Of a stretch of DNA of 42,149 nucleotides, positions 1-42,149 are shown piece by piece. The stretch is from Pirellulaceae bacterium. Lineage in GTDB: Bacteria > Planctomycetota > Planctomycetia > Pirellulales > Pirellulaceae. How positions within the stretch are numbered: the stretch's first letter is position 1; the number at the start of each line of letters is the position of its first letter. Both the position numbers and the translations under genes were made by a program. Below the pieces are notes generated by a model. That model was given only the letters and a program-made list of their open reading frames with translations, had not been told where the DNA came from and did not search any database. Location: the NCBI GenBank assembly GCA_022448315.1, contig JAKVCA010000041.1:1-42149 (forward strand), in the 5' to 3' direction.

Positions 1-497
1 AGTGCATTGAGCCGAATGTGCTCAAATTTTGCGGCGATCGCCGCATCAATGCCCGCCATGACTCTTTGGAATTCATCGCGACGTGTGATCTGACGAAATC
101 GAGTTTCGTTCAGCGTGTCGAGACTGATGTTGATTCGGTCCAGTCCTGACTTTTTCAGGTTTTCCGCATGCTCGGCTAACAGAATCCCGTTGGTTGTCAG
201 TGCGATCTCCTGCAGGCTATCGATCTTCGCCAGTTTTTCGATGAGCTGTGGTAATGCCTGCCGAACCAGAGGTTCCCCTCCGGTCAATCGAACCTTGTTG
301 ACGCCCATGCGGCATGCAATTTCAGTGACTCGCGTGATTTCTTCGAACGTGAGCAATTCTTCACGTTTTTGAAAGACCACATCCGTTTCAGGCATGCAAT
401 AAAAGCAGCGGATGTTGCAGCGATCGGTCACGCTGATCCGCAGGCTTGTATGCAGGCGACCAAATCGGTCGATCAGAGGTGAAGTGGGGGGGGACAT
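1..497 (-). CDS. moaA: GTP 3',8-cyclase MoaA, N-terminal half (runs off the window)
   Basis: Radical-SAM enzyme that converts GTP to 3',8-cyclo-GTP, the first step of molybdenum cofactor synthesis. Translating from the ATG at 497 gives about 165 residues with no stop before the window edge. Near residues 21-35 it carries SVTDRCNIRCFYCMP, which contains the CxxxCxxC cluster for the SAM-binding [4Fe-4S] centre, followed later by VRLTGGEPLVR and the TTNG and LDRINISLDTL strands typical of MoaA. The family is usually about 330 residues, so roughly half is present; the C-terminal second Fe-S cluster and the terminal GG lie outside. It starts about 30 bases after moaE ends on the same strand, so it is probably the last visible gene of a moaD-moaE-moaA operon. 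Identity is certain from the motifs. Confidence 0.95.
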   Translation of the reverse strand, partial: MSPPTSPLIDRFGRLHTSLRISVTDRCNIRCFYCMPETDVVFQKREELLTFEEITRVTEIACRMGVNKVRLTGGEPLVRQALPQLIEKLAKIDSLQEIALTTNGILLAEHAENLKKSGLDRINISLDTLNETRFRQITRRDEFQRVMAGIDAAIAAKFEHIRLNA

Positions 498-527
498 CGA
501 GTTGAGACGACCGTGGGTAACGAGGGA

Positions 528-974
528 TTAGTCTTCCGATGAGGAAGGCGGGCTGGCTTGAGGATTCGCAGGGTGGACCCACTCGCTGTCACCGTTCCGC
601 CACTTTTCCTTCTTCCATATGGGAACTTCGGTCTTCAGCGTATCGATCAGCCACTGACCTGCCTCAAAAGCGGGTTTCCGATGAGCGGAGCTTACGGCAA
701 TCACGACACTCGCTTCTCCAATTTCCACGGGGCCAACCCGATGCACCAGACTGCAGCCAATCAGGGGCCAACGTCCCCTTGCCTCCGTTTCCAATTCCTG
801 AAGCTTCAGGATCGCCATCTCCTCATAGCATTCGTAATCAAGGCTCGCCGTTTGTTTGTCTTCAGTCCATTCGCGAGTGGATCCAACAAAAAGCACAGAG
901 GCCCCTGCAATGGGTGACTGCACGGACTCGAGAACGAGTGTCGCATCAATCGGTTGGCTAACGATCTCAATCAT
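528..974 (-). CDS. moaE: molybdopterin synthase catalytic subunit MoaE
   Basis: Large subunit of molybdopterin synthase; it transfers sulfur from the MoaD thiocarboxylate to precursor Z in the cytoplasm. The 148-residue product has the family's usual length. Visible family segments are FVGSTREWTEDK near residue 30, the LDYECYEEMA strand-helix, HRVGPVEIGEASVVIAVSS, and the HRKPAFEAGQWLIDTLK helix followed by TEVPIWKKE, which contains the catalytic lysine region. The start is the ATG at 974. It lies between moaD and moaA on the same strand, about 50 bases after moaD, so operon expression is expected. No good Shine-Dalgarno sequence is seen before the ATG, which would fit translation continuing from moaD. 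Confidence 0.95.
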   Translation of the reverse strand: MIEIVSQPIDATLVLESVQSPIAGASVLFVGSTREWTEDKQTASLDYECYEEMAILKLQELETEARGRWPLIGCSLVHRVGPVEIGEASVVIAVSSAHRKPAFEAGQWLIDTLKTEVPIWKKEKWRNGDSEWVHPANPQASPPSSSED

Positions 975-1027
975 GGGGCTGTCGAGAATGGCTGCAGGAG
1001 GAACTTTTCATGGCCTTGTGTTTCTCG

Positions 1028-1276
1028 TTAACCGCCGCTGACTGGCGGAATCAAAGCCACTTTGTCACCCTGCTGGATAAGGTATTTGTCGTCGCAAAAT
1101 TGATTATTGACCGCGATCCTTGACTTACACAAGATGTCCGAGAGATTTGGCCAGTGGCCTTGCAGTCGCGTGATGAGTGTCGCGACTTCAGGGGGCGCAT
1201 CAAATGAAAGTTGAAGTTGGTTTGAACCGTGTTCTTCTTTGAATACGGCAAACAAGTCAAGTTCGACCTCTATCAT
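1028..1276 (-). CDS. moaD: molybdopterin synthase sulfur-carrier subunit MoaD
   Basis: Small ubiquitin-fold sulfur carrier of molybdopterin synthase. The product is 82 residues, the normal size, and ends in VSGG; the terminal Gly-Gly is adenylated and thiocarboxylated in this family. The internal segment IAVNNQFCDDKYLIQQGDKVALIPPVSGG (read in pieces) matches the conserved NxxxxxxxxxLxxGDxVAxxPPVxGG pattern. The ATG at 1276 sits directly against the TAA stop of the upstream oxidoreductase gene (TAA then ATG with no gap), and a GGAG lies about ten bases ahead inside that gene, so the two are very likely translationally coupled. Partner is MoaE immediately downstream. Confidence 0.93.
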   Translation of the reverse strand: MIEVELDLFAVFKEEHGSNQLQLSFDAPPEVATLITRLQGHWPNLSDILCKSRIAVNNQFCDDKYLIQQGDKVALIPPVSGG

Positions 1277-4270
1277 TTACCGACGGTCTCCATGTGAACG
1301 CAGGAACTTCCGATCCTCCCCAAGTAAACCGTAAGCCATGGCCAAAATCTTGATTGGATGGAGCGTCGGTTTCCTGGCGGCATGTTCCATCTGCATTTTG
1401 CACGCCGTGCACTCGGTGGTCCCAACGAAATAGTCAGGCTTGCGTAACTCGCTCATCAATCCCCAGCCCATTCGAATGCTTTGGAGATAGTTCTTCTTTT
1501 TCATTCCCCATGTGCCGGCCATACCAGAACAACCTTTCTCAATCGGTTGGACTTGCAGTCCGCTAATCAAAGAGAGTAACTCCAGGGAGGGGGATTTCTC
1601 AAAGAGCGCACGTTGGTGGCAAGGGAGGTGGTAGCCGATGGTATGGTTCAACGGTTTGAAGCTGAGTTCAAGTTTTTCTTCGTGCTTGAGTCGGAGTAAA
1701 TACTCGCTGATGTCGTAGGTCTTTCCAGCAACCAAACGCGCGTCGCTGTCATCCAGTAGATTCAGGTACTCATGCTTCAGACAGAGAGTTGCGGCGGGCT
1801 CGGAAGTGACAATTTCGTAACCTTGGCGAACACATTCCGCGAGGAGTTCAATGTTCGCCTGTGCCAGGTTCCTCGCTCGCTCGATCGCTCCACAGGAGAC
1901 AAGACTCATTCCTGAAGGGAGCTGTTTGCCAGGAACGTAGACATCAATTCCCTGATGTTCGAGGACTTTGACGACCGACCATGCGAGTTCCGTATCGCAC
2001 CAGTTGGCAAAGGTGTCGACAAAGTACACGACCCTCCGGCCTTGCCTTCGGCTCGGAACGCCCAGGCCTTGTTTGGCTGCCTGCCGAATGAAACTTCTTT
2101 TTTCGAATCGGGGAAACGGGCGTACCTGTGCAATACCCAGCGTCTTCTCAAGGAGCCAACGTACCCAACGTTTCTCAGCCATCCAGTTGGTGGCGGAATG
2201 GAATCGCGAGCCAATCGCGAAAAAGAGATCAATTCGCGCAAGGAACCAGTCCGAAAGTGTGAAGCCATTCTGATCAACGTATTGACTCTTGGCTTCCATC
2301 ATCAGTTTGGGAATATCCACGGAAGCGGGGCAGTCGATGCGACACTGGTGGCAATTCACGCACAGGTCTGCGGTCTGTTTCAGTTCTTCGCTCTGCAGGA
2401 GTTCACTCGGAATGGCTCCTGTCGCAATAGCCCGCATCAGGTTTGCCTTGGCACGTGGGGAAGACTCCTCACGTGTATCCACGCGGAAGATTGGACACAT
2501 TCTTTCCTCAGTTCCATGGGTGCGACAGCGACCACAGCCATTGCAGGCTCGGGCCGTAGTGGTGATGTCGACATCCTTCCAGTTCAGGTTCAAATCGATC
2601 ACCGGCAATGAGGGGCCCTGTGCGCTCTTTGCTGCTTCAGGCTCCTTTTGGGGAGTGTCTTCTTCTGTTCGGAAGTCAATTTGTGAGGAGACGCGACGGA
2701 TTTGACGCCGAGGAGGTTCAATCGCTTCGGTAAAGATGTTGCCCGGATTCAAGATCAGTTGCGGATCAAAGGTCCTTTTGATTTGCCGCATGACATGGTA
2801 GGCGGGACCAAGCTGTTGCTTGGCATACCAGCTGCGACTCAAACCAAGCCCATGTTCACCCGAGATCGTGCCGCCCACCGCAAGCGTCTCGGTGTAAAGT
2901 TTTTCCGAGAGCCGGTGCAGCACGTTGCCCACCTTGGGATCGGCCAAATCCACGAACGGTCGAATGTGCAGTTGCCCGTGCCCGGCGTGCGCGAAGATGG
3001 ACGCCGTAATCTGCTGTTGTTTCAAAATGTTTTGAGCCGACGTCAGAAAACCGGACAGGGCCTCTGGCGGGACGGCGATGTCTTCGATGAAGGGAATCGC
3101 CCTTTGGGAACCTTTCAACCTGTAAAGCGTCGGGATTACGCGTCGTGCCAATTTCCAAAAGCGATTTCGTTGATCGGTTTCCAAAGTGATGTGGTAATCG
3201 AACGGTTCCTTGTAACGTCGCTTGATCTTTTGAACGAGATCTTTCAGCTGTTTGTGCAGATCGACGTGATTCTCATCTTGAAATTCAACCAGCAGCATGC
3301 CCTCTGCGTCCGGAGGGATCACGCGGGAGTACTCGGGGTCTTTCTCCCGGGCAATCGATAAAAGCCGCCGGTCCATCAAGTCGCAGGCGTCCGCGCCAAG
3401 TTTGGCGATATCGACCGCTGCAAGTGCAGCGGTTTCCAAATGCTCGAAAAAGAACAGGACCACTCCACGTTGCTTCGGACGGGGCGTGGTTTTAACGGTC
3501 ATCTCAGTGATCACCCCGAGTGTTCCTTCTGAGCCGACCAGCAGTTTCGCCAGATCAATGCTGTTGGCGTCCTGCAGGTCCTCAAGTTGGTAACCGACTC
3601 GATTGACTTTGGTCCGGCATTGGGACTTCTGAAGCTGATCTCGATTTTTACGAATAATGCCGGCAACCTTTTGCCCAAGATGCCACCTGAGGTCAGGTTC
3701 GCCGTCAAGGCGGCTTCCACTTCCAGCGAGCGACTGCTTGCCCAGTTCAATAACCTCACCCGATGCCAGCACGCATTGCAGGCTCTCGATGTAGCGGCGT
3801 GCAGAGCCATAGCGTAGCCAGTGACTGCCCGAGGCATCCAACGCCGCAACACTCCCCATGCTGGTCACGCTGCGTGTTGAAGGGTCAGGGCCGAAGAAGC
3901 GTCCTGAGTTTGAGAGATAACGGTTGAGCTGGGCGAGAACCATGCCGGGTTGAACCCGGATCGACTCTTCCTCTTCTCTTAGCATGCGCCGCATGTAGCA
4001 CGTGAAGTCGAGGACCAGACCCTGACCGAGGGACTCACCTGCAACCCCACTTCCAGCCCCACGAGCATGAACGGAGAGTCCATGTTCCGTCGCGTACTTT
4101 AAACATGCTGATACGTCCTTGGTGGATCGCGGTCGAACCACGGCGGTGGGACGATGCTCAAAAATACTTGCGTCTGACGCGTAGAGTTGGAGCGAAAGAT
4201 CGTCGACCAGCACATCACCCGTGATGACACCTAGCAGGTCGGCTCGAATTCTCTCGCGTTCCGGATCCAT
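1277..4270 (-). CDS. FAD-binding / Fe-S oxidoreductase fusion (GlcD-GlcF or D-lactate dehydrogenase type)
   Basis: A 997-residue fusion of a FAD-linked oxidase and an iron-sulfur subunit. Residues about 40-200 form the FAD-binding type 4 domain (RPRSTKDVSACLKYATEHG, then RGAGSGVAGESLG), with the FAD-oxidase C domain following to about 520 (GTISGEHGLGL). Two ferredoxin-like clusters follow: C576, C579, C582 then C592-P, and C637, C640, C643 then C647-P. The C-terminal third has two CCG-type repeats, but both are degenerate: the first reads SCG and the second GCSG, with a final CTAC pair. Such fusions oxidise 2-hydroxy acids such as glycolate or D-lactate and pass electrons to quinone or a cytochrome; the actual substrate cannot be read here. 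Start ATG 4270 is preceded by AAAGGGAT. It is the first gene of the moa operon, which is an unexplained association. Confidence 0.88.
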   Translation of the reverse strand: MDPERERIRADLLGVITGDVLVDDLSLQLYASDASIFEHRPTAVVRPRSTKDVSACLKYATEHGLSVHARGAGSGVAGESLGQGLVLDFTCYMRRMLREEEESIRVQPGMVLAQLNRYLSNSGRFFGPDPSTRSVTSMGSVAALDASGSHWLRYGSARRYIESLQCVLASGEVIELGKQSLAGSGSRLDGEPDLRWHLGQKVAGIIRKNRDQLQKSQCRTKVNRVGYQLEDLQDANSIDLAKLLVGSEGTLGVITEMTVKTTPRPKQRGVVLFFFEHLETAALAAVDIAKLGADACDLMDRRLLSIAREKDPEYSRVIPPDAEGMLLVEFQDENHVDLHKQLKDLVQKIKRRYKEPFDYHITLETDQRNRFWKLARRVIPTLYRLKGSQRAIPFIEDIAVPPEALSGFLTSAQNILKQQQITASIFAHAGHGQLHIRPFVDLADPKVGNVLHRLSEKLYTETLAVGGTISGEHGLGLSRSWYAKQQLGPAYHVMRQIKRTFDPQLILNPGNIFTEAIEPPRRQIRRVSSQIDFRTEEDTPQKEPEAAKSAQGPSLPVIDLNLNWKDVDITTTARACNGCGRCRTHGTEERMCPIFRVDTREESSPRAKANLMRAIATGAIPSELLQSEELKQTADLCVNCHQCRIDCPASVDIPKLMMEAKSQYVDQNGFTLSDWFLARIDLFFAIGSRFHSATNWMAEKRWVRWLLEKTLGIAQVRPFPRFEKRSFIRQAAKQGLGVPSRRQGRRVVYFVDTFANWCDTELAWSVVKVLEHQGIDVYVPGKQLPSGMSLVSCGAIERARNLAQANIELLAECVRQGYEIVTSEPAATLCLKHEYLNLLDDSDARLVAGKTYDISEYLLRLKHEEKLELSFKPLNHTIGYHLPCHQRALFEKSPSLELLSLISGLQVQPIEKGCSGMAGTWGMKKKNYLQSIRMGWGLMSELRKPDYFVGTTECTACKMQMEHAARKPTLHPIKILAMAYGLLGEDRKFLRSHGDRR

Positions 4271-4649
4271 GGATCCCTTTCAAGTTTCTTACAGTGAGGA
4301 TGCTATCCCGCTCTCCGGCATGAACCGCCTTGGCGTGTCACTCCACCCATGCTTCGCCAATCCACGACGATCCGTAATGATTGCCGCGTGGCTCTGAGTT
4401 CTCGGCTATGTTACCGGGCCAGTCACGTTCATGAACGCGCTCTACACTTCCCTATTGTAACAAGCTATCCGGCGATTCGGGGAGCGGGCTGACGCTCAGA
4501 TTCCTGATCTCAATCGTCCTTTAGACGCTCCGTTTGGAGCGGATGTCGTGAACGTTCCTTGCAAATGGATCGGTGTTGCGACAGACTGTCGGGTTCATCG
4601 AATTTTGGGCGATTTTGACTCATCCCGCCTTTGCGTGGAGACTGCTTAC
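4271..4649. other. divergent intergenic region
   Basis: About 380 bases between the minus-strand oxidoreductase gene and the plus-strand metallohydrolase. It must hold promoters for both directions, but I see no -35/-10 pair that I would defend, no hairpin with a T-run and no credible small gene. An upstream in-frame ATG at 4548 would add 34 residues to the metallohydrolase but puts residues without signal-peptide character ahead of a clear signal peptide, so I treat this stretch as non-coding. Confidence 0.5.
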
Positions 4650-7022
4650 ATGCGTGCTTGCCTGATGTTGATTTTGCTCGGGGGCTGGGGTTTGTGTATT
4701 GGGAGCATGGCGGAAGCGCAGGTCGAGATCCAGCCAGTTGCAGGCATTGACGCTCAACCTCTCAAAGCACAAATCAAGCGGCTGGTTCAGGCACTTGAAT
4801 TTTTGGGCCAACCTCTTCCTCAAGCAACGCAAGCGGCACTGGATGAAGCGCTCGAACTGGAAGATCCCGATCGGGTTGTCTTGCAGGTGCAAGAGGTGCT
4901 GGATTCGCAGGTATTGATCGAGGTCAATATCAACCCGGAGAGTCGGGTGAAGGTTTCCGAAGGGGCGGGAAAACGCTTGCTGACTGAGCAAGGTTGGACC
5001 GTCTTTCTCGTCAAGGTTCACAACGAAGCGGGGGTCACCGCGCCGTTGCGTGTGAGCAGTCCGAATGCCGAACCGGTTTATCTACGTTCTTCAAATCGTC
5101 CCAGACCGCAGGGTGGGATCGGACCTGAAGAAGTTGCGGATCGTTGGATGGATGTCCAAATGCATGCCGGACGACCGCTGACTCCCAATCTTTCCGGGCT
5201 CGCCGTGGATTATCGCCTGATGCAGATTTTCAGTCGGGATCGTGGGAAACGCGAAGCGAGCCTGTCGTTTGATGTGGGTCAGGGGACTCAGGATCTCGGT
5301 TTTCGCAATAAAGTTCCGATCCTCTTCGAGTGTTTACCTGCCGTGGGCGTTGAACTTGAGGTGATCGACCATGATGGGGAACCGACAACGGCGAGTTTCG
5401 TGTTTCGGGACTCGACGGGGCGGGTATATCCGGCACGCTCTCGTCGGCTTGCTCCTGATTTTTTCTTCCACGATCAGGTTTATCGGGCTCACGGCGAAAA
5501 GATCCTTTTGCCCCCGGGTTCCTACACCGTGACCTACACTCGAGGCCCCGAGTATCGGGTTTCACATCGGCAGATTGAGGTGCCAGATGCTGCGACTCAT
5601 CGGGAAACCTTTCGGCTCAAACGATGGATCAAGTTGACTGATTTTGGCTGGTACTCTGGTGACCACCATGTGCACGCCGCGGGATGCGCGCATTACGAAT
5701 CGCCGACTGAAGGTGTGACACCGGAAGATATGATGCGGCATATTCTGGGCGAAGACCTGAATGTGGGCTGTGTGTTGGCGTGGGGTCCCTGTTGGTATTA
5801 CCAAAAGCAGTTCTTTGAGGGAGACCTGAACAAGTTATCTCAGTCAAAGTACCTGATGCGCTACGATGTTGAGGTGTCCGGATTTCCTTCATCTCATACG
5901 GGCCATCTTTGCCTTTTGAATTTGAGAGAGGACGATTATGTCTGGCCGACACCCATGAAGTTCAATTGGAGTTACGCGGGTGAGACGGGTGTTTTCAATG
6001 GAACGAAAACGGAGGCGATCGGTGAGTGGCCCAGTTGGGATTTGCCCGTGCTTCAGTTTGGAAAAAAGCAGGGAGGAGTGGTTGGATTTTCTCACAGTGG
6101 TTGGGGACTCGCCGTGCAGAGCACGGACTTGCCGAATTACGAGATGCCCAAGTTTGATGGCATTGGCGCCAATGAATATATCGTTGACGTAGTTCATGAC
6201 AGTTGCGACTTTATCTCCGCTGTGGATACGCCAAGCGTTTGGGAACTGAATATCTGGTACCACACGTTGAATTGCGGGTTTACGACTCGAATCAGTGGGG
6301 AAACCGATTTTCCGTGCATCTACGGCGAGCGAGTGGGTCTGGGGAGGGTTTATGTCAAAACCAAACCGGGGCAACCGCTCGACTATGTCGATTGGATTGA
6401 GGGAATCAAAGCGGGAAGAAGCTATGTGGGTGACGGGTTGAGTCATCTTGTCGACTTTTCGGTAGACGGCCTCGAAGTGGGGCAACCAGGCAATCGTAAT
6501 CGCCCTAGCGTTCTTGTGTCGGAACGCGGCAAAACTTTGGATGTGACGGTTCAGGCGGCGGCCTACCTGGACGAACAAGGTGATGACGCCATCAGAAATC
6601 GCCCCCTCGATCAGAAACCTTACTGGCACCTTGAGCGATCAAGGGTGGGGGGGACGAGGCAAGTACCTGTTGAGTTGGTGGTGAATGGTGAAGTCGTCGA
6701 GACCGAGATGATTGAGGCGGACGGCGACGTCAATGAGGTTCGATTTGATTGGACGCCGGAACGCTCAAGCTGGGTCGCCCTGCGAATCTACCCCAGCAGT
6801 CATACCAATCCGATTTTTGTTGAAGTCGATGGCGAACCGATTCGTGCTAGTCGTCGTAGCGCCCAATGGTGCCTCGAGGCCGTCGATGTATGTTGGAAAT
6901 CGAAGGTGAACAATATCCGGGAATTTGAGCGTCCAGCGGCGAAGGCAGCTTTTGACGAAGCACGCCGCACTTATACTCAGATCCTGGGCGAATCTTACGA
7001 TGACCGGGAAGTCGATAATTAA
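4650..7022 (+). CDS. exported CehA/McbA-type PHP-domain metallohydrolase
   Basis: A 790-residue exported protein. From the ATG at 4650 (GGAG nine bases upstream) it opens with a signal peptide, MRACLMLILLGGWGLCIG followed by SMAEA and the mature QVEIQ. A PHP-type metal site starts at residue 338 (DHHVHA), preceded by LTDFGWYSG, as in the CehA/McbA subfamily, named after carbaryl esterases that cleave carbamate or ester bonds. Downstream histidine and acidic segments include GFSHSGWG and the DFPCIYGERVG stretch. The N-terminal half looks like beta-rich carbohydrate-type or Ig-like modules. The family is widespread in planctomycetes with unknown natural substrates, so the family call is firm and the substrate is not. 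It is followed by the DUF1553/DUF1501 pair on the same strand, a common planctomycete arrangement. Confidence 0.82.
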   Translation: MRACLMLILLGGWGLCIGSMAEAQVEIQPVAGIDAQPLKAQIKRLVQALEFLGQPLPQATQAALDEALELEDPDRVVLQVQEVLDSQVLIEVNINPESRVKVSEGAGKRLLTEQGWTVFLVKVHNEAGVTAPLRVSSPNAEPVYLRSSNRPRPQGGIGPEEVADRWMDVQMHAGRPLTPNLSGLAVDYRLMQIFSRDRGKREASLSFDVGQGTQDLGFRNKVPILFECLPAVGVELEVIDHDGEPTTASFVFRDSTGRVYPARSRRLAPDFFFHDQVYRAHGEKILLPPGSYTVTYTRGPEYRVSHRQIEVPDAATHRETFRLKRWIKLTDFGWYSGDHHVHAAGCAHYESPTEGVTPEDMMRHILGEDLNVGCVLAWGPCWYYQKQFFEGDLNKLSQSKYLMRYDVEVSGFPSSHTGHLCLLNLREDDYVWPTPMKFNWSYAGETGVFNGTKTEAIGEWPSWDLPVLQFGKKQGGVVGFSHSGWGLAVQSTDLPNYEMPKFDGIGANEYIVDVVHDSCDFISAVDTPSVWELNIWYHTLNCGFTTRISGETDFPCIYGERVGLGRVYVKTKPGQPLDYVDWIEGIKAGRSYVGDGLSHLVDFSVDGLEVGQPGNRNRPSVLVSERGKTLDVTVQAAAYLDEQGDDAIRNRPLDQKPYWHLERSRVGGTRQVPVELVVNGEVVETEMIEADGDVNEVRFDWTPERSSWVALRIYPSSHTNPIFVEVDGEPIRASRRSAQWCLEAVDVCWKSKVNNIREFERPAAKAAFDEARRTYTQILGESYDDREVDN

Positions 7023-7300
7023 TTCCGCCTGCGATCCATCGCATGACGCGAGTCTCGAACTGGGGCTGTGCGAACGGGTCCTGAAGTTTTTTGTGAACAA
7101 ATGGTCAGTTCGGTTGAATTTGGTGCGTTTTCCCGCAAGTGATTCAATAACCTTTGCCCCACGAAGAAGGTCAAGGTCGGTCGGCGCACCCAACCGACAA
7201 CTCCCAACCAAGAGTGGGCAAACATGGATGGTGCGAAAGAAGAGTGCGTTCTTCTTCCGCTGTCCTTCAGTAGTTGCCTCAAGAGAATAGAAAAACCGGC

Positions 7301-10300
7301 ATGATGGTTTTCAATCAATTTCGATGGAGCGTCTCAACGCCGACAAGGTGCGATGTGAGGCAGCGGATAATCTTGTACGGCATTTTGCTTGGCCTGATGG
7401 CAAGTGGAATCGGACTGAATGCGAAGGAGGCGGTGGATTTTGACCTTGAAGTTCGCCCCATCCTGGCAGATGCCTGTTTCCGTTGTCATGGACCCGACGA
7501 GAATACGCGAGAGGCGGACCTCCGTCTGGACATGGAATCGGAACTGCTGTCGGATCGCGGTGGTTATCGCATCGTCGAGCCGGGCGATCCTGCCGAGAGC
7601 CATCTGCTTCAACGGATTCGAGGCGAAGGGGAGGAGCGGATGCCACCCTCCGATGCCCAACGCCAGCTGACGGAAGACGAAATCTCGACCCTGACCCGAT
7701 GGGTGGAGGAAGGGGCCGACTGGAAGCAACATTGGGCGTTCGAGAAGCCTGTTGCCTCATTGCCTCCGATCGACCCAAGCGGGAAATGGGACCGGAATCC
7801 CATTGACAGTTTTGTTCGTCATCGCCGAGCGGAGGCTTGGAGCCCCACGGTGGCGGCTTCGCCAGAAGTTATTTTGAGAAGAGTCTGGTTTGATCTGGTA
7901 GGCATCCCTCCGTCTCCCGAGGATGTGCTTCGGTTTCTTGATGATCCGTCCCCCGATCGTTTGGAGCGGCAGCTGGATCGCCTGTTTGCCAGTCCCCATT
8001 ACGGTGAAAAGATGGCGCGAGGCTGGCTCGATTCATCTCGGTACGCCGATACAAACGGGTACCAGTACGACACCGAACGCACGCAGTGGCCGTGGCGAGA
8101 CTGGGTGATCGAAGCGTTCAATCGTCACTTGCCTTACGACCAGTTTGTCGTTGAGCAGATTGCGGGGGACTTGCTTCCCGATGCTTCGCCAGAGCAGGTA
8201 CTTGCCACGGGCTTCAATCGAAATCATGGCATCACGATTGAAGGAGGGGTGATTGACGAAGAATACCGCACGGAGTACGTCGTGGATCGAGTGGTGACGA
8301 CCTCCACCGTGTTCCTAGGAATGACCGCCCTATGTGCGCGATGCCATGACCACAAGTACGACCCGCTAAGCCAGAAAGAGTTTTACCAACTTTTCGATTT
8401 CTTCAATCAGGTTCCTGAACGTGGGCACAATGGCTTTGCCCCGCAAATGGCTGTTGTCCCTTCGGAACTCGAAGACGATCGGCAACGCCTTGAACGACTC
8501 AGAGAAAGACAGGCAGCCAGCGAGCCAGAATGGACGCAGCGGCAAACCTCATGGGAGGCTGATTTATTGCGGCGAAAGGTGTCGCCGCCCGTGGTTTGGC
8601 GGCCCATCGTTTTGGAGGGCGTTGAAGCGTCCAGTGGTGCCAAGCTCGTCCCGCAAGAGGACGGTTCTTGGTTGGCGACCGGGGGAAGCAACGGGCACGA
8701 TAAATATGAACTCGTTTGGAGCCTTCCGGTGTCTCGAACACTCAACTGGCTCAGAATCCAAGCCTTGACCCATCCTGATCTGCCTCACAACGGGCCGGGG
8801 CGGGCCTTCAATTCCAATTTTGTCCTCAATGAGATCAAGCTGTTTCAGCAGGTCGGGAACAAATGGGTCCCGGTGCCTCTCGCCGAAGTTGTGGCGGATT
8901 ATTCTCAACGGGGTTTTGAAATTGAAAAAGCGATCGACGGCAATCCGTCTACGGGATGGGCCGTCGATGGCCCGACGCGAAAAGAAAACCGGGTGGCGGG
9001 TGTTCGGCTGAAACAACCGTTGACGGTCGAAACTGCAAACGCATTGAAACTGGAATTGCATTTCAATTATGGGACCTCCCACTCGATCGGACGCGTCAAA
9101 TTGTCCATGTCCGAGGCGGACCGCCCGCAGTTGTCTGATGATCCGTGGCAAGCACTAGAAATTGCTGAGACGGATCGTACCGCAAAGCAGAAGGAAGATC
9201 TCCGCCGTCTTTTCATCGAATCCGGATCCGCTCCGGAGGATTTGGTGCAGTCGGTTGCTGAGGCGCGATCCTTGGAGAATCGAATTCGCGGATTGGCCTC
9301 TCGGCAGGTCAATGTGATGGTGATGAGGGAGATGCCGAACCGGCGTACGACCCATGTTCTTGACCGTGGCAGTTACGATCAACCGGGGGAGGTGGTAGAG
9401 GCTGGCGTTCCTGCCATTCTCGGTGGTTGGTCGGAGGCATTTCCGAGCAATCGATTGGGTTTCGCGCGGTGGCTGGTCGCTGAAGAACATCCCCTCACTT
9501 CCCGAGTCGCGGTCAATCGTTGGTGGCAGGCGTGTTTCGGCGTGGGGCTGGTGAAATCGTCCGAAGATTTTGGAACTCAGGGAGAACGTCCCTCGCATCC
9601 GCAGCTTCTCGACTGGTTGGCGGTGAACTTTCAGGAGCGTCAGTGGGAGTTGACCTGGTTGCAGAGAAAAATGTTGACAAGTTCGACTTACGGGCAATCT
9701 TCGCGATGCTCACCATCAAAGCAGGCCGAGGATCCGGAGAATCGTTGGCTGCAAAGGGGACCCTCACGCCGGCTGCATGCCGAAGAGGTCCGGGATGCCG
9801 TACTCGTCGCGAGTGGTCAGTTGATTTCGAAAATTGGCGGTCCGAGCGTTTATCCTTATCACCCCGAAGGTTTGTGGCTTGAGATCAACAATCGTCCCAA
9901 CTACTCCAAGGCGTATCCTCATCAGAAAGGTGAAGGACTCTATCGGCGAAGCCTGTATACATTCTGGAAACGGACCGTACCGCCTCCAACCCTTCAGACT
10001 TTCGATGCGCCGGAAAGGGAGTTTTGTGTGGTGCGGCGGTCGGCAACCAACACGCCGCTGCAGGCATTTGTTTTGCTTCATGATCCGCAATTCGTTGAAT
10101 CGGCCCGGCAGCTTGCCATTCGTGTCCTGCGTCGACCTGATCTCAAAAATGACCGTGAACGTCTGACGTTTGCCTGCCTCGCAACCATAGGGCGGCGACC
10201 TGAACCGGAGGAGACAAGGATCCTTCTGGAATTGCTTGAAAAACGGCGGGTCGAGTATCAGTTAGATCCGGAAGAGGTGGCGGGTCTTTTGTCAGTGGGA

Positions 10301-10402
10301 GCTTCGGCCACACCGGAGGAACTTGGAGATGCCGAGGTTGCTTCCTGGATGATCATTTCACGATTGCTCATGAATTTGAGTGAGACCATAACGCGAGGCT
10401 AG
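7301..10402 (+). CDS. planctomycete cytochrome / DUF1549 / DUF1553 protein
   Basis: Large exported protein of about 1033 residues. After an N-terminal hydrophobic segment (RIILYGILLGLMASGIGLNA) comes the PSCyt1 domain with a CFRCH haem c-binding motif at residues 59-63 and the RMPP segment. The DUF1549 (PSCyt2) domain follows with WFDLVGIPPSPEDV and a second CxxCH, CARCHDHKYDP, at about 345-349. A discoidin-like insert (residues about 450-590) precedes the C-terminal DUF1553 domain with NRWWQACFGVGLV and SRRLHAEEVRDAVL. The family is linked to polysaccharide use in planctomycetes, but its reaction is not established. I choose the ATG at 7301; an in-frame TTG at 7274 is possible. It ends 7 bases before the DUF1501 gene, its usual partner. 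Confidence 0.9.
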   Translation: MMVFNQFRWSVSTPTRCDVRQRIILYGILLGLMASGIGLNAKEAVDFDLEVRPILADACFRCHGPDENTREADLRLDMESELLSDRGGYRIVEPGDPAESHLLQRIRGEGEERMPPSDAQRQLTEDEISTLTRWVEEGADWKQHWAFEKPVASLPPIDPSGKWDRNPIDSFVRHRRAEAWSPTVAASPEVILRRVWFDLVGIPPSPEDVLRFLDDPSPDRLERQLDRLFASPHYGEKMARGWLDSSRYADTNGYQYDTERTQWPWRDWVIEAFNRHLPYDQFVVEQIAGDLLPDASPEQVLATGFNRNHGITIEGGVIDEEYRTEYVVDRVVTTSTVFLGMTALCARCHDHKYDPLSQKEFYQLFDFFNQVPERGHNGFAPQMAVVPSELEDDRQRLERLRERQAASEPEWTQRQTSWEADLLRRKVSPPVVWRPIVLEGVEASSGAKLVPQEDGSWLATGGSNGHDKYELVWSLPVSRTLNWLRIQALTHPDLPHNGPGRAFNSNFVLNEIKLFQQVGNKWVPVPLAEVVADYSQRGFEIEKAIDGNPSTGWAVDGPTRKENRVAGVRLKQPLTVETANALKLELHFNYGTSHSIGRVKLSMSEADRPQLSDDPWQALEIAETDRTAKQKEDLRRLFIESGSAPEDLVQSVAEARSLENRIRGLASRQVNVMVMREMPNRRTTHVLDRGSYDQPGEVVEAGVPAILGGWSEAFPSNRLGFARWLVAEEHPLTSRVAVNRWWQACFGVGLVKSSEDFGTQGERPSHPQLLDWLAVNFQERQWELTWLQRKMLTSSTYGQSSRCSPSKQAEDPENRWLQRGPSRRLHAEEVRDAVLVASGQLISKIGGPSVYPYHPEGLWLEINNRPNYSKAYPHQKGEGLYRRSLYTFWKRTVPPPTLQTFDAPEREFCVVRRSATNTPLQAFVLLHDPQFVESARQLAIRVLRRPDLKNDRERLTFACLATIGRRPEPEETRILLELLEKRRVEYQLDPEEVAGLLSVGASATPEELGDAEVASWMIISRLLMNLSETITRG

Positions 10403-10409
10403 ATGTCCT

Positions 10410-11879
10410 ATGAATCCTTTGCATCAATATCAGCTGGGTCTGACTCGGCGAACTTTGATTCAACGGTCAGGGTTGGGGGTAGGTGCGACCGCACTTGGGA
10501 CCCTAATGAACCCAAGTCGGCTATCTGCGACGCCGCGTGCCGCGGTTGAAGAACCCGACGCGCCCCACGGTGGTCTTGCGGATCTGCCGCATTTTGCTGC
10601 CAAGGCCAAACGGGTTATCTACATGTTTCAAAGTGGTGCGCCCTCGCAAGTCGATCTCTTTGATCATAAACCGACACTGGAATCGTTGGATGGAACCGAG
10701 CTGCCAGATTCGATTCGTCAAGGGCAGCGGCTGACGGGTATGACCTCGGGGCAAAAGCAGTTTTTGGTGACTAAAAGTTTTTCGCCATTCCGACAACACG
10801 GTAACAGCGGGATGTGGCTCAGCGATCTCCTCCCTTACCATGCCAAAATTGCCGACGATATGTGTGTGATCAAATCGGTTCATACCGAGGCTATCAATCA
10901 TGATCCCGCCATCACGTTTTTTCAGTCCGGCAATCAACAGCCGGGCCGGCCATGTTTCGGATCGTGGTGCAGTTACGGGCTGGGAAGCGATACGGCGGAT
11001 TTGCCCGCTTTTGTGGTTCTCCTGTCGGAATGCACTGACAATCAGGCCCAGCCGCTCTACTCCAGACTTTGGGGCAGTGGTTTCCTGCCCTCCAACCATC
11101 AGGGCGTCAAATTTCGAGGTGACGGGGAGCCGGTGCTCTACCTCAAAGACCCCACAGGGGAATCTGTAAAAAATCGCCGCGAGTTTCTCGATACGCTCGC
11201 TGCCCTGAATGAAAGGCAACTTCAGTCCTCGGGGGATCGGGAAATTCAGACGCGGATGGCGGCATATGAAATGGCGTATCGCATGCAGATGTCGGTTCCG
11301 GACCTCGTGGATTTCAGTGATGAGCCTGAGCGGACGTTTGATCTTTATGGCGAAGACGCCAAAACGCCGGGAACCCATGCGGCGAATTGCGTGTTAGCGC
11401 GCCGGCTCGCGGAGCGAGGGGTGAGATTCATTCAGTTGTACCACCGCGGTTGGGATCATCACGGTAATCTGCCGGGGCGGCATCCGACACAAGCCCGCGA
11501 GACGGATCAAGGATCTGCGGGGCTGATTTTAGACCTCAAGGAGCGCGGACTTCTTGAAGATACGCTCGTGATATGGGGTGGAGAATTCGGTCGTACGGTC
11601 TACGCGCAAGGAGGTCGTTCGGCCTTTGGTCGTGACCACCATCCGAGGTGTTTTTCGATGTGGCTTGCCGGTGGAGGGATTCAGCCCGGAATGAGTTTCG
11701 GTGAGACCGATGATTTTTGCTACAACGTGGCCAAGGACCCTGTGCACGTCCATGATCTTCATGCAACCTTGCTTCACTGCCTGGGGATCGACCATGAGCG
11801 TCTGACCTACAAGTTCCAGGGACGACAATATCGATTGACCGATATCGCGGGTGAGGTTGTGAAGCCGATCCTCATCTGA
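10410..11879 (+). CDS. DUF1501 family protein with Tat signal
   Basis: A 489-residue member of the DUF1501 family (alkaline-phosphatase/sulfatase-like fold). The N-terminus carries a twin-arginine export signal, TRRTLIQRSG at residues 12-21, followed by a hydrophobic stretch GLGVGATALGTL. Family segments include YMFQSGAPSQVDLFDHKP near residue 70, HTEAINHDPA, the HRGWDHHGNLP metal-binding-like region near residue 345, WGGEFGRT and the C-terminal GRQYRLTD followed by GEVV. The start ATG at 10410 is 7 bases after the stop of the DUF1553 gene, so the two are co-transcribed; these proteins are nearly always encoded as a pair in planctomycetes. Substrate is unknown. A disrupted PAS remnant begins on the other strand only 3 bases past its stop. 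Confidence 0.93.
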   Translation: MNPLHQYQLGLTRRTLIQRSGLGVGATALGTLMNPSRLSATPRAAVEEPDAPHGGLADLPHFAAKAKRVIYMFQSGAPSQVDLFDHKPTLESLDGTELPDSIRQGQRLTGMTSGQKQFLVTKSFSPFRQHGNSGMWLSDLLPYHAKIADDMCVIKSVHTEAINHDPAITFFQSGNQQPGRPCFGSWCSYGLGSDTADLPAFVVLLSECTDNQAQPLYSRLWGSGFLPSNHQGVKFRGDGEPVLYLKDPTGESVKNRREFLDTLAALNERQLQSSGDREIQTRMAAYEMAYRMQMSVPDLVDFSDEPERTFDLYGEDAKTPGTHAANCVLARRLAERGVRFIQLYHRGWDHHGNLPGRHPTQARETDQGSAGLILDLKERGLLEDTLVIWGGEFGRTVYAQGGRSAFGRDHHPRCFSMWLAGGGIQPGMSFGETDDFCYNVAKDPVHVHDLHATLLHCLGIDHERLTYKFQGRQYRLTDIAGEVVKPILI

Positions 11880-11882
11880 TGT

Positions 11883-12212
11883 TTGGAGCCAAACGTTGGG
11901 ACGGCCCTCCTGTTGGACCCGCAAGTCCAGCGGAGTGCGCTTCATTTTCGAAGCAGACTGCAGGGCATCGAGGAAGTGGATACGCTGATGCGTTGGGACA
12001 CGTTTCATCCATGGATCGATTTCCATGGGCAGGTTGATGGCCTCGATGTGCAATTTTTTTAACGCCGCCGGGTTGGCGTATCAGACTTCCGATGCGTCAA
12101 GTGAGATGACGCAAACGTCGTCCTCGACATCCTCGAGCATCGATACGACCGTTCCGAAGTCGATCCTGGACTCTTGACCATTTGATCGCTTCGCTATCAC
12201 TGATGAATCCAT
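11883..12212 (-). pseudogene. PAS-domain fragment with in-frame stop
   Basis: Reading the minus strand from the ATG at 12212 gives MDSSVIAKRSNGQESRID, then FGTVVSMLEDVEDDVCVISL and DASEV, a TGA at 12083-12081, and in the same frame YANPAALKKLHIEAINLP, then QRIHFLDALQSASKM and a stretch ending GRPNVWLQ near 11885. The pattern DxVCVISLDxxEVxYANPAALKKL is typical of the start of a PAS sensor domain (compare the common YxNPAxxxLxG core). The reading frame resumes immediately after the stop, and the PAS resemblance ends where the neighbouring DUF1501 gene begins, so this looks like the decayed, truncated end of a sensory gene. Alternatives are a sequencing error or chance. I see no kinase or GGDEF domain nearby. 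Confidence 0.5.
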
Positions 12213-12570
12213 CCGTCATGAGAAGACTGGATCGACGAAGTCCCAGCAGAAACAAACTGCTGCATTCGTCTTTACAGAATCATAGAGGGGCCGAAACGCA
12301 TGACTCCGTGTGGTCGAATTTCGGTCACCTTGCTGGAAATAAATGGATGTAATAGGACAAACCTCTAGCCCTGTGAGTGATCGGGATGGCCAACTTGTGA
12401 TTGCTTTGAAGAGGGCTTTCAGTCGCTGTTAAGTTGTTTCATGGAAGATAGTTAGGCGTTTTTATTGTTCACGAAATGCGGCTTGGACGAAAAGCGTTGA
12501 ACGAATCACCGTGCAACGCGGCTTCAAAAGTAAAGATCAACGGGTGAAACCTTGGTGAGTGGTGGTTGGA
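12213..12570. other. intergenic stretch without a recognised gene
   Basis: About 360 bases between the PAS remnant and the hairpin near the ridA-like gene. No reading frame shows protein-family character, and no tRNA-like or repeat structure was seen. The stretch is somewhat richer in A and T than the flanking genes. It may hold the rest of the decayed sensory gene's upstream region. Confidence 0.4.
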
Positions 12571-12597
12571 ACGCCCGGCAGGGGGCAGACCGGGCGT
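12571..12597 (-). terminator. hairpin downstream of the RidA-family gene
   Basis: ACGCCCGG (12571-12578) pairs perfectly with CCGGGCGT (12590-12597) around an 11-base loop. It lies 51 bases past the stop of the minus-strand RidA-family gene. There is no clear U-tract on the minus strand, so termination is inferred from position and stem strength only. Confidence 0.4.
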
Positions 12598-12647
12598 CTT
12601 TGACCACTGTCTTGCGATGGAGACCTTCTTGAGATGGAAGCGGAGAC

Positions 12648-13115
12648 CTACTCGGGGTGGACTTCAAACATTCCTTCGATTTCAACAGAGATATTGCCCG
12701 GCAGTGAACCCATTCCAACGGCGCTCCGTGTTCCGACGCCTTCATCGCTTCCAAAGACCTCAGCGAACAGTTCGCTGCATCCGTTGATGACGGCGGGATG
12801 ATTGCCGAAGTCCGGTCCGCAATTCACCATTCCCAGCAGTTTTACCACCCGCTTGATTCGATCCAGGCTACCCAATCCCACTTGTAGCGTGGCAAGAATT
12901 GCAAGCCCGGTTTGTCGTGCCGCGTCGTAGCCGTGCTGTTGATCCACGTCCAGGCCAACCTTACCCGTGTACATGGATCCGTCGGCTTTGAGCGGGCCGT
13001 GTCCCGAGACGAGGCAGTGATTGCCTGTGATCAGCAAAGGTTTGTAAACGCCCGCAGGTTTTGGGGCGGGTGGAAGTTCGATTCCGAGATCTTTCAGACG
13101 TTGTTCAGCACTCAT
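12648..13115 (-). CDS. RidA/YjgF/UK114 family protein
   Basis: A 155-residue protein of the Rid superfamily, several of whose members hydrolyse reactive enamine/imine intermediates from pyridoxal-phosphate enzymes. Family features are the LVSGHGPLKADG strand, the QTGLAILATLQVGLGSLDRIKRVVKLLGMV helix-strand region (read in parts), FAEVFG and GVGTRSAVGMGSLPGN, which contains the arginine that corresponds to the active-site Arg of RidA. It matches the longer 150-residue branch of the family rather than canonical 125-residue RidA, so deaminase activity is not certain. The ATG at 13115 is preceded by GAAAGGAA; a TTG three bases earlier is less likely. It stands alone on the minus strand. Confidence 0.88.
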   Translation of the reverse strand: MSAEQRLKDLGIELPPAPKPAGVYKPLLITGNHCLVSGHGPLKADGSMYTGKVGLDVDQQHGYDAARQTGLAILATLQVGLGSLDRIKRVVKLLGMVNCGPDFGNHPAVINGCSELFAEVFGSDEGVGTRSAVGMGSLPGNISVEIEGMFEVHPE

Positions 13116-13387
13116 CAATCAATTCCTTTCGTGATTTCAAAATGGTCGTCTCGCCCATCGTCGAAACTTCCTTTGGGCGATGACAGGGAGAGTCATGGAG
13201 AGGGAACTCCGCGACTGAATCGATGCAAAACTCTTCGGCGAAGATAAGATTTCCGGTTAGAACCGCATCGGCGAAGCCCGGACTTGACCGGGCAGGATCG
13301 TCTTCATGGATCGAATAGTATATCGTTCTGGGTTTGGAGATCCGAGTGCCCACAGGGCATCTTTGCAGCGCGGGATGAAATCACGTC

Positions 13388-16072
13388 ATGTCACCATGGG
13401 CTCACCACTTTAAGGCTGTCGGGGAAAGCGATCCTCAGGTGAACTCTATGGAGGAGGCGTTCGAGTTATGGAATACCGCTTGTAATGCCTATTTTTCCAG
13501 TCGCGGCGAAGCACCTGAAGTGTTAACCGATAGCCTGGGCTTTCCTAAAACCTCCGCGTCGTCCACGGGTCCTCATGACTCGACGGTCGACCCACCGGTC
13601 CCCTTGTTTCAAGTCTTGCTTCTCGCCGTATTGCGATGGCCCACCGGTGACTTCTTGCAAAGCCAACGGTTGCGCTCCTGGTTGATGGAAAGCTCGCCAA
13701 CGTCGCTCCGGCCTTTTTGGGACATTCTCTCTCGCGGGTTGGTTGATGAAAAAGGAAACGCGGGTTGGATGGAAACCGCGGGGGAATCACTGCTTTATGT
13801 CGAGAAAGCATGGCAGGCTTCATCCCCGGAGTTGTCTTTGCTGGAGTGGTGGCAGCAGACGTTCTATCCACAGCAAAAAAAACGCTACGGTGTTTTTCAT
13901 ACACCCGAAGAGTTGGCGCAGCTCACCTGGAGTCGGCTTCCGGAAACATGTTGGCAAAATCCAGAAGGGGGCCTCATTTTGGATCCGGCCGCGGGGACTC
14001 AAGTTTTCGTCTGCGCTGCACTTCGGCAGCTGGCTGCGACTCATAGGGAGTCGGCTTCAGATTCAGGAACCCTTTGCCAGAATCTTTGTTGCCTTCTTGA
14101 AAGGGTGGTGACGTTCGAAATTTCCGCGCCTGCCTGGGTTCTCGGTTTTCTTGAGGTCGGTAAGACCTTGAGAGAGTTGGACTGCGATTTGCAACGTTCC
14201 GTCCCGTTGAAATTCTGGCGGGGCGACGCACTGAATCCGATGGGGGAATCAAATGCGTCAACAGAAATGATTCAGGATATGATCCGGCAAGACTACAGGT
14301 GGGTGGTCGGCAATCCCCCCTACTCGTCACGCGTCGAGGACCAAAACCCGTGGATTCTGCAATTGCTCAAAGGGCAAGTGGAGGGGCCAGGAGGTCAGAT
14401 CAATTACTATGAGGCTCAGGGAAAGCCGCTGGGTGAGCGTAAGAGTTGGCTTCACGACCTCTACGTCTGCTTCTTCCGGATGGCACAGTGGTGGACTTGT
14501 GCGGCCGAGACGTCGACGGTGGCGTTTGTGACCAATCGTGGGTTCATTGAAAACGTGACGTTTCGCGGCATGCGTGAATCCTTGAATGAACAGTTTGATC
14601 AGATTGATGTCCACGACCTGCACGGTGATGCCTCGGATTCGTCGCCCAATCCCGCAGGAGGATGGTTTGGAATCAAGACGTTAACGAGCCTGGTGGTCAT
14701 GTCCTGTAAGGGGGCCGCGGTAGAGAGGCGTCCAAGCGTGCGTTGGCTCGAGCCAATTACCCCTTCCGCATTGCATAGCGACCGCTTGTCAGAACGATCT
14801 CTGCCCCACACCGTGACTCCCGAAGCGCCCCAGTTTGAATGGCACCCTGATGCGTACAAGGCTCGAGGAGAATTTGATCGGGGGTGGTGCCTCACCGATA
14901 TTTTTCGGGAGTCGGGCTCGCCGATTGTGACCGCCCGTGATTCTCTTGCGATTGCCTTCACTTCACAGGAGCTGGTCGGCCGATTGCAGGAATTTCTCGA
15001 TGACAGAGTCAACGACGATGTGCTCCGTCAAAAGTACTTTCCGCGATCCCGTTCGAGACGTTTCCCCCGAGGAGATACTCGGGGGTGGAAATTGCACGAA
15101 GCCAGAGAATTTCTTCGAGAACGTGCAAAACGTGTTCCTGACCTTGAAACATGGATTCGACCGATTCATTATCGCGCCTACGATTTAAGGCACATCATCT
15201 GGGTCGAAGAATTAATTGACTGGCCGCGTCGACAGGTCATGGCCAGTTTGGAATCGGGGCGGGATTGGGCTTTGGTCGCACGTCGGCAGAGTCCTGTGGG
15301 GCAATCGGCCAATTTCTTCACCGCAACTCGCCAACTCGTGACGGATGGTGTGCTGCGATCCGATAATCGTGGGAACGAGACCGTTTTTCCGCTCCGCTGG
15401 CAGAGCCGCGAGGGCACGCTTGAGAGCAATCTGAATCCCGTGTTTGAGGCTTGTGTTTTCAAACACCTGAGGGGCTCAGGTGATCAGGGCCACTCCAGGT
15501 GTGGAGGGCTTTCGGCAGAACATCGTGAGTCGCTTTTGGGGTATGTGTTCGCATGGCTTCATTGTCGCGAATATCAACATCGATTTCGTCATCAATTGGT
15601 CAGGCGTTACCCTCGAGTTCCTCTGGTGAAAGACACGGATTTTTTTGCTGAAATGTCGGCGGCGGGTTTGGATATGCTCCGCCTTCACGCGGGAACTGAG
15701 CGTGCGACTGAAACCTCGAGTATTCGCGGTGGGGATCAACGCAGCATGCAGGCTCCTCGCTTTCCCGAGGCGAAGGTCCCCAGAGGGTGGCCGGAATTTG
15801 ATGGGAAAGAAATCATTCTCGATGGGGACGGCCATCGAATTTCAGTGTCGCGTGAGGTTTGGGAGTTGCGAATCGGGGCCCATCAGGTTGCAAGAAAGTG
15901 GTTGAAGGATCGGCGAGCGTTTTTCGGCGATCCCGGGATGATTGCAAACTACAAATCTCTACTCGTGTGTCTCGAGGCCACCTTGGAAGCGCAAAAGCGG
16001 GCGGACGCGATAGTGGCGTCTGCGGGAGGTTGTGCCCGTGTGTATGAAAATCTCGTGCCACCCATGAAGTAA
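13388..16072 (+). CDS. solitary type ISP-like DNA adenine-N6 methyltransferase with specificity domain
   Basis: An 894-residue protein resembling the C-terminal half of type ISP restriction-modification enzymes. Residues about 150-190 resemble the coupler (FYPQQKKRYGVFHTPEEL). The methyltransferase follows: AdoMet motif I as LDPAAGTQVF (198-207), and catalytic NPPY at 309-312, which transfers methyl to adenine N6. The C-terminal part (about 500-860) matches the ISP target-recognition domain, with WIRPIHYRAYDLRHI, WPRRQVMASLESG, FTATRQLVTDGVLRS, YVFAWLHCREYQHRFR and YPRVPLVKD. The helicase and Mrr-like nuclease expected in full-length enzymes of about 1500 residues are absent, and no neighbour encodes them. 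Motif I has Q where most relatives have G. It could be an epigenetic regulator or a remnant; the intact frame favours function. Confidence 0.82.
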   Translation: MSPWAHHFKAVGESDPQVNSMEEAFELWNTACNAYFSSRGEAPEVLTDSLGFPKTSASSTGPHDSTVDPPVPLFQVLLLAVLRWPTGDFLQSQRLRSWLMESSPTSLRPFWDILSRGLVDEKGNAGWMETAGESLLYVEKAWQASSPELSLLEWWQQTFYPQQKKRYGVFHTPEELAQLTWSRLPETCWQNPEGGLILDPAAGTQVFVCAALRQLAATHRESASDSGTLCQNLCCLLERVVTFEISAPAWVLGFLEVGKTLRELDCDLQRSVPLKFWRGDALNPMGESNASTEMIQDMIRQDYRWVVGNPPYSSRVEDQNPWILQLLKGQVEGPGGQINYYEAQGKPLGERKSWLHDLYVCFFRMAQWWTCAAETSTVAFVTNRGFIENVTFRGMRESLNEQFDQIDVHDLHGDASDSSPNPAGGWFGIKTLTSLVVMSCKGAAVERRPSVRWLEPITPSALHSDRLSERSLPHTVTPEAPQFEWHPDAYKARGEFDRGWCLTDIFRESGSPIVTARDSLAIAFTSQELVGRLQEFLDDRVNDDVLRQKYFPRSRSRRFPRGDTRGWKLHEAREFLRERAKRVPDLETWIRPIHYRAYDLRHIIWVEELIDWPRRQVMASLESGRDWALVARRQSPVGQSANFFTATRQLVTDGVLRSDNRGNETVFPLRWQSREGTLESNLNPVFEACVFKHLRGSGDQGHSRCGGLSAEHRESLLGYVFAWLHCREYQHRFRHQLVRRYPRVPLVKDTDFFAEMSAAGLDMLRLHAGTERATETSSIRGGDQRSMQAPRFPEAKVPRGWPEFDGKEIILDGDGHRISVSREVWELRIGAHQVARKWLKDRRAFFGDPGMIANYKSLLVCLEATLEAQKRADAIVASAGGCARVYENLVPPMK

Positions 16073-16342
16073 TATCAAAAGGACCGTTTTTTGGCCGCGG
16101 TTTTTTTCATACGACCGGTTTACGCGGGTTCTGTCCTCCTTCAATCCGACGTCAAAAGTGCCAAGGTTCATATTTTTGAACGGGGGATCAAACGGAGGGT
16201 AAGGCTCGGCCCTCTCTTTCCTATTTTCAATCGACGTAGGGGTGCGGGGGACGGTAGACTAAAAGGCTTAAGCTCTGTCCTCGCAGACCTATTAGAAATA
16301 CATCTTTCACCTTCATCTTTAATTAGGTGCGAATTCGACAGA

Positions 16343-17770
16343 ATGAAAACGAGGCCCATGAGTTCTGTGATCACCCATTTCTTCTCACGCCAATGGTGTT
16401 TGGCCGTGGCGATAGGGTTGGTTTTGCCGGGTCTTAAGTCTCCCGCGTGGACATATGCGGTAGAAGCCGAAGAAACCGTGGAGAAACTCGTCCAAAAGCT
16501 TGGGGCGGGGGATTACGATGCGCGGGAGAAAGCGCAGAAAGAGTTGATGTCACGAGGTGTTGACGCCTTGGAGACTCTGCTAGCCAGCCTGAATTCAGAC
16601 GATCCTGAGGCGGCTTGGCGTATCGTCGAACTTCTCGAAAGGATTTCCCTGCAGACTCGAGACCCCGATAAGGTTCAGCGAGTGGTTGAACGACTGATGA
16701 ATGTGACCGGTCAATTAAGGCGCGAATTCGCAATCAGGGGCACCAGCTTACAGCCCAAAATTGATTCATTTAAAAGTGATCTTGCGATTCGCCATCTCCA
16801 ACAGTTGGGGGCTAGAGTCAAGGTTAGCTCCAACAAAACGGAAGCTTCGTTTTCGGGATGGGATCCCGTTGCGATGGATCCCATCGCCGTCGAACTCGAA
16901 ATGGAGACGAAAGAGACACTTTCAAATGAAGAGTTAGCGAACGCCAATCAGGTCTCGGGTAAAGCCTCGGACGGTGAGGTCGTTCCCATCGAGGGTAATT
17001 TGGCTCAGTCCTTTTCCGTTGAGCCCCTATGGGATTTGAATCACCCACCGCAACGTTTGCCCGTGCGAGATGGAGATACTCAAGCTGCAGCTGAGGTAAA
17101 AAGTACTGAAAACGGAATCCAGGTGATTCAAATTCAGCAACTTGGCGGTTTTCGAGTCGCGGTCAACCCCAAAGTGGCAGGGCTTATTGTCGATCCCACC
17201 GCCATCGAGGAGGAACGGTCAAAATTGAAGCGACGTCGACAACCCATCTCAGAGAAATCTGTACAGATTGGTGCGAGTTGGAAGGGATCCGAAGAAGACT
17301 TTGCGACGCTACGGAAAATCGAGGGCCTGGTTGGGTTGCAGATCAGCGGTTTGGAACTTGATGCGAGTAAGTTGGCTGTCATCAGGAGCCTTCCCCGGCT
17401 TCAAAGTATAAATCTCGATCGTTGCGAGGTGGAATACGGTACCTTACTTCGCCTCCAAGCCGCCAGACCGCAACTTCGTATGAATGTTCAAGCGACGGCA
17501 AAGATGGGCGTGTTTGGCGGAAACGGGCCCAACGGTGAGTTGGGGTGTTGGATTGAGAGTCTCGTCAGCGGCGGCCCGGCGGCCAACTCGGGATTGCAGC
17601 CCGGAGAACAGGTCCTGTCAGTGGATGGGTTTCAGATCAGAGACTTTGAGCAACTCTCTCTGTACGTGTCTTTGCAAGCTCCCGGTGACGTGCTGAGATT
17701 TGAAGTGCGAAACTCGGAGGGGCGAGTTCGCGAAGTCCGAGTGGAGCTTGTGCGGCGCGAAGAGCGGTAG
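16343..17770 (+). CDS. exported HEAT-repeat / LRR / PDZ domain protein
   Basis: A 475-residue protein of unknown role built from interaction modules. An N-terminal hydrophobic segment near residues 17-35 (CLAVAIGLVLPGLKSPAW) looks like a signal peptide. A HEAT-like pair follows (VQKLGAGDYDAREKAQKEL and LASLNSDDPEAAWRIVELL). Residues about 325-385 read like leucine-rich repeats (LVGLQISGLELDASKLAVI, LPRLQSINLDRCEV). The C-terminal 80 residues form a PDZ domain (GGPAANSGLQPGEQVLSVDG, then LYVSLQAPGDVLRFEVRN). Such proteins often serve as periplasmic scaffolds in planctomycetes. Start is uncertain: ATG 16343 has little ribosome-site sequence, while ATG 16358 has ACGAGG just upstream. The reading frame is open back to 16091, but that upstream part has no protein character. 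Confidence 0.75.
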   Translation: MKTRPMSSVITHFFSRQWCLAVAIGLVLPGLKSPAWTYAVEAEETVEKLVQKLGAGDYDAREKAQKELMSRGVDALETLLASLNSDDPEAAWRIVELLERISLQTRDPDKVQRVVERLMNVTGQLRREFAIRGTSLQPKIDSFKSDLAIRHLQQLGARVKVSSNKTEASFSGWDPVAMDPIAVELEMETKETLSNEELANANQVSGKASDGEVVPIEGNLAQSFSVEPLWDLNHPPQRLPVRDGDTQAAAEVKSTENGIQVIQIQQLGGFRVAVNPKVAGLIVDPTAIEEERSKLKRRRQPISEKSVQIGASWKGSEEDFATLRKIEGLVGLQISGLELDASKLAVIRSLPRLQSINLDRCEVEYGTLLRLQAARPQLRMNVQATAKMGVFGGNGPNGELGCWIESLVSGGPAANSGLQPGEQVLSVDGFQIRDFEQLSLYVSLQAPGDVLRFEVRNSEGRVREVRVELVRREER

Positions 17771-17936
17771 GCCGATTGAGTCGGATTTCCTCAGAGACCA
17801 ACGCGGTTCCTCCGATGATCTCAGGTGGATTCAATACCATACTGCGATCGGAAGTCGGAATTAAGATGCGAGCAGCATGCTCATGAAGTTCAGGGCAGGG
17901 CGTGTCTTGCATGGACGGACGCAACGCGGAGATAAA

Positions 17937-17976
17937 ATAAAAGAAGCACGCCACACAAAATGACATGCTTCTTTTG
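17937..17976 (-). terminator. rho-independent terminator of the HU gene
   Basis: A perfect 10-base stem, AAAAGAAGCA (17940-17949) against TGCTTCTTTT (17967-17976), followed on the minus strand by TTTTATTTTATC. It lies about 45 bases past the HU stop codon, the right place and orientation. On the plus strand it could also weakly end transcripts from the HEAT/PDZ gene. Confidence 0.85.
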
Positions 17977-18021
17977 GATTGATTCTACTGCCGAAATCAA
18001 GCGAGTCGGCAGAAAATCGAC

Positions 18022-18342
18022 TTACTCGGCCATATCTTTGAGGGCCTTCAGCGGTCGAACCTTGACGACTCGACGAGCTGGCTTCGGTGCAGCCCAAACC
18101 ATTTCACCGGTCGCAGGGTTACGAACCTGACGCTTCTTGGTTGCGGGTTTGTGCTGACAAACCACTTTGCAAAGACCGGGAATCGTGAACTGGCCGGATC
18201 CGTCTTTGCCCATTTGCCCTGCGATTTGCGCGGTCAACGCATCGAGAACCGCAGCAACGTCCTTTTTCGCCAGGCCGGTGCTCTCAGCCATCTCGGTCAA
18301 AATCTGCGACTTTGTGGGAGGTTTAATTGCCGCCTTCGCCAT
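18022..18342 (-). CDS. HU family DNA-binding protein
   Basis: A 106-residue histone-like nucleoid protein that binds and bends DNA. The N-terminal helices (TKSQILTEMAESTGLAKKDV, then AVLDALTAQIAGQM) and the beta-strand FTIPGLCKVV match HU/IHF; the DNA-contacting arm contains RQVRNPATGEMV, the diagnostic RNPxTGE segment. The C-terminus continues with PKPARRVVKVRPLKALKDMAE, longer than classical 90-residue HU and basic, as is common in planctomycetes. The ATG at 18342 is preceded by a near-perfect AAGGAGGG (18351-18358). It is a single-gene unit with its own promoter and terminator. A partner HU or IHF subunit is not present here. Confidence 0.92.
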   Translation of the reverse strand: MAKAAIKPPTKSQILTEMAESTGLAKKDVAAVLDALTAQIAGQMGKDGSGQFTIPGLCKVVCQHKPATKKRQVRNPATGEMVWAAPKPARRVVKVRPLKALKDMAE

Positions 18343-18392
18343 AAAACACGCCCTCCTTGTGAGGTTTTGAAAAAACTCGACTTGTACATGCG

Positions 18393-18405
18393 TCCGCAGT
18401 GCGGA
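18393..18405. promoter_or_regulatory. 13-base palindrome in the HU leader
   Basis: TCCGCAGTGCGGA is a perfect 6+1+6 inverted repeat lying just downstream of the predicted -10 box of the HU promoter, near the expected transcription start. The position suits an operator; it could also form a short RNA hairpin at the 5' end of the transcript. No second copy was noticed elsewhere in the window. Confidence 0.4.
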
Positions 18406-18414
18406 TCGCGAAGA

Positions 18415-18442
18415 ATTAGAAACCCTGAAGCACAAATTTCAA
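18415..18442 (-). promoter_or_regulatory. sigma-70-type promoter of the HU gene
   Basis: On the minus strand TTGAAA (18442-18437) is followed after 16 bases by TCTAAT (18420-18415); each box matches the vegetative consensus at five of six positions. It would give a leader of about 65 bases ending in the strong Shine-Dalgarno sequence of the HU gene. Confidence 0.6.
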
Positions 18443-18839
18443 CCCGAGAACCGGAAAAAACCGCAGAATCCCGCCATTTTCGCTCACCTTTCTATTATCG
18501 CGACGCGTAAATGCGGCCCGTCGAGCAGATTTTCGCGGCAAACCTCGCGACACAATGAGTGCCGTACCGGTGCTTGCTCTGCCGCCGAATTGGGAAGTAT
18601 CAAGGGGGCTCCAAAGTCGTTTTTGGGTTGCTGAAAGGTTGGAGGGTTGCGTGGGTAAATTGATGCATAGGTCCCCGTAAATCACGTTGTTGCAGCGACT
18701 TACTAGCACTATGATGGGACTTGAGTTGGTTGCGACTGGCTCGCGTATGATTGGCTGGCGGCACCGCTCAGGTCGAAGTCTGAGTGGTTAGGCGGGATGG
18801 CTTGGACCGCACGACATCTGAACTAAGGATAGGAAACTC
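18443..18839. other. intergenic region between HU and the PQQ/TPR gene
   Basis: About 400 bases separating divergent genes. No coding character was seen. A promoter candidate for the plus-strand gene lies at 18687-18715 (listed separately), and AAGGATAGGAAA just before 18840 provides the ribosome site. Confidence 0.5.
18687..18715 (+). promoter_or_regulatory. candidate promoter of the PQQ/TPR gene
   Basis: TTGTTG (18687-18692), a 17-base spacer and TATGAT (18710-18715). The -10 box is good and the -35 box is weak. It points toward the gene at 18840 with a leader of about 120 bases. Support is sequence resemblance only. Confidence 0.35.
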
Positions 18840-21800
18840 ATGCGATTTCGAGTTGGTATTCGTGTTGGCATTGGGCTCGTAGCGTGCCTGGTCTCCAGTG
18901 ATGGCCTGCGGGCACAGGTTCAATTCCCGGGCGTACAGCAGACCGAAAATGCGACGGGCGATTCCATCTTTGTTCCCGCTCCTCGGGAGTACGTCCGACC
19001 CCTTCAAAAAGCGGAAGAAGCGATCGGCGAAGGCGAGTTCGCCGAGGCGGTTGATCTTCTGGGGCAAATTCTGGCCGATGAAACGATCGAAGATTACTTT
19101 CTGCCCGCTCCGGGTGGAAAAGGGAGCTGGATGAGTTTGAAGTCTCGGGCCCTTTCGATCCTCGAGCAACTGCCTCCGCGTGGTCGTGAACTGTTTGAAC
19201 TCAAGTACGGGATTGAAGCTCAGCAGATTCTGGCCCAGGCGGTCAAAAATCGGAATCTTGACGAGATAGCGAAAATCTCAAACAACTACTTTCATACCCG
19301 CGCCGGTTACGAAGCGACGGTCCTGTTGGGCCGCCTGTATCTGGATCAAGGGCGTTACTTTTCAGCGATCCGAAGTTTTCAGAGGATCGTGGAGAGTCCA
19401 GTCGCGAGGGAACAGTATTCACCTCAGGTGCAGGTGCTGCTTGCGACCGCTTGGCTCGCGACCGGTGATGCCAGTCGGGCAGAGGACGTCTTGCGAAAAT
19501 TGCCCGAGGAACAACTCGCTTTGATGTTTCGTGGCGAAGAGGTGGATCTTAGCGGCACGGAAGATCAGGCGTTTGAATGGCTGCAAGCACAGCTCGGGCA
19601 ATTGCCCGGCCTGAATCTGATGGCAGAAAACAACTGGATGATGTTTCGCGGGAATGCCCAACGTTTGGCAGAGTCCACCTCAGGCTTCCCTCTGCTGATC
19701 AATGCCTGGCAAACTCCGGCGGTACTCGACGCAAACGATCGCTCCTTGATTGGTCGATTGCAAGGTGGCATGGCCGAGGAGGCCAAGCCTGCAATTCCAG
19801 CCATCAGTCCTCTGGCGGTTGGCGATTATGTCATTATGCGGACTCCGGAGTACCTTGTGGGAGTCGAGTTGAAAACGGGTTTGAGAAAGTGGTTTTACCC
19901 TTGGGACCGTGAAGCGGACATTGCGACGGAGTCGGTTGGGGGGCAGATGGCAGCCGGCAACAATCCGCGGGAAGCGGAACTCCGCGAACGCATGTGGCTG
20001 GATAATGTTTACGGACAGCCCAGTTCCGATGGAAAACAAGTTTATTTCGTAGACGATTTGCCATATCGCCTGAGTGGAAATCGTACAACCATCAATTTCG
20101 CCCGCAGCGGTGTGGGTTCCGTCCAACCCAATCACCTTGTCGCCCTCAAGTTGGTGGACGACAAAGGAAACTCGGTTGAAGGAAAGATGGCTTGGATTGT
20201 AGGCGGTGAGGATGGTTACGATCAGCCATGGTCCAAAGGCGTTTACTTCCTTGGCTCGCCACTGCCCATCTCAGGGCGATTGTATGCCCTTGGAGAGATC
20301 AACGGAGAAATTCGTTTGTATGCCGTTGATGCTCGCGACGCGGCGTTACTTTGGAGTCGGCAGATCGCCACGGTCAACCACGGTTCGGTACAAAACGTTT
20401 CTTACCGTCGTGTTGCGGGAGCGTCGCCGTCCTATGCCGATGGTCTCGTGATTTGCCCCACTTCGACTGGCGCGGTCATCGCGGTCGACCTTGCAACCCA
20501 AGCACCGCTCTGGGGCTTTCAGTATCAGCCCGTGGAAACGGGCCGTCGCGGTTACAGTATGCCCCAGCCATGGCAACCCGGAGAGCGATGGGCCGACGGT
20601 TCGGTGACAATCGTAAACGGTCACATTCTGTTGACGCCCGTCGATCAAGAAAAACTTCATTGTATCGATCTGCTCACCGGGCAACCGAAGTGGGCCATTG
20701 ACCGCGACGGGATGTCCTATTTGGGGGCGGTCGACGAGGAGACAATCGCGCTGGTGGGCGCGACGCATTGTCGGGGAGTCAACCTAAAAGATGGCAAGCA
20801 GGCGTGGGAGACACCCATGACGTTTGGTGTTCCCAGCGGGCGTGGCTACGCGAGCGAGGGCAAACTCTTCGTGCCGACCGCGGATGACAAAGTGGTCTCG
20901 CTGAACATTCAAACCGGTGAATTGCTTGAAACGGTCGATACAGCCTATTCGCTAGGTAACCTGATCTGCCATGAGGGATACGTCGTTTCTCACAACGTGG
21001 ATGTCGTTGCTGCGTTTTATCAGGACGAAATCAATCGACCTTGGGTAGAAAACCGGTTGCAGGAGACGCCGGATGATCTTCAGGCGCTGCTGCTGAAATC
21101 GCAACTGTGTGTTCGCGATAAGGACTGGGATGCGGCGGTGGCCACGGCTCAGGAAGCTCTGGCAAAACATCCGGACGAAATTGAAGTCGAAGAAGTATTG
21201 GTTTCAACATTGATGCTTGCAGCGCGAAACAACAACGCATTTGATTTCGAGCCTCTCGAGCGATACGAGGGGTTTCTGCTCGAGTCGGATTATCGCAGCG
21301 AGTACCTGATGTTGAAGACCAAGCATTCGATTGCTGCGAATAACCCGACGGGGGTCATCGAAGCGTTGCTGCTGATGGCCGACGCTGCGGCTTTTGATAG
21401 CACGATGGACCGGCAGTTGATCCGAGTTGAGAGTCGTGACGTCGATGGAATTCGTTGGGCTTATGCGGCGCTTTCCAAAATTGCTGACAATGCAGGGACG
21501 GATGAAGAGGTTCAACGTCAGATTGACTCGGCACGTCGCGACGCATTGGAGGATCCGGTCTTTGAAAGGACATGGACACTCCACCAATTGTTTGGCGAAT
21601 TCTGGCATGATCCAGAATTTGAGTTGCAATTGGTCGAACTATGCATTGAAACGGACCATTTGCTCGAAGCGGAACAGCTTCTGTCCGGGCTGCTGAGCCA
21701 AGAGGATCCTCGGATCCGAGCGCGGGCTTTGGAGCGACAGGCCCACCTGCTTGAGATTGGTGGATTTGTAGGGCAGGCTCAGCAGGCATTGGCACGCTTG

Positions 21801-23447
21801 GCGACCGAGTATCCTGATGAGGCCTTTCAGGAGGGTCTGACGGGCCGCAAACTACTGGAAGATTTTGTGACCAGACATGCGGACGAGAAGCCGACGCGAA
21901 CCCTCTGGTTGGAAGGTGGAATTGACGTCGCGAGCTCTAACCGGAGTACCAAGGGTCGATACAGTCAGATGCCGTTACCTGCGGCGAGAGTGGATGGGGA
22001 ATGGGCACCGTCCCAGCTGAAATTTTCTTACTACTCCACGAACTTGTTTATCGATGACGAAAACGGGAAGCGAGTTGCGACCATCAACGTTGCTGATGGT
22101 GGGGCATGGCAATTCAGGAACACAAGCCGGTATTCGCTGCTGAATCATTTGATGATCTGTGAGGTGACCTTCTCGAACCTCGCGATTGAGTTGATTGGTA
22201 TCGATCTGTTCAAAGCCATGAACGGAGCCACGGACGCGATTGTCTGGCGGCAACGTTTGTTTGGCGATGTAGATACCCAGTCTCGATTTGCATTTGCGAG
22301 AAATAACAAGCCGCAATTTCGGACCACGACCACGAACACGTCGTTGGGTTTGACCATTACGCAGAATCTTTACAACAACAAGTTGGTCGGCTCGCATTCG
22401 GGACCACATCGGACGGGGCTCGTATTGCATCGGGGTAATCGTCTGATCTGCATCGATCCAATTCAGGGAACGGTTTTGTGGAGAAAGGATCATTCGGACG
22501 TTGGCAGCCAAGTGGTTTCCGATGGCGAGGCCGTGCATGTTTTATCTTCGGATCAGACCAGTATGGTGAGTTGCCGGCTGTTGGATGGGGCAGCCCTTTC
22601 GAAGCAGGAAGTGGCGAAACTGGGGCAGGTCTTTGCGATCAACGGACCGACTCTGGTCGGTTGGAAGCCCGACGATCAGAAATTCCTGTTGAAAGCCTGG
22701 GATGCTGCTTCGGCTGAAATCGCCTGGGAGGCTGACTTCCCCTACTCTTCCCGTGGGTACCTTTTGGATCATCGACGGCTGGCCATTCTGGATGCCGGCG
22801 GTGACTTCCGAATACTCGATTTGAAAACGGGCAGCACGACGTTCCAATCGAAGGTGGAAACGGAGGATAAGCTCCAGTCCATTCAGGTTTACGAAGATGA
22901 TCTTGGAAAGATCCTGATCGTCAATCGGAATGCATTAACGACAAAACAGAAGTCTCGGCAGAATCCAAAAATTGATTATAGCGCCGTTCCATACACCAAT
23001 CCGCTTATCGACGGTTTGGTTTATGCTTTTGACAACGACGGGAAAGCCGTATGGCCAAATCCCGCGCAGATTGACCAATTCAGTCTGCTCGCGTCTGAAG
23101 TGGGTAAGGCGCCGGTGCTGATTTTCTCGCGGTACTACAGTCTGCGAGAGGAAAATGGGGGGAACAAGAGCGATCTGGTCATGATTGATCGAAGGGATGG
23201 GCGATTGATTGCTGACGATCGAGGAATCGACACCTTGACTCCATTCTGGATGTTGAACGCTCACGCCAAAGACCAGCAGGCGGTGATCGTCGGGCCGCGA
23301 GAGTATACGTTGACGTTCACCGATCTTGCTCGACCTCCGAGCCCCGCGGCTCAAACCGGCTACCCCATCAATGGTGGGAAAGCGGGCGGGGCCAGCACGC
23401 TTCGCGTGTTCCGAGGAATCGGAAAAGCATTTGACCTCTCCAGGTGA
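18840..23447 (+). CDS. giant exported PQQ-propeller / TPR protein
   Basis: A 1535-residue secreted protein. The signal peptide is MRFRVGIRVGIGLVACLVSS with cleavage near LRAQ. Residues about 50-250 form TPR-like helical pairs (LQKAEEAIGEGEFAEAVDLL). A BamB-like PQQ-type beta-propeller follows to about 720, with repeated GDYVIMRTPEYLVGVELKTG, LYAVDARDAALLWSRQIA and CIDLLTGQPKWAID blades. A second TPR region lies at about 720-1010 (DWDAAVATAQEALAKHPDE), then a second propeller from about 1150 (RLICIDPIQGTVLWRK, FRILDLKTG). The blades use the W-containing outer-strand motif without catalytic residues of quinoprotein dehydrogenases, so a scaffold or assembly role is more likely than an enzyme. 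The ATG at 18840 is preceded by AAGGATAGGAAA. No operon partner is obvious. Confidence 0.82.
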   Translation: MRFRVGIRVGIGLVACLVSSDGLRAQVQFPGVQQTENATGDSIFVPAPREYVRPLQKAEEAIGEGEFAEAVDLLGQILADETIEDYFLPAPGGKGSWMSLKSRALSILEQLPPRGRELFELKYGIEAQQILAQAVKNRNLDEIAKISNNYFHTRAGYEATVLLGRLYLDQGRYFSAIRSFQRIVESPVAREQYSPQVQVLLATAWLATGDASRAEDVLRKLPEEQLALMFRGEEVDLSGTEDQAFEWLQAQLGQLPGLNLMAENNWMMFRGNAQRLAESTSGFPLLINAWQTPAVLDANDRSLIGRLQGGMAEEAKPAIPAISPLAVGDYVIMRTPEYLVGVELKTGLRKWFYPWDREADIATESVGGQMAAGNNPREAELRERMWLDNVYGQPSSDGKQVYFVDDLPYRLSGNRTTINFARSGVGSVQPNHLVALKLVDDKGNSVEGKMAWIVGGEDGYDQPWSKGVYFLGSPLPISGRLYALGEINGEIRLYAVDARDAALLWSRQIATVNHGSVQNVSYRRVAGASPSYADGLVICPTSTGAVIAVDLATQAPLWGFQYQPVETGRRGYSMPQPWQPGERWADGSVTIVNGHILLTPVDQEKLHCIDLLTGQPKWAIDRDGMSYLGAVDEETIALVGATHCRGVNLKDGKQAWETPMTFGVPSGRGYASEGKLFVPTADDKVVSLNIQTGELLETVDTAYSLGNLICHEGYVVSHNVDVVAAFYQDEINRPWVENRLQETPDDLQALLLKSQLCVRDKDWDAAVATAQEALAKHPDEIEVEEVLVSTLMLAARNNNAFDFEPLERYEGFLLESDYRSEYLMLKTKHSIAANNPTGVIEALLLMADAAAFDSTMDRQLIRVESRDVDGIRWAYAALSKIADNAGTDEEVQRQIDSARRDALEDPVFERTWTLHQLFGEFWHDPEFELQLVELCIETDHLLEAEQLLSGLLSQEDPRIRARALERQAHLLEIGGFVGQAQQALARLATEYPDEAFQEGLTGRKLLEDFVTRHADEKPTRTLWLEGGIDVASSNRSTKGRYSQMPLPAARVDGEWAPSQLKFSYYSTNLFIDDENGKRVATINVADGGAWQFRNTSRYSLLNHLMICEVTFSNLAIELIGIDLFKAMNGATDAIVWRQRLFGDVDTQSRFAFARNNKPQFRTTTTNTSLGLTITQNLYNNKLVGSHSGPHRTGLVLHRGNRLICIDPIQGTVLWRKDHSDVGSQVVSDGEAVHVLSSDQTSMVSCRLLDGAALSKQEVAKLGQVFAINGPTLVGWKPDDQKFLLKAWDAASAEIAWEADFPYSSRGYLLDHRRLAILDAGGDFRILDLKTGSTTFQSKVETEDKLQSIQVYEDDLGKILIVNRNALTTKQKSRQNPKIDYSAVPYTNPLIDGLVYAFDNDGKAVWPNPAQIDQFSLLASEVGKAPVLIFSRYYSLREENGGNKSDLVMIDRRDGRLIADDRGIDTLTPFWMLNAHAKDQQAVIVGPREYTLTFTDLARPPSPAAQTGYPINGGKAGGASTLRVFRGIGKAFDLSR

Positions 23448-23740
23448 GACGCTTGAAACGATTTTCGGGCCTCCAAGAAACGTTGTTTTCGCGGCGAAGG
23501 CTGCAAGATTTGAGGTTTTGTAACGAACAGTCGATCTTGAAATAGGCGGGTGGGTCCACTGATAGACCTCGGAGGTCCCTGTTTGATTAGGGGCGGCTGG
23601 TGTTCCTCCCCTGACCTGTACGTGGACTGATCTCTTGTGCGTCTGCCGCGATACGGGCTTGATGTTCCGCCGCATCACTGCCGTCTTACGTCGACGGTCA
23701 AGTTTTTCGGTTCAGCCAGCAAGGAATTCAAGGAATCAAA

Positions 23741-25318
23741 ATGGAGGGTCGTACTTCTCATCCACGGCTTCGCTTCGGGATTGGTCTCCTCGTGGTTTCT
23801 GCCTTCGTTGGCTGGATGCTTATTGCTCTTCCCGCACAACTGACCGAAACGCTGGACCGTGTGAGAACCTGGGGGGATGGATGGTTTTATGCCTATTTGG
23901 TCCTCCTCGTCGCCGGTGGGGTGTTTTTTGCTTCAGGGTCCATCTGGGTGATCGGTCTGTTGTGGAGTCGGACTCGGCGTAAGAATCAGAAACAGGTTTC
24001 GCGTCAGCAGAATCCGAGTGCTTTGACCCCGAGGCAGCAAATCAAAGAACTCGATGACAACCTTCAGACGGTCGACGATTTGACCCGAGACGATCGGGTT
24101 GGGACCCAGGTGAGGGAGCGGGTTCAAGAGGACGTCGAAGGCATACTTGCAAAACGCGAGACGCGACAGCTTGAAATTGTCGCCTTTGGAACCATTTCAA
24201 GCGGCAAGAGCACCTTGCTCAATCTGCTCGCCGGCCGCGATGCCTTTCGGTCAGATTTAAGGGGAGGAACCACCACACAACGAAATGAAGTGAAATGGCC
24301 GGATGACGACCGTGTGGTTCTTGTGGACACTCCCGGACTCGCGGAGGTGGATGGCCAATCCCATCTCGCTGTTGCGGCAAAAGCGGCTCGTGATGCGGAT
24401 GTGGTACTCGTGGTGATCGATGGTCCCATGCGCGATCACGAGTTTTCCCTCATTCGTGAATTGGTCGAGATGGAGAAGCGTTTGGTGGTTTGCCAGAATA
24501 AATCAGACTGGTTTGATTTGGAGGATCGCGGCAAAATTCTCGACCAGGCGCGTCAAAAACTCGCGACGATTGACAGAAAACTTGAGGTCGTATGGGTTCG
24601 CGCCCAATCGGTCACTCGTGCTCGTATTCGGCAATTGGCAGATGGGCAACAAGTGGAGGAGGAGATTCAAGAGCCGCCAGATATTCAACAGCTCTCAACT
24701 TGGATGCTAAAAACCTTGAGTGACGAGGGCGATCGCCTTCTGATGGCCAATCTGCTTTTGAGGTCTCGTGGTCTGGTCGAAGAGGCTCGTGATGAAGTGC
24801 AACGGAGTCTGGATCAGAAAGCCTGGAAAATTGTTGATCGTGCCATGTGGGGGGCCGGGGGAGCCGCAGCTCTGAGTCCTTTGCCCGTGGTGGACCTGCT
24901 TGCTGGAGTTACCATTTCCTCAAAACTGGTGGTGGATCTGGCAAAAGTCTACCGACAAGAAGTGGATCTCGACGTCGCCATGCAGTTACTGAGCCAGCTC
25001 GGAAAAAATCTGCTCGGCATTTTAGGGGTGAGCCTTGCGGCTCCGACGGTGGCGACGCTCGCAAGTCAGATCTTCAAGACGGTTCCCGGGGTTGGCACGA
25101 TGGCGGGTGGCGTGCTGCAGGGTATCACGCAGGCCTTGATTACACGCTGGATCGGCGCCGTATTTATCGAGTACTTCAAAAATGAAATGCAACGTCCGGA
25201 AGGTGGACTGGTGGGGCTTGCCCGCCGTCAATGGAATCGGTTGACCACGGTCGATGAACTCCGTCGCATCGTGAGCCAGGGGCGGGAGAAACTCGTGTCC
25301 AAGGAGCAGGACTCATGA
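23741..25318 (+). CDS. membrane-anchored DUF697-type GTPase (first of a tandem pair)
   Basis: A 525-residue Era/dynamin-like GTPase. Two transmembrane segments lie at about residues 12-31 and 50-75, followed by a charged linker. The G domain has P-loop GTISSGKST (150-158), a threonine-rich switch GGTTTQ (175-180), DTPG (196-199) and NKSD (253-256). The C-terminal third, after a helical linker, is hydrophobic and glycine-rich (GAGGAAALSPLPVVDLLAGV, VDLAKVYRQEVDLDVAMQLL, GGVLQGITQALITRWIG), matching DUF697 as in E. coli YcjF. Such proteins probably act in membrane shaping or envelope maintenance; the role is not established. AAGGAA precedes the ATG. Its stop overlaps the start of the next GTPase gene (ATGA), so stoichiometric, coupled synthesis is likely. 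Confidence 0.85.
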   Translation: MEGRTSHPRLRFGIGLLVVSAFVGWMLIALPAQLTETLDRVRTWGDGWFYAYLVLLVAGGVFFASGSIWVIGLLWSRTRRKNQKQVSRQQNPSALTPRQQIKELDDNLQTVDDLTRDDRVGTQVRERVQEDVEGILAKRETRQLEIVAFGTISSGKSTLLNLLAGRDAFRSDLRGGTTTQRNEVKWPDDDRVVLVDTPGLAEVDGQSHLAVAAKAARDADVVLVVIDGPMRDHEFSLIRELVEMEKRLVVCQNKSDWFDLEDRGKILDQARQKLATIDRKLEVVWVRAQSVTRARIRQLADGQQVEEEIQEPPDIQQLSTWMLKTLSDEGDRLLMANLLLRSRGLVEEARDEVQRSLDQKAWKIVDRAMWGAGGAAALSPLPVVDLLAGVTISSKLVVDLAKVYRQEVDLDVAMQLLSQLGKNLLGILGVSLAAPTVATLASQIFKTVPGVGTMAGGVLQGITQALITRWIGAVFIEYFKNEMQRPEGGLVGLARRQWNRLTTVDELRRIVSQGREKLVSKEQDS

Positions 25319-26649
25319 GCGAAGGTCCCACCACGGATTCGAAATTTGCTGAGGCACGAGATTCTCTTCAGCAGACCCTCGGCAAATTGCGAGGTTGCTC
25401 GGATCGTGAACGCAAGGAGATGCAACGCGAGTTTTCTCAGCTCAATGAGATGCTCTCCAAGCTTGACAAAGGTCAGGTCGAAATCGTCGTCTTTGGCGAA
25501 ATCAGTACGGGCAAGTCGGCGTTGATCAACGCTCTGATCGGCGAAGCCGTTGCGGATGTGGACGTGCAGGGGGGCTGGACCCGTGATGTTCAAAGTTCGG
25601 AGTGGAAAGCATGTGCGTATCGTGTGCCCGGGCTGAATGACTCCGGCGTTCTTCTAGTCGATACCCCTGGGATCAACGAGGTTGAAGGCCAGCAGCGGGC
25701 TTCGTTGGCCGAAGAAGCGGCCCGCCGAGCAGACTTGATCCTGTTCGTGACCGATTCGGATCTCAATGAAATTGAGCATGATGCATTGAAGCATCTTGCG
25801 TCGTTGAAAAAGCCCTTGCTGATTGTGCTGAACAAAAAGGATCTTTATTCCGAGGATCAACGGAATCGACTTCTGAATGTGTTGACTCAAGAGCGTTTGC
25901 CCGGCGTGCTTCCAACCGACCATGTGGTTTTGACCAGCGCGGACCCACGTGAGGTGGAGTACATCATCGAAGATGCCGAGGGGAAGACACGCCGGGAGTG
26001 GCGCAGGCCTCAACCCGATGTGCAGGAGTTGAAAGAGAAGATTCTTGAGATCCTCGATCGTGATGGGTTGGCACTGGTCGCACTCAACGCCGCCATGTAC
26101 GCCGCGGATCAGACGGATCGCATCGCTGCGCTGCGGATTGAATTGCGAAATCATCTCGCGAATCGCGTGATCGGAGGATATGCGGCGGTCAAGGCTCTGG
26201 TGGTCGGTTGGAGTCCGGCGGCGGTCGATATCATCGGGGGTGGGCTGGTGGATGCCTCCATGGTTGGTGTCCTTGCGAAAATCTATGGACTTGATCTCTC
26301 TTGGCAACACGCCAGGAAACTGGCGAGTGCCATTGGACAGGCGACCGGGTGGGTCATCCTGGGCGAAACGGTTTCGTATCTCGGGGCATCCTTGTTCAAG
26401 GGGCTGACGTTGGGATTGGCGACTCCCTTGACGGCCATTCCTCAGGGAGCGGCATCGGGCTTTGCCTCCTACATTGTGGGCCAGTCGGCCAAGTACTATT
26501 TTGAGCATGGCGCTTCGTGGGGTGGACGATCGCCCAAAGCAGTTGTTCAACAGATTCTCGATCAGACCGACCGCGATAGTGTGTTGGGGCATTTGAAGGA
26601 CGAGATCAAGCAAAAAATGCTCTTCAATCCGCACGCCCGAAAGTCTTGA
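25315..26649 (+). CDS. DUF697-type GTPase (second of a tandem pair)
   Basis: A 444-residue GTPase related to the preceding gene. It lacks the N-terminal membrane anchor and instead begins with a charged helical segment (residues about 10-52, possible coiled coil). G motifs are GEISTGKS (61-68), a QGGWTR switch (85-90), DTPG (116-119) and NKKD (173-176). The C-terminal part is glycine-rich and hydrophobic (AAVKALVVGWSPAAVDIIGG, VGVLAKIYGLDLSWQHARKL, ATPLTAIPQGAASGFASYIV), again DUF697-like, and could insert in or lie on the membrane. It overlaps the first gene by four bases (ATGA). Different switch sequences suggest a heteromeric pair rather than redundant copies. mutS follows about 145 bases on, with no sign that function is shared. 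Confidence 0.85.
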   Translation: MSEGPTTDSKFAEARDSLQQTLGKLRGCSDRERKEMQREFSQLNEMLSKLDKGQVEIVVFGEISTGKSALINALIGEAVADVDVQGGWTRDVQSSEWKACAYRVPGLNDSGVLLVDTPGINEVEGQQRASLAEEAARRADLILFVTDSDLNEIEHDALKHLASLKKPLLIVLNKKDLYSEDQRNRLLNVLTQERLPGVLPTDHVVLTSADPREVEYIIEDAEGKTRREWRRPQPDVQELKEKILEILDRDGLALVALNAAMYAADQTDRIAALRIELRNHLANRVIGGYAAVKALVVGWSPAAVDIIGGGLVDASMVGVLAKIYGLDLSWQHARKLASAIGQATGWVILGETVSYLGASLFKGLTLGLATPLTAIPQGAASGFASYIVGQSAKYYFEHGASWGGRSPKAVVQQILDQTDRDSVLGHLKDEIKQKMLFNPHARKS

Positions 26650-26793
26650 GTTTGAGGTGGGGCGATTCGCCTCTGACATCCAAACCAGAGGGACGAAAGT
26701 GCGTGAGACTTTGTCGATCAGGCAAACTTGGGTTGGACGGAGGTTTTTTCGGGTGCCTCCCGATCGCTGCTGAAGGCTGCTATCATTTGCGGC

Positions 26794-29418
26794 ATGGCTA
26801 AAACACCAATGATGCAGCAATACGATGAAGCGAAAGCCGCGTGTGGAGATGCGCTGCTGCTGTTTCGCATGGGTGACTTCTATGAGCTCTTTTTTGAAGA
26901 TGCAAAAGTCGCCGCCAAAGTTCTCGGTTTGACGCTGACCAGTCGAGACAAAGGCGAAAATCCGATCCCCATGGCCGGGTTTCCCTACCATCAGCTTGAT
27001 GGCTACATGGCCAAGATGATCTCGGCGGGCTATCGAGTTGCGGTCTGTGAGCAGGTGGAAGATCCTAAAGCGGCCAAAGGTCTCGTCAAGCGAGAAGTCA
27101 CTCGAGTGGTTTCGCCGGGAACCGTGACCGATGACGCCCTGCTCGATCCCAAGGAATCGAATTTCCTGGTTTCGATTTGCCATGATCCGGGTAAGGGAAA
27201 AGTGGGTCCTCGTGTCGGACTCGCATGGACCGATCTTTCGACAGGGCGATTTCAGGCTGCGTGTTTCCCTGAAACTCTGTTGACGGACCAACTGGCACGC
27301 TTGCAGCCTTCGGAGTGCCTCGTGGCGGAGGACGCCGAACCGTTCGCAGAGTGGCAACAAGAGCAGATGATGGTCACCAGTCGACCCTCCTGGATGTTTG
27401 GCCTTCAGGAGGCGACCAAAGTCCTCGAGCTGCATTTCCAACTAAAAGGTCTCGATGGGCTCGGGTTCGATACCACGGATGGACCCGCGATCCGCGCGGC
27501 CGGGGGCCTGCTGGGTTACTTGCAGGAAACTCAGAAAAACTCGCTTCAGCATCTTGAACGTGTTCGTCCCTACCTGACAGGCTCGACGCTTGAGATTGAC
27601 GAATCGACCCGCAGGAGTCTGGAAATTTCACGCACGTTGCGTGAAGGTCGCCGTGAAGGGTCGCTGCTGAGCATTCTGGACCGTTGCGTGACGTCGATGG
27701 GAAGTCGACTTCTTTCGGACTGGGTGGCCAATCCTTTGATTGATCTCGACTTGATCAATCGGCGACTCTCCGCGGTCGAGGAGATGACGTTCAAAGGTGA
27801 CTGGTGCCGTGCATGGCGTGAGCAGCTTTCTGGGATTTACGATATCGAAAGGTTGCTTTCCCGGATTGTTGCCGGACGGGCGACTCCTCGTGATCTGAGT
27901 AGCATTGGAAGGACGCTCGGGCAGTTGCCTGCTTTGGTGTCAATGCTTGAGGATGCAGAGTCGACCATGCTGGTTGAACTGGCCAGTCTTCTGGATCCTT
28001 GTGAAGACATTGCCGACTCACTCAACCATACACTTGAAGCGGAGTGTCCGTTGGTGGCTCGTGAAGGAGGCTTTATTCGGGCGGGCAAGCACGAGGAACT
28101 GGACCGCCTTCGCGAGTTGGCAAGCGGCGGTAAGGAGTGGATTGCCCGCTACCAGGCTGAGATCAGCCAATCCGCGGGAATTCCCAACCTTAAAGTCGGT
28201 TTCAACAAGGTGTTTGGCTACTACCTGGAGGTCACCGCGGCCCATTGGGACAAGGTCCCTGAGAGTTTTATTCGTAAGCAGACCCTCAAGAATGCCGAAC
28301 GCTACATCACTCCTGAACTGAAGGAGTATGAAGAGAAGGTCGTGACGGCAGACGATCGAGCCAAACAACTGGAATACGACCTCTTTTTGCAATTGAGGCA
28401 GGAAGTGTTTGATGCTGCTGCCCGCTTGCAGCAGACCGCTCGTGTCCTGGCGACACTCGATGTGATCGCCGCGTTGGGCGACCTTGCCATCCGCCGGCGT
28501 TACTGTCGACCCGAAGTCCTGGCTGATCCAGAGCTGAGAATCGAAGAGGCGCGGCATCCGGTACTCGATGTGACGGAGCCTGAAGGGACGTTTGTTCCCA
28601 ATGACACACTGATGAGCGCCGACGATGGCATGATCATGTTGATTACTGGACCGAACATGGCCGGTAAGAGTACTTACATTCGTCAGGTTGCATTGCTCAC
28701 ACTAATGGCGCAGCTCGGTAGTTTTGTACCTGCAAAGAGTGCTCGGATTGGAGTGGCTGATAGGATTTTCGCCCGGGTTGGTGCCAGCGATGAATTGTCC
28801 CGTGGGCAAAGTACCTTCATGGTGGAAATGACGGAGACGGCCCGGATTCTCAATACGGCCTCATCCAGAAGCCTCGTGATCCTCGATGAGATTGGTCGGG
28901 GGACCAGCACCTACGATGGTGTTTCGCTCGCCTGGGCGATTGTCGAACACATTCACGACCAGATTGGTAGTCGGACGCTATTCGCCACTCACTACCATGA
29001 ATTGACCGATCTGCAATCGACGCTGGGAGGTGTTCGTAACTTCAACGTGTCGGTGAAAGAGTGGGATGATCAGGTCGTGTTTCTGCATAAAATCATCGCC
29101 GGTGCCGCAGACAAGAGCTACGGCATTCACGTCGCACGTCTGGCAGGCGTGCCATTGGAGGTCAATGAAAGGGCCAAGCAGGTCCTGTCGCAGCTCGAAA
29201 ATGAGCATCTCGACGAACATGGCCGACCCAAGATCTCGCCGACCGTTGAAAGAAATGATCGGAAGGGGGATATCCAGCTGACGCTTTTCGGGACTGCCGA
29301 TCATCCAATGTTGGAGATGATCCGGGAAACGGATGTCAATGGATTGACGCCTCTGGAGGCCTTGCAGTTGGTCGCGACCTGGCAGGAAAAACTGAAGGCC
29401 GAAATTCGCGAAAGCTGA
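26794..29418 (+). CDS. mutS: DNA mismatch repair protein MutS
   Basis: Mismatch-recognition ATPase of about 874 residues, full length for MutS1. The mismatch-binding domain I has the FxE motif in GDFYELFFEDAK (F29, E31). Domains II-IV follow, including the clamp segment NLKVGFNKVFGYYLEV. The ABC-type ATPase has Walker A TGPNMAGKST (about 618-627), the signature region DELSRGQSTFMVEM and Walker B VILDEIGRGTS (D698, E699), then the TLFATHYHELT histidine loop. I choose the ATG at 26794, whose product MAKTPMMQQYDEAK matches usual MutS N-termini; an in-frame TTG at 26728 would add 22 atypical residues. No clear ribosome site precedes 26794. mutL is not in the window. Confidence 0.97.
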   Translation: MAKTPMMQQYDEAKAACGDALLLFRMGDFYELFFEDAKVAAKVLGLTLTSRDKGENPIPMAGFPYHQLDGYMAKMISAGYRVAVCEQVEDPKAAKGLVKREVTRVVSPGTVTDDALLDPKESNFLVSICHDPGKGKVGPRVGLAWTDLSTGRFQAACFPETLLTDQLARLQPSECLVAEDAEPFAEWQQEQMMVTSRPSWMFGLQEATKVLELHFQLKGLDGLGFDTTDGPAIRAAGGLLGYLQETQKNSLQHLERVRPYLTGSTLEIDESTRRSLEISRTLREGRREGSLLSILDRCVTSMGSRLLSDWVANPLIDLDLINRRLSAVEEMTFKGDWCRAWREQLSGIYDIERLLSRIVAGRATPRDLSSIGRTLGQLPALVSMLEDAESTMLVELASLLDPCEDIADSLNHTLEAECPLVAREGGFIRAGKHEELDRLRELASGGKEWIARYQAEISQSAGIPNLKVGFNKVFGYYLEVTAAHWDKVPESFIRKQTLKNAERYITPELKEYEEKVVTADDRAKQLEYDLFLQLRQEVFDAAARLQQTARVLATLDVIAALGDLAIRRRYCRPEVLADPELRIEEARHPVLDVTEPEGTFVPNDTLMSADDGMIMLITGPNMAGKSTYIRQVALLTLMAQLGSFVPAKSARIGVADRIFARVGASDELSRGQSTFMVEMTETARILNTASSRSLVILDEIGRGTSTYDGVSLAWAIVEHIHDQIGSRTLFATHYHELTDLQSTLGGVRNFNVSVKEWDDQVVFLHKIIAGAADKSYGIHVARLAGVPLEVNERAKQVLSQLENEHLDEHGRPKISPTVERNDRKGDIQLTLFGTADHPMLEMIRETDVNGLTPLEALQLVATWQEKLKAEIRES

Positions 29419-29951
29419 GTACGGACTCGCCTTAGACGCGGCGATGGCCATGCATGGTCACCGCGTATTCACGGACATCACGTGTTCACCGATAAGGTAC
29501 GCGTGGGGCGACATTTGGCCGGCCCTTGGACGAGGCAAGTGCTTTGGTCTGGCGACGTCAGAGTCTCATCCACGAGGGTGAGCGTTTCCCGACAGAAGAA
29601 TTTTGGGAGACTTGCTTGAGGGTGTCTGCTCGCCCCTTTCGTGGGAAATTTTCAGGATTGGATTCCAGACATGCCGTTTCTGACAATCAATATCGCTCAC
29701 TCGATCTGATGCCCACGAATATGCGGGGGGCAGATTGCCAATCGCGTCTCGTGGACCATAATAGGTAAATGCTCTCTTTGGGAGAGATAGGGGGAGTGGG
29801 GCGATTTTGAGGATTGCCACGCCTGCCGTCTATCACGGAAACGGTGTCCCCAGTGAAATCACAGGAAACCACAAATCGCGGGTGCCACGGATTTGTCGTT
29901 CGACAACCTTGCCGCGAGCCGCGTTCGCATCGCAATCATGGAGACTGGATC
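29419..29951. other. intergenic region between mutS and the M1 peptidase
   Basis: About 530 bases. A palindrome CCATGCATGG lies about 30 bases past mutS in an imperfect hairpin without a T-run, so it is not a convincing terminator. A promoter candidate at 29735-29762 is listed separately. Reading frames through the region show no family resemblance. Confidence 0.45.
29735..29762 (+). promoter_or_regulatory. candidate promoter of the M1 peptidase gene
   Basis: TTGCCA (29735-29740), a 16-base spacer and CATAAT (29757-29762), each matching the vegetative consensus at most positions. It lies 190 bases before the preferred start of the peptidase gene. Inferred from sequence alone. Confidence 0.35.
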
Positions 29952-32354
29952 TTGTATTCCCCTGACAAATCACGCCATCAGCTCGTGTCCAGGTTCGGCT
30001 GGATTTATTTCGCCCTCTCGGTAGTCCTGGTATGGACGAACTGCGGTACGCTTGCCGCGCAGGTCGTCAACCGGAAGTTCGATCAGGAGGACAAGTTCCG
30101 TCAGTTGGACGAAATCCTGCCAACCCCCAACGTTTATCGAACCGCCTCAGGAGCTCCCGGGCACGAATATTGGCAGCAGCAGGCCAACTATGACATCGAT
30201 GTAGAAATCGACGATGAAAAACAACGTATCATCGGCGCAGAGACCATCAACTACATCAACAAGTCGCCCGACCCACTCCGATACGTCTGGATTGCTCTCG
30301 AGAACAACATTTTCCGTCCCGATTCCGACAGCAAAATGACTCGAACTGCTTCAGACCCGAGTCGAATGAGTTTTGATCAGTTCAAGGCCATGGAGATCGT
30401 CGAAAAATTTCCGGGTGGCGTGGATATCAAACACGTTCGAGATGGCCACGACCAGGATTTGAAATACACCGTGGTCAAAACGATGATGCGCGTCGATTTG
30501 GCGGAACCGCTTAAACCGGGTGAGGCTTCCAAACTGAAGATCGGTTGGGAATTCAACATCAATGACTCGGACGTTATCAGCGCACGAACGGGATTTGAGT
30601 TCTTTGAGCGAGATGGGAACTACATCTATGAGATGGCCCACTGGTTCCCACGAATGGTTTCCTACACCGACTACCAAGGTTGGCAACACAAGCAGTTTCT
30701 TGGGCGAGGTGAATTCACCTTGGAGTTCGGAGACTATGTGGTCAGGATCACGGTCCCGAACGATCATATCGTCGCCGCGACCGGTGAGTTGCTGAATGCC
30801 ACCGAGGTTTTGACCGAAGAGCAACAGGCCCGTTTGACAGCGTCGCGGACAGCCGAGAAGCCCATGTTTGTGGTCACTCCGGAAGAGGCAAAGGCGAACG
30901 AAAGCTCTGAGCCAACCGGTAAAAAGACCTGGATCTTCAAAGCCGATCGCGTCCGCGATTTCGCGTTCGCTTCGTCGAGAAAGTTTATCTGGGATGCGAT
31001 GGGTCATGATGTCGATGGCAACAAGACCTTGGCCATGTCGTTCTATCCTAATGAAGGCGAACCACTTTGGAGTCGGTACTCGACCCACGCCATCATTCAC
31101 ACCTTGAATGTCTACTCAAGGTACACGTTCAAGTATCCTTATCCGGTTGCGATTTCGGTGAATGGACCGGTTGGGGGTATGGAGTACCCGATGATCTGTT
31201 TCAACGGCCCGAGGCCTGAAGAGGATGGAACCTATTCGCCTCGAACGAAATATGGCTTAATCTCCGTCATCATCCATGAGGTGGGACACAACTATTTCCC
31301 GATGATCGTTAACTCGGATGAACGTCAATGGACATGGATGGACGAAGGACTCAATACTTTCGTCCAGTTTCTGGCGGAACAGGAATGGGAACCGGAATAC
31401 CCTTCACGGCGCGGTGAGCCAGCAGCCATCGTGGGATACATGGGAAGTAGCAATCAGGTTCCGATCATGACCAACTCCGAGTCGATTCTGCAGTTCGGTC
31501 CAAATGCCTATTCGAAGCCGGCCACAGCCTTGAACATCCTTCGTGAAACCATCATGGGGCGCGAGCTCTTTGATTTCGCTTTCAAAGAGTACGCACGAAG
31601 ATGGGAGTTCAAACGACCGACACCTGCCGACTTTTTCCGAACGATGGAAGATGCCAGTGGCATCGACCTGGATTGGTTCTGGCGTGGCTGGTTCTACACG
31701 ACCGATCACGTTGATCTCGCGCTGGTGGACATTCGAGAGTGGACGGTCAACACTCAGGACCCCGAAGTGGAAAAAGGGCGAAAGCGAGACCTGCGAGATT
31801 CGGAACCAGTGACCTTGTCTCAGGAACTGAATGAGACGCTTCGCAAACGAACCGACGACTACCCTGAGTTGCTCGATTTCTACAACTCCTATGATGAACT
31901 TGACGTCACCGAGCGAGACCAGAAGGCTTACAAGCAACTTCTGCAACGTCTGACGGACGAAGAAAAGGCGGCACTTCAATCTGATCGTCATCTCTATGTT
32001 CTGGACTTTGAAAACTTGGGTGGATTGGTCATGCCTATCATTCTGGAAGTCGTTCTTGAGGATGGGAGCAAGGAGATGCACCATTTCCCCGCAGAAATCT
32101 GGCGGCGAAACAACGAAAACGTTTCTCGATTGGTGGTGACGACACAACCCATCAAGGAAGTAGTCCTGGACCCGCGACTTGAAACCGCGGATACCGACCT
32201 CGAGAACAATTTCTTTCCTCGTCGAATCACCAAGAGTCGTTTTGATCTTTACAAAAGCTCGGGACGCGGCGGCAGTAATGCCATGCGAGAGGCCGGACTG
32301 GGGAAGAAACCCGAGGGGGCGGGTAGCGAGAAGTCTGCAAACGAACAGAAGTAG
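29952..32354 (+). CDS. exported M1 family zinc metallopeptidase
   Basis: Gluzincin aminopeptidase-type enzyme of about 800 residues. The zinc site is HEVGH (442-446 from the start chosen) with the third ligand E465 exactly 18 residues after the second histidine, inside WMDEGLNTF. The substrate-binding loop GGMEYP at 408-413 corresponds to the GxMEN motif, with N replaced by Y-P, as in a subset of bacterial M1-like proteins. An N-terminal hydrophobic segment (FGWIYFALSVVLVW, then CGTLAAQ) is a signal peptide. There is no ATG ahead of it; I prefer the TTG at 29952, with GGAG at 29940-29943, although a GTG at 29985 also gives a good signal peptide and the frame is open back to 29814. A strong terminator follows the gene. 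Confidence 0.87.
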   Translation: MYSPDKSRHQLVSRFGWIYFALSVVLVWTNCGTLAAQVVNRKFDQEDKFRQLDEILPTPNVYRTASGAPGHEYWQQQANYDIDVEIDDEKQRIIGAETINYINKSPDPLRYVWIALENNIFRPDSDSKMTRTASDPSRMSFDQFKAMEIVEKFPGGVDIKHVRDGHDQDLKYTVVKTMMRVDLAEPLKPGEASKLKIGWEFNINDSDVISARTGFEFFERDGNYIYEMAHWFPRMVSYTDYQGWQHKQFLGRGEFTLEFGDYVVRITVPNDHIVAATGELLNATEVLTEEQQARLTASRTAEKPMFVVTPEEAKANESSEPTGKKTWIFKADRVRDFAFASSRKFIWDAMGHDVDGNKTLAMSFYPNEGEPLWSRYSTHAIIHTLNVYSRYTFKYPYPVAISVNGPVGGMEYPMICFNGPRPEEDGTYSPRTKYGLISVIIHEVGHNYFPMIVNSDERQWTWMDEGLNTFVQFLAEQEWEPEYPSRRGEPAAIVGYMGSSNQVPIMTNSESILQFGPNAYSKPATALNILRETIMGRELFDFAFKEYARRWEFKRPTPADFFRTMEDASGIDLDWFWRGWFYTTDHVDLALVDIREWTVNTQDPEVEKGRKRDLRDSEPVTLSQELNETLRKRTDDYPELLDFYNSYDELDVTERDQKAYKQLLQRLTDEEKAALQSDRHLYVLDFENLGGLVMPIILEVVLEDGSKEMHHFPAEIWRRNNENVSRLVVTTQPIKEVVLDPRLETADTDLENNFFPRRITKSRFDLYKSSGRGGSNAMREAGLGKKPEGAGSEKSANEQK

Positions 32355-32390
32355 GCAGATGCTGGCGAGATACGGAGAATTGTCCACGTG

Positions 32391-32420
32391 ACGCTCCCCT
32401 TTTGGGGAGCGTTTTTTTTT
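32391..32420 (+). terminator. rho-independent terminator after the M1 peptidase gene
   Basis: ACGCTCCCC (32391-32399), TTTT loop, GGGGAGCGT (32404-32412), then a run of T to 32420. A perfect 9-base stem with a long T-tract, 36 bases past the stop codon; the clearest terminator in the window. Confidence 0.93.
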
Positions 32421-32658
32421 GCTCAACGGAGGGTTGGTGGGGTAAGGCCGGATTTTCCGATGACTTCGCCCGCCCAAGATGATCTTCGGAAACTCGCTCT
32501 GAGACTCGGGGCGATTTCAAGGGGGAATCTATTGCGTTGATCCCGGGTGCGGCGTAACCTTAATTTAGCCGCAACACGCTACAGCGTCGTATCGCCAATC
32601 CGTATTGGTCACAGGTAAAGACGTTGTCTGGCCCAAATCTACGCAAGGTAACTTCCTC
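32421..32658. other. promoter region of the SHD1 gene
   Basis: About 240 bases between the terminator and the next start codon; it must contain the promoter of the SHD1/membrane-protein pair. The stretch TTGATC to TTAATT around 32538-32566 is a weak promoter-like pair. Nothing else was seen. Confidence 0.3.
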
Positions 32659-33981
32659 ATGAAGCGATTGATCACCGGTCTTCTCACCTTGGTCCTTTTG
32701 GTCTTCGGACCAACGCTGGCCTTCGCCAGGACGTGGACCGACATCGCGGGCAGGACGGTCGAGGGTGTATTCCAAAATTATGACGGGCGTAGCCGCATGG
32801 TCACGCTCAGTTTGGAGAGTGGCGAGATCAAGTCGTTCCGTGTTGAATTCCTTAGTGAGAAAGACCGGTCTTATATCCTCAAGCAACTAGCAGAGCAGGG
32901 ATTGGTCGATCCGAGTACGCATATTCCACTTCCGGGCTCAAAATTGCCTGGAGATCCGGATCAGACAGCGGCCCATGATGGCGGGGCCCAATCTGACATC
33001 GGGATGATGACACAAAATCAGGGGGACACGGTAGGCTCAGTGAACGCTCCACCCATTCCGCTCAATCAGCTCAACGGAGGGTTCAATTCGGGCCTGCCCA
33101 ATCCATTGCAGAGCGGCGGGCCGCGTGGTGGACGAAGCCAGAATCCTGGAGGGGTTGGTCGTCCCACTGGCTTTGCCAGTGGTGGAGGCGCAGGCCGTCA
33201 GTTTGGAGCAGGGAGTGCGGCGCCGACAACTCAGTTGATGAACGGTCCAAACGGGGGCGACTATGCGAATGCTGCTGCCCGTGGTTTGGGAAGTGAGGTT
33301 TCGAATCGGGAGTTTGGGCCAACCTCCAACAACTCTCCAGAATCGATGAGGTCTTACGCCGATCCTTACTACCGGGGTCCTTCAGGCTTCGGAGGTGCCG
33401 CTCGGGGTAATTTCGGTGGGCAGGGGCCGCTAAGTCCATCGACGGCGTCGGCCAACTCATTTGGTGGCTACGGTCCCAATAGTGGTACAACGGGGTTGGA
33501 AAGAGGTGGCCCTCCCAGTCCACTGGGCAAAAACGGGATTCTCGGTCGCACCGATGCCAGCCCTGATTTTGGAAGCGTGAATTCCGATCCGACTGCGGCT
33601 GCGAGCATTGCAGGAGTGGACCGTTCGGACGCTTCTCAAGGGGAGCTTGCCAGTGCGTCTGATCCATTCGGTTCAGGCTTCGGTTCCGGCGACCTTGACG
33701 TTCTCGGCTCCCAAGTCAACGCGCCAGCGACGCGAGGACCCTCGAACGATCCGACAGATTTTGGATTGAGCAGTGGCACGCAAACAGTTAACGGCGTCGC
33801 AGGCGACTTTTCTTCGGCATCCGGTGGAAGTGAAGTGGATGAGTTCAAATATATTGGAATGGCCCTTGTCGGTGGAGCGATCTGCGGGGCGTTCGGATCG
33901 GTGATGATTGTGGCTTTGGTTGTGGTCATCATTAATATGAGTCGATCTCAAAGACCTCCCAACCCGGTCCGATACAGTTGA
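32659..33981 (+). CDS. SHD1-domain protein with glycine/serine-rich middle and C-terminal membrane segment
   Basis: A 440-residue protein. From the ATG at 32659 (AAGG about ten bases upstream) it starts with the signal peptide MKRLITGLLTLVLLVFGP and ends export near AFA. Residues about 23-75 form an SHD1-like module (WTDIAGRTVEGVFQNYDG, VTLSLESGEIKSFRVEFLS), named for yeast Sla1 but widespread in planctomycetes as a small beta-rich domain of unknown ligand. Residues about 90-390 are low-complexity, rich in Gly, Ser, Asn and Pro, probably disordered. A single transmembrane helix near the C-terminus (MALVGGAICGAFGSVMIVAL) is followed by a short basic tail. The stop overlaps the start of the next gene (TTGA). 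It may display the SHD1 module outside the membrane; function is unknown. Confidence 0.75.
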   Translation: MKRLITGLLTLVLLVFGPTLAFARTWTDIAGRTVEGVFQNYDGRSRMVTLSLESGEIKSFRVEFLSEKDRSYILKQLAEQGLVDPSTHIPLPGSKLPGDPDQTAAHDGGAQSDIGMMTQNQGDTVGSVNAPPIPLNQLNGGFNSGLPNPLQSGGPRGGRSQNPGGVGRPTGFASGGGAGRQFGAGSAAPTTQLMNGPNGGDYANAAARGLGSEVSNREFGPTSNNSPESMRSYADPYYRGPSGFGGAARGNFGGQGPLSPSTASANSFGGYGPNSGTTGLERGGPPSPLGKNGILGRTDASPDFGSVNSDPTAAASIAGVDRSDASQGELASASDPFGSGFGSGDLDVLGSQVNAPATRGPSNDPTDFGLSSGTQTVNGVAGDFSSASGGSEVDEFKYIGMALVGGAICGAFGSVMIVALVVVIINMSRSQRPPNPVRYS

Positions 33982-35714
33982 GTTTCAGCGAGGTTTCACC
34001 TTCGAGCGGGGCCGCACTGGATGCCCCAAACCGATCGGCTGACGAGGGCCGTTCTCAGACTGGTGAATCGATAGAGGGGTTCCCGAGATCGACGACTGCA
34101 CTTGCACGATTTGCCTTCTTGCTGGAAGCCGCTTTCCTGCTGGCCGTTTTTGCGTGTTACGCGGGGACCCTGCCACCGGACGTCAACGAAGCTCACTATT
34201 TGGGTAAAGCCAAACATTTCTGGATGCCCGACTGGTGTGCGGGTGATCTTTTTCTTCATTCCAGCAACGCTCACTGGCTCTTCTATGTCACGGTGGGAGG
34301 GCTCAATCTTTGGTTTGATTTGGCGACGGTTGCCTGGTTAGGCAGGCTTTCGTCGTGGTTGCTGATCGCCCTCGGCTGGTGTTATTTTTGCCGGAGCCTG
34401 ACCCAACGTTGGGGCGTTGCATGGGTCAGCGGACTGGTGTTTCTTCTGTTACAACATTTCGGCCACCTCGCGGGTGAGTGGATTATCGGAGGAGTCGAGG
34501 CAAAGGGGTTTGCCTTCGGTTTTGTCTTTTTCGGACTTGGCCGCATGGTTCGAGGGGATTGGGTGACCTGCTGGATTTGGTGGGGACTTGCCTGTGCCTT
34601 TCATGTCCTCGTTGGGGGGTGGGTCGTTGTTGCTGCAATGATGGCTTGGATGGGAGGTGGTTGGCGTGATCAGAGGTTGTTGCCCACGGCCGTCGGGTTG
34701 ATTCTTGGGGGCCTGCTGTCACTGCTTGGAGTGATCCCCGGTTTGCTTTTGGGCGCAGGGGTCGAGGGGGGAGACTGGATTGAAGCGCAGCGTGTTTATG
34801 TGTTTGAGAGGCTTCAGCACCACCTGGTCTTCTCGAGTTTTTCGGGCGAGCGACTGGCCCGTTTCTCGGGGCTTGTTTGTCTCTGGATGATCGGGACAGG
34901 AGCGGTTGAAAGCTCCTCTTCACAATCGCGAATTTTGCGCTTTACACTCGGCACTGTGGTGATCGCCATGGTCGGAGTGGGAATCGATCAATACGTCCGG
35001 TCCACTGGAGATATGGTGCTTGGGGCAAAGTACTTGCGATTTTACTGGTTCCGATCTTCCGATATTTTTGTGCCGGCAGCCGCCGCAGTGGGGCTGACTG
35101 CGGGTTTCTGGGAAATGCAAATCAAACATGCCGCTCCCGTACGATTGGTAAGTATTGCGGTTTCAGCCCTGATCTTGGGCCTGGGGCTGATTCATGCTTC
35201 GGCCGAGTACCGAGGTGATGGTCGTCCCCGAGCGGATCAACAGTCACTGATGGGTGATATGACCCGCGAAGGAACCCAGCAGATTTATCACGATTGGCAG
35301 GTTGCCTGTCGCTGGGTCGATGCGAACTTGCCAGAGGATGCGCGTGTCTTCTCTCCACGAAGGCAACAGACCTTCAAGTGGTATGCTCAGCGTGCTGAGG
35401 TGGCCAACTGGAAAGACATTCCGCAGGATGCTGCGGGGCTCGTGCGATGGAGGGAGAGATTCGAAGATGTTTACGGAGTGAGTCATCTGGAGAATCAGCA
35501 GCGGGGTTTAGACCTCGGGCTGTTGATAAGAAACGACGCCGCACTGGTTGAATTGTCACGTCATTACGGGGCGGACTATTTGATGGTGACGAGATATCAG
35601 TGGGTATGGCGTCAGCAGTTAAAACCTGCATCGAGATTGTCGTTGATCTTTCCTCCTGCCAACGCGGATCCCCAAACCGAGGAAAACTATTTCGTCATCC
35701 TCAAGATTCGATAA
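33978..35714 (+). CDS. polytopic membrane protein (planctomycete family, possibly DUF6798)
   Basis: A 578-residue protein with about nine to eleven predicted hydrophobic segments (for example FAFLLEAAFLLAVFACYAG, FYVTVGGLNLWF, LLPTAVGLILGGLLSLLGVI, FTLGTVVIAMVGVGI). The first loop carries PPDVNEAHYLGKAKHFW and the C-terminal 170 residues are soluble (WRWVDA-type region, then HYGADYLMVTRYQWVWRQ). The layout, with an acidic residue in the first loop, resembles GT-C-fold glycosyltransferases, but no diagnostic motif is certain; I believe it fits the planctomycete DUF6798 group. It begins with TTG at 33978, overlapping the stop of the SHD1 gene by four bases, with only a weak ribosome site, so coupled translation is likely. 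Confidence 0.7.
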   Translation: MSFSEVSPSSGAALDAPNRSADEGRSQTGESIEGFPRSTTALARFAFLLEAAFLLAVFACYAGTLPPDVNEAHYLGKAKHFWMPDWCAGDLFLHSSNAHWLFYVTVGGLNLWFDLATVAWLGRLSSWLLIALGWCYFCRSLTQRWGVAWVSGLVFLLLQHFGHLAGEWIIGGVEAKGFAFGFVFFGLGRMVRGDWVTCWIWWGLACAFHVLVGGWVVVAAMMAWMGGGWRDQRLLPTAVGLILGGLLSLLGVIPGLLLGAGVEGGDWIEAQRVYVFERLQHHLVFSSFSGERLARFSGLVCLWMIGTGAVESSSSQSRILRFTLGTVVIAMVGVGIDQYVRSTGDMVLGAKYLRFYWFRSSDIFVPAAAAVGLTAGFWEMQIKHAAPVRLVSIAVSALILGLGLIHASAEYRGDGRPRADQQSLMGDMTREGTQQIYHDWQVACRWVDANLPEDARVFSPRRQQTFKWYAQRAEVANWKDIPQDAAGLVRWRERFEDVYGVSHLENQQRGLDLGLLIRNDAALVELSRHYGADYLMVTRYQWVWRQQLKPASRLSLIFPPANADPQTEENYFVILKIR

Positions 35715-35762
35715 CAGGCCTGACTCATCGGGGAAATTTCTCTAGGGCGGCTCCCTGCCAAA

Positions 35763-36821
35763 TCAACCTGGGAGGGTGATCAACCCACCCGACCAGCACA
35801 CGTAAGCGACACCTGCCGCAACGAGGAGCGAATCGAAGACATCGAGGATACCTCCCAGCCCCGGAAGCCAACGGCTTGAGTCCTTGACCGCGGCATCACG
35901 CTTGAGCAGTGATTCGACGAGATCTCCGATCATCCCGGCAACGCTGAGAACCAGACCGTAAAGCAGGCATTCGTGGATGGCGATCGCGCCGGTGGGGCCA
36001 TTGACGATGGCCTGAAGAATCTCCAGCGATAACCAGCCTCCAAGGCTTCCGACAACCAATGCTCCTGCTGCCCCTTCCCAGGTTTTTCCCGGGCTGAGTT
36101 TGGGTGCCATCTTGTGCCGGCCCACGGCTCGACCGACGAAGTAGGCGCCGGCATCCGACAGTTTGACGACCGAGATCACCGAGATGACGGCGATCAGACC
36201 CCAATTGTTGTCATGCCAGTCACGAATCACGGCTAGAAATCCCAGCAGGCCGCCGAAGTACACGACTGCAAAGGACTGGAAGGCGACCCGTTCGACGATA
36301 CGTTCCGCTTCATTGAATCGGAGAATCTCAACGAGGAAGAATCCTCCGATAGCCCCAAGGATCCCATAGAGAATCCATCCCAGCCTTCCGATGGGGCAGT
36401 CGACGGGGTAGTCAAGCCAAAATAGAGGGACGCAGGCCATCAAGGTCGCAAAACCGCTTCCAATTTCCGCACAAAATGGTCGCAGTTTGTGACCCTTGGA
36501 TTCGATGAGTGTTCTGACTTCGTTAGCGCCCGCCATGGCGACGAGGACGGCGATGGGGGTCAGGATCAGACCGGCACGACCGGTCTCCTCGCCCATTTTG
36601 AAATCTGCCCACATCAAAAAGCAGGAGACGCTAATGATCACGGCGGCTGAGGCGAGTCTCCAACGAAGCACTTGGTGTCCCTTATGAATTGTGCCGCAAA
36701 GATCGGATTGTGCGACAGGGTGGTCCGGCAGCAGTCGCTCAATGCCGTTTGTAACTAGGCTCTTTGCAGACGTTACCAAAGTGTCATTGTCCGAGTGGGT
36801 GCCACTCGATGCAAGGACCAT
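35763..36821 (-). CDS. cdsA: phosphatidate cytidylyltransferase
   Basis: Integral membrane enzyme that makes CDP-diacylglycerol from phosphatidate and CTP, the precursor of bacterial phospholipids. The C-terminus holds the family signature, here SLLKRDAAVKDSSRWLPGLG then GILDVFDS, where classical members have PGHGGxxDRxD; the H-to-L and R-to-V changes are noted. Earlier, LSDAGAYFVGRAVGRHKMAP and SPGKTWEG give the conserved DAxAYxxGRxxGRxxxxPxxSPxKTxEG segment. About eight hydrophobic segments are visible. The ATG at 36821 is used; a TTG at 36830 is possible. The N-terminus is about 60 residues longer than typical. It follows uppS on the same strand by about 58 bases, the usual envelope-lipid pair. 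Confidence 0.92.
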   Translation of the reverse strand: MVLASSGTHSDNDTLVTSAKSLVTNGIERLLPDHPVAQSDLCGTIHKGHQVLRWRLASAAVIISVSCFLMWADFKMGEETGRAGLILTPIAVLVAMAGANEVRTLIESKGHKLRPFCAEIGSGFATLMACVPLFWLDYPVDCPIGRLGWILYGILGAIGGFFLVEILRFNEAERIVERVAFQSFAVVYFGGLLGFLAVIRDWHDNNWGLIAVISVISVVKLSDAGAYFVGRAVGRHKMAPKLSPGKTWEGAAGALVVGSLGGWLSLEILQAIVNGPTGAIAIHECLLYGLVLSVAGMIGDLVESLLKRDAAVKDSSRWLPGLGGILDVFDSLLVAAGVAYVCWSGGLITLPG

Positions 36822-36879
36822 CCCGGTCAAATACGTGACGCTCCGATTTGCGTCTCATGGCGTTTCGCGGCGGCGCCGG

Positions 36880-37653
36880 TTAAGGCTGGGCGGGTGAGTC
36901 GTTCAGGCCACCAAACCGTCTCTCTCGGCTCGCGTAATCCAAGATGGCCTGATGGAACTCCTTCCGTGAAAATTCGGGCCAGCATTTTTGAGTCACCCAG
37001 ATTTCTGCATAGCTGATTTGCCAAAGCAGAAAGTTGCTGATCCGCATCTCACCTGCGGTACGAACCAGCAAATCCGGGTCCGGCATGCCTCGCGTCTCGA
37101 GGTGGTTTGAAATCAACATTTCATCAATGGCATCGATCGACAATGTCCCTTGTTGAACCTGCCTCGCGATCTCTCGGGACGCGTCAACCAGTTCAGCTCG
37201 CGCTCCGTAGTTGATGGCCAGACAAAGCGTCGTGCCCGTGTTGCTGGCACTCATTTCGATGGTCCGGTTCATTTCTTCCTGGACCGTCTCTGGAATCCCA
37301 TCGCGACGGCCGATGATCCGGACGACCACATTGTTGTCCATGAGGGTACTTCGCTCCTCGATCATGTATTGCTCGAGAAGGTGCATCAGGAAGTTGAGTT
37401 CGTTGGCCGGCCGTTTCCAATTTTCACTCGAGAGACAGTAAAGGGTAATCTGATCAAGTTTCAGCCTGGCGGATTCTTCGACCATTTCACGAACGGTCGA
37501 GACGCCACGACGGTGTCCTTCAATGCGCGGCAAACCTTGACCACGGGCCCACCTCCCGTTGCCGTCCATGATGAAGGCGACATGACGGGGATACTGATCG
37601 GGCTTAATGTCTTGAAACTCGACGCTTGAATCCGGAGATGATGCAGAATTCAC
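36880..37653 (-). CDS. uppS: isoprenyl transferase (undecaprenyl diphosphate synthase)
   Basis: Cis-prenyltransferase of 257 residues that extends farnesyl diphosphate to undecaprenyl diphosphate, the lipid carrier for cell-wall and polysaccharide building. The catalytic start region is HVAFIMDGNGRWARGQGLPR (residues about 24-43, with the metal-binding Asp), followed by GHRRGVSTVREMV, the LYCLSSENWKRP segment and, near the C-terminus, DLLVRTAGEMRISNFLLWQ and YAEIWVTQKCWPEF. The start is GTG at 37653, with GAGG about ten bases upstream; no ATG is available before the catalytic motif. It lies between purA and cdsA on the same strand. Confidence 0.96.
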   Translation of the reverse strand: MNSASSPDSSVEFQDIKPDQYPRHVAFIMDGNGRWARGQGLPRIEGHRRGVSTVREMVEESARLKLDQITLYCLSSENWKRPANELNFLMHLLEQYMIEERSTLMDNNVVVRIIGRRDGIPETVQEEMNRTIEMSASNTGTTLCLAINYGARAELVDASREIARQVQQGTLSIDAIDEMLISNHLETRGMPDPDLLVRTAGEMRISNFLLWQISYAEIWVTQKCWPEFSRKEFHQAILDYASRERRFGGLNDSPAQP

Positions 37654-37872
37654 GGTCTCGATTCCTCATCCAAACGGGTTGCCCGCAATTTTCCAAACGG
37701 TGAGTTCGGCGGACGAAGCCAAAGATCCCAGAAAACGCGCTTCAACGGCAGGGGGCAGATTCAATTTGGGGTGCAAACTGAACCGGTGGTTGCTCTCGAC
37801 CTGACGAATTGCTGCCTGCTCTTCGAATCGCCGGATGTAACCCGCGATGGTTTCATGAGTTGGCGGTCGAAT

Positions 37873-39165
37873 TTACAGTTCGCGAAACATGGTCTGTGCC
37901 CGGTCAGGCCCCACCGACACGATCTCAACGGGTCGGCCCACCAGTTCACTGACGCGGTCCAGGTAGTCACGCGCTTGCTGTGGCAAGTCCTCGTAGTTAC
38001 GTACTTCCGTGATATCGACCTTCCAACCCGGTAGGGTTTCGTAGATCGGTTTGACGACTTTTAAATCTTCTGCGTGGCTTGGGAATTCTTTGACCACGGT
38101 GCCACCGATGTCATAGGCCGTGCAAATGTTGATTTCATCCACGCAACTCAAAACATCCAACATCATCATCGCGAGAGTGTCGATCCCACTCAGCCGCGAG
38201 GTGTAGCGGACTGCCACAGCATCAAACCAGCCGCATCTTCGCGGTCGGCCTGTGGTGGTTCCATACTCCTTGCCGACATCCCGGATGTTCTGGCCCACCT
38301 CGTCATGAAGTTCGGTGGGGAATGGGCCGCCGCCGACTCGCGTGGAATAGCATTTCGCGACTCCAATAACCTTATCGATCCACCGTGGAGGGACTCCCGA
38401 GCCTGCACAGACCCCCAAGCCAGAACTGTTGCTGCTGGTGACAAAAGGGAAGGTTCCATGATCAATGTCCAAAAGAGCGCCCTGGGCACCTTCAAAGAGC
38501 AACTTCTTGCCCGCTTCCGCTGCGTCAAGGAGCAGCGTGTTGGTGTCGCAAACCAAGTCCTTCAACTGCTCCGCGTAGCCTTGGTACTGACGGATAATTT
38601 CATCTGCATTCAGACTCGCTATCTCTGACTCATCGCCGATGCCAACCAGAACCCTCTGCTTGACCTCGACGATTTCTCGAACACGCTCCGGGAATTCCGG
38701 ACGGTAGAGGTCGCCTAAACGGATGGCATAAGATCGGCCAACCTTGTCCCGGTAACAGGGGCCAATCCCACGTAACGTGGTCCCGATGTTGTTGTCCCCT
38801 TGGGTCGCCTGATCCAGGGCGCGATCTTCGGCCAAGTGCCAAGGCATCACCACGTGGGCTCGATCGCTAATTTTCAGGTTGCGTTTGACTTGGATGTCGC
38901 GATCCGTGAGTGACTGGATTTCATCCAGCATGGTAGGGGGATTCAGGACAACACCCCCCGTGATCACGTTCAGAACCTCTGCGTTGAGGATGCCGCTGGG
39001 AATATGATGGAGCTTATAGGTCTGATCACCGACAACCACCGTGTGGCCAGCATTCGCGCCCCCCTGGTAGCGGACGACCACCTCTTGTTTGGCGGTCAGC
39101 AGGTCGACCAGTTTACCTTTGGCCTCGTCACCCCATTGCAAGCCGATAATGCAGAGTCCGGACAA
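37873..39165 (-). CDS. purA: adenylosuccinate synthetase
   Basis: Enzyme of AMP synthesis that joins IMP and aspartate with GTP hydrolysis. The 430-residue product has the family length. The N-terminal GTP loop reads [14 protein letters not shown] (about 8-21), where most relatives have GxQWGDEGKGK, so G is A here; then [12 protein letters not shown] and the catalytic HHIPSGIL. Further family segments are [41 protein letters not shown] and [17 protein letters not shown]. The start is TTG at 39165 with AGGAG (39172-39176) six bases upstream; no ATG lies before the motif. It is first of the purA-uppS-cdsA series, 219 bases ahead of uppS. Confidence 0.97.
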
Positions 39166-40048
39166 CGTCAGCTCCTGGAGAATCTAAAAGGGAGGAAATC
39201 AAACGGTGACAACGTTTCAATAGGTCCAAGACGTCGATCAAGTCGAGTCTGTGGTCTACCCGGTGACCAGAGAAACCCGGTAACCCGAGAAACACCGTCT
39301 CCGTGACGATCCGAACCGCTGCAGCAGTTTGGATCAAAAGTTTAATTTTTACTTTGGATCGCAGGTTGCTCCGGCGGAGAAGTCCGCGAGAGACCTGAGC
39401 AAACTCAACAGTTTAGGTATGCGGCTCCAAAGCGGTCAACCGGTCGAGCGACGATTACGGATTTGCGAGGTTTTGCAACTTTGGGGCTGATGCGTCTCCG
39501 ATCGACACTGCCGCGTTTAAGGGGTGCCCCCGACTTGAAATTGCGATGCAACAGGAGCACTGACGGAATTAGAGCCCATCCAATATTCACCGTCTTTACC
39601 GGTTCTGCGGCGTCCGCCATGATCAGAGGGCTGTTCGGCCATTTCAGTGCTGAGCGGTTCAGCGCTGAGCGAAAAAAAGTTCCCTTGGGAAACGAACCTT
39701 TGGCGATTGGCCGGTTATCGACTCTTTTTCCGAGGCGTGTGGAATGATCACCAAAGACCGGTACACTGTAGGCTTACGGCGGGGACGCCGTATCCCGAGT
39801 GGGAACACGATCTTCTTGATGCGAAATCACTTCGACGTGCGATGAGTGTCGGCGGTTTGCGTTCCGAGGTTGGATCATCCGTCGTTAAAGAACCGGGTCA
39901 AGAACCGCCAGCTTTCCGAACTTGAGTCTCCATATTCAGTTGTTGAATCTCAAGATTTTAATGGGTTCGGAAATTTTCCTCACCCTTGCCGTCAAGATGT
40001 TGCGAACATAGCGCCTTTTCGAGGCGTTTCAACCACGAGTCGATTGAT
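39166..40048. other. long divergent intergenic region
   Basis: About 880 bases between purA and the transporter gene on opposite strands. A hairpin at 39308-39335 (9-base stem with one G-U pair) lies about 140 bases ahead of purA, next to an A/T-rich patch. A two-copy 15-base tandem repeat is at 39643-39672. Reading frames in the region show no family resemblance and are rich in Arg and Ser, as expected from non-coding sequence. No tRNA or known riboswitch was recognised. Confidence 0.45.
39643..39672. repeat. two-copy 15-base tandem repeat
   Basis: TTCAGTGCTGAGCGG followed directly by TTCAGCGCTGAGCGA; the copies differ at two positions. Each also holds the inverted pair TCAG/CTGA, so the unit can fold. 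Significance unknown. Confidence 0.6.
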
Positions 40049-41764
40049 ATGAGTCATCAAACTTCACCCGATCCGAATCAAACCGGCATGCCGAAGGGCG
40101 TTCCTTACATCATCGGGAACGAACTCGCAGAGAGATTCAGTTTCTATGGAATGAAGGGCATCCTGACGGTTTTCATGACCAAGCACTTGCTTGATTCCGC
40201 AGGTAATGATGCGGGATTAGGCGATGAACAGGCGAAGACCATCTATCACCTTTTCACTGCGGGCGCTTATTTTTTCCCGCTGATGGGCGCTCTGCTTTCC
40301 GACATCTGGTTCGGGAAATACAAAACGATTCTTTGGATCAGCCTGATGTACTGTGTCGGGCATGGATCATTGGCCCTGATGGACCTTGGGCCCGTCACGG
40401 GAATGTGGGACATGGCGCCGTTCCTTTACCTGGGACTCTTTCTGATCGCGATCGGATCGGGTGGAATCAAGCCTTGCGTCAGTGCCCATGTGGGCGATCA
40501 GTTTGGCAAGGGTAACAAGCATTTATTGACCCAGATTTTCAACTGGTTCTACTTCGCCATTAACGTTGGCGCCATGGCCAGCACGATTTTGACTCCGATC
40601 CTGCTGGAAACGGTAGGGCCGTGGGCCGCCTTCGGTCTCCCCGGCATTCTGATGGCGATCGCCACCTTCCTTTTCTGGCTTGGTCGACACTCTTTTGTTC
40701 ACGTACCTCCCGGAGGAATGGCTTTTGTCCGAGAGGTGTTTGGCGATGACGGTCGCCGTGCCTTGCTTAATCTCGCTCCGCTATTCCTCGTGTTTGTCCC
40801 CGTATTCTGGTCCATTTTTGACCAGACCGGATCCGCTTGGGTGCTGCAGGCTGAGAGTATGAATCGTCAGTTCCTGGGAATCACCTGGCTGGAGTCTCAG
40901 GTTCAGGCGGTCAATCCGTTTTTCATTTTGGTCCTGATTCCGGTTTTCACTTACGTTGTTTACCCGGCCATCAGTCGTATCTTCCCGCTAACGCCGCTTC
41001 GGAAAATAGGAATCGGCTTCCTTTTGACGGCGGTCACGTTTTCGCTTTCAGCAACTATCGAGACTTGGATCATCGACGGGGAGCGACCCGTGATGAGCGA
41101 ACTTTGGGAAGAACTTGGCATCGCGGAAATGACGCAACCAGAGAGTTCTGCCGATGTGGTGAATCTCGCAAAAGCATTGGGAGTGAAGGAAGACCAATTA
41201 GCCCCTGCGATCGATGCGATGACCAGCGGAGGTTCCGAAGAGGAGGCTGCCATCAACCAACTTTGGGCCAATGTTGATGTCGCGAATGCGGAGATGCCTG
41301 CCAATCTCTCCAAATTGGTGAAGCTCGCGAAAACAATGGGATGGGAACAGGGTCAACTCACACCCTATCTCAGCGCCATGCCCAGCATTGGCTGGCAGTT
41401 TCTCGCCTACATCATACTCACCAGCGCTGAGATCCTCGTTTCTATTGTTTGTCTCGAGTTTGCCTACACGCAAAGTCCCCCCAAGATGAAAAGCCTCGTC
41501 ATGGGCGTTTATTTGCTGGGGGTCTCCATCGGAAACTTCTATGTTTCAGGAGTAAACTTCGCGCTGGATTTACTAAAACGCGAAGATGGGACCACGTTAC
41601 TCGAAGGTGCGAATTATTATTGGTTCTTCGTTGCCTTGATGATGATCGCGTTCTGTGGCTATCTGGTTTGGACGAGAACCTACAAGGGTCGCGTCTACAT
41701 CCAAGGCGAGGATAGCGATGATTCATCTTCGGCTGTCGACGTCGAAACTCCTGATGCCCAGTAA
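40049..41764 (+). CDS. proton-dependent oligopeptide transporter (POT family) with loop insert
   Basis: A 571-residue major-facilitator transporter for di- and tripeptides driven by protons. The proton-coupling motif NELAERFSFYGMKG lies at residues 24-37, the conserved SGGIKPCVSAHVGDQF at 137-152 and the PTR2 signature FNWFYFAINVGAM at 164-176. About twelve to fourteen hydrophobic segments are visible. Residues about 341-447 form a soluble insert between two late membrane helices; it contains two similar helical units (370-391 and 423-444). Eukaryotic PepT1 also has an extracellular domain in a comparable late loop, but the sequences are not evidently alike. The ATG at 40049 fits; an earlier in-frame start at 39986 adds 21 residues without sense. 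It has a plain acidic tail and no operon partner. Confidence 0.9.
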   Translation: MSHQTSPDPNQTGMPKGVPYIIGNELAERFSFYGMKGILTVFMTKHLLDSAGNDAGLGDEQAKTIYHLFTAGAYFFPLMGALLSDIWFGKYKTILWISLMYCVGHGSLALMDLGPVTGMWDMAPFLYLGLFLIAIGSGGIKPCVSAHVGDQFGKGNKHLLTQIFNWFYFAINVGAMASTILTPILLETVGPWAAFGLPGILMAIATFLFWLGRHSFVHVPPGGMAFVREVFGDDGRRALLNLAPLFLVFVPVFWSIFDQTGSAWVLQAESMNRQFLGITWLESQVQAVNPFFILVLIPVFTYVVYPAISRIFPLTPLRKIGIGFLLTAVTFSLSATIETWIIDGERPVMSELWEELGIAEMTQPESSADVVNLAKALGVKEDQLAPAIDAMTSGGSEEEAAINQLWANVDVANAEMPANLSKLVKLAKTMGWEQGQLTPYLSAMPSIGWQFLAYIILTSAEILVSIVCLEFAYTQSPPKMKSLVMGVYLLGVSIGNFYVSGVNFALDLLKREDGTTLLEGANYYWFFVALMMIAFCGYLVWTRTYKGRVYIQGEDSDDSSSAVDVETPDAQ

Positions 41765-41842
41765 TTGCGACCCCGGGGTTGTCCGTACATCCGTACGACC
41801 CTGCTGTCGCGGCATGGCCATCGCGAGAATAGGAGGCTGCCC

Positions 41843-42055
41843 GTGAGCCCGCTATGGCCGCTAATTCGGGTCGCCCTCTTCCTCGTCGGTTCCCTGAATC
41901 CGAAGTCGCTTTTTTCTGCACAAGAGGTCGCTGCCCAGCACGCAGGTGCGGCGAGGGGGTGGGTTCAAGTCTCGCTCCCGAGCTCGATGCCAGATGATGG
42001 GATCGACGACGAGAGCACCGCGGAGATTGTGATTCTCAATGCGAAACTGGAATAG
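41843..42055 (+). pseudogene. N-terminal part of an exported amidohydrolase, cut by in-frame TAG
   Basis: GTG at 41843 is preceded by a perfect AGGAGG (41831-41836) six bases away, so it is a real translation start. The 70-residue product begins with a signal peptide (MSPLWPLIRVALFLVGSL, then FSAQ) and ends TAEIVILNAKLE before the TAG at 42053. AEIVILNAK is the usual first strand of composite-domain amidohydrolases (ADLVLLNGK pattern). The same frame continues straight after the TAG with the second strand of such enzymes (see next entry). The simplest reading is one exported amidohydrolase gene interrupted by a nonsense codon or a base-call error. Alternatively the short product is a separate peptide. 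Confidence 0.5.
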
Positions 42056-42061
42056 CCTCAT

Positions 42062-42149
42062 ATGCCCAGGAGCAAGCAGGCTCTCAGCGATGCTCGACCG
42101 ACGGCGATCGCGATTCGAGAGGGGCGGATTTCGGCTGTGGGGTCGGATG
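42062..42149 (+). CDS. amidohydrolase family protein, start only (runs off the window)
   Basis: The frame after the TAG reads PHMPRSKQALSDARP, then TAIAIREGRISAVGSD, and is open to the window edge. AIREGRISAVGSD is the standard second strand-turn of YtcJ/imidazolonepropionase-like amidohydrolases (AVRDGRIVAVGSD pattern). ATG 42062 is the only local start, but it has no ribosome site and would remove both the signal peptide and the first strand, so I favour it being the continuation of the preceding open frame. The catalytic metal site would lie downstream, outside the window. Confidence 0.55.
   Translation, partial: MPRSKQALSDARPTAIAIREGRISAVGSD

Follow-up and report, generated by a model that had tools for sequence, protein, structure and literature searches.

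A conserved pair of diverged DUF697 GTPases in Pirellulales, one with a predicted membrane anchor, may form a small dynamin-like heteromer

The stretch of DNA analysed here (the window) is 42,149 nucleotides long and comprises positions 1 to 42,149 of the forward strand of contig JAKVCA010000041.1 from a Pirellulaceae bacterium (assembly GCA_022448315.1). Open reading frames and profile matches define two overlapping genes on its + strand, to which all features given below also belong. Gene A (23741..25318) starts with ATG and encodes a putatively membrane-anchored DUF697 GTPase of 525 amino acids, and gene B (25315..26649), also with an ATG start, encodes a DUF697 GTPase of 444 amino acids with no predicted anchor. 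Direct reading of the sequence and of alignment rows reveals that both frames carry intact GTPase motifs, so that the two complete GTPases of the preliminary description are indeed present. In A these are the G1 or P-loop motif GTISSGKS (residues 150-157, 24188..24211), DTPG of G3 (residues 196-199, 24326..24337) and NKSD of G4 (residues 253-256, 24497..24508), and in B they are GEISTGKS (residues 61-68, 25495..25518), DTPG (residues 116-119, 25660..25671) and NKKD (residues 173-176, 25831..25842). Both proteins end in a DUF697 region, as had been recognised earlier, matched by PF05128 at residues 341-491 of A (24761..25213, E 1.2e-28, 100.4 bits) and at residues 263-420 of B (26101..26574, E 1.4e-24, 87.1 bits), both exceeding the curated threshold of 27.7 bits.

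According to the frame coordinates and the sequence, the stop of A and the start of B share the four bases ATGA at 25315..25318. A Shine-Dalgarno-like AAGGAG for gene B, read directly from the sequence, lies within gene A (25301..25306), 8 bases 5' of the ATG of B. The translational coupling proposed earlier finds its basis in this overlap, which was described correctly for the window. However, only 21 of 70 pairs allow such an overlap in frame, and the spacing between the match ends of A and B has a median of 80 bases; the four-base overlap is not conserved and, therefore, neither is translational coupling. Promoter-like sites are at chance level (1 found, 1.4 expected), and the terminator-like sites (7 found, 3.7 expected, sd 1.7) are scattered within and before the two genes.

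Each of the GTPase motifs of A is kept in 77 of the 78 alignment rows, the window counted. For B, G1 is kept in 70 of 71 rows and G2, G3 and G4 in all 71 (G4 as [NT]KxD). Intact G1-G4 motifs are also typical of other GTPases and do not single out dynamins. In agreement with the differing switch sequences noted before, the switch motif is GGTT in A and GGWT in B, and each is conserved. The best GTPase-domain match in Pfam is not of the dynamin type: Dynamin_N is over its cut-off in both proteins (A 42.6, B 56.1 bits) but scores below MMR_HSR1 (A 58.9, B 68.1 bits).

A is predicted from its sequence to have an N-terminal membrane anchor, and B to be without one. Two hydrophobic segments of A lie at residues 12-30 (23774..23830; KD19 2.37 at residue 12, model helix 9-42) and at residues 53-71 (23897..23953; KD19 2.25 at residue 53, model helix 46-89). 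A hydrophobic window above 1.6 ahead of the P-loop is found in 78 of 78 rows of A and in 0 of 71 rows of B, all rows being trimmed to the profile match. In the B frames followed beyond this trim (those of the window, G019, G410, G613, G059 and G277) no hydrophobic segment was found before the P-loop, and the same holds for the B frame of G433. The split into an anchored and an unanchored protein extends to G277 and G433, which lie outside the order. These counts bear out the claim that the two-helix anchor belongs to the first protein only.

Comparison of the two sequences indicates that A and B are diverged paralogues. They are 28% identical over 362 aa (E 1e-33), a profile alignment with hhalign spans 396 columns at a probability of 100, and in the tree they fall on opposite sides of one branch with a support of 99. 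To call the pair dissimilar, as was done earlier, is too strong for proteins so related, although it is true that they have strongly diverged.

A functional partnership of A and B in Pirellulales is well supported by their occurrence. Among 241 genomes of Pirellulaceae, the family of the window, A is present in 92, B in 95 and both in 90, and neither was found in the remaining 144. The genes do not occur independently in most relatives: 90 of the 97 own-family genomes with either gene have both, co-loss of adjacent genes being on its own weak evidence of partnership. Six of the seven singletons lie at contig ends. Of the 91 copies of A in the family, 87 are followed by B in the same orientation, and B adjoins A in 74 of 80 loci taken from titled genome records, B being cut by the contig end in four of them. 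Furthermore, 91 of the 92 genomes of the order with a match to B show at least two matches. That A and B are nearly always together, and mostly as neighbours, suggests that they are parts of one machine, which would probably act on membranes.

Across the phylum the pair is rare. When the three best first-look candidates were scored in each of 392 genomes, a clear A-B pair was found in 10, that of the window included, and five further genomes gave weak matches near 1e-9. The pair had been linked to the internal membranes of planctomycetes, a link that finds no support here. Because a clear pair is present in just 10 of 392 genomes of the phylum, it is not general endomembrane machinery of planctomycetes; the 144 own-family genomes with neither gene also speak against so general a role. 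A mobile or defence element was likewise considered and rejected. A has no plasmid match and B has five weak ones, PHROGs yields GTPase-domain matches only, and the PADLOC matches are partial: B matches LeoBC (4.4e-24) on positions 30-193 of 601 and A matches LeoA (1.9e-16) on positions 12-279 of 559, which in each case is no more than the N-terminal half, and neither protein has a whole-length match to LeoA or LeoBC. Vertical inheritance seems to fit better, the subtrees of A and B being similar on visual inspection.

The likeness to paired bacterial dynamin-like proteins (DLPs) put forward in the preliminary description gains support from full-length Foldseek matches, from the PADLOC matches to LeoA and LeoBC and from gene order. 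Operon pairing of bacterial dynamins is described in PMC6104087 and PMC4159319, the former stating that genes for bacterial dynamin-like proteins mostly come as operon pairs. As in Cj-DLP1/2, LeoA/LeoBC, IniA/IniC, DynA/DynB and BDLP1/2, A and B are paralogous GTPases, adjacent in one operon and conserved as a pair; the 28% identity of A and B compares with 24% from switch 1 on in Cj-DLP1/2. Both also have helices before the GTPase domain and a helical C-terminal part with hydrophobic stretches. At full length, Foldseek places BDLP, mitofusins and immunity-related GTPases (IRGs) at the top for B, whereas for A the top matches are IRGs, the Cj-DLP pair and IniA; Cj-DLP, LeoA, IniA or BDLP stand among the full-length matches of the pair. 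These matches superpose poorly, however, which counts against the likeness: TM-scores for dynamins reach only about 0.2-0.35, and the rmsd lies between 13 and 39 A. With VIA-align, residues 1-277 of B superpose on Fzo1 (Z 16.8, rmsd 5.6, 251 aligned) and residues 95-406 of A on mitofusin-1 (Z 16.2, rmsd 6.4, 264 aligned), and the GTPase domain alone fits best on Era, EngB and translation GTPases, with Z about 18. The fold of A and B is predicted: helices flank the GTPase domain in dynamin-like order in the models, and a helix of 63 residues follows it in each protein, but the models are poor in the central part of DUF697. Among the best 60 of 73 sequence matches of B to solved structures, none reaches the DUF697 part, all stopping before profile position 250.

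There are also differences from the paired DLPs. A and B are shorter (525 and 444 aa), DUF697 takes the place where a recognised trunk would be, one partner (A) has a permanent N-terminal hairpin, and the GTPase domain favours MMR_HSR1 over Dynamin_N. Both proteins are far under the cut-offs of the NCBIfam DynA and LeoA models. The IRGs (Irga6, IRGB10) are similar in size, and B just exceeds the Pfam IIGP cut-off (26.4 against 24 bits). However, A remains under it (13.9 bits), identity is about 12-16%, and the IRG matches of A superpose poorly (rmsd above 20 A).

Taken together, we consider it quite conceivable, at somewhat less than an even chance, that A and B belong as subunits to a single machine, a small dynamin-like heteromeric membrane GTPase. 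We infer that A and B would associate physically and act on the membrane, and the biological role proposed here is of the same conditional kind. An old gene duplication would have given rise to A and B. A might be held permanently in the inner membrane through its N-terminal hairpin with the GTPase domain in the cytosol, a topology suggested by the hydrophobicity and the positive charges beside it, while B, which lacks the anchor, would be recruited via A. In each protein the helices before the GTPase domain, the 63-residue helix and the helical DUF697 are predicted to make up a neck and stalk of short length. GTP would drive the two proteins to assemble with each other, most simply through the GTPase domains or the stalks, and might bend, bridge or stabilise the membrane, by analogy to paired bacterial dynamin-like proteins.

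More specifically, the pair may be a minimal DLP heteromer that represents an undescribed class, with DUF697 acting on the membrane as the stalk and an N-terminal hairpin permanently anchoring one partner; we hold this possibility with some doubt. No mechanism is known to us for DUF697, and among the papers listed by our literature search none pointed to a DUF697 GTPase or to a pair of them. Such a heteromer would provide the first mechanism for DUF697 and would tie slr1306 and YcjF to membrane remodelling. Should A and B act in the manner of paired dynamins, the principle would reach a smaller architecture and would also provide a way into the study of slr1306 and YcjF, as proteins with the same domain. 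The cultured Blastopirellula marina, Adhaeretor mobilis and Bythopirellula polymerisocia carry the pair, which opens it to direct experiment.

Among the alternatives, it is possible, though somewhat unlikely, that A and B work together as a regulatory switch and not as a membrane-bending machine. B would sense GTP or be loaded with it, and would control a membrane transporter or an envelope-stress response through the anchored A. One model, offered as a guess, might be slr1306 of cyanobacteria. NF049994 (slr1306_fam) is the best whole-length NCBIfam match of both proteins, its profile covering most of A (174.8 bits, residues 71-486) and residues 34-343 of B (126.5 bits). However, both scores are far under the family cut-off of 490 bits. 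A 2008 paper cited in PMC5472144 reportedly placed slr1306, to go by its title, among the putative components of the CO2-concentrating mechanism, which links it to CO2 uptake and not to remodelling. A second parallel is the YcjX-YcjF system of E. coli, in which a DUF697 protein is partnered with a GTPase. Our DUF697 family search found a DUF697 protein in E. coli, which we take to be YcjF. In that system the GTPase and the DUF697 domain lie on separate proteins, whereas A and B each combine both, and TIGR01620 matches A weakly (24 bits against 160). In PMC8125068, ycjF and ycjX are described as associated with the phage-shock response and rise together in phiX174 infection. Against a switch, no family of transporters or stress genes emerged as conserved among the neighbours in the 80 loci, and a simple switch would hardly seem to need a pair of complete GTPases, each with predicted neck helices.

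It is unlikely that A and B are two homodimeric GTPases with separate jobs, merely inherited together in a small operon. The switch and other family-specific residues, which differ between A and B and are conserved in each, would suit separate jobs, as would the unconserved four-base overlap. Against separate jobs, six searchable genomes carry A on a continuing contig without an adjoining B, and five of these six, a number too small for strong statistics, still have B elsewhere (G019, G410, G613, G047 and G059, at four places in the tree). The sixth, G484, is an 85%-complete draft in which A is present and no B was found, and it may have A alone. At one further locus, L153, A is without a nearby B within the locus itself. 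Conversely, B lies at a contig end in all five B-only genomes, and no continuing contig was found to carry B alone.

That A and B are ribosome-associated GTPases of the Era or Der kind, tethered to the membrane by chance, is highly improbable: taken by itself, the GTPase domain has its best superposition with Era (for A: Z 18.6, rmsd 2.5, 163 aligned) and there are sequence matches to Der/EngA (GTPase_EngA, A 54.0 and B 54.2 bits, below the cut-off of 306.7) and Era (PRK00089, A 47.1 and B 53.8 bits, below the cut-off of 237), but neither a KH domain nor any other domain that binds ribosomes is listed by Pfam at E up to 1, the C-terminal halves of both proteins are DUF697, and most of the sampled genomes of the phylum lack the pair while Era and Der are, to our knowledge, near-universal.

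The surroundings of the pair were surveyed with frames picked mechanically in flanks of at most 8 kb. Within this range no third conserved partner was found, the commonest other neighbour family occurring in 28 of 80 loci. A partner could lie further away, since a good number of the loci break off early. By eye, the printed member of this commonest family resembles DUF1501 proteins. No fusion of A and B was found among the 74 loci with both, where they are separate frames. In G540, A and B lie in one frame with a single TAG between them.

Genes A (23741-25318, forward strand) and B (25315-26649, forward strand) are both complete, and each encodes a GTPase domain followed by a C-terminal DUF697 region well over the Pfam cut-off. 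The two genes overlap by ATGA, and an AAGGAG motif is located 8 bases upstream of the start of B. They are the only DUF697 genes seen in their own genome (96.95% complete, 126 contigs) and are homologues, with 28% identity across 362 residues and, in profile-profile comparison, 396 columns at a probability of 100. The GTPase motifs are intact in both proteins, each motif being kept in no fewer than 77 of 78 A rows and 70 of 71 B rows of the family alignments. When rows are cut to the profile match, the part ahead of the P-loop contains a hydrophobic window above 1.6 in 78/78 A rows and in 0/71 B rows, and all 78 A rows have at least two hydrophobic N-terminal segments at a limit of 1.4. Coordinates, motifs and hydrophobicity agree with the preliminary description of a tandem, overlapping GTPase pair in which only A carries a membrane anchor.

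Conserved adjacency of the two families in planctomycete relatives, suggested earlier as a check, was found for 87 of 91 A copies in those genomes of the same family (Pirellulaceae) that have both genes and, in a scan of titled genome records, for 74 of the best 80 A loci (139 in all). In both sets B adjoins A on the same strand, and in the former it lies downstream. The other four A copies comprise a contig break (G003) and three genomes with unlinked genes (G019, G410 and G613). Among the six loci without a neighbouring B, L093 and L142 reach a contig edge, while L098, L103 and L140 (genomes G410, G613 and G047) and L153 have no B within 8 kb. Searching 60 genomes with A, the source genome included, gave matches in 27, each having exactly two, one A-type and one B-type. 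Separate searches of 241 Pirellulaceae genomes with A and with B, followed by comparison of the lists, placed A in 92, B in 95 and both in 90, leaving out of the counts 11 more genomes with only weak matches near 1e-9. Two genomes have A only: the contig of G479 stops 100 bases beyond the A match, and that of G484 (85% complete) runs on past A, with B not found in the genome. In all five B-only genomes (G490, G495, G497, G449 and G480) B is at a contig end, so its partner may be absent from the assembly only. In the order-wide sample, B is matched at 1e-15 in 92 of 396 genomes; two or more matches occur in 91 of the 92, the exception being G780 with B at the contig start. Beyond the family, 46 genomes of this sample match; both places are listed for 36, of which 31 are adjacent, three have contig breaks (G741, G756 and G801) and two are unlinked (G059 and G047). 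One Pirellulaceae genome (G643) harbours two A-B pairs, on contigs C39 and C56.

Co-occurrence alone is weak evidence because one deletion can remove two adjacent genes. However, the pairing of A and B goes beyond linkage, as indicated by changing neighbours, by the presence of B elsewhere in most of the few genomes where none adjoins A, and by an old division of labour, and their partnership is well supported. The surroundings of the pair vary, the commonest other gene family occurring in 28 of 80 loci. Six searchable genomes carry A without an adjoining B on a continuing contig, and B is located elsewhere in five of them (G019, G410, G613, G047 and G059), the sixth being the draft G484. These five represent four places in the tree (G410 with G613; G019; G059; G047 as L140), surrounded in each case by relatives whose genes are linked, though the numbers are small. 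The anchored/unanchored division is shared with G277 (another class) and G433 (another order of the same class), where A has two hydrophobic N-terminal segments and B none. A and B each form one side of a single branch with a support of 99 in a tree made by a quick method, in which G433_A, G433_B and the Anabaena row sit on long branches and are of unsure placement.

The pair had also been described as translationally coupled. The ATGA overlap is present in the window but is not conserved: the reading frames allow a four-base overlap for 21 of 70 pairs, and the match ends of A and B lie a median of 80 bases apart. Because overlap and spacing vary, coupling in the window is incidental to the pairing. 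In G540 (L230, C59:5500-9300), the A frame (533 aa) and the B frame (446 aa) are in the same register and separated by one TAG; read-through would yield a fused A-B protein, but the arrangement is still no fusion. In G433 (L179, 5000-9313, reverse strand), a divergent A-B pair encloses a 470 aa frame, amidase-like by eye, which overlaps A' by four bases.

A phylum-wide sample of 392 genomes showed a clear A-B pair in 10 and DUF697 in 72. No G....GK[ST] P-loop was found in frames over the DUF697 match, with 1.5 kb flanks, in 20 of 20 inspected loci outside the class (L192-L211). The few carriers outside the order, named Pirellulales from record titles and tree labels, include G277 and G433; two records titled Phycisphaeraceae (L145 and L150) also carry the pair. 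Since clear pairs are so few, as are carriers outside, the pair is mainly a speciality of Pirellulales rather than a component of general planctomycete membrane biology.

The AlphaFold2 models of the monomers are good (mean pLDDT 88.0 and pTM 0.80 for A; 85.7 and 0.70 for B) and predict, in this order, helices, a GTPase domain, a 63-residue helix directly behind it and a helical DUF697 part, the middle of which is poorly predicted. The proposed likeness to paired bacterial dynamin-like proteins gains partial support. Among the 50 Foldseek matches listed for each, the top full-length ones are bacterial BDLP, mitofusins and IRGs for B, and IRGs, the Campylobacter dynamin pair 5owv and IniA for A; PADLOC gives a LeoBC match for B (4.4e-24). 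But whole-chain superposition on the Foldseek matches is poor (TM about 0.2-0.35, rmsd 13 to 39 Å), and MMR_HSR1 scores above Dynamin_N in both proteins. At domain level the best fits are Era, EngB and translation GTPases (Z about 18); however, B aligns with Fzo1 over residues 1-277 (Z 16.8, rmsd 5.6, 251 aligned) and A with mitofusin-1 over residues 95-406 (Z 16.2, rmsd 6.4, 264 aligned), and both alignments take in the flanking helices. By sequence, the B profile weakly matches BDLP (6.2e-7), mitofusin-1 (4.4e-4) and Slr0869 (0.0011), in each over the segment that runs from the helix ahead of the P-loop up to the P-loop itself. Der and Era profiles outscore these matches. A and B may therefore be said to work like a dynamin pair, not to be proven members.

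In the best supported reading, anchored A and unanchored B would act at the inner membrane as a single heteromeric machine, whose GTP-dependent assembly might alter or bridge the membrane. Published bacterial dynamin-like genes are mostly side-by-side operon pairs, and the two Campylobacter proteins form a 2:2 tetramer; its assembly switches on GTPase activity and lipid binding (PMC6104087). The main rival is that A and B constitute a regulatory switch. The closest whole-length family to them, slr1306, has reportedly been tied to CO2 uptake in an earlier publication. E. coli YcjF is a DUF697 protein, which also favours a switch. In phage infection, ycjF and ycjX are co-induced, as are phage-shock genes (PMC8125068). 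A putative dynamin-like membrane role of A and B is plausible. What is seen directly is the two sequences, their pairing and the pattern of anchors; the folds are predicted, and the heteromer, its action on membranes and its role are inferred.

Elsewhere in the window, a type ISP restriction-modification-like enzyme (13388-16072, forward strand) matches PF18135 (E 1.5e-47) and an N6 methylase. A PSCyt1/PSCyt2/PSD1 protein is followed by a DUF1501 protein (7274-11879, forward strand), and many related loci have frames resembling these by eye close to A and B. Anabaena cylindrica plasmid NC_019774.1 (L220, 3558-6143, forward strand) encodes a protein annotated as Hsp70-family, whose C-terminal part matches B (26.7%, residues 34-413); in this protein a GTPase/DUF697-like part is joined to an Hsp70-like part.
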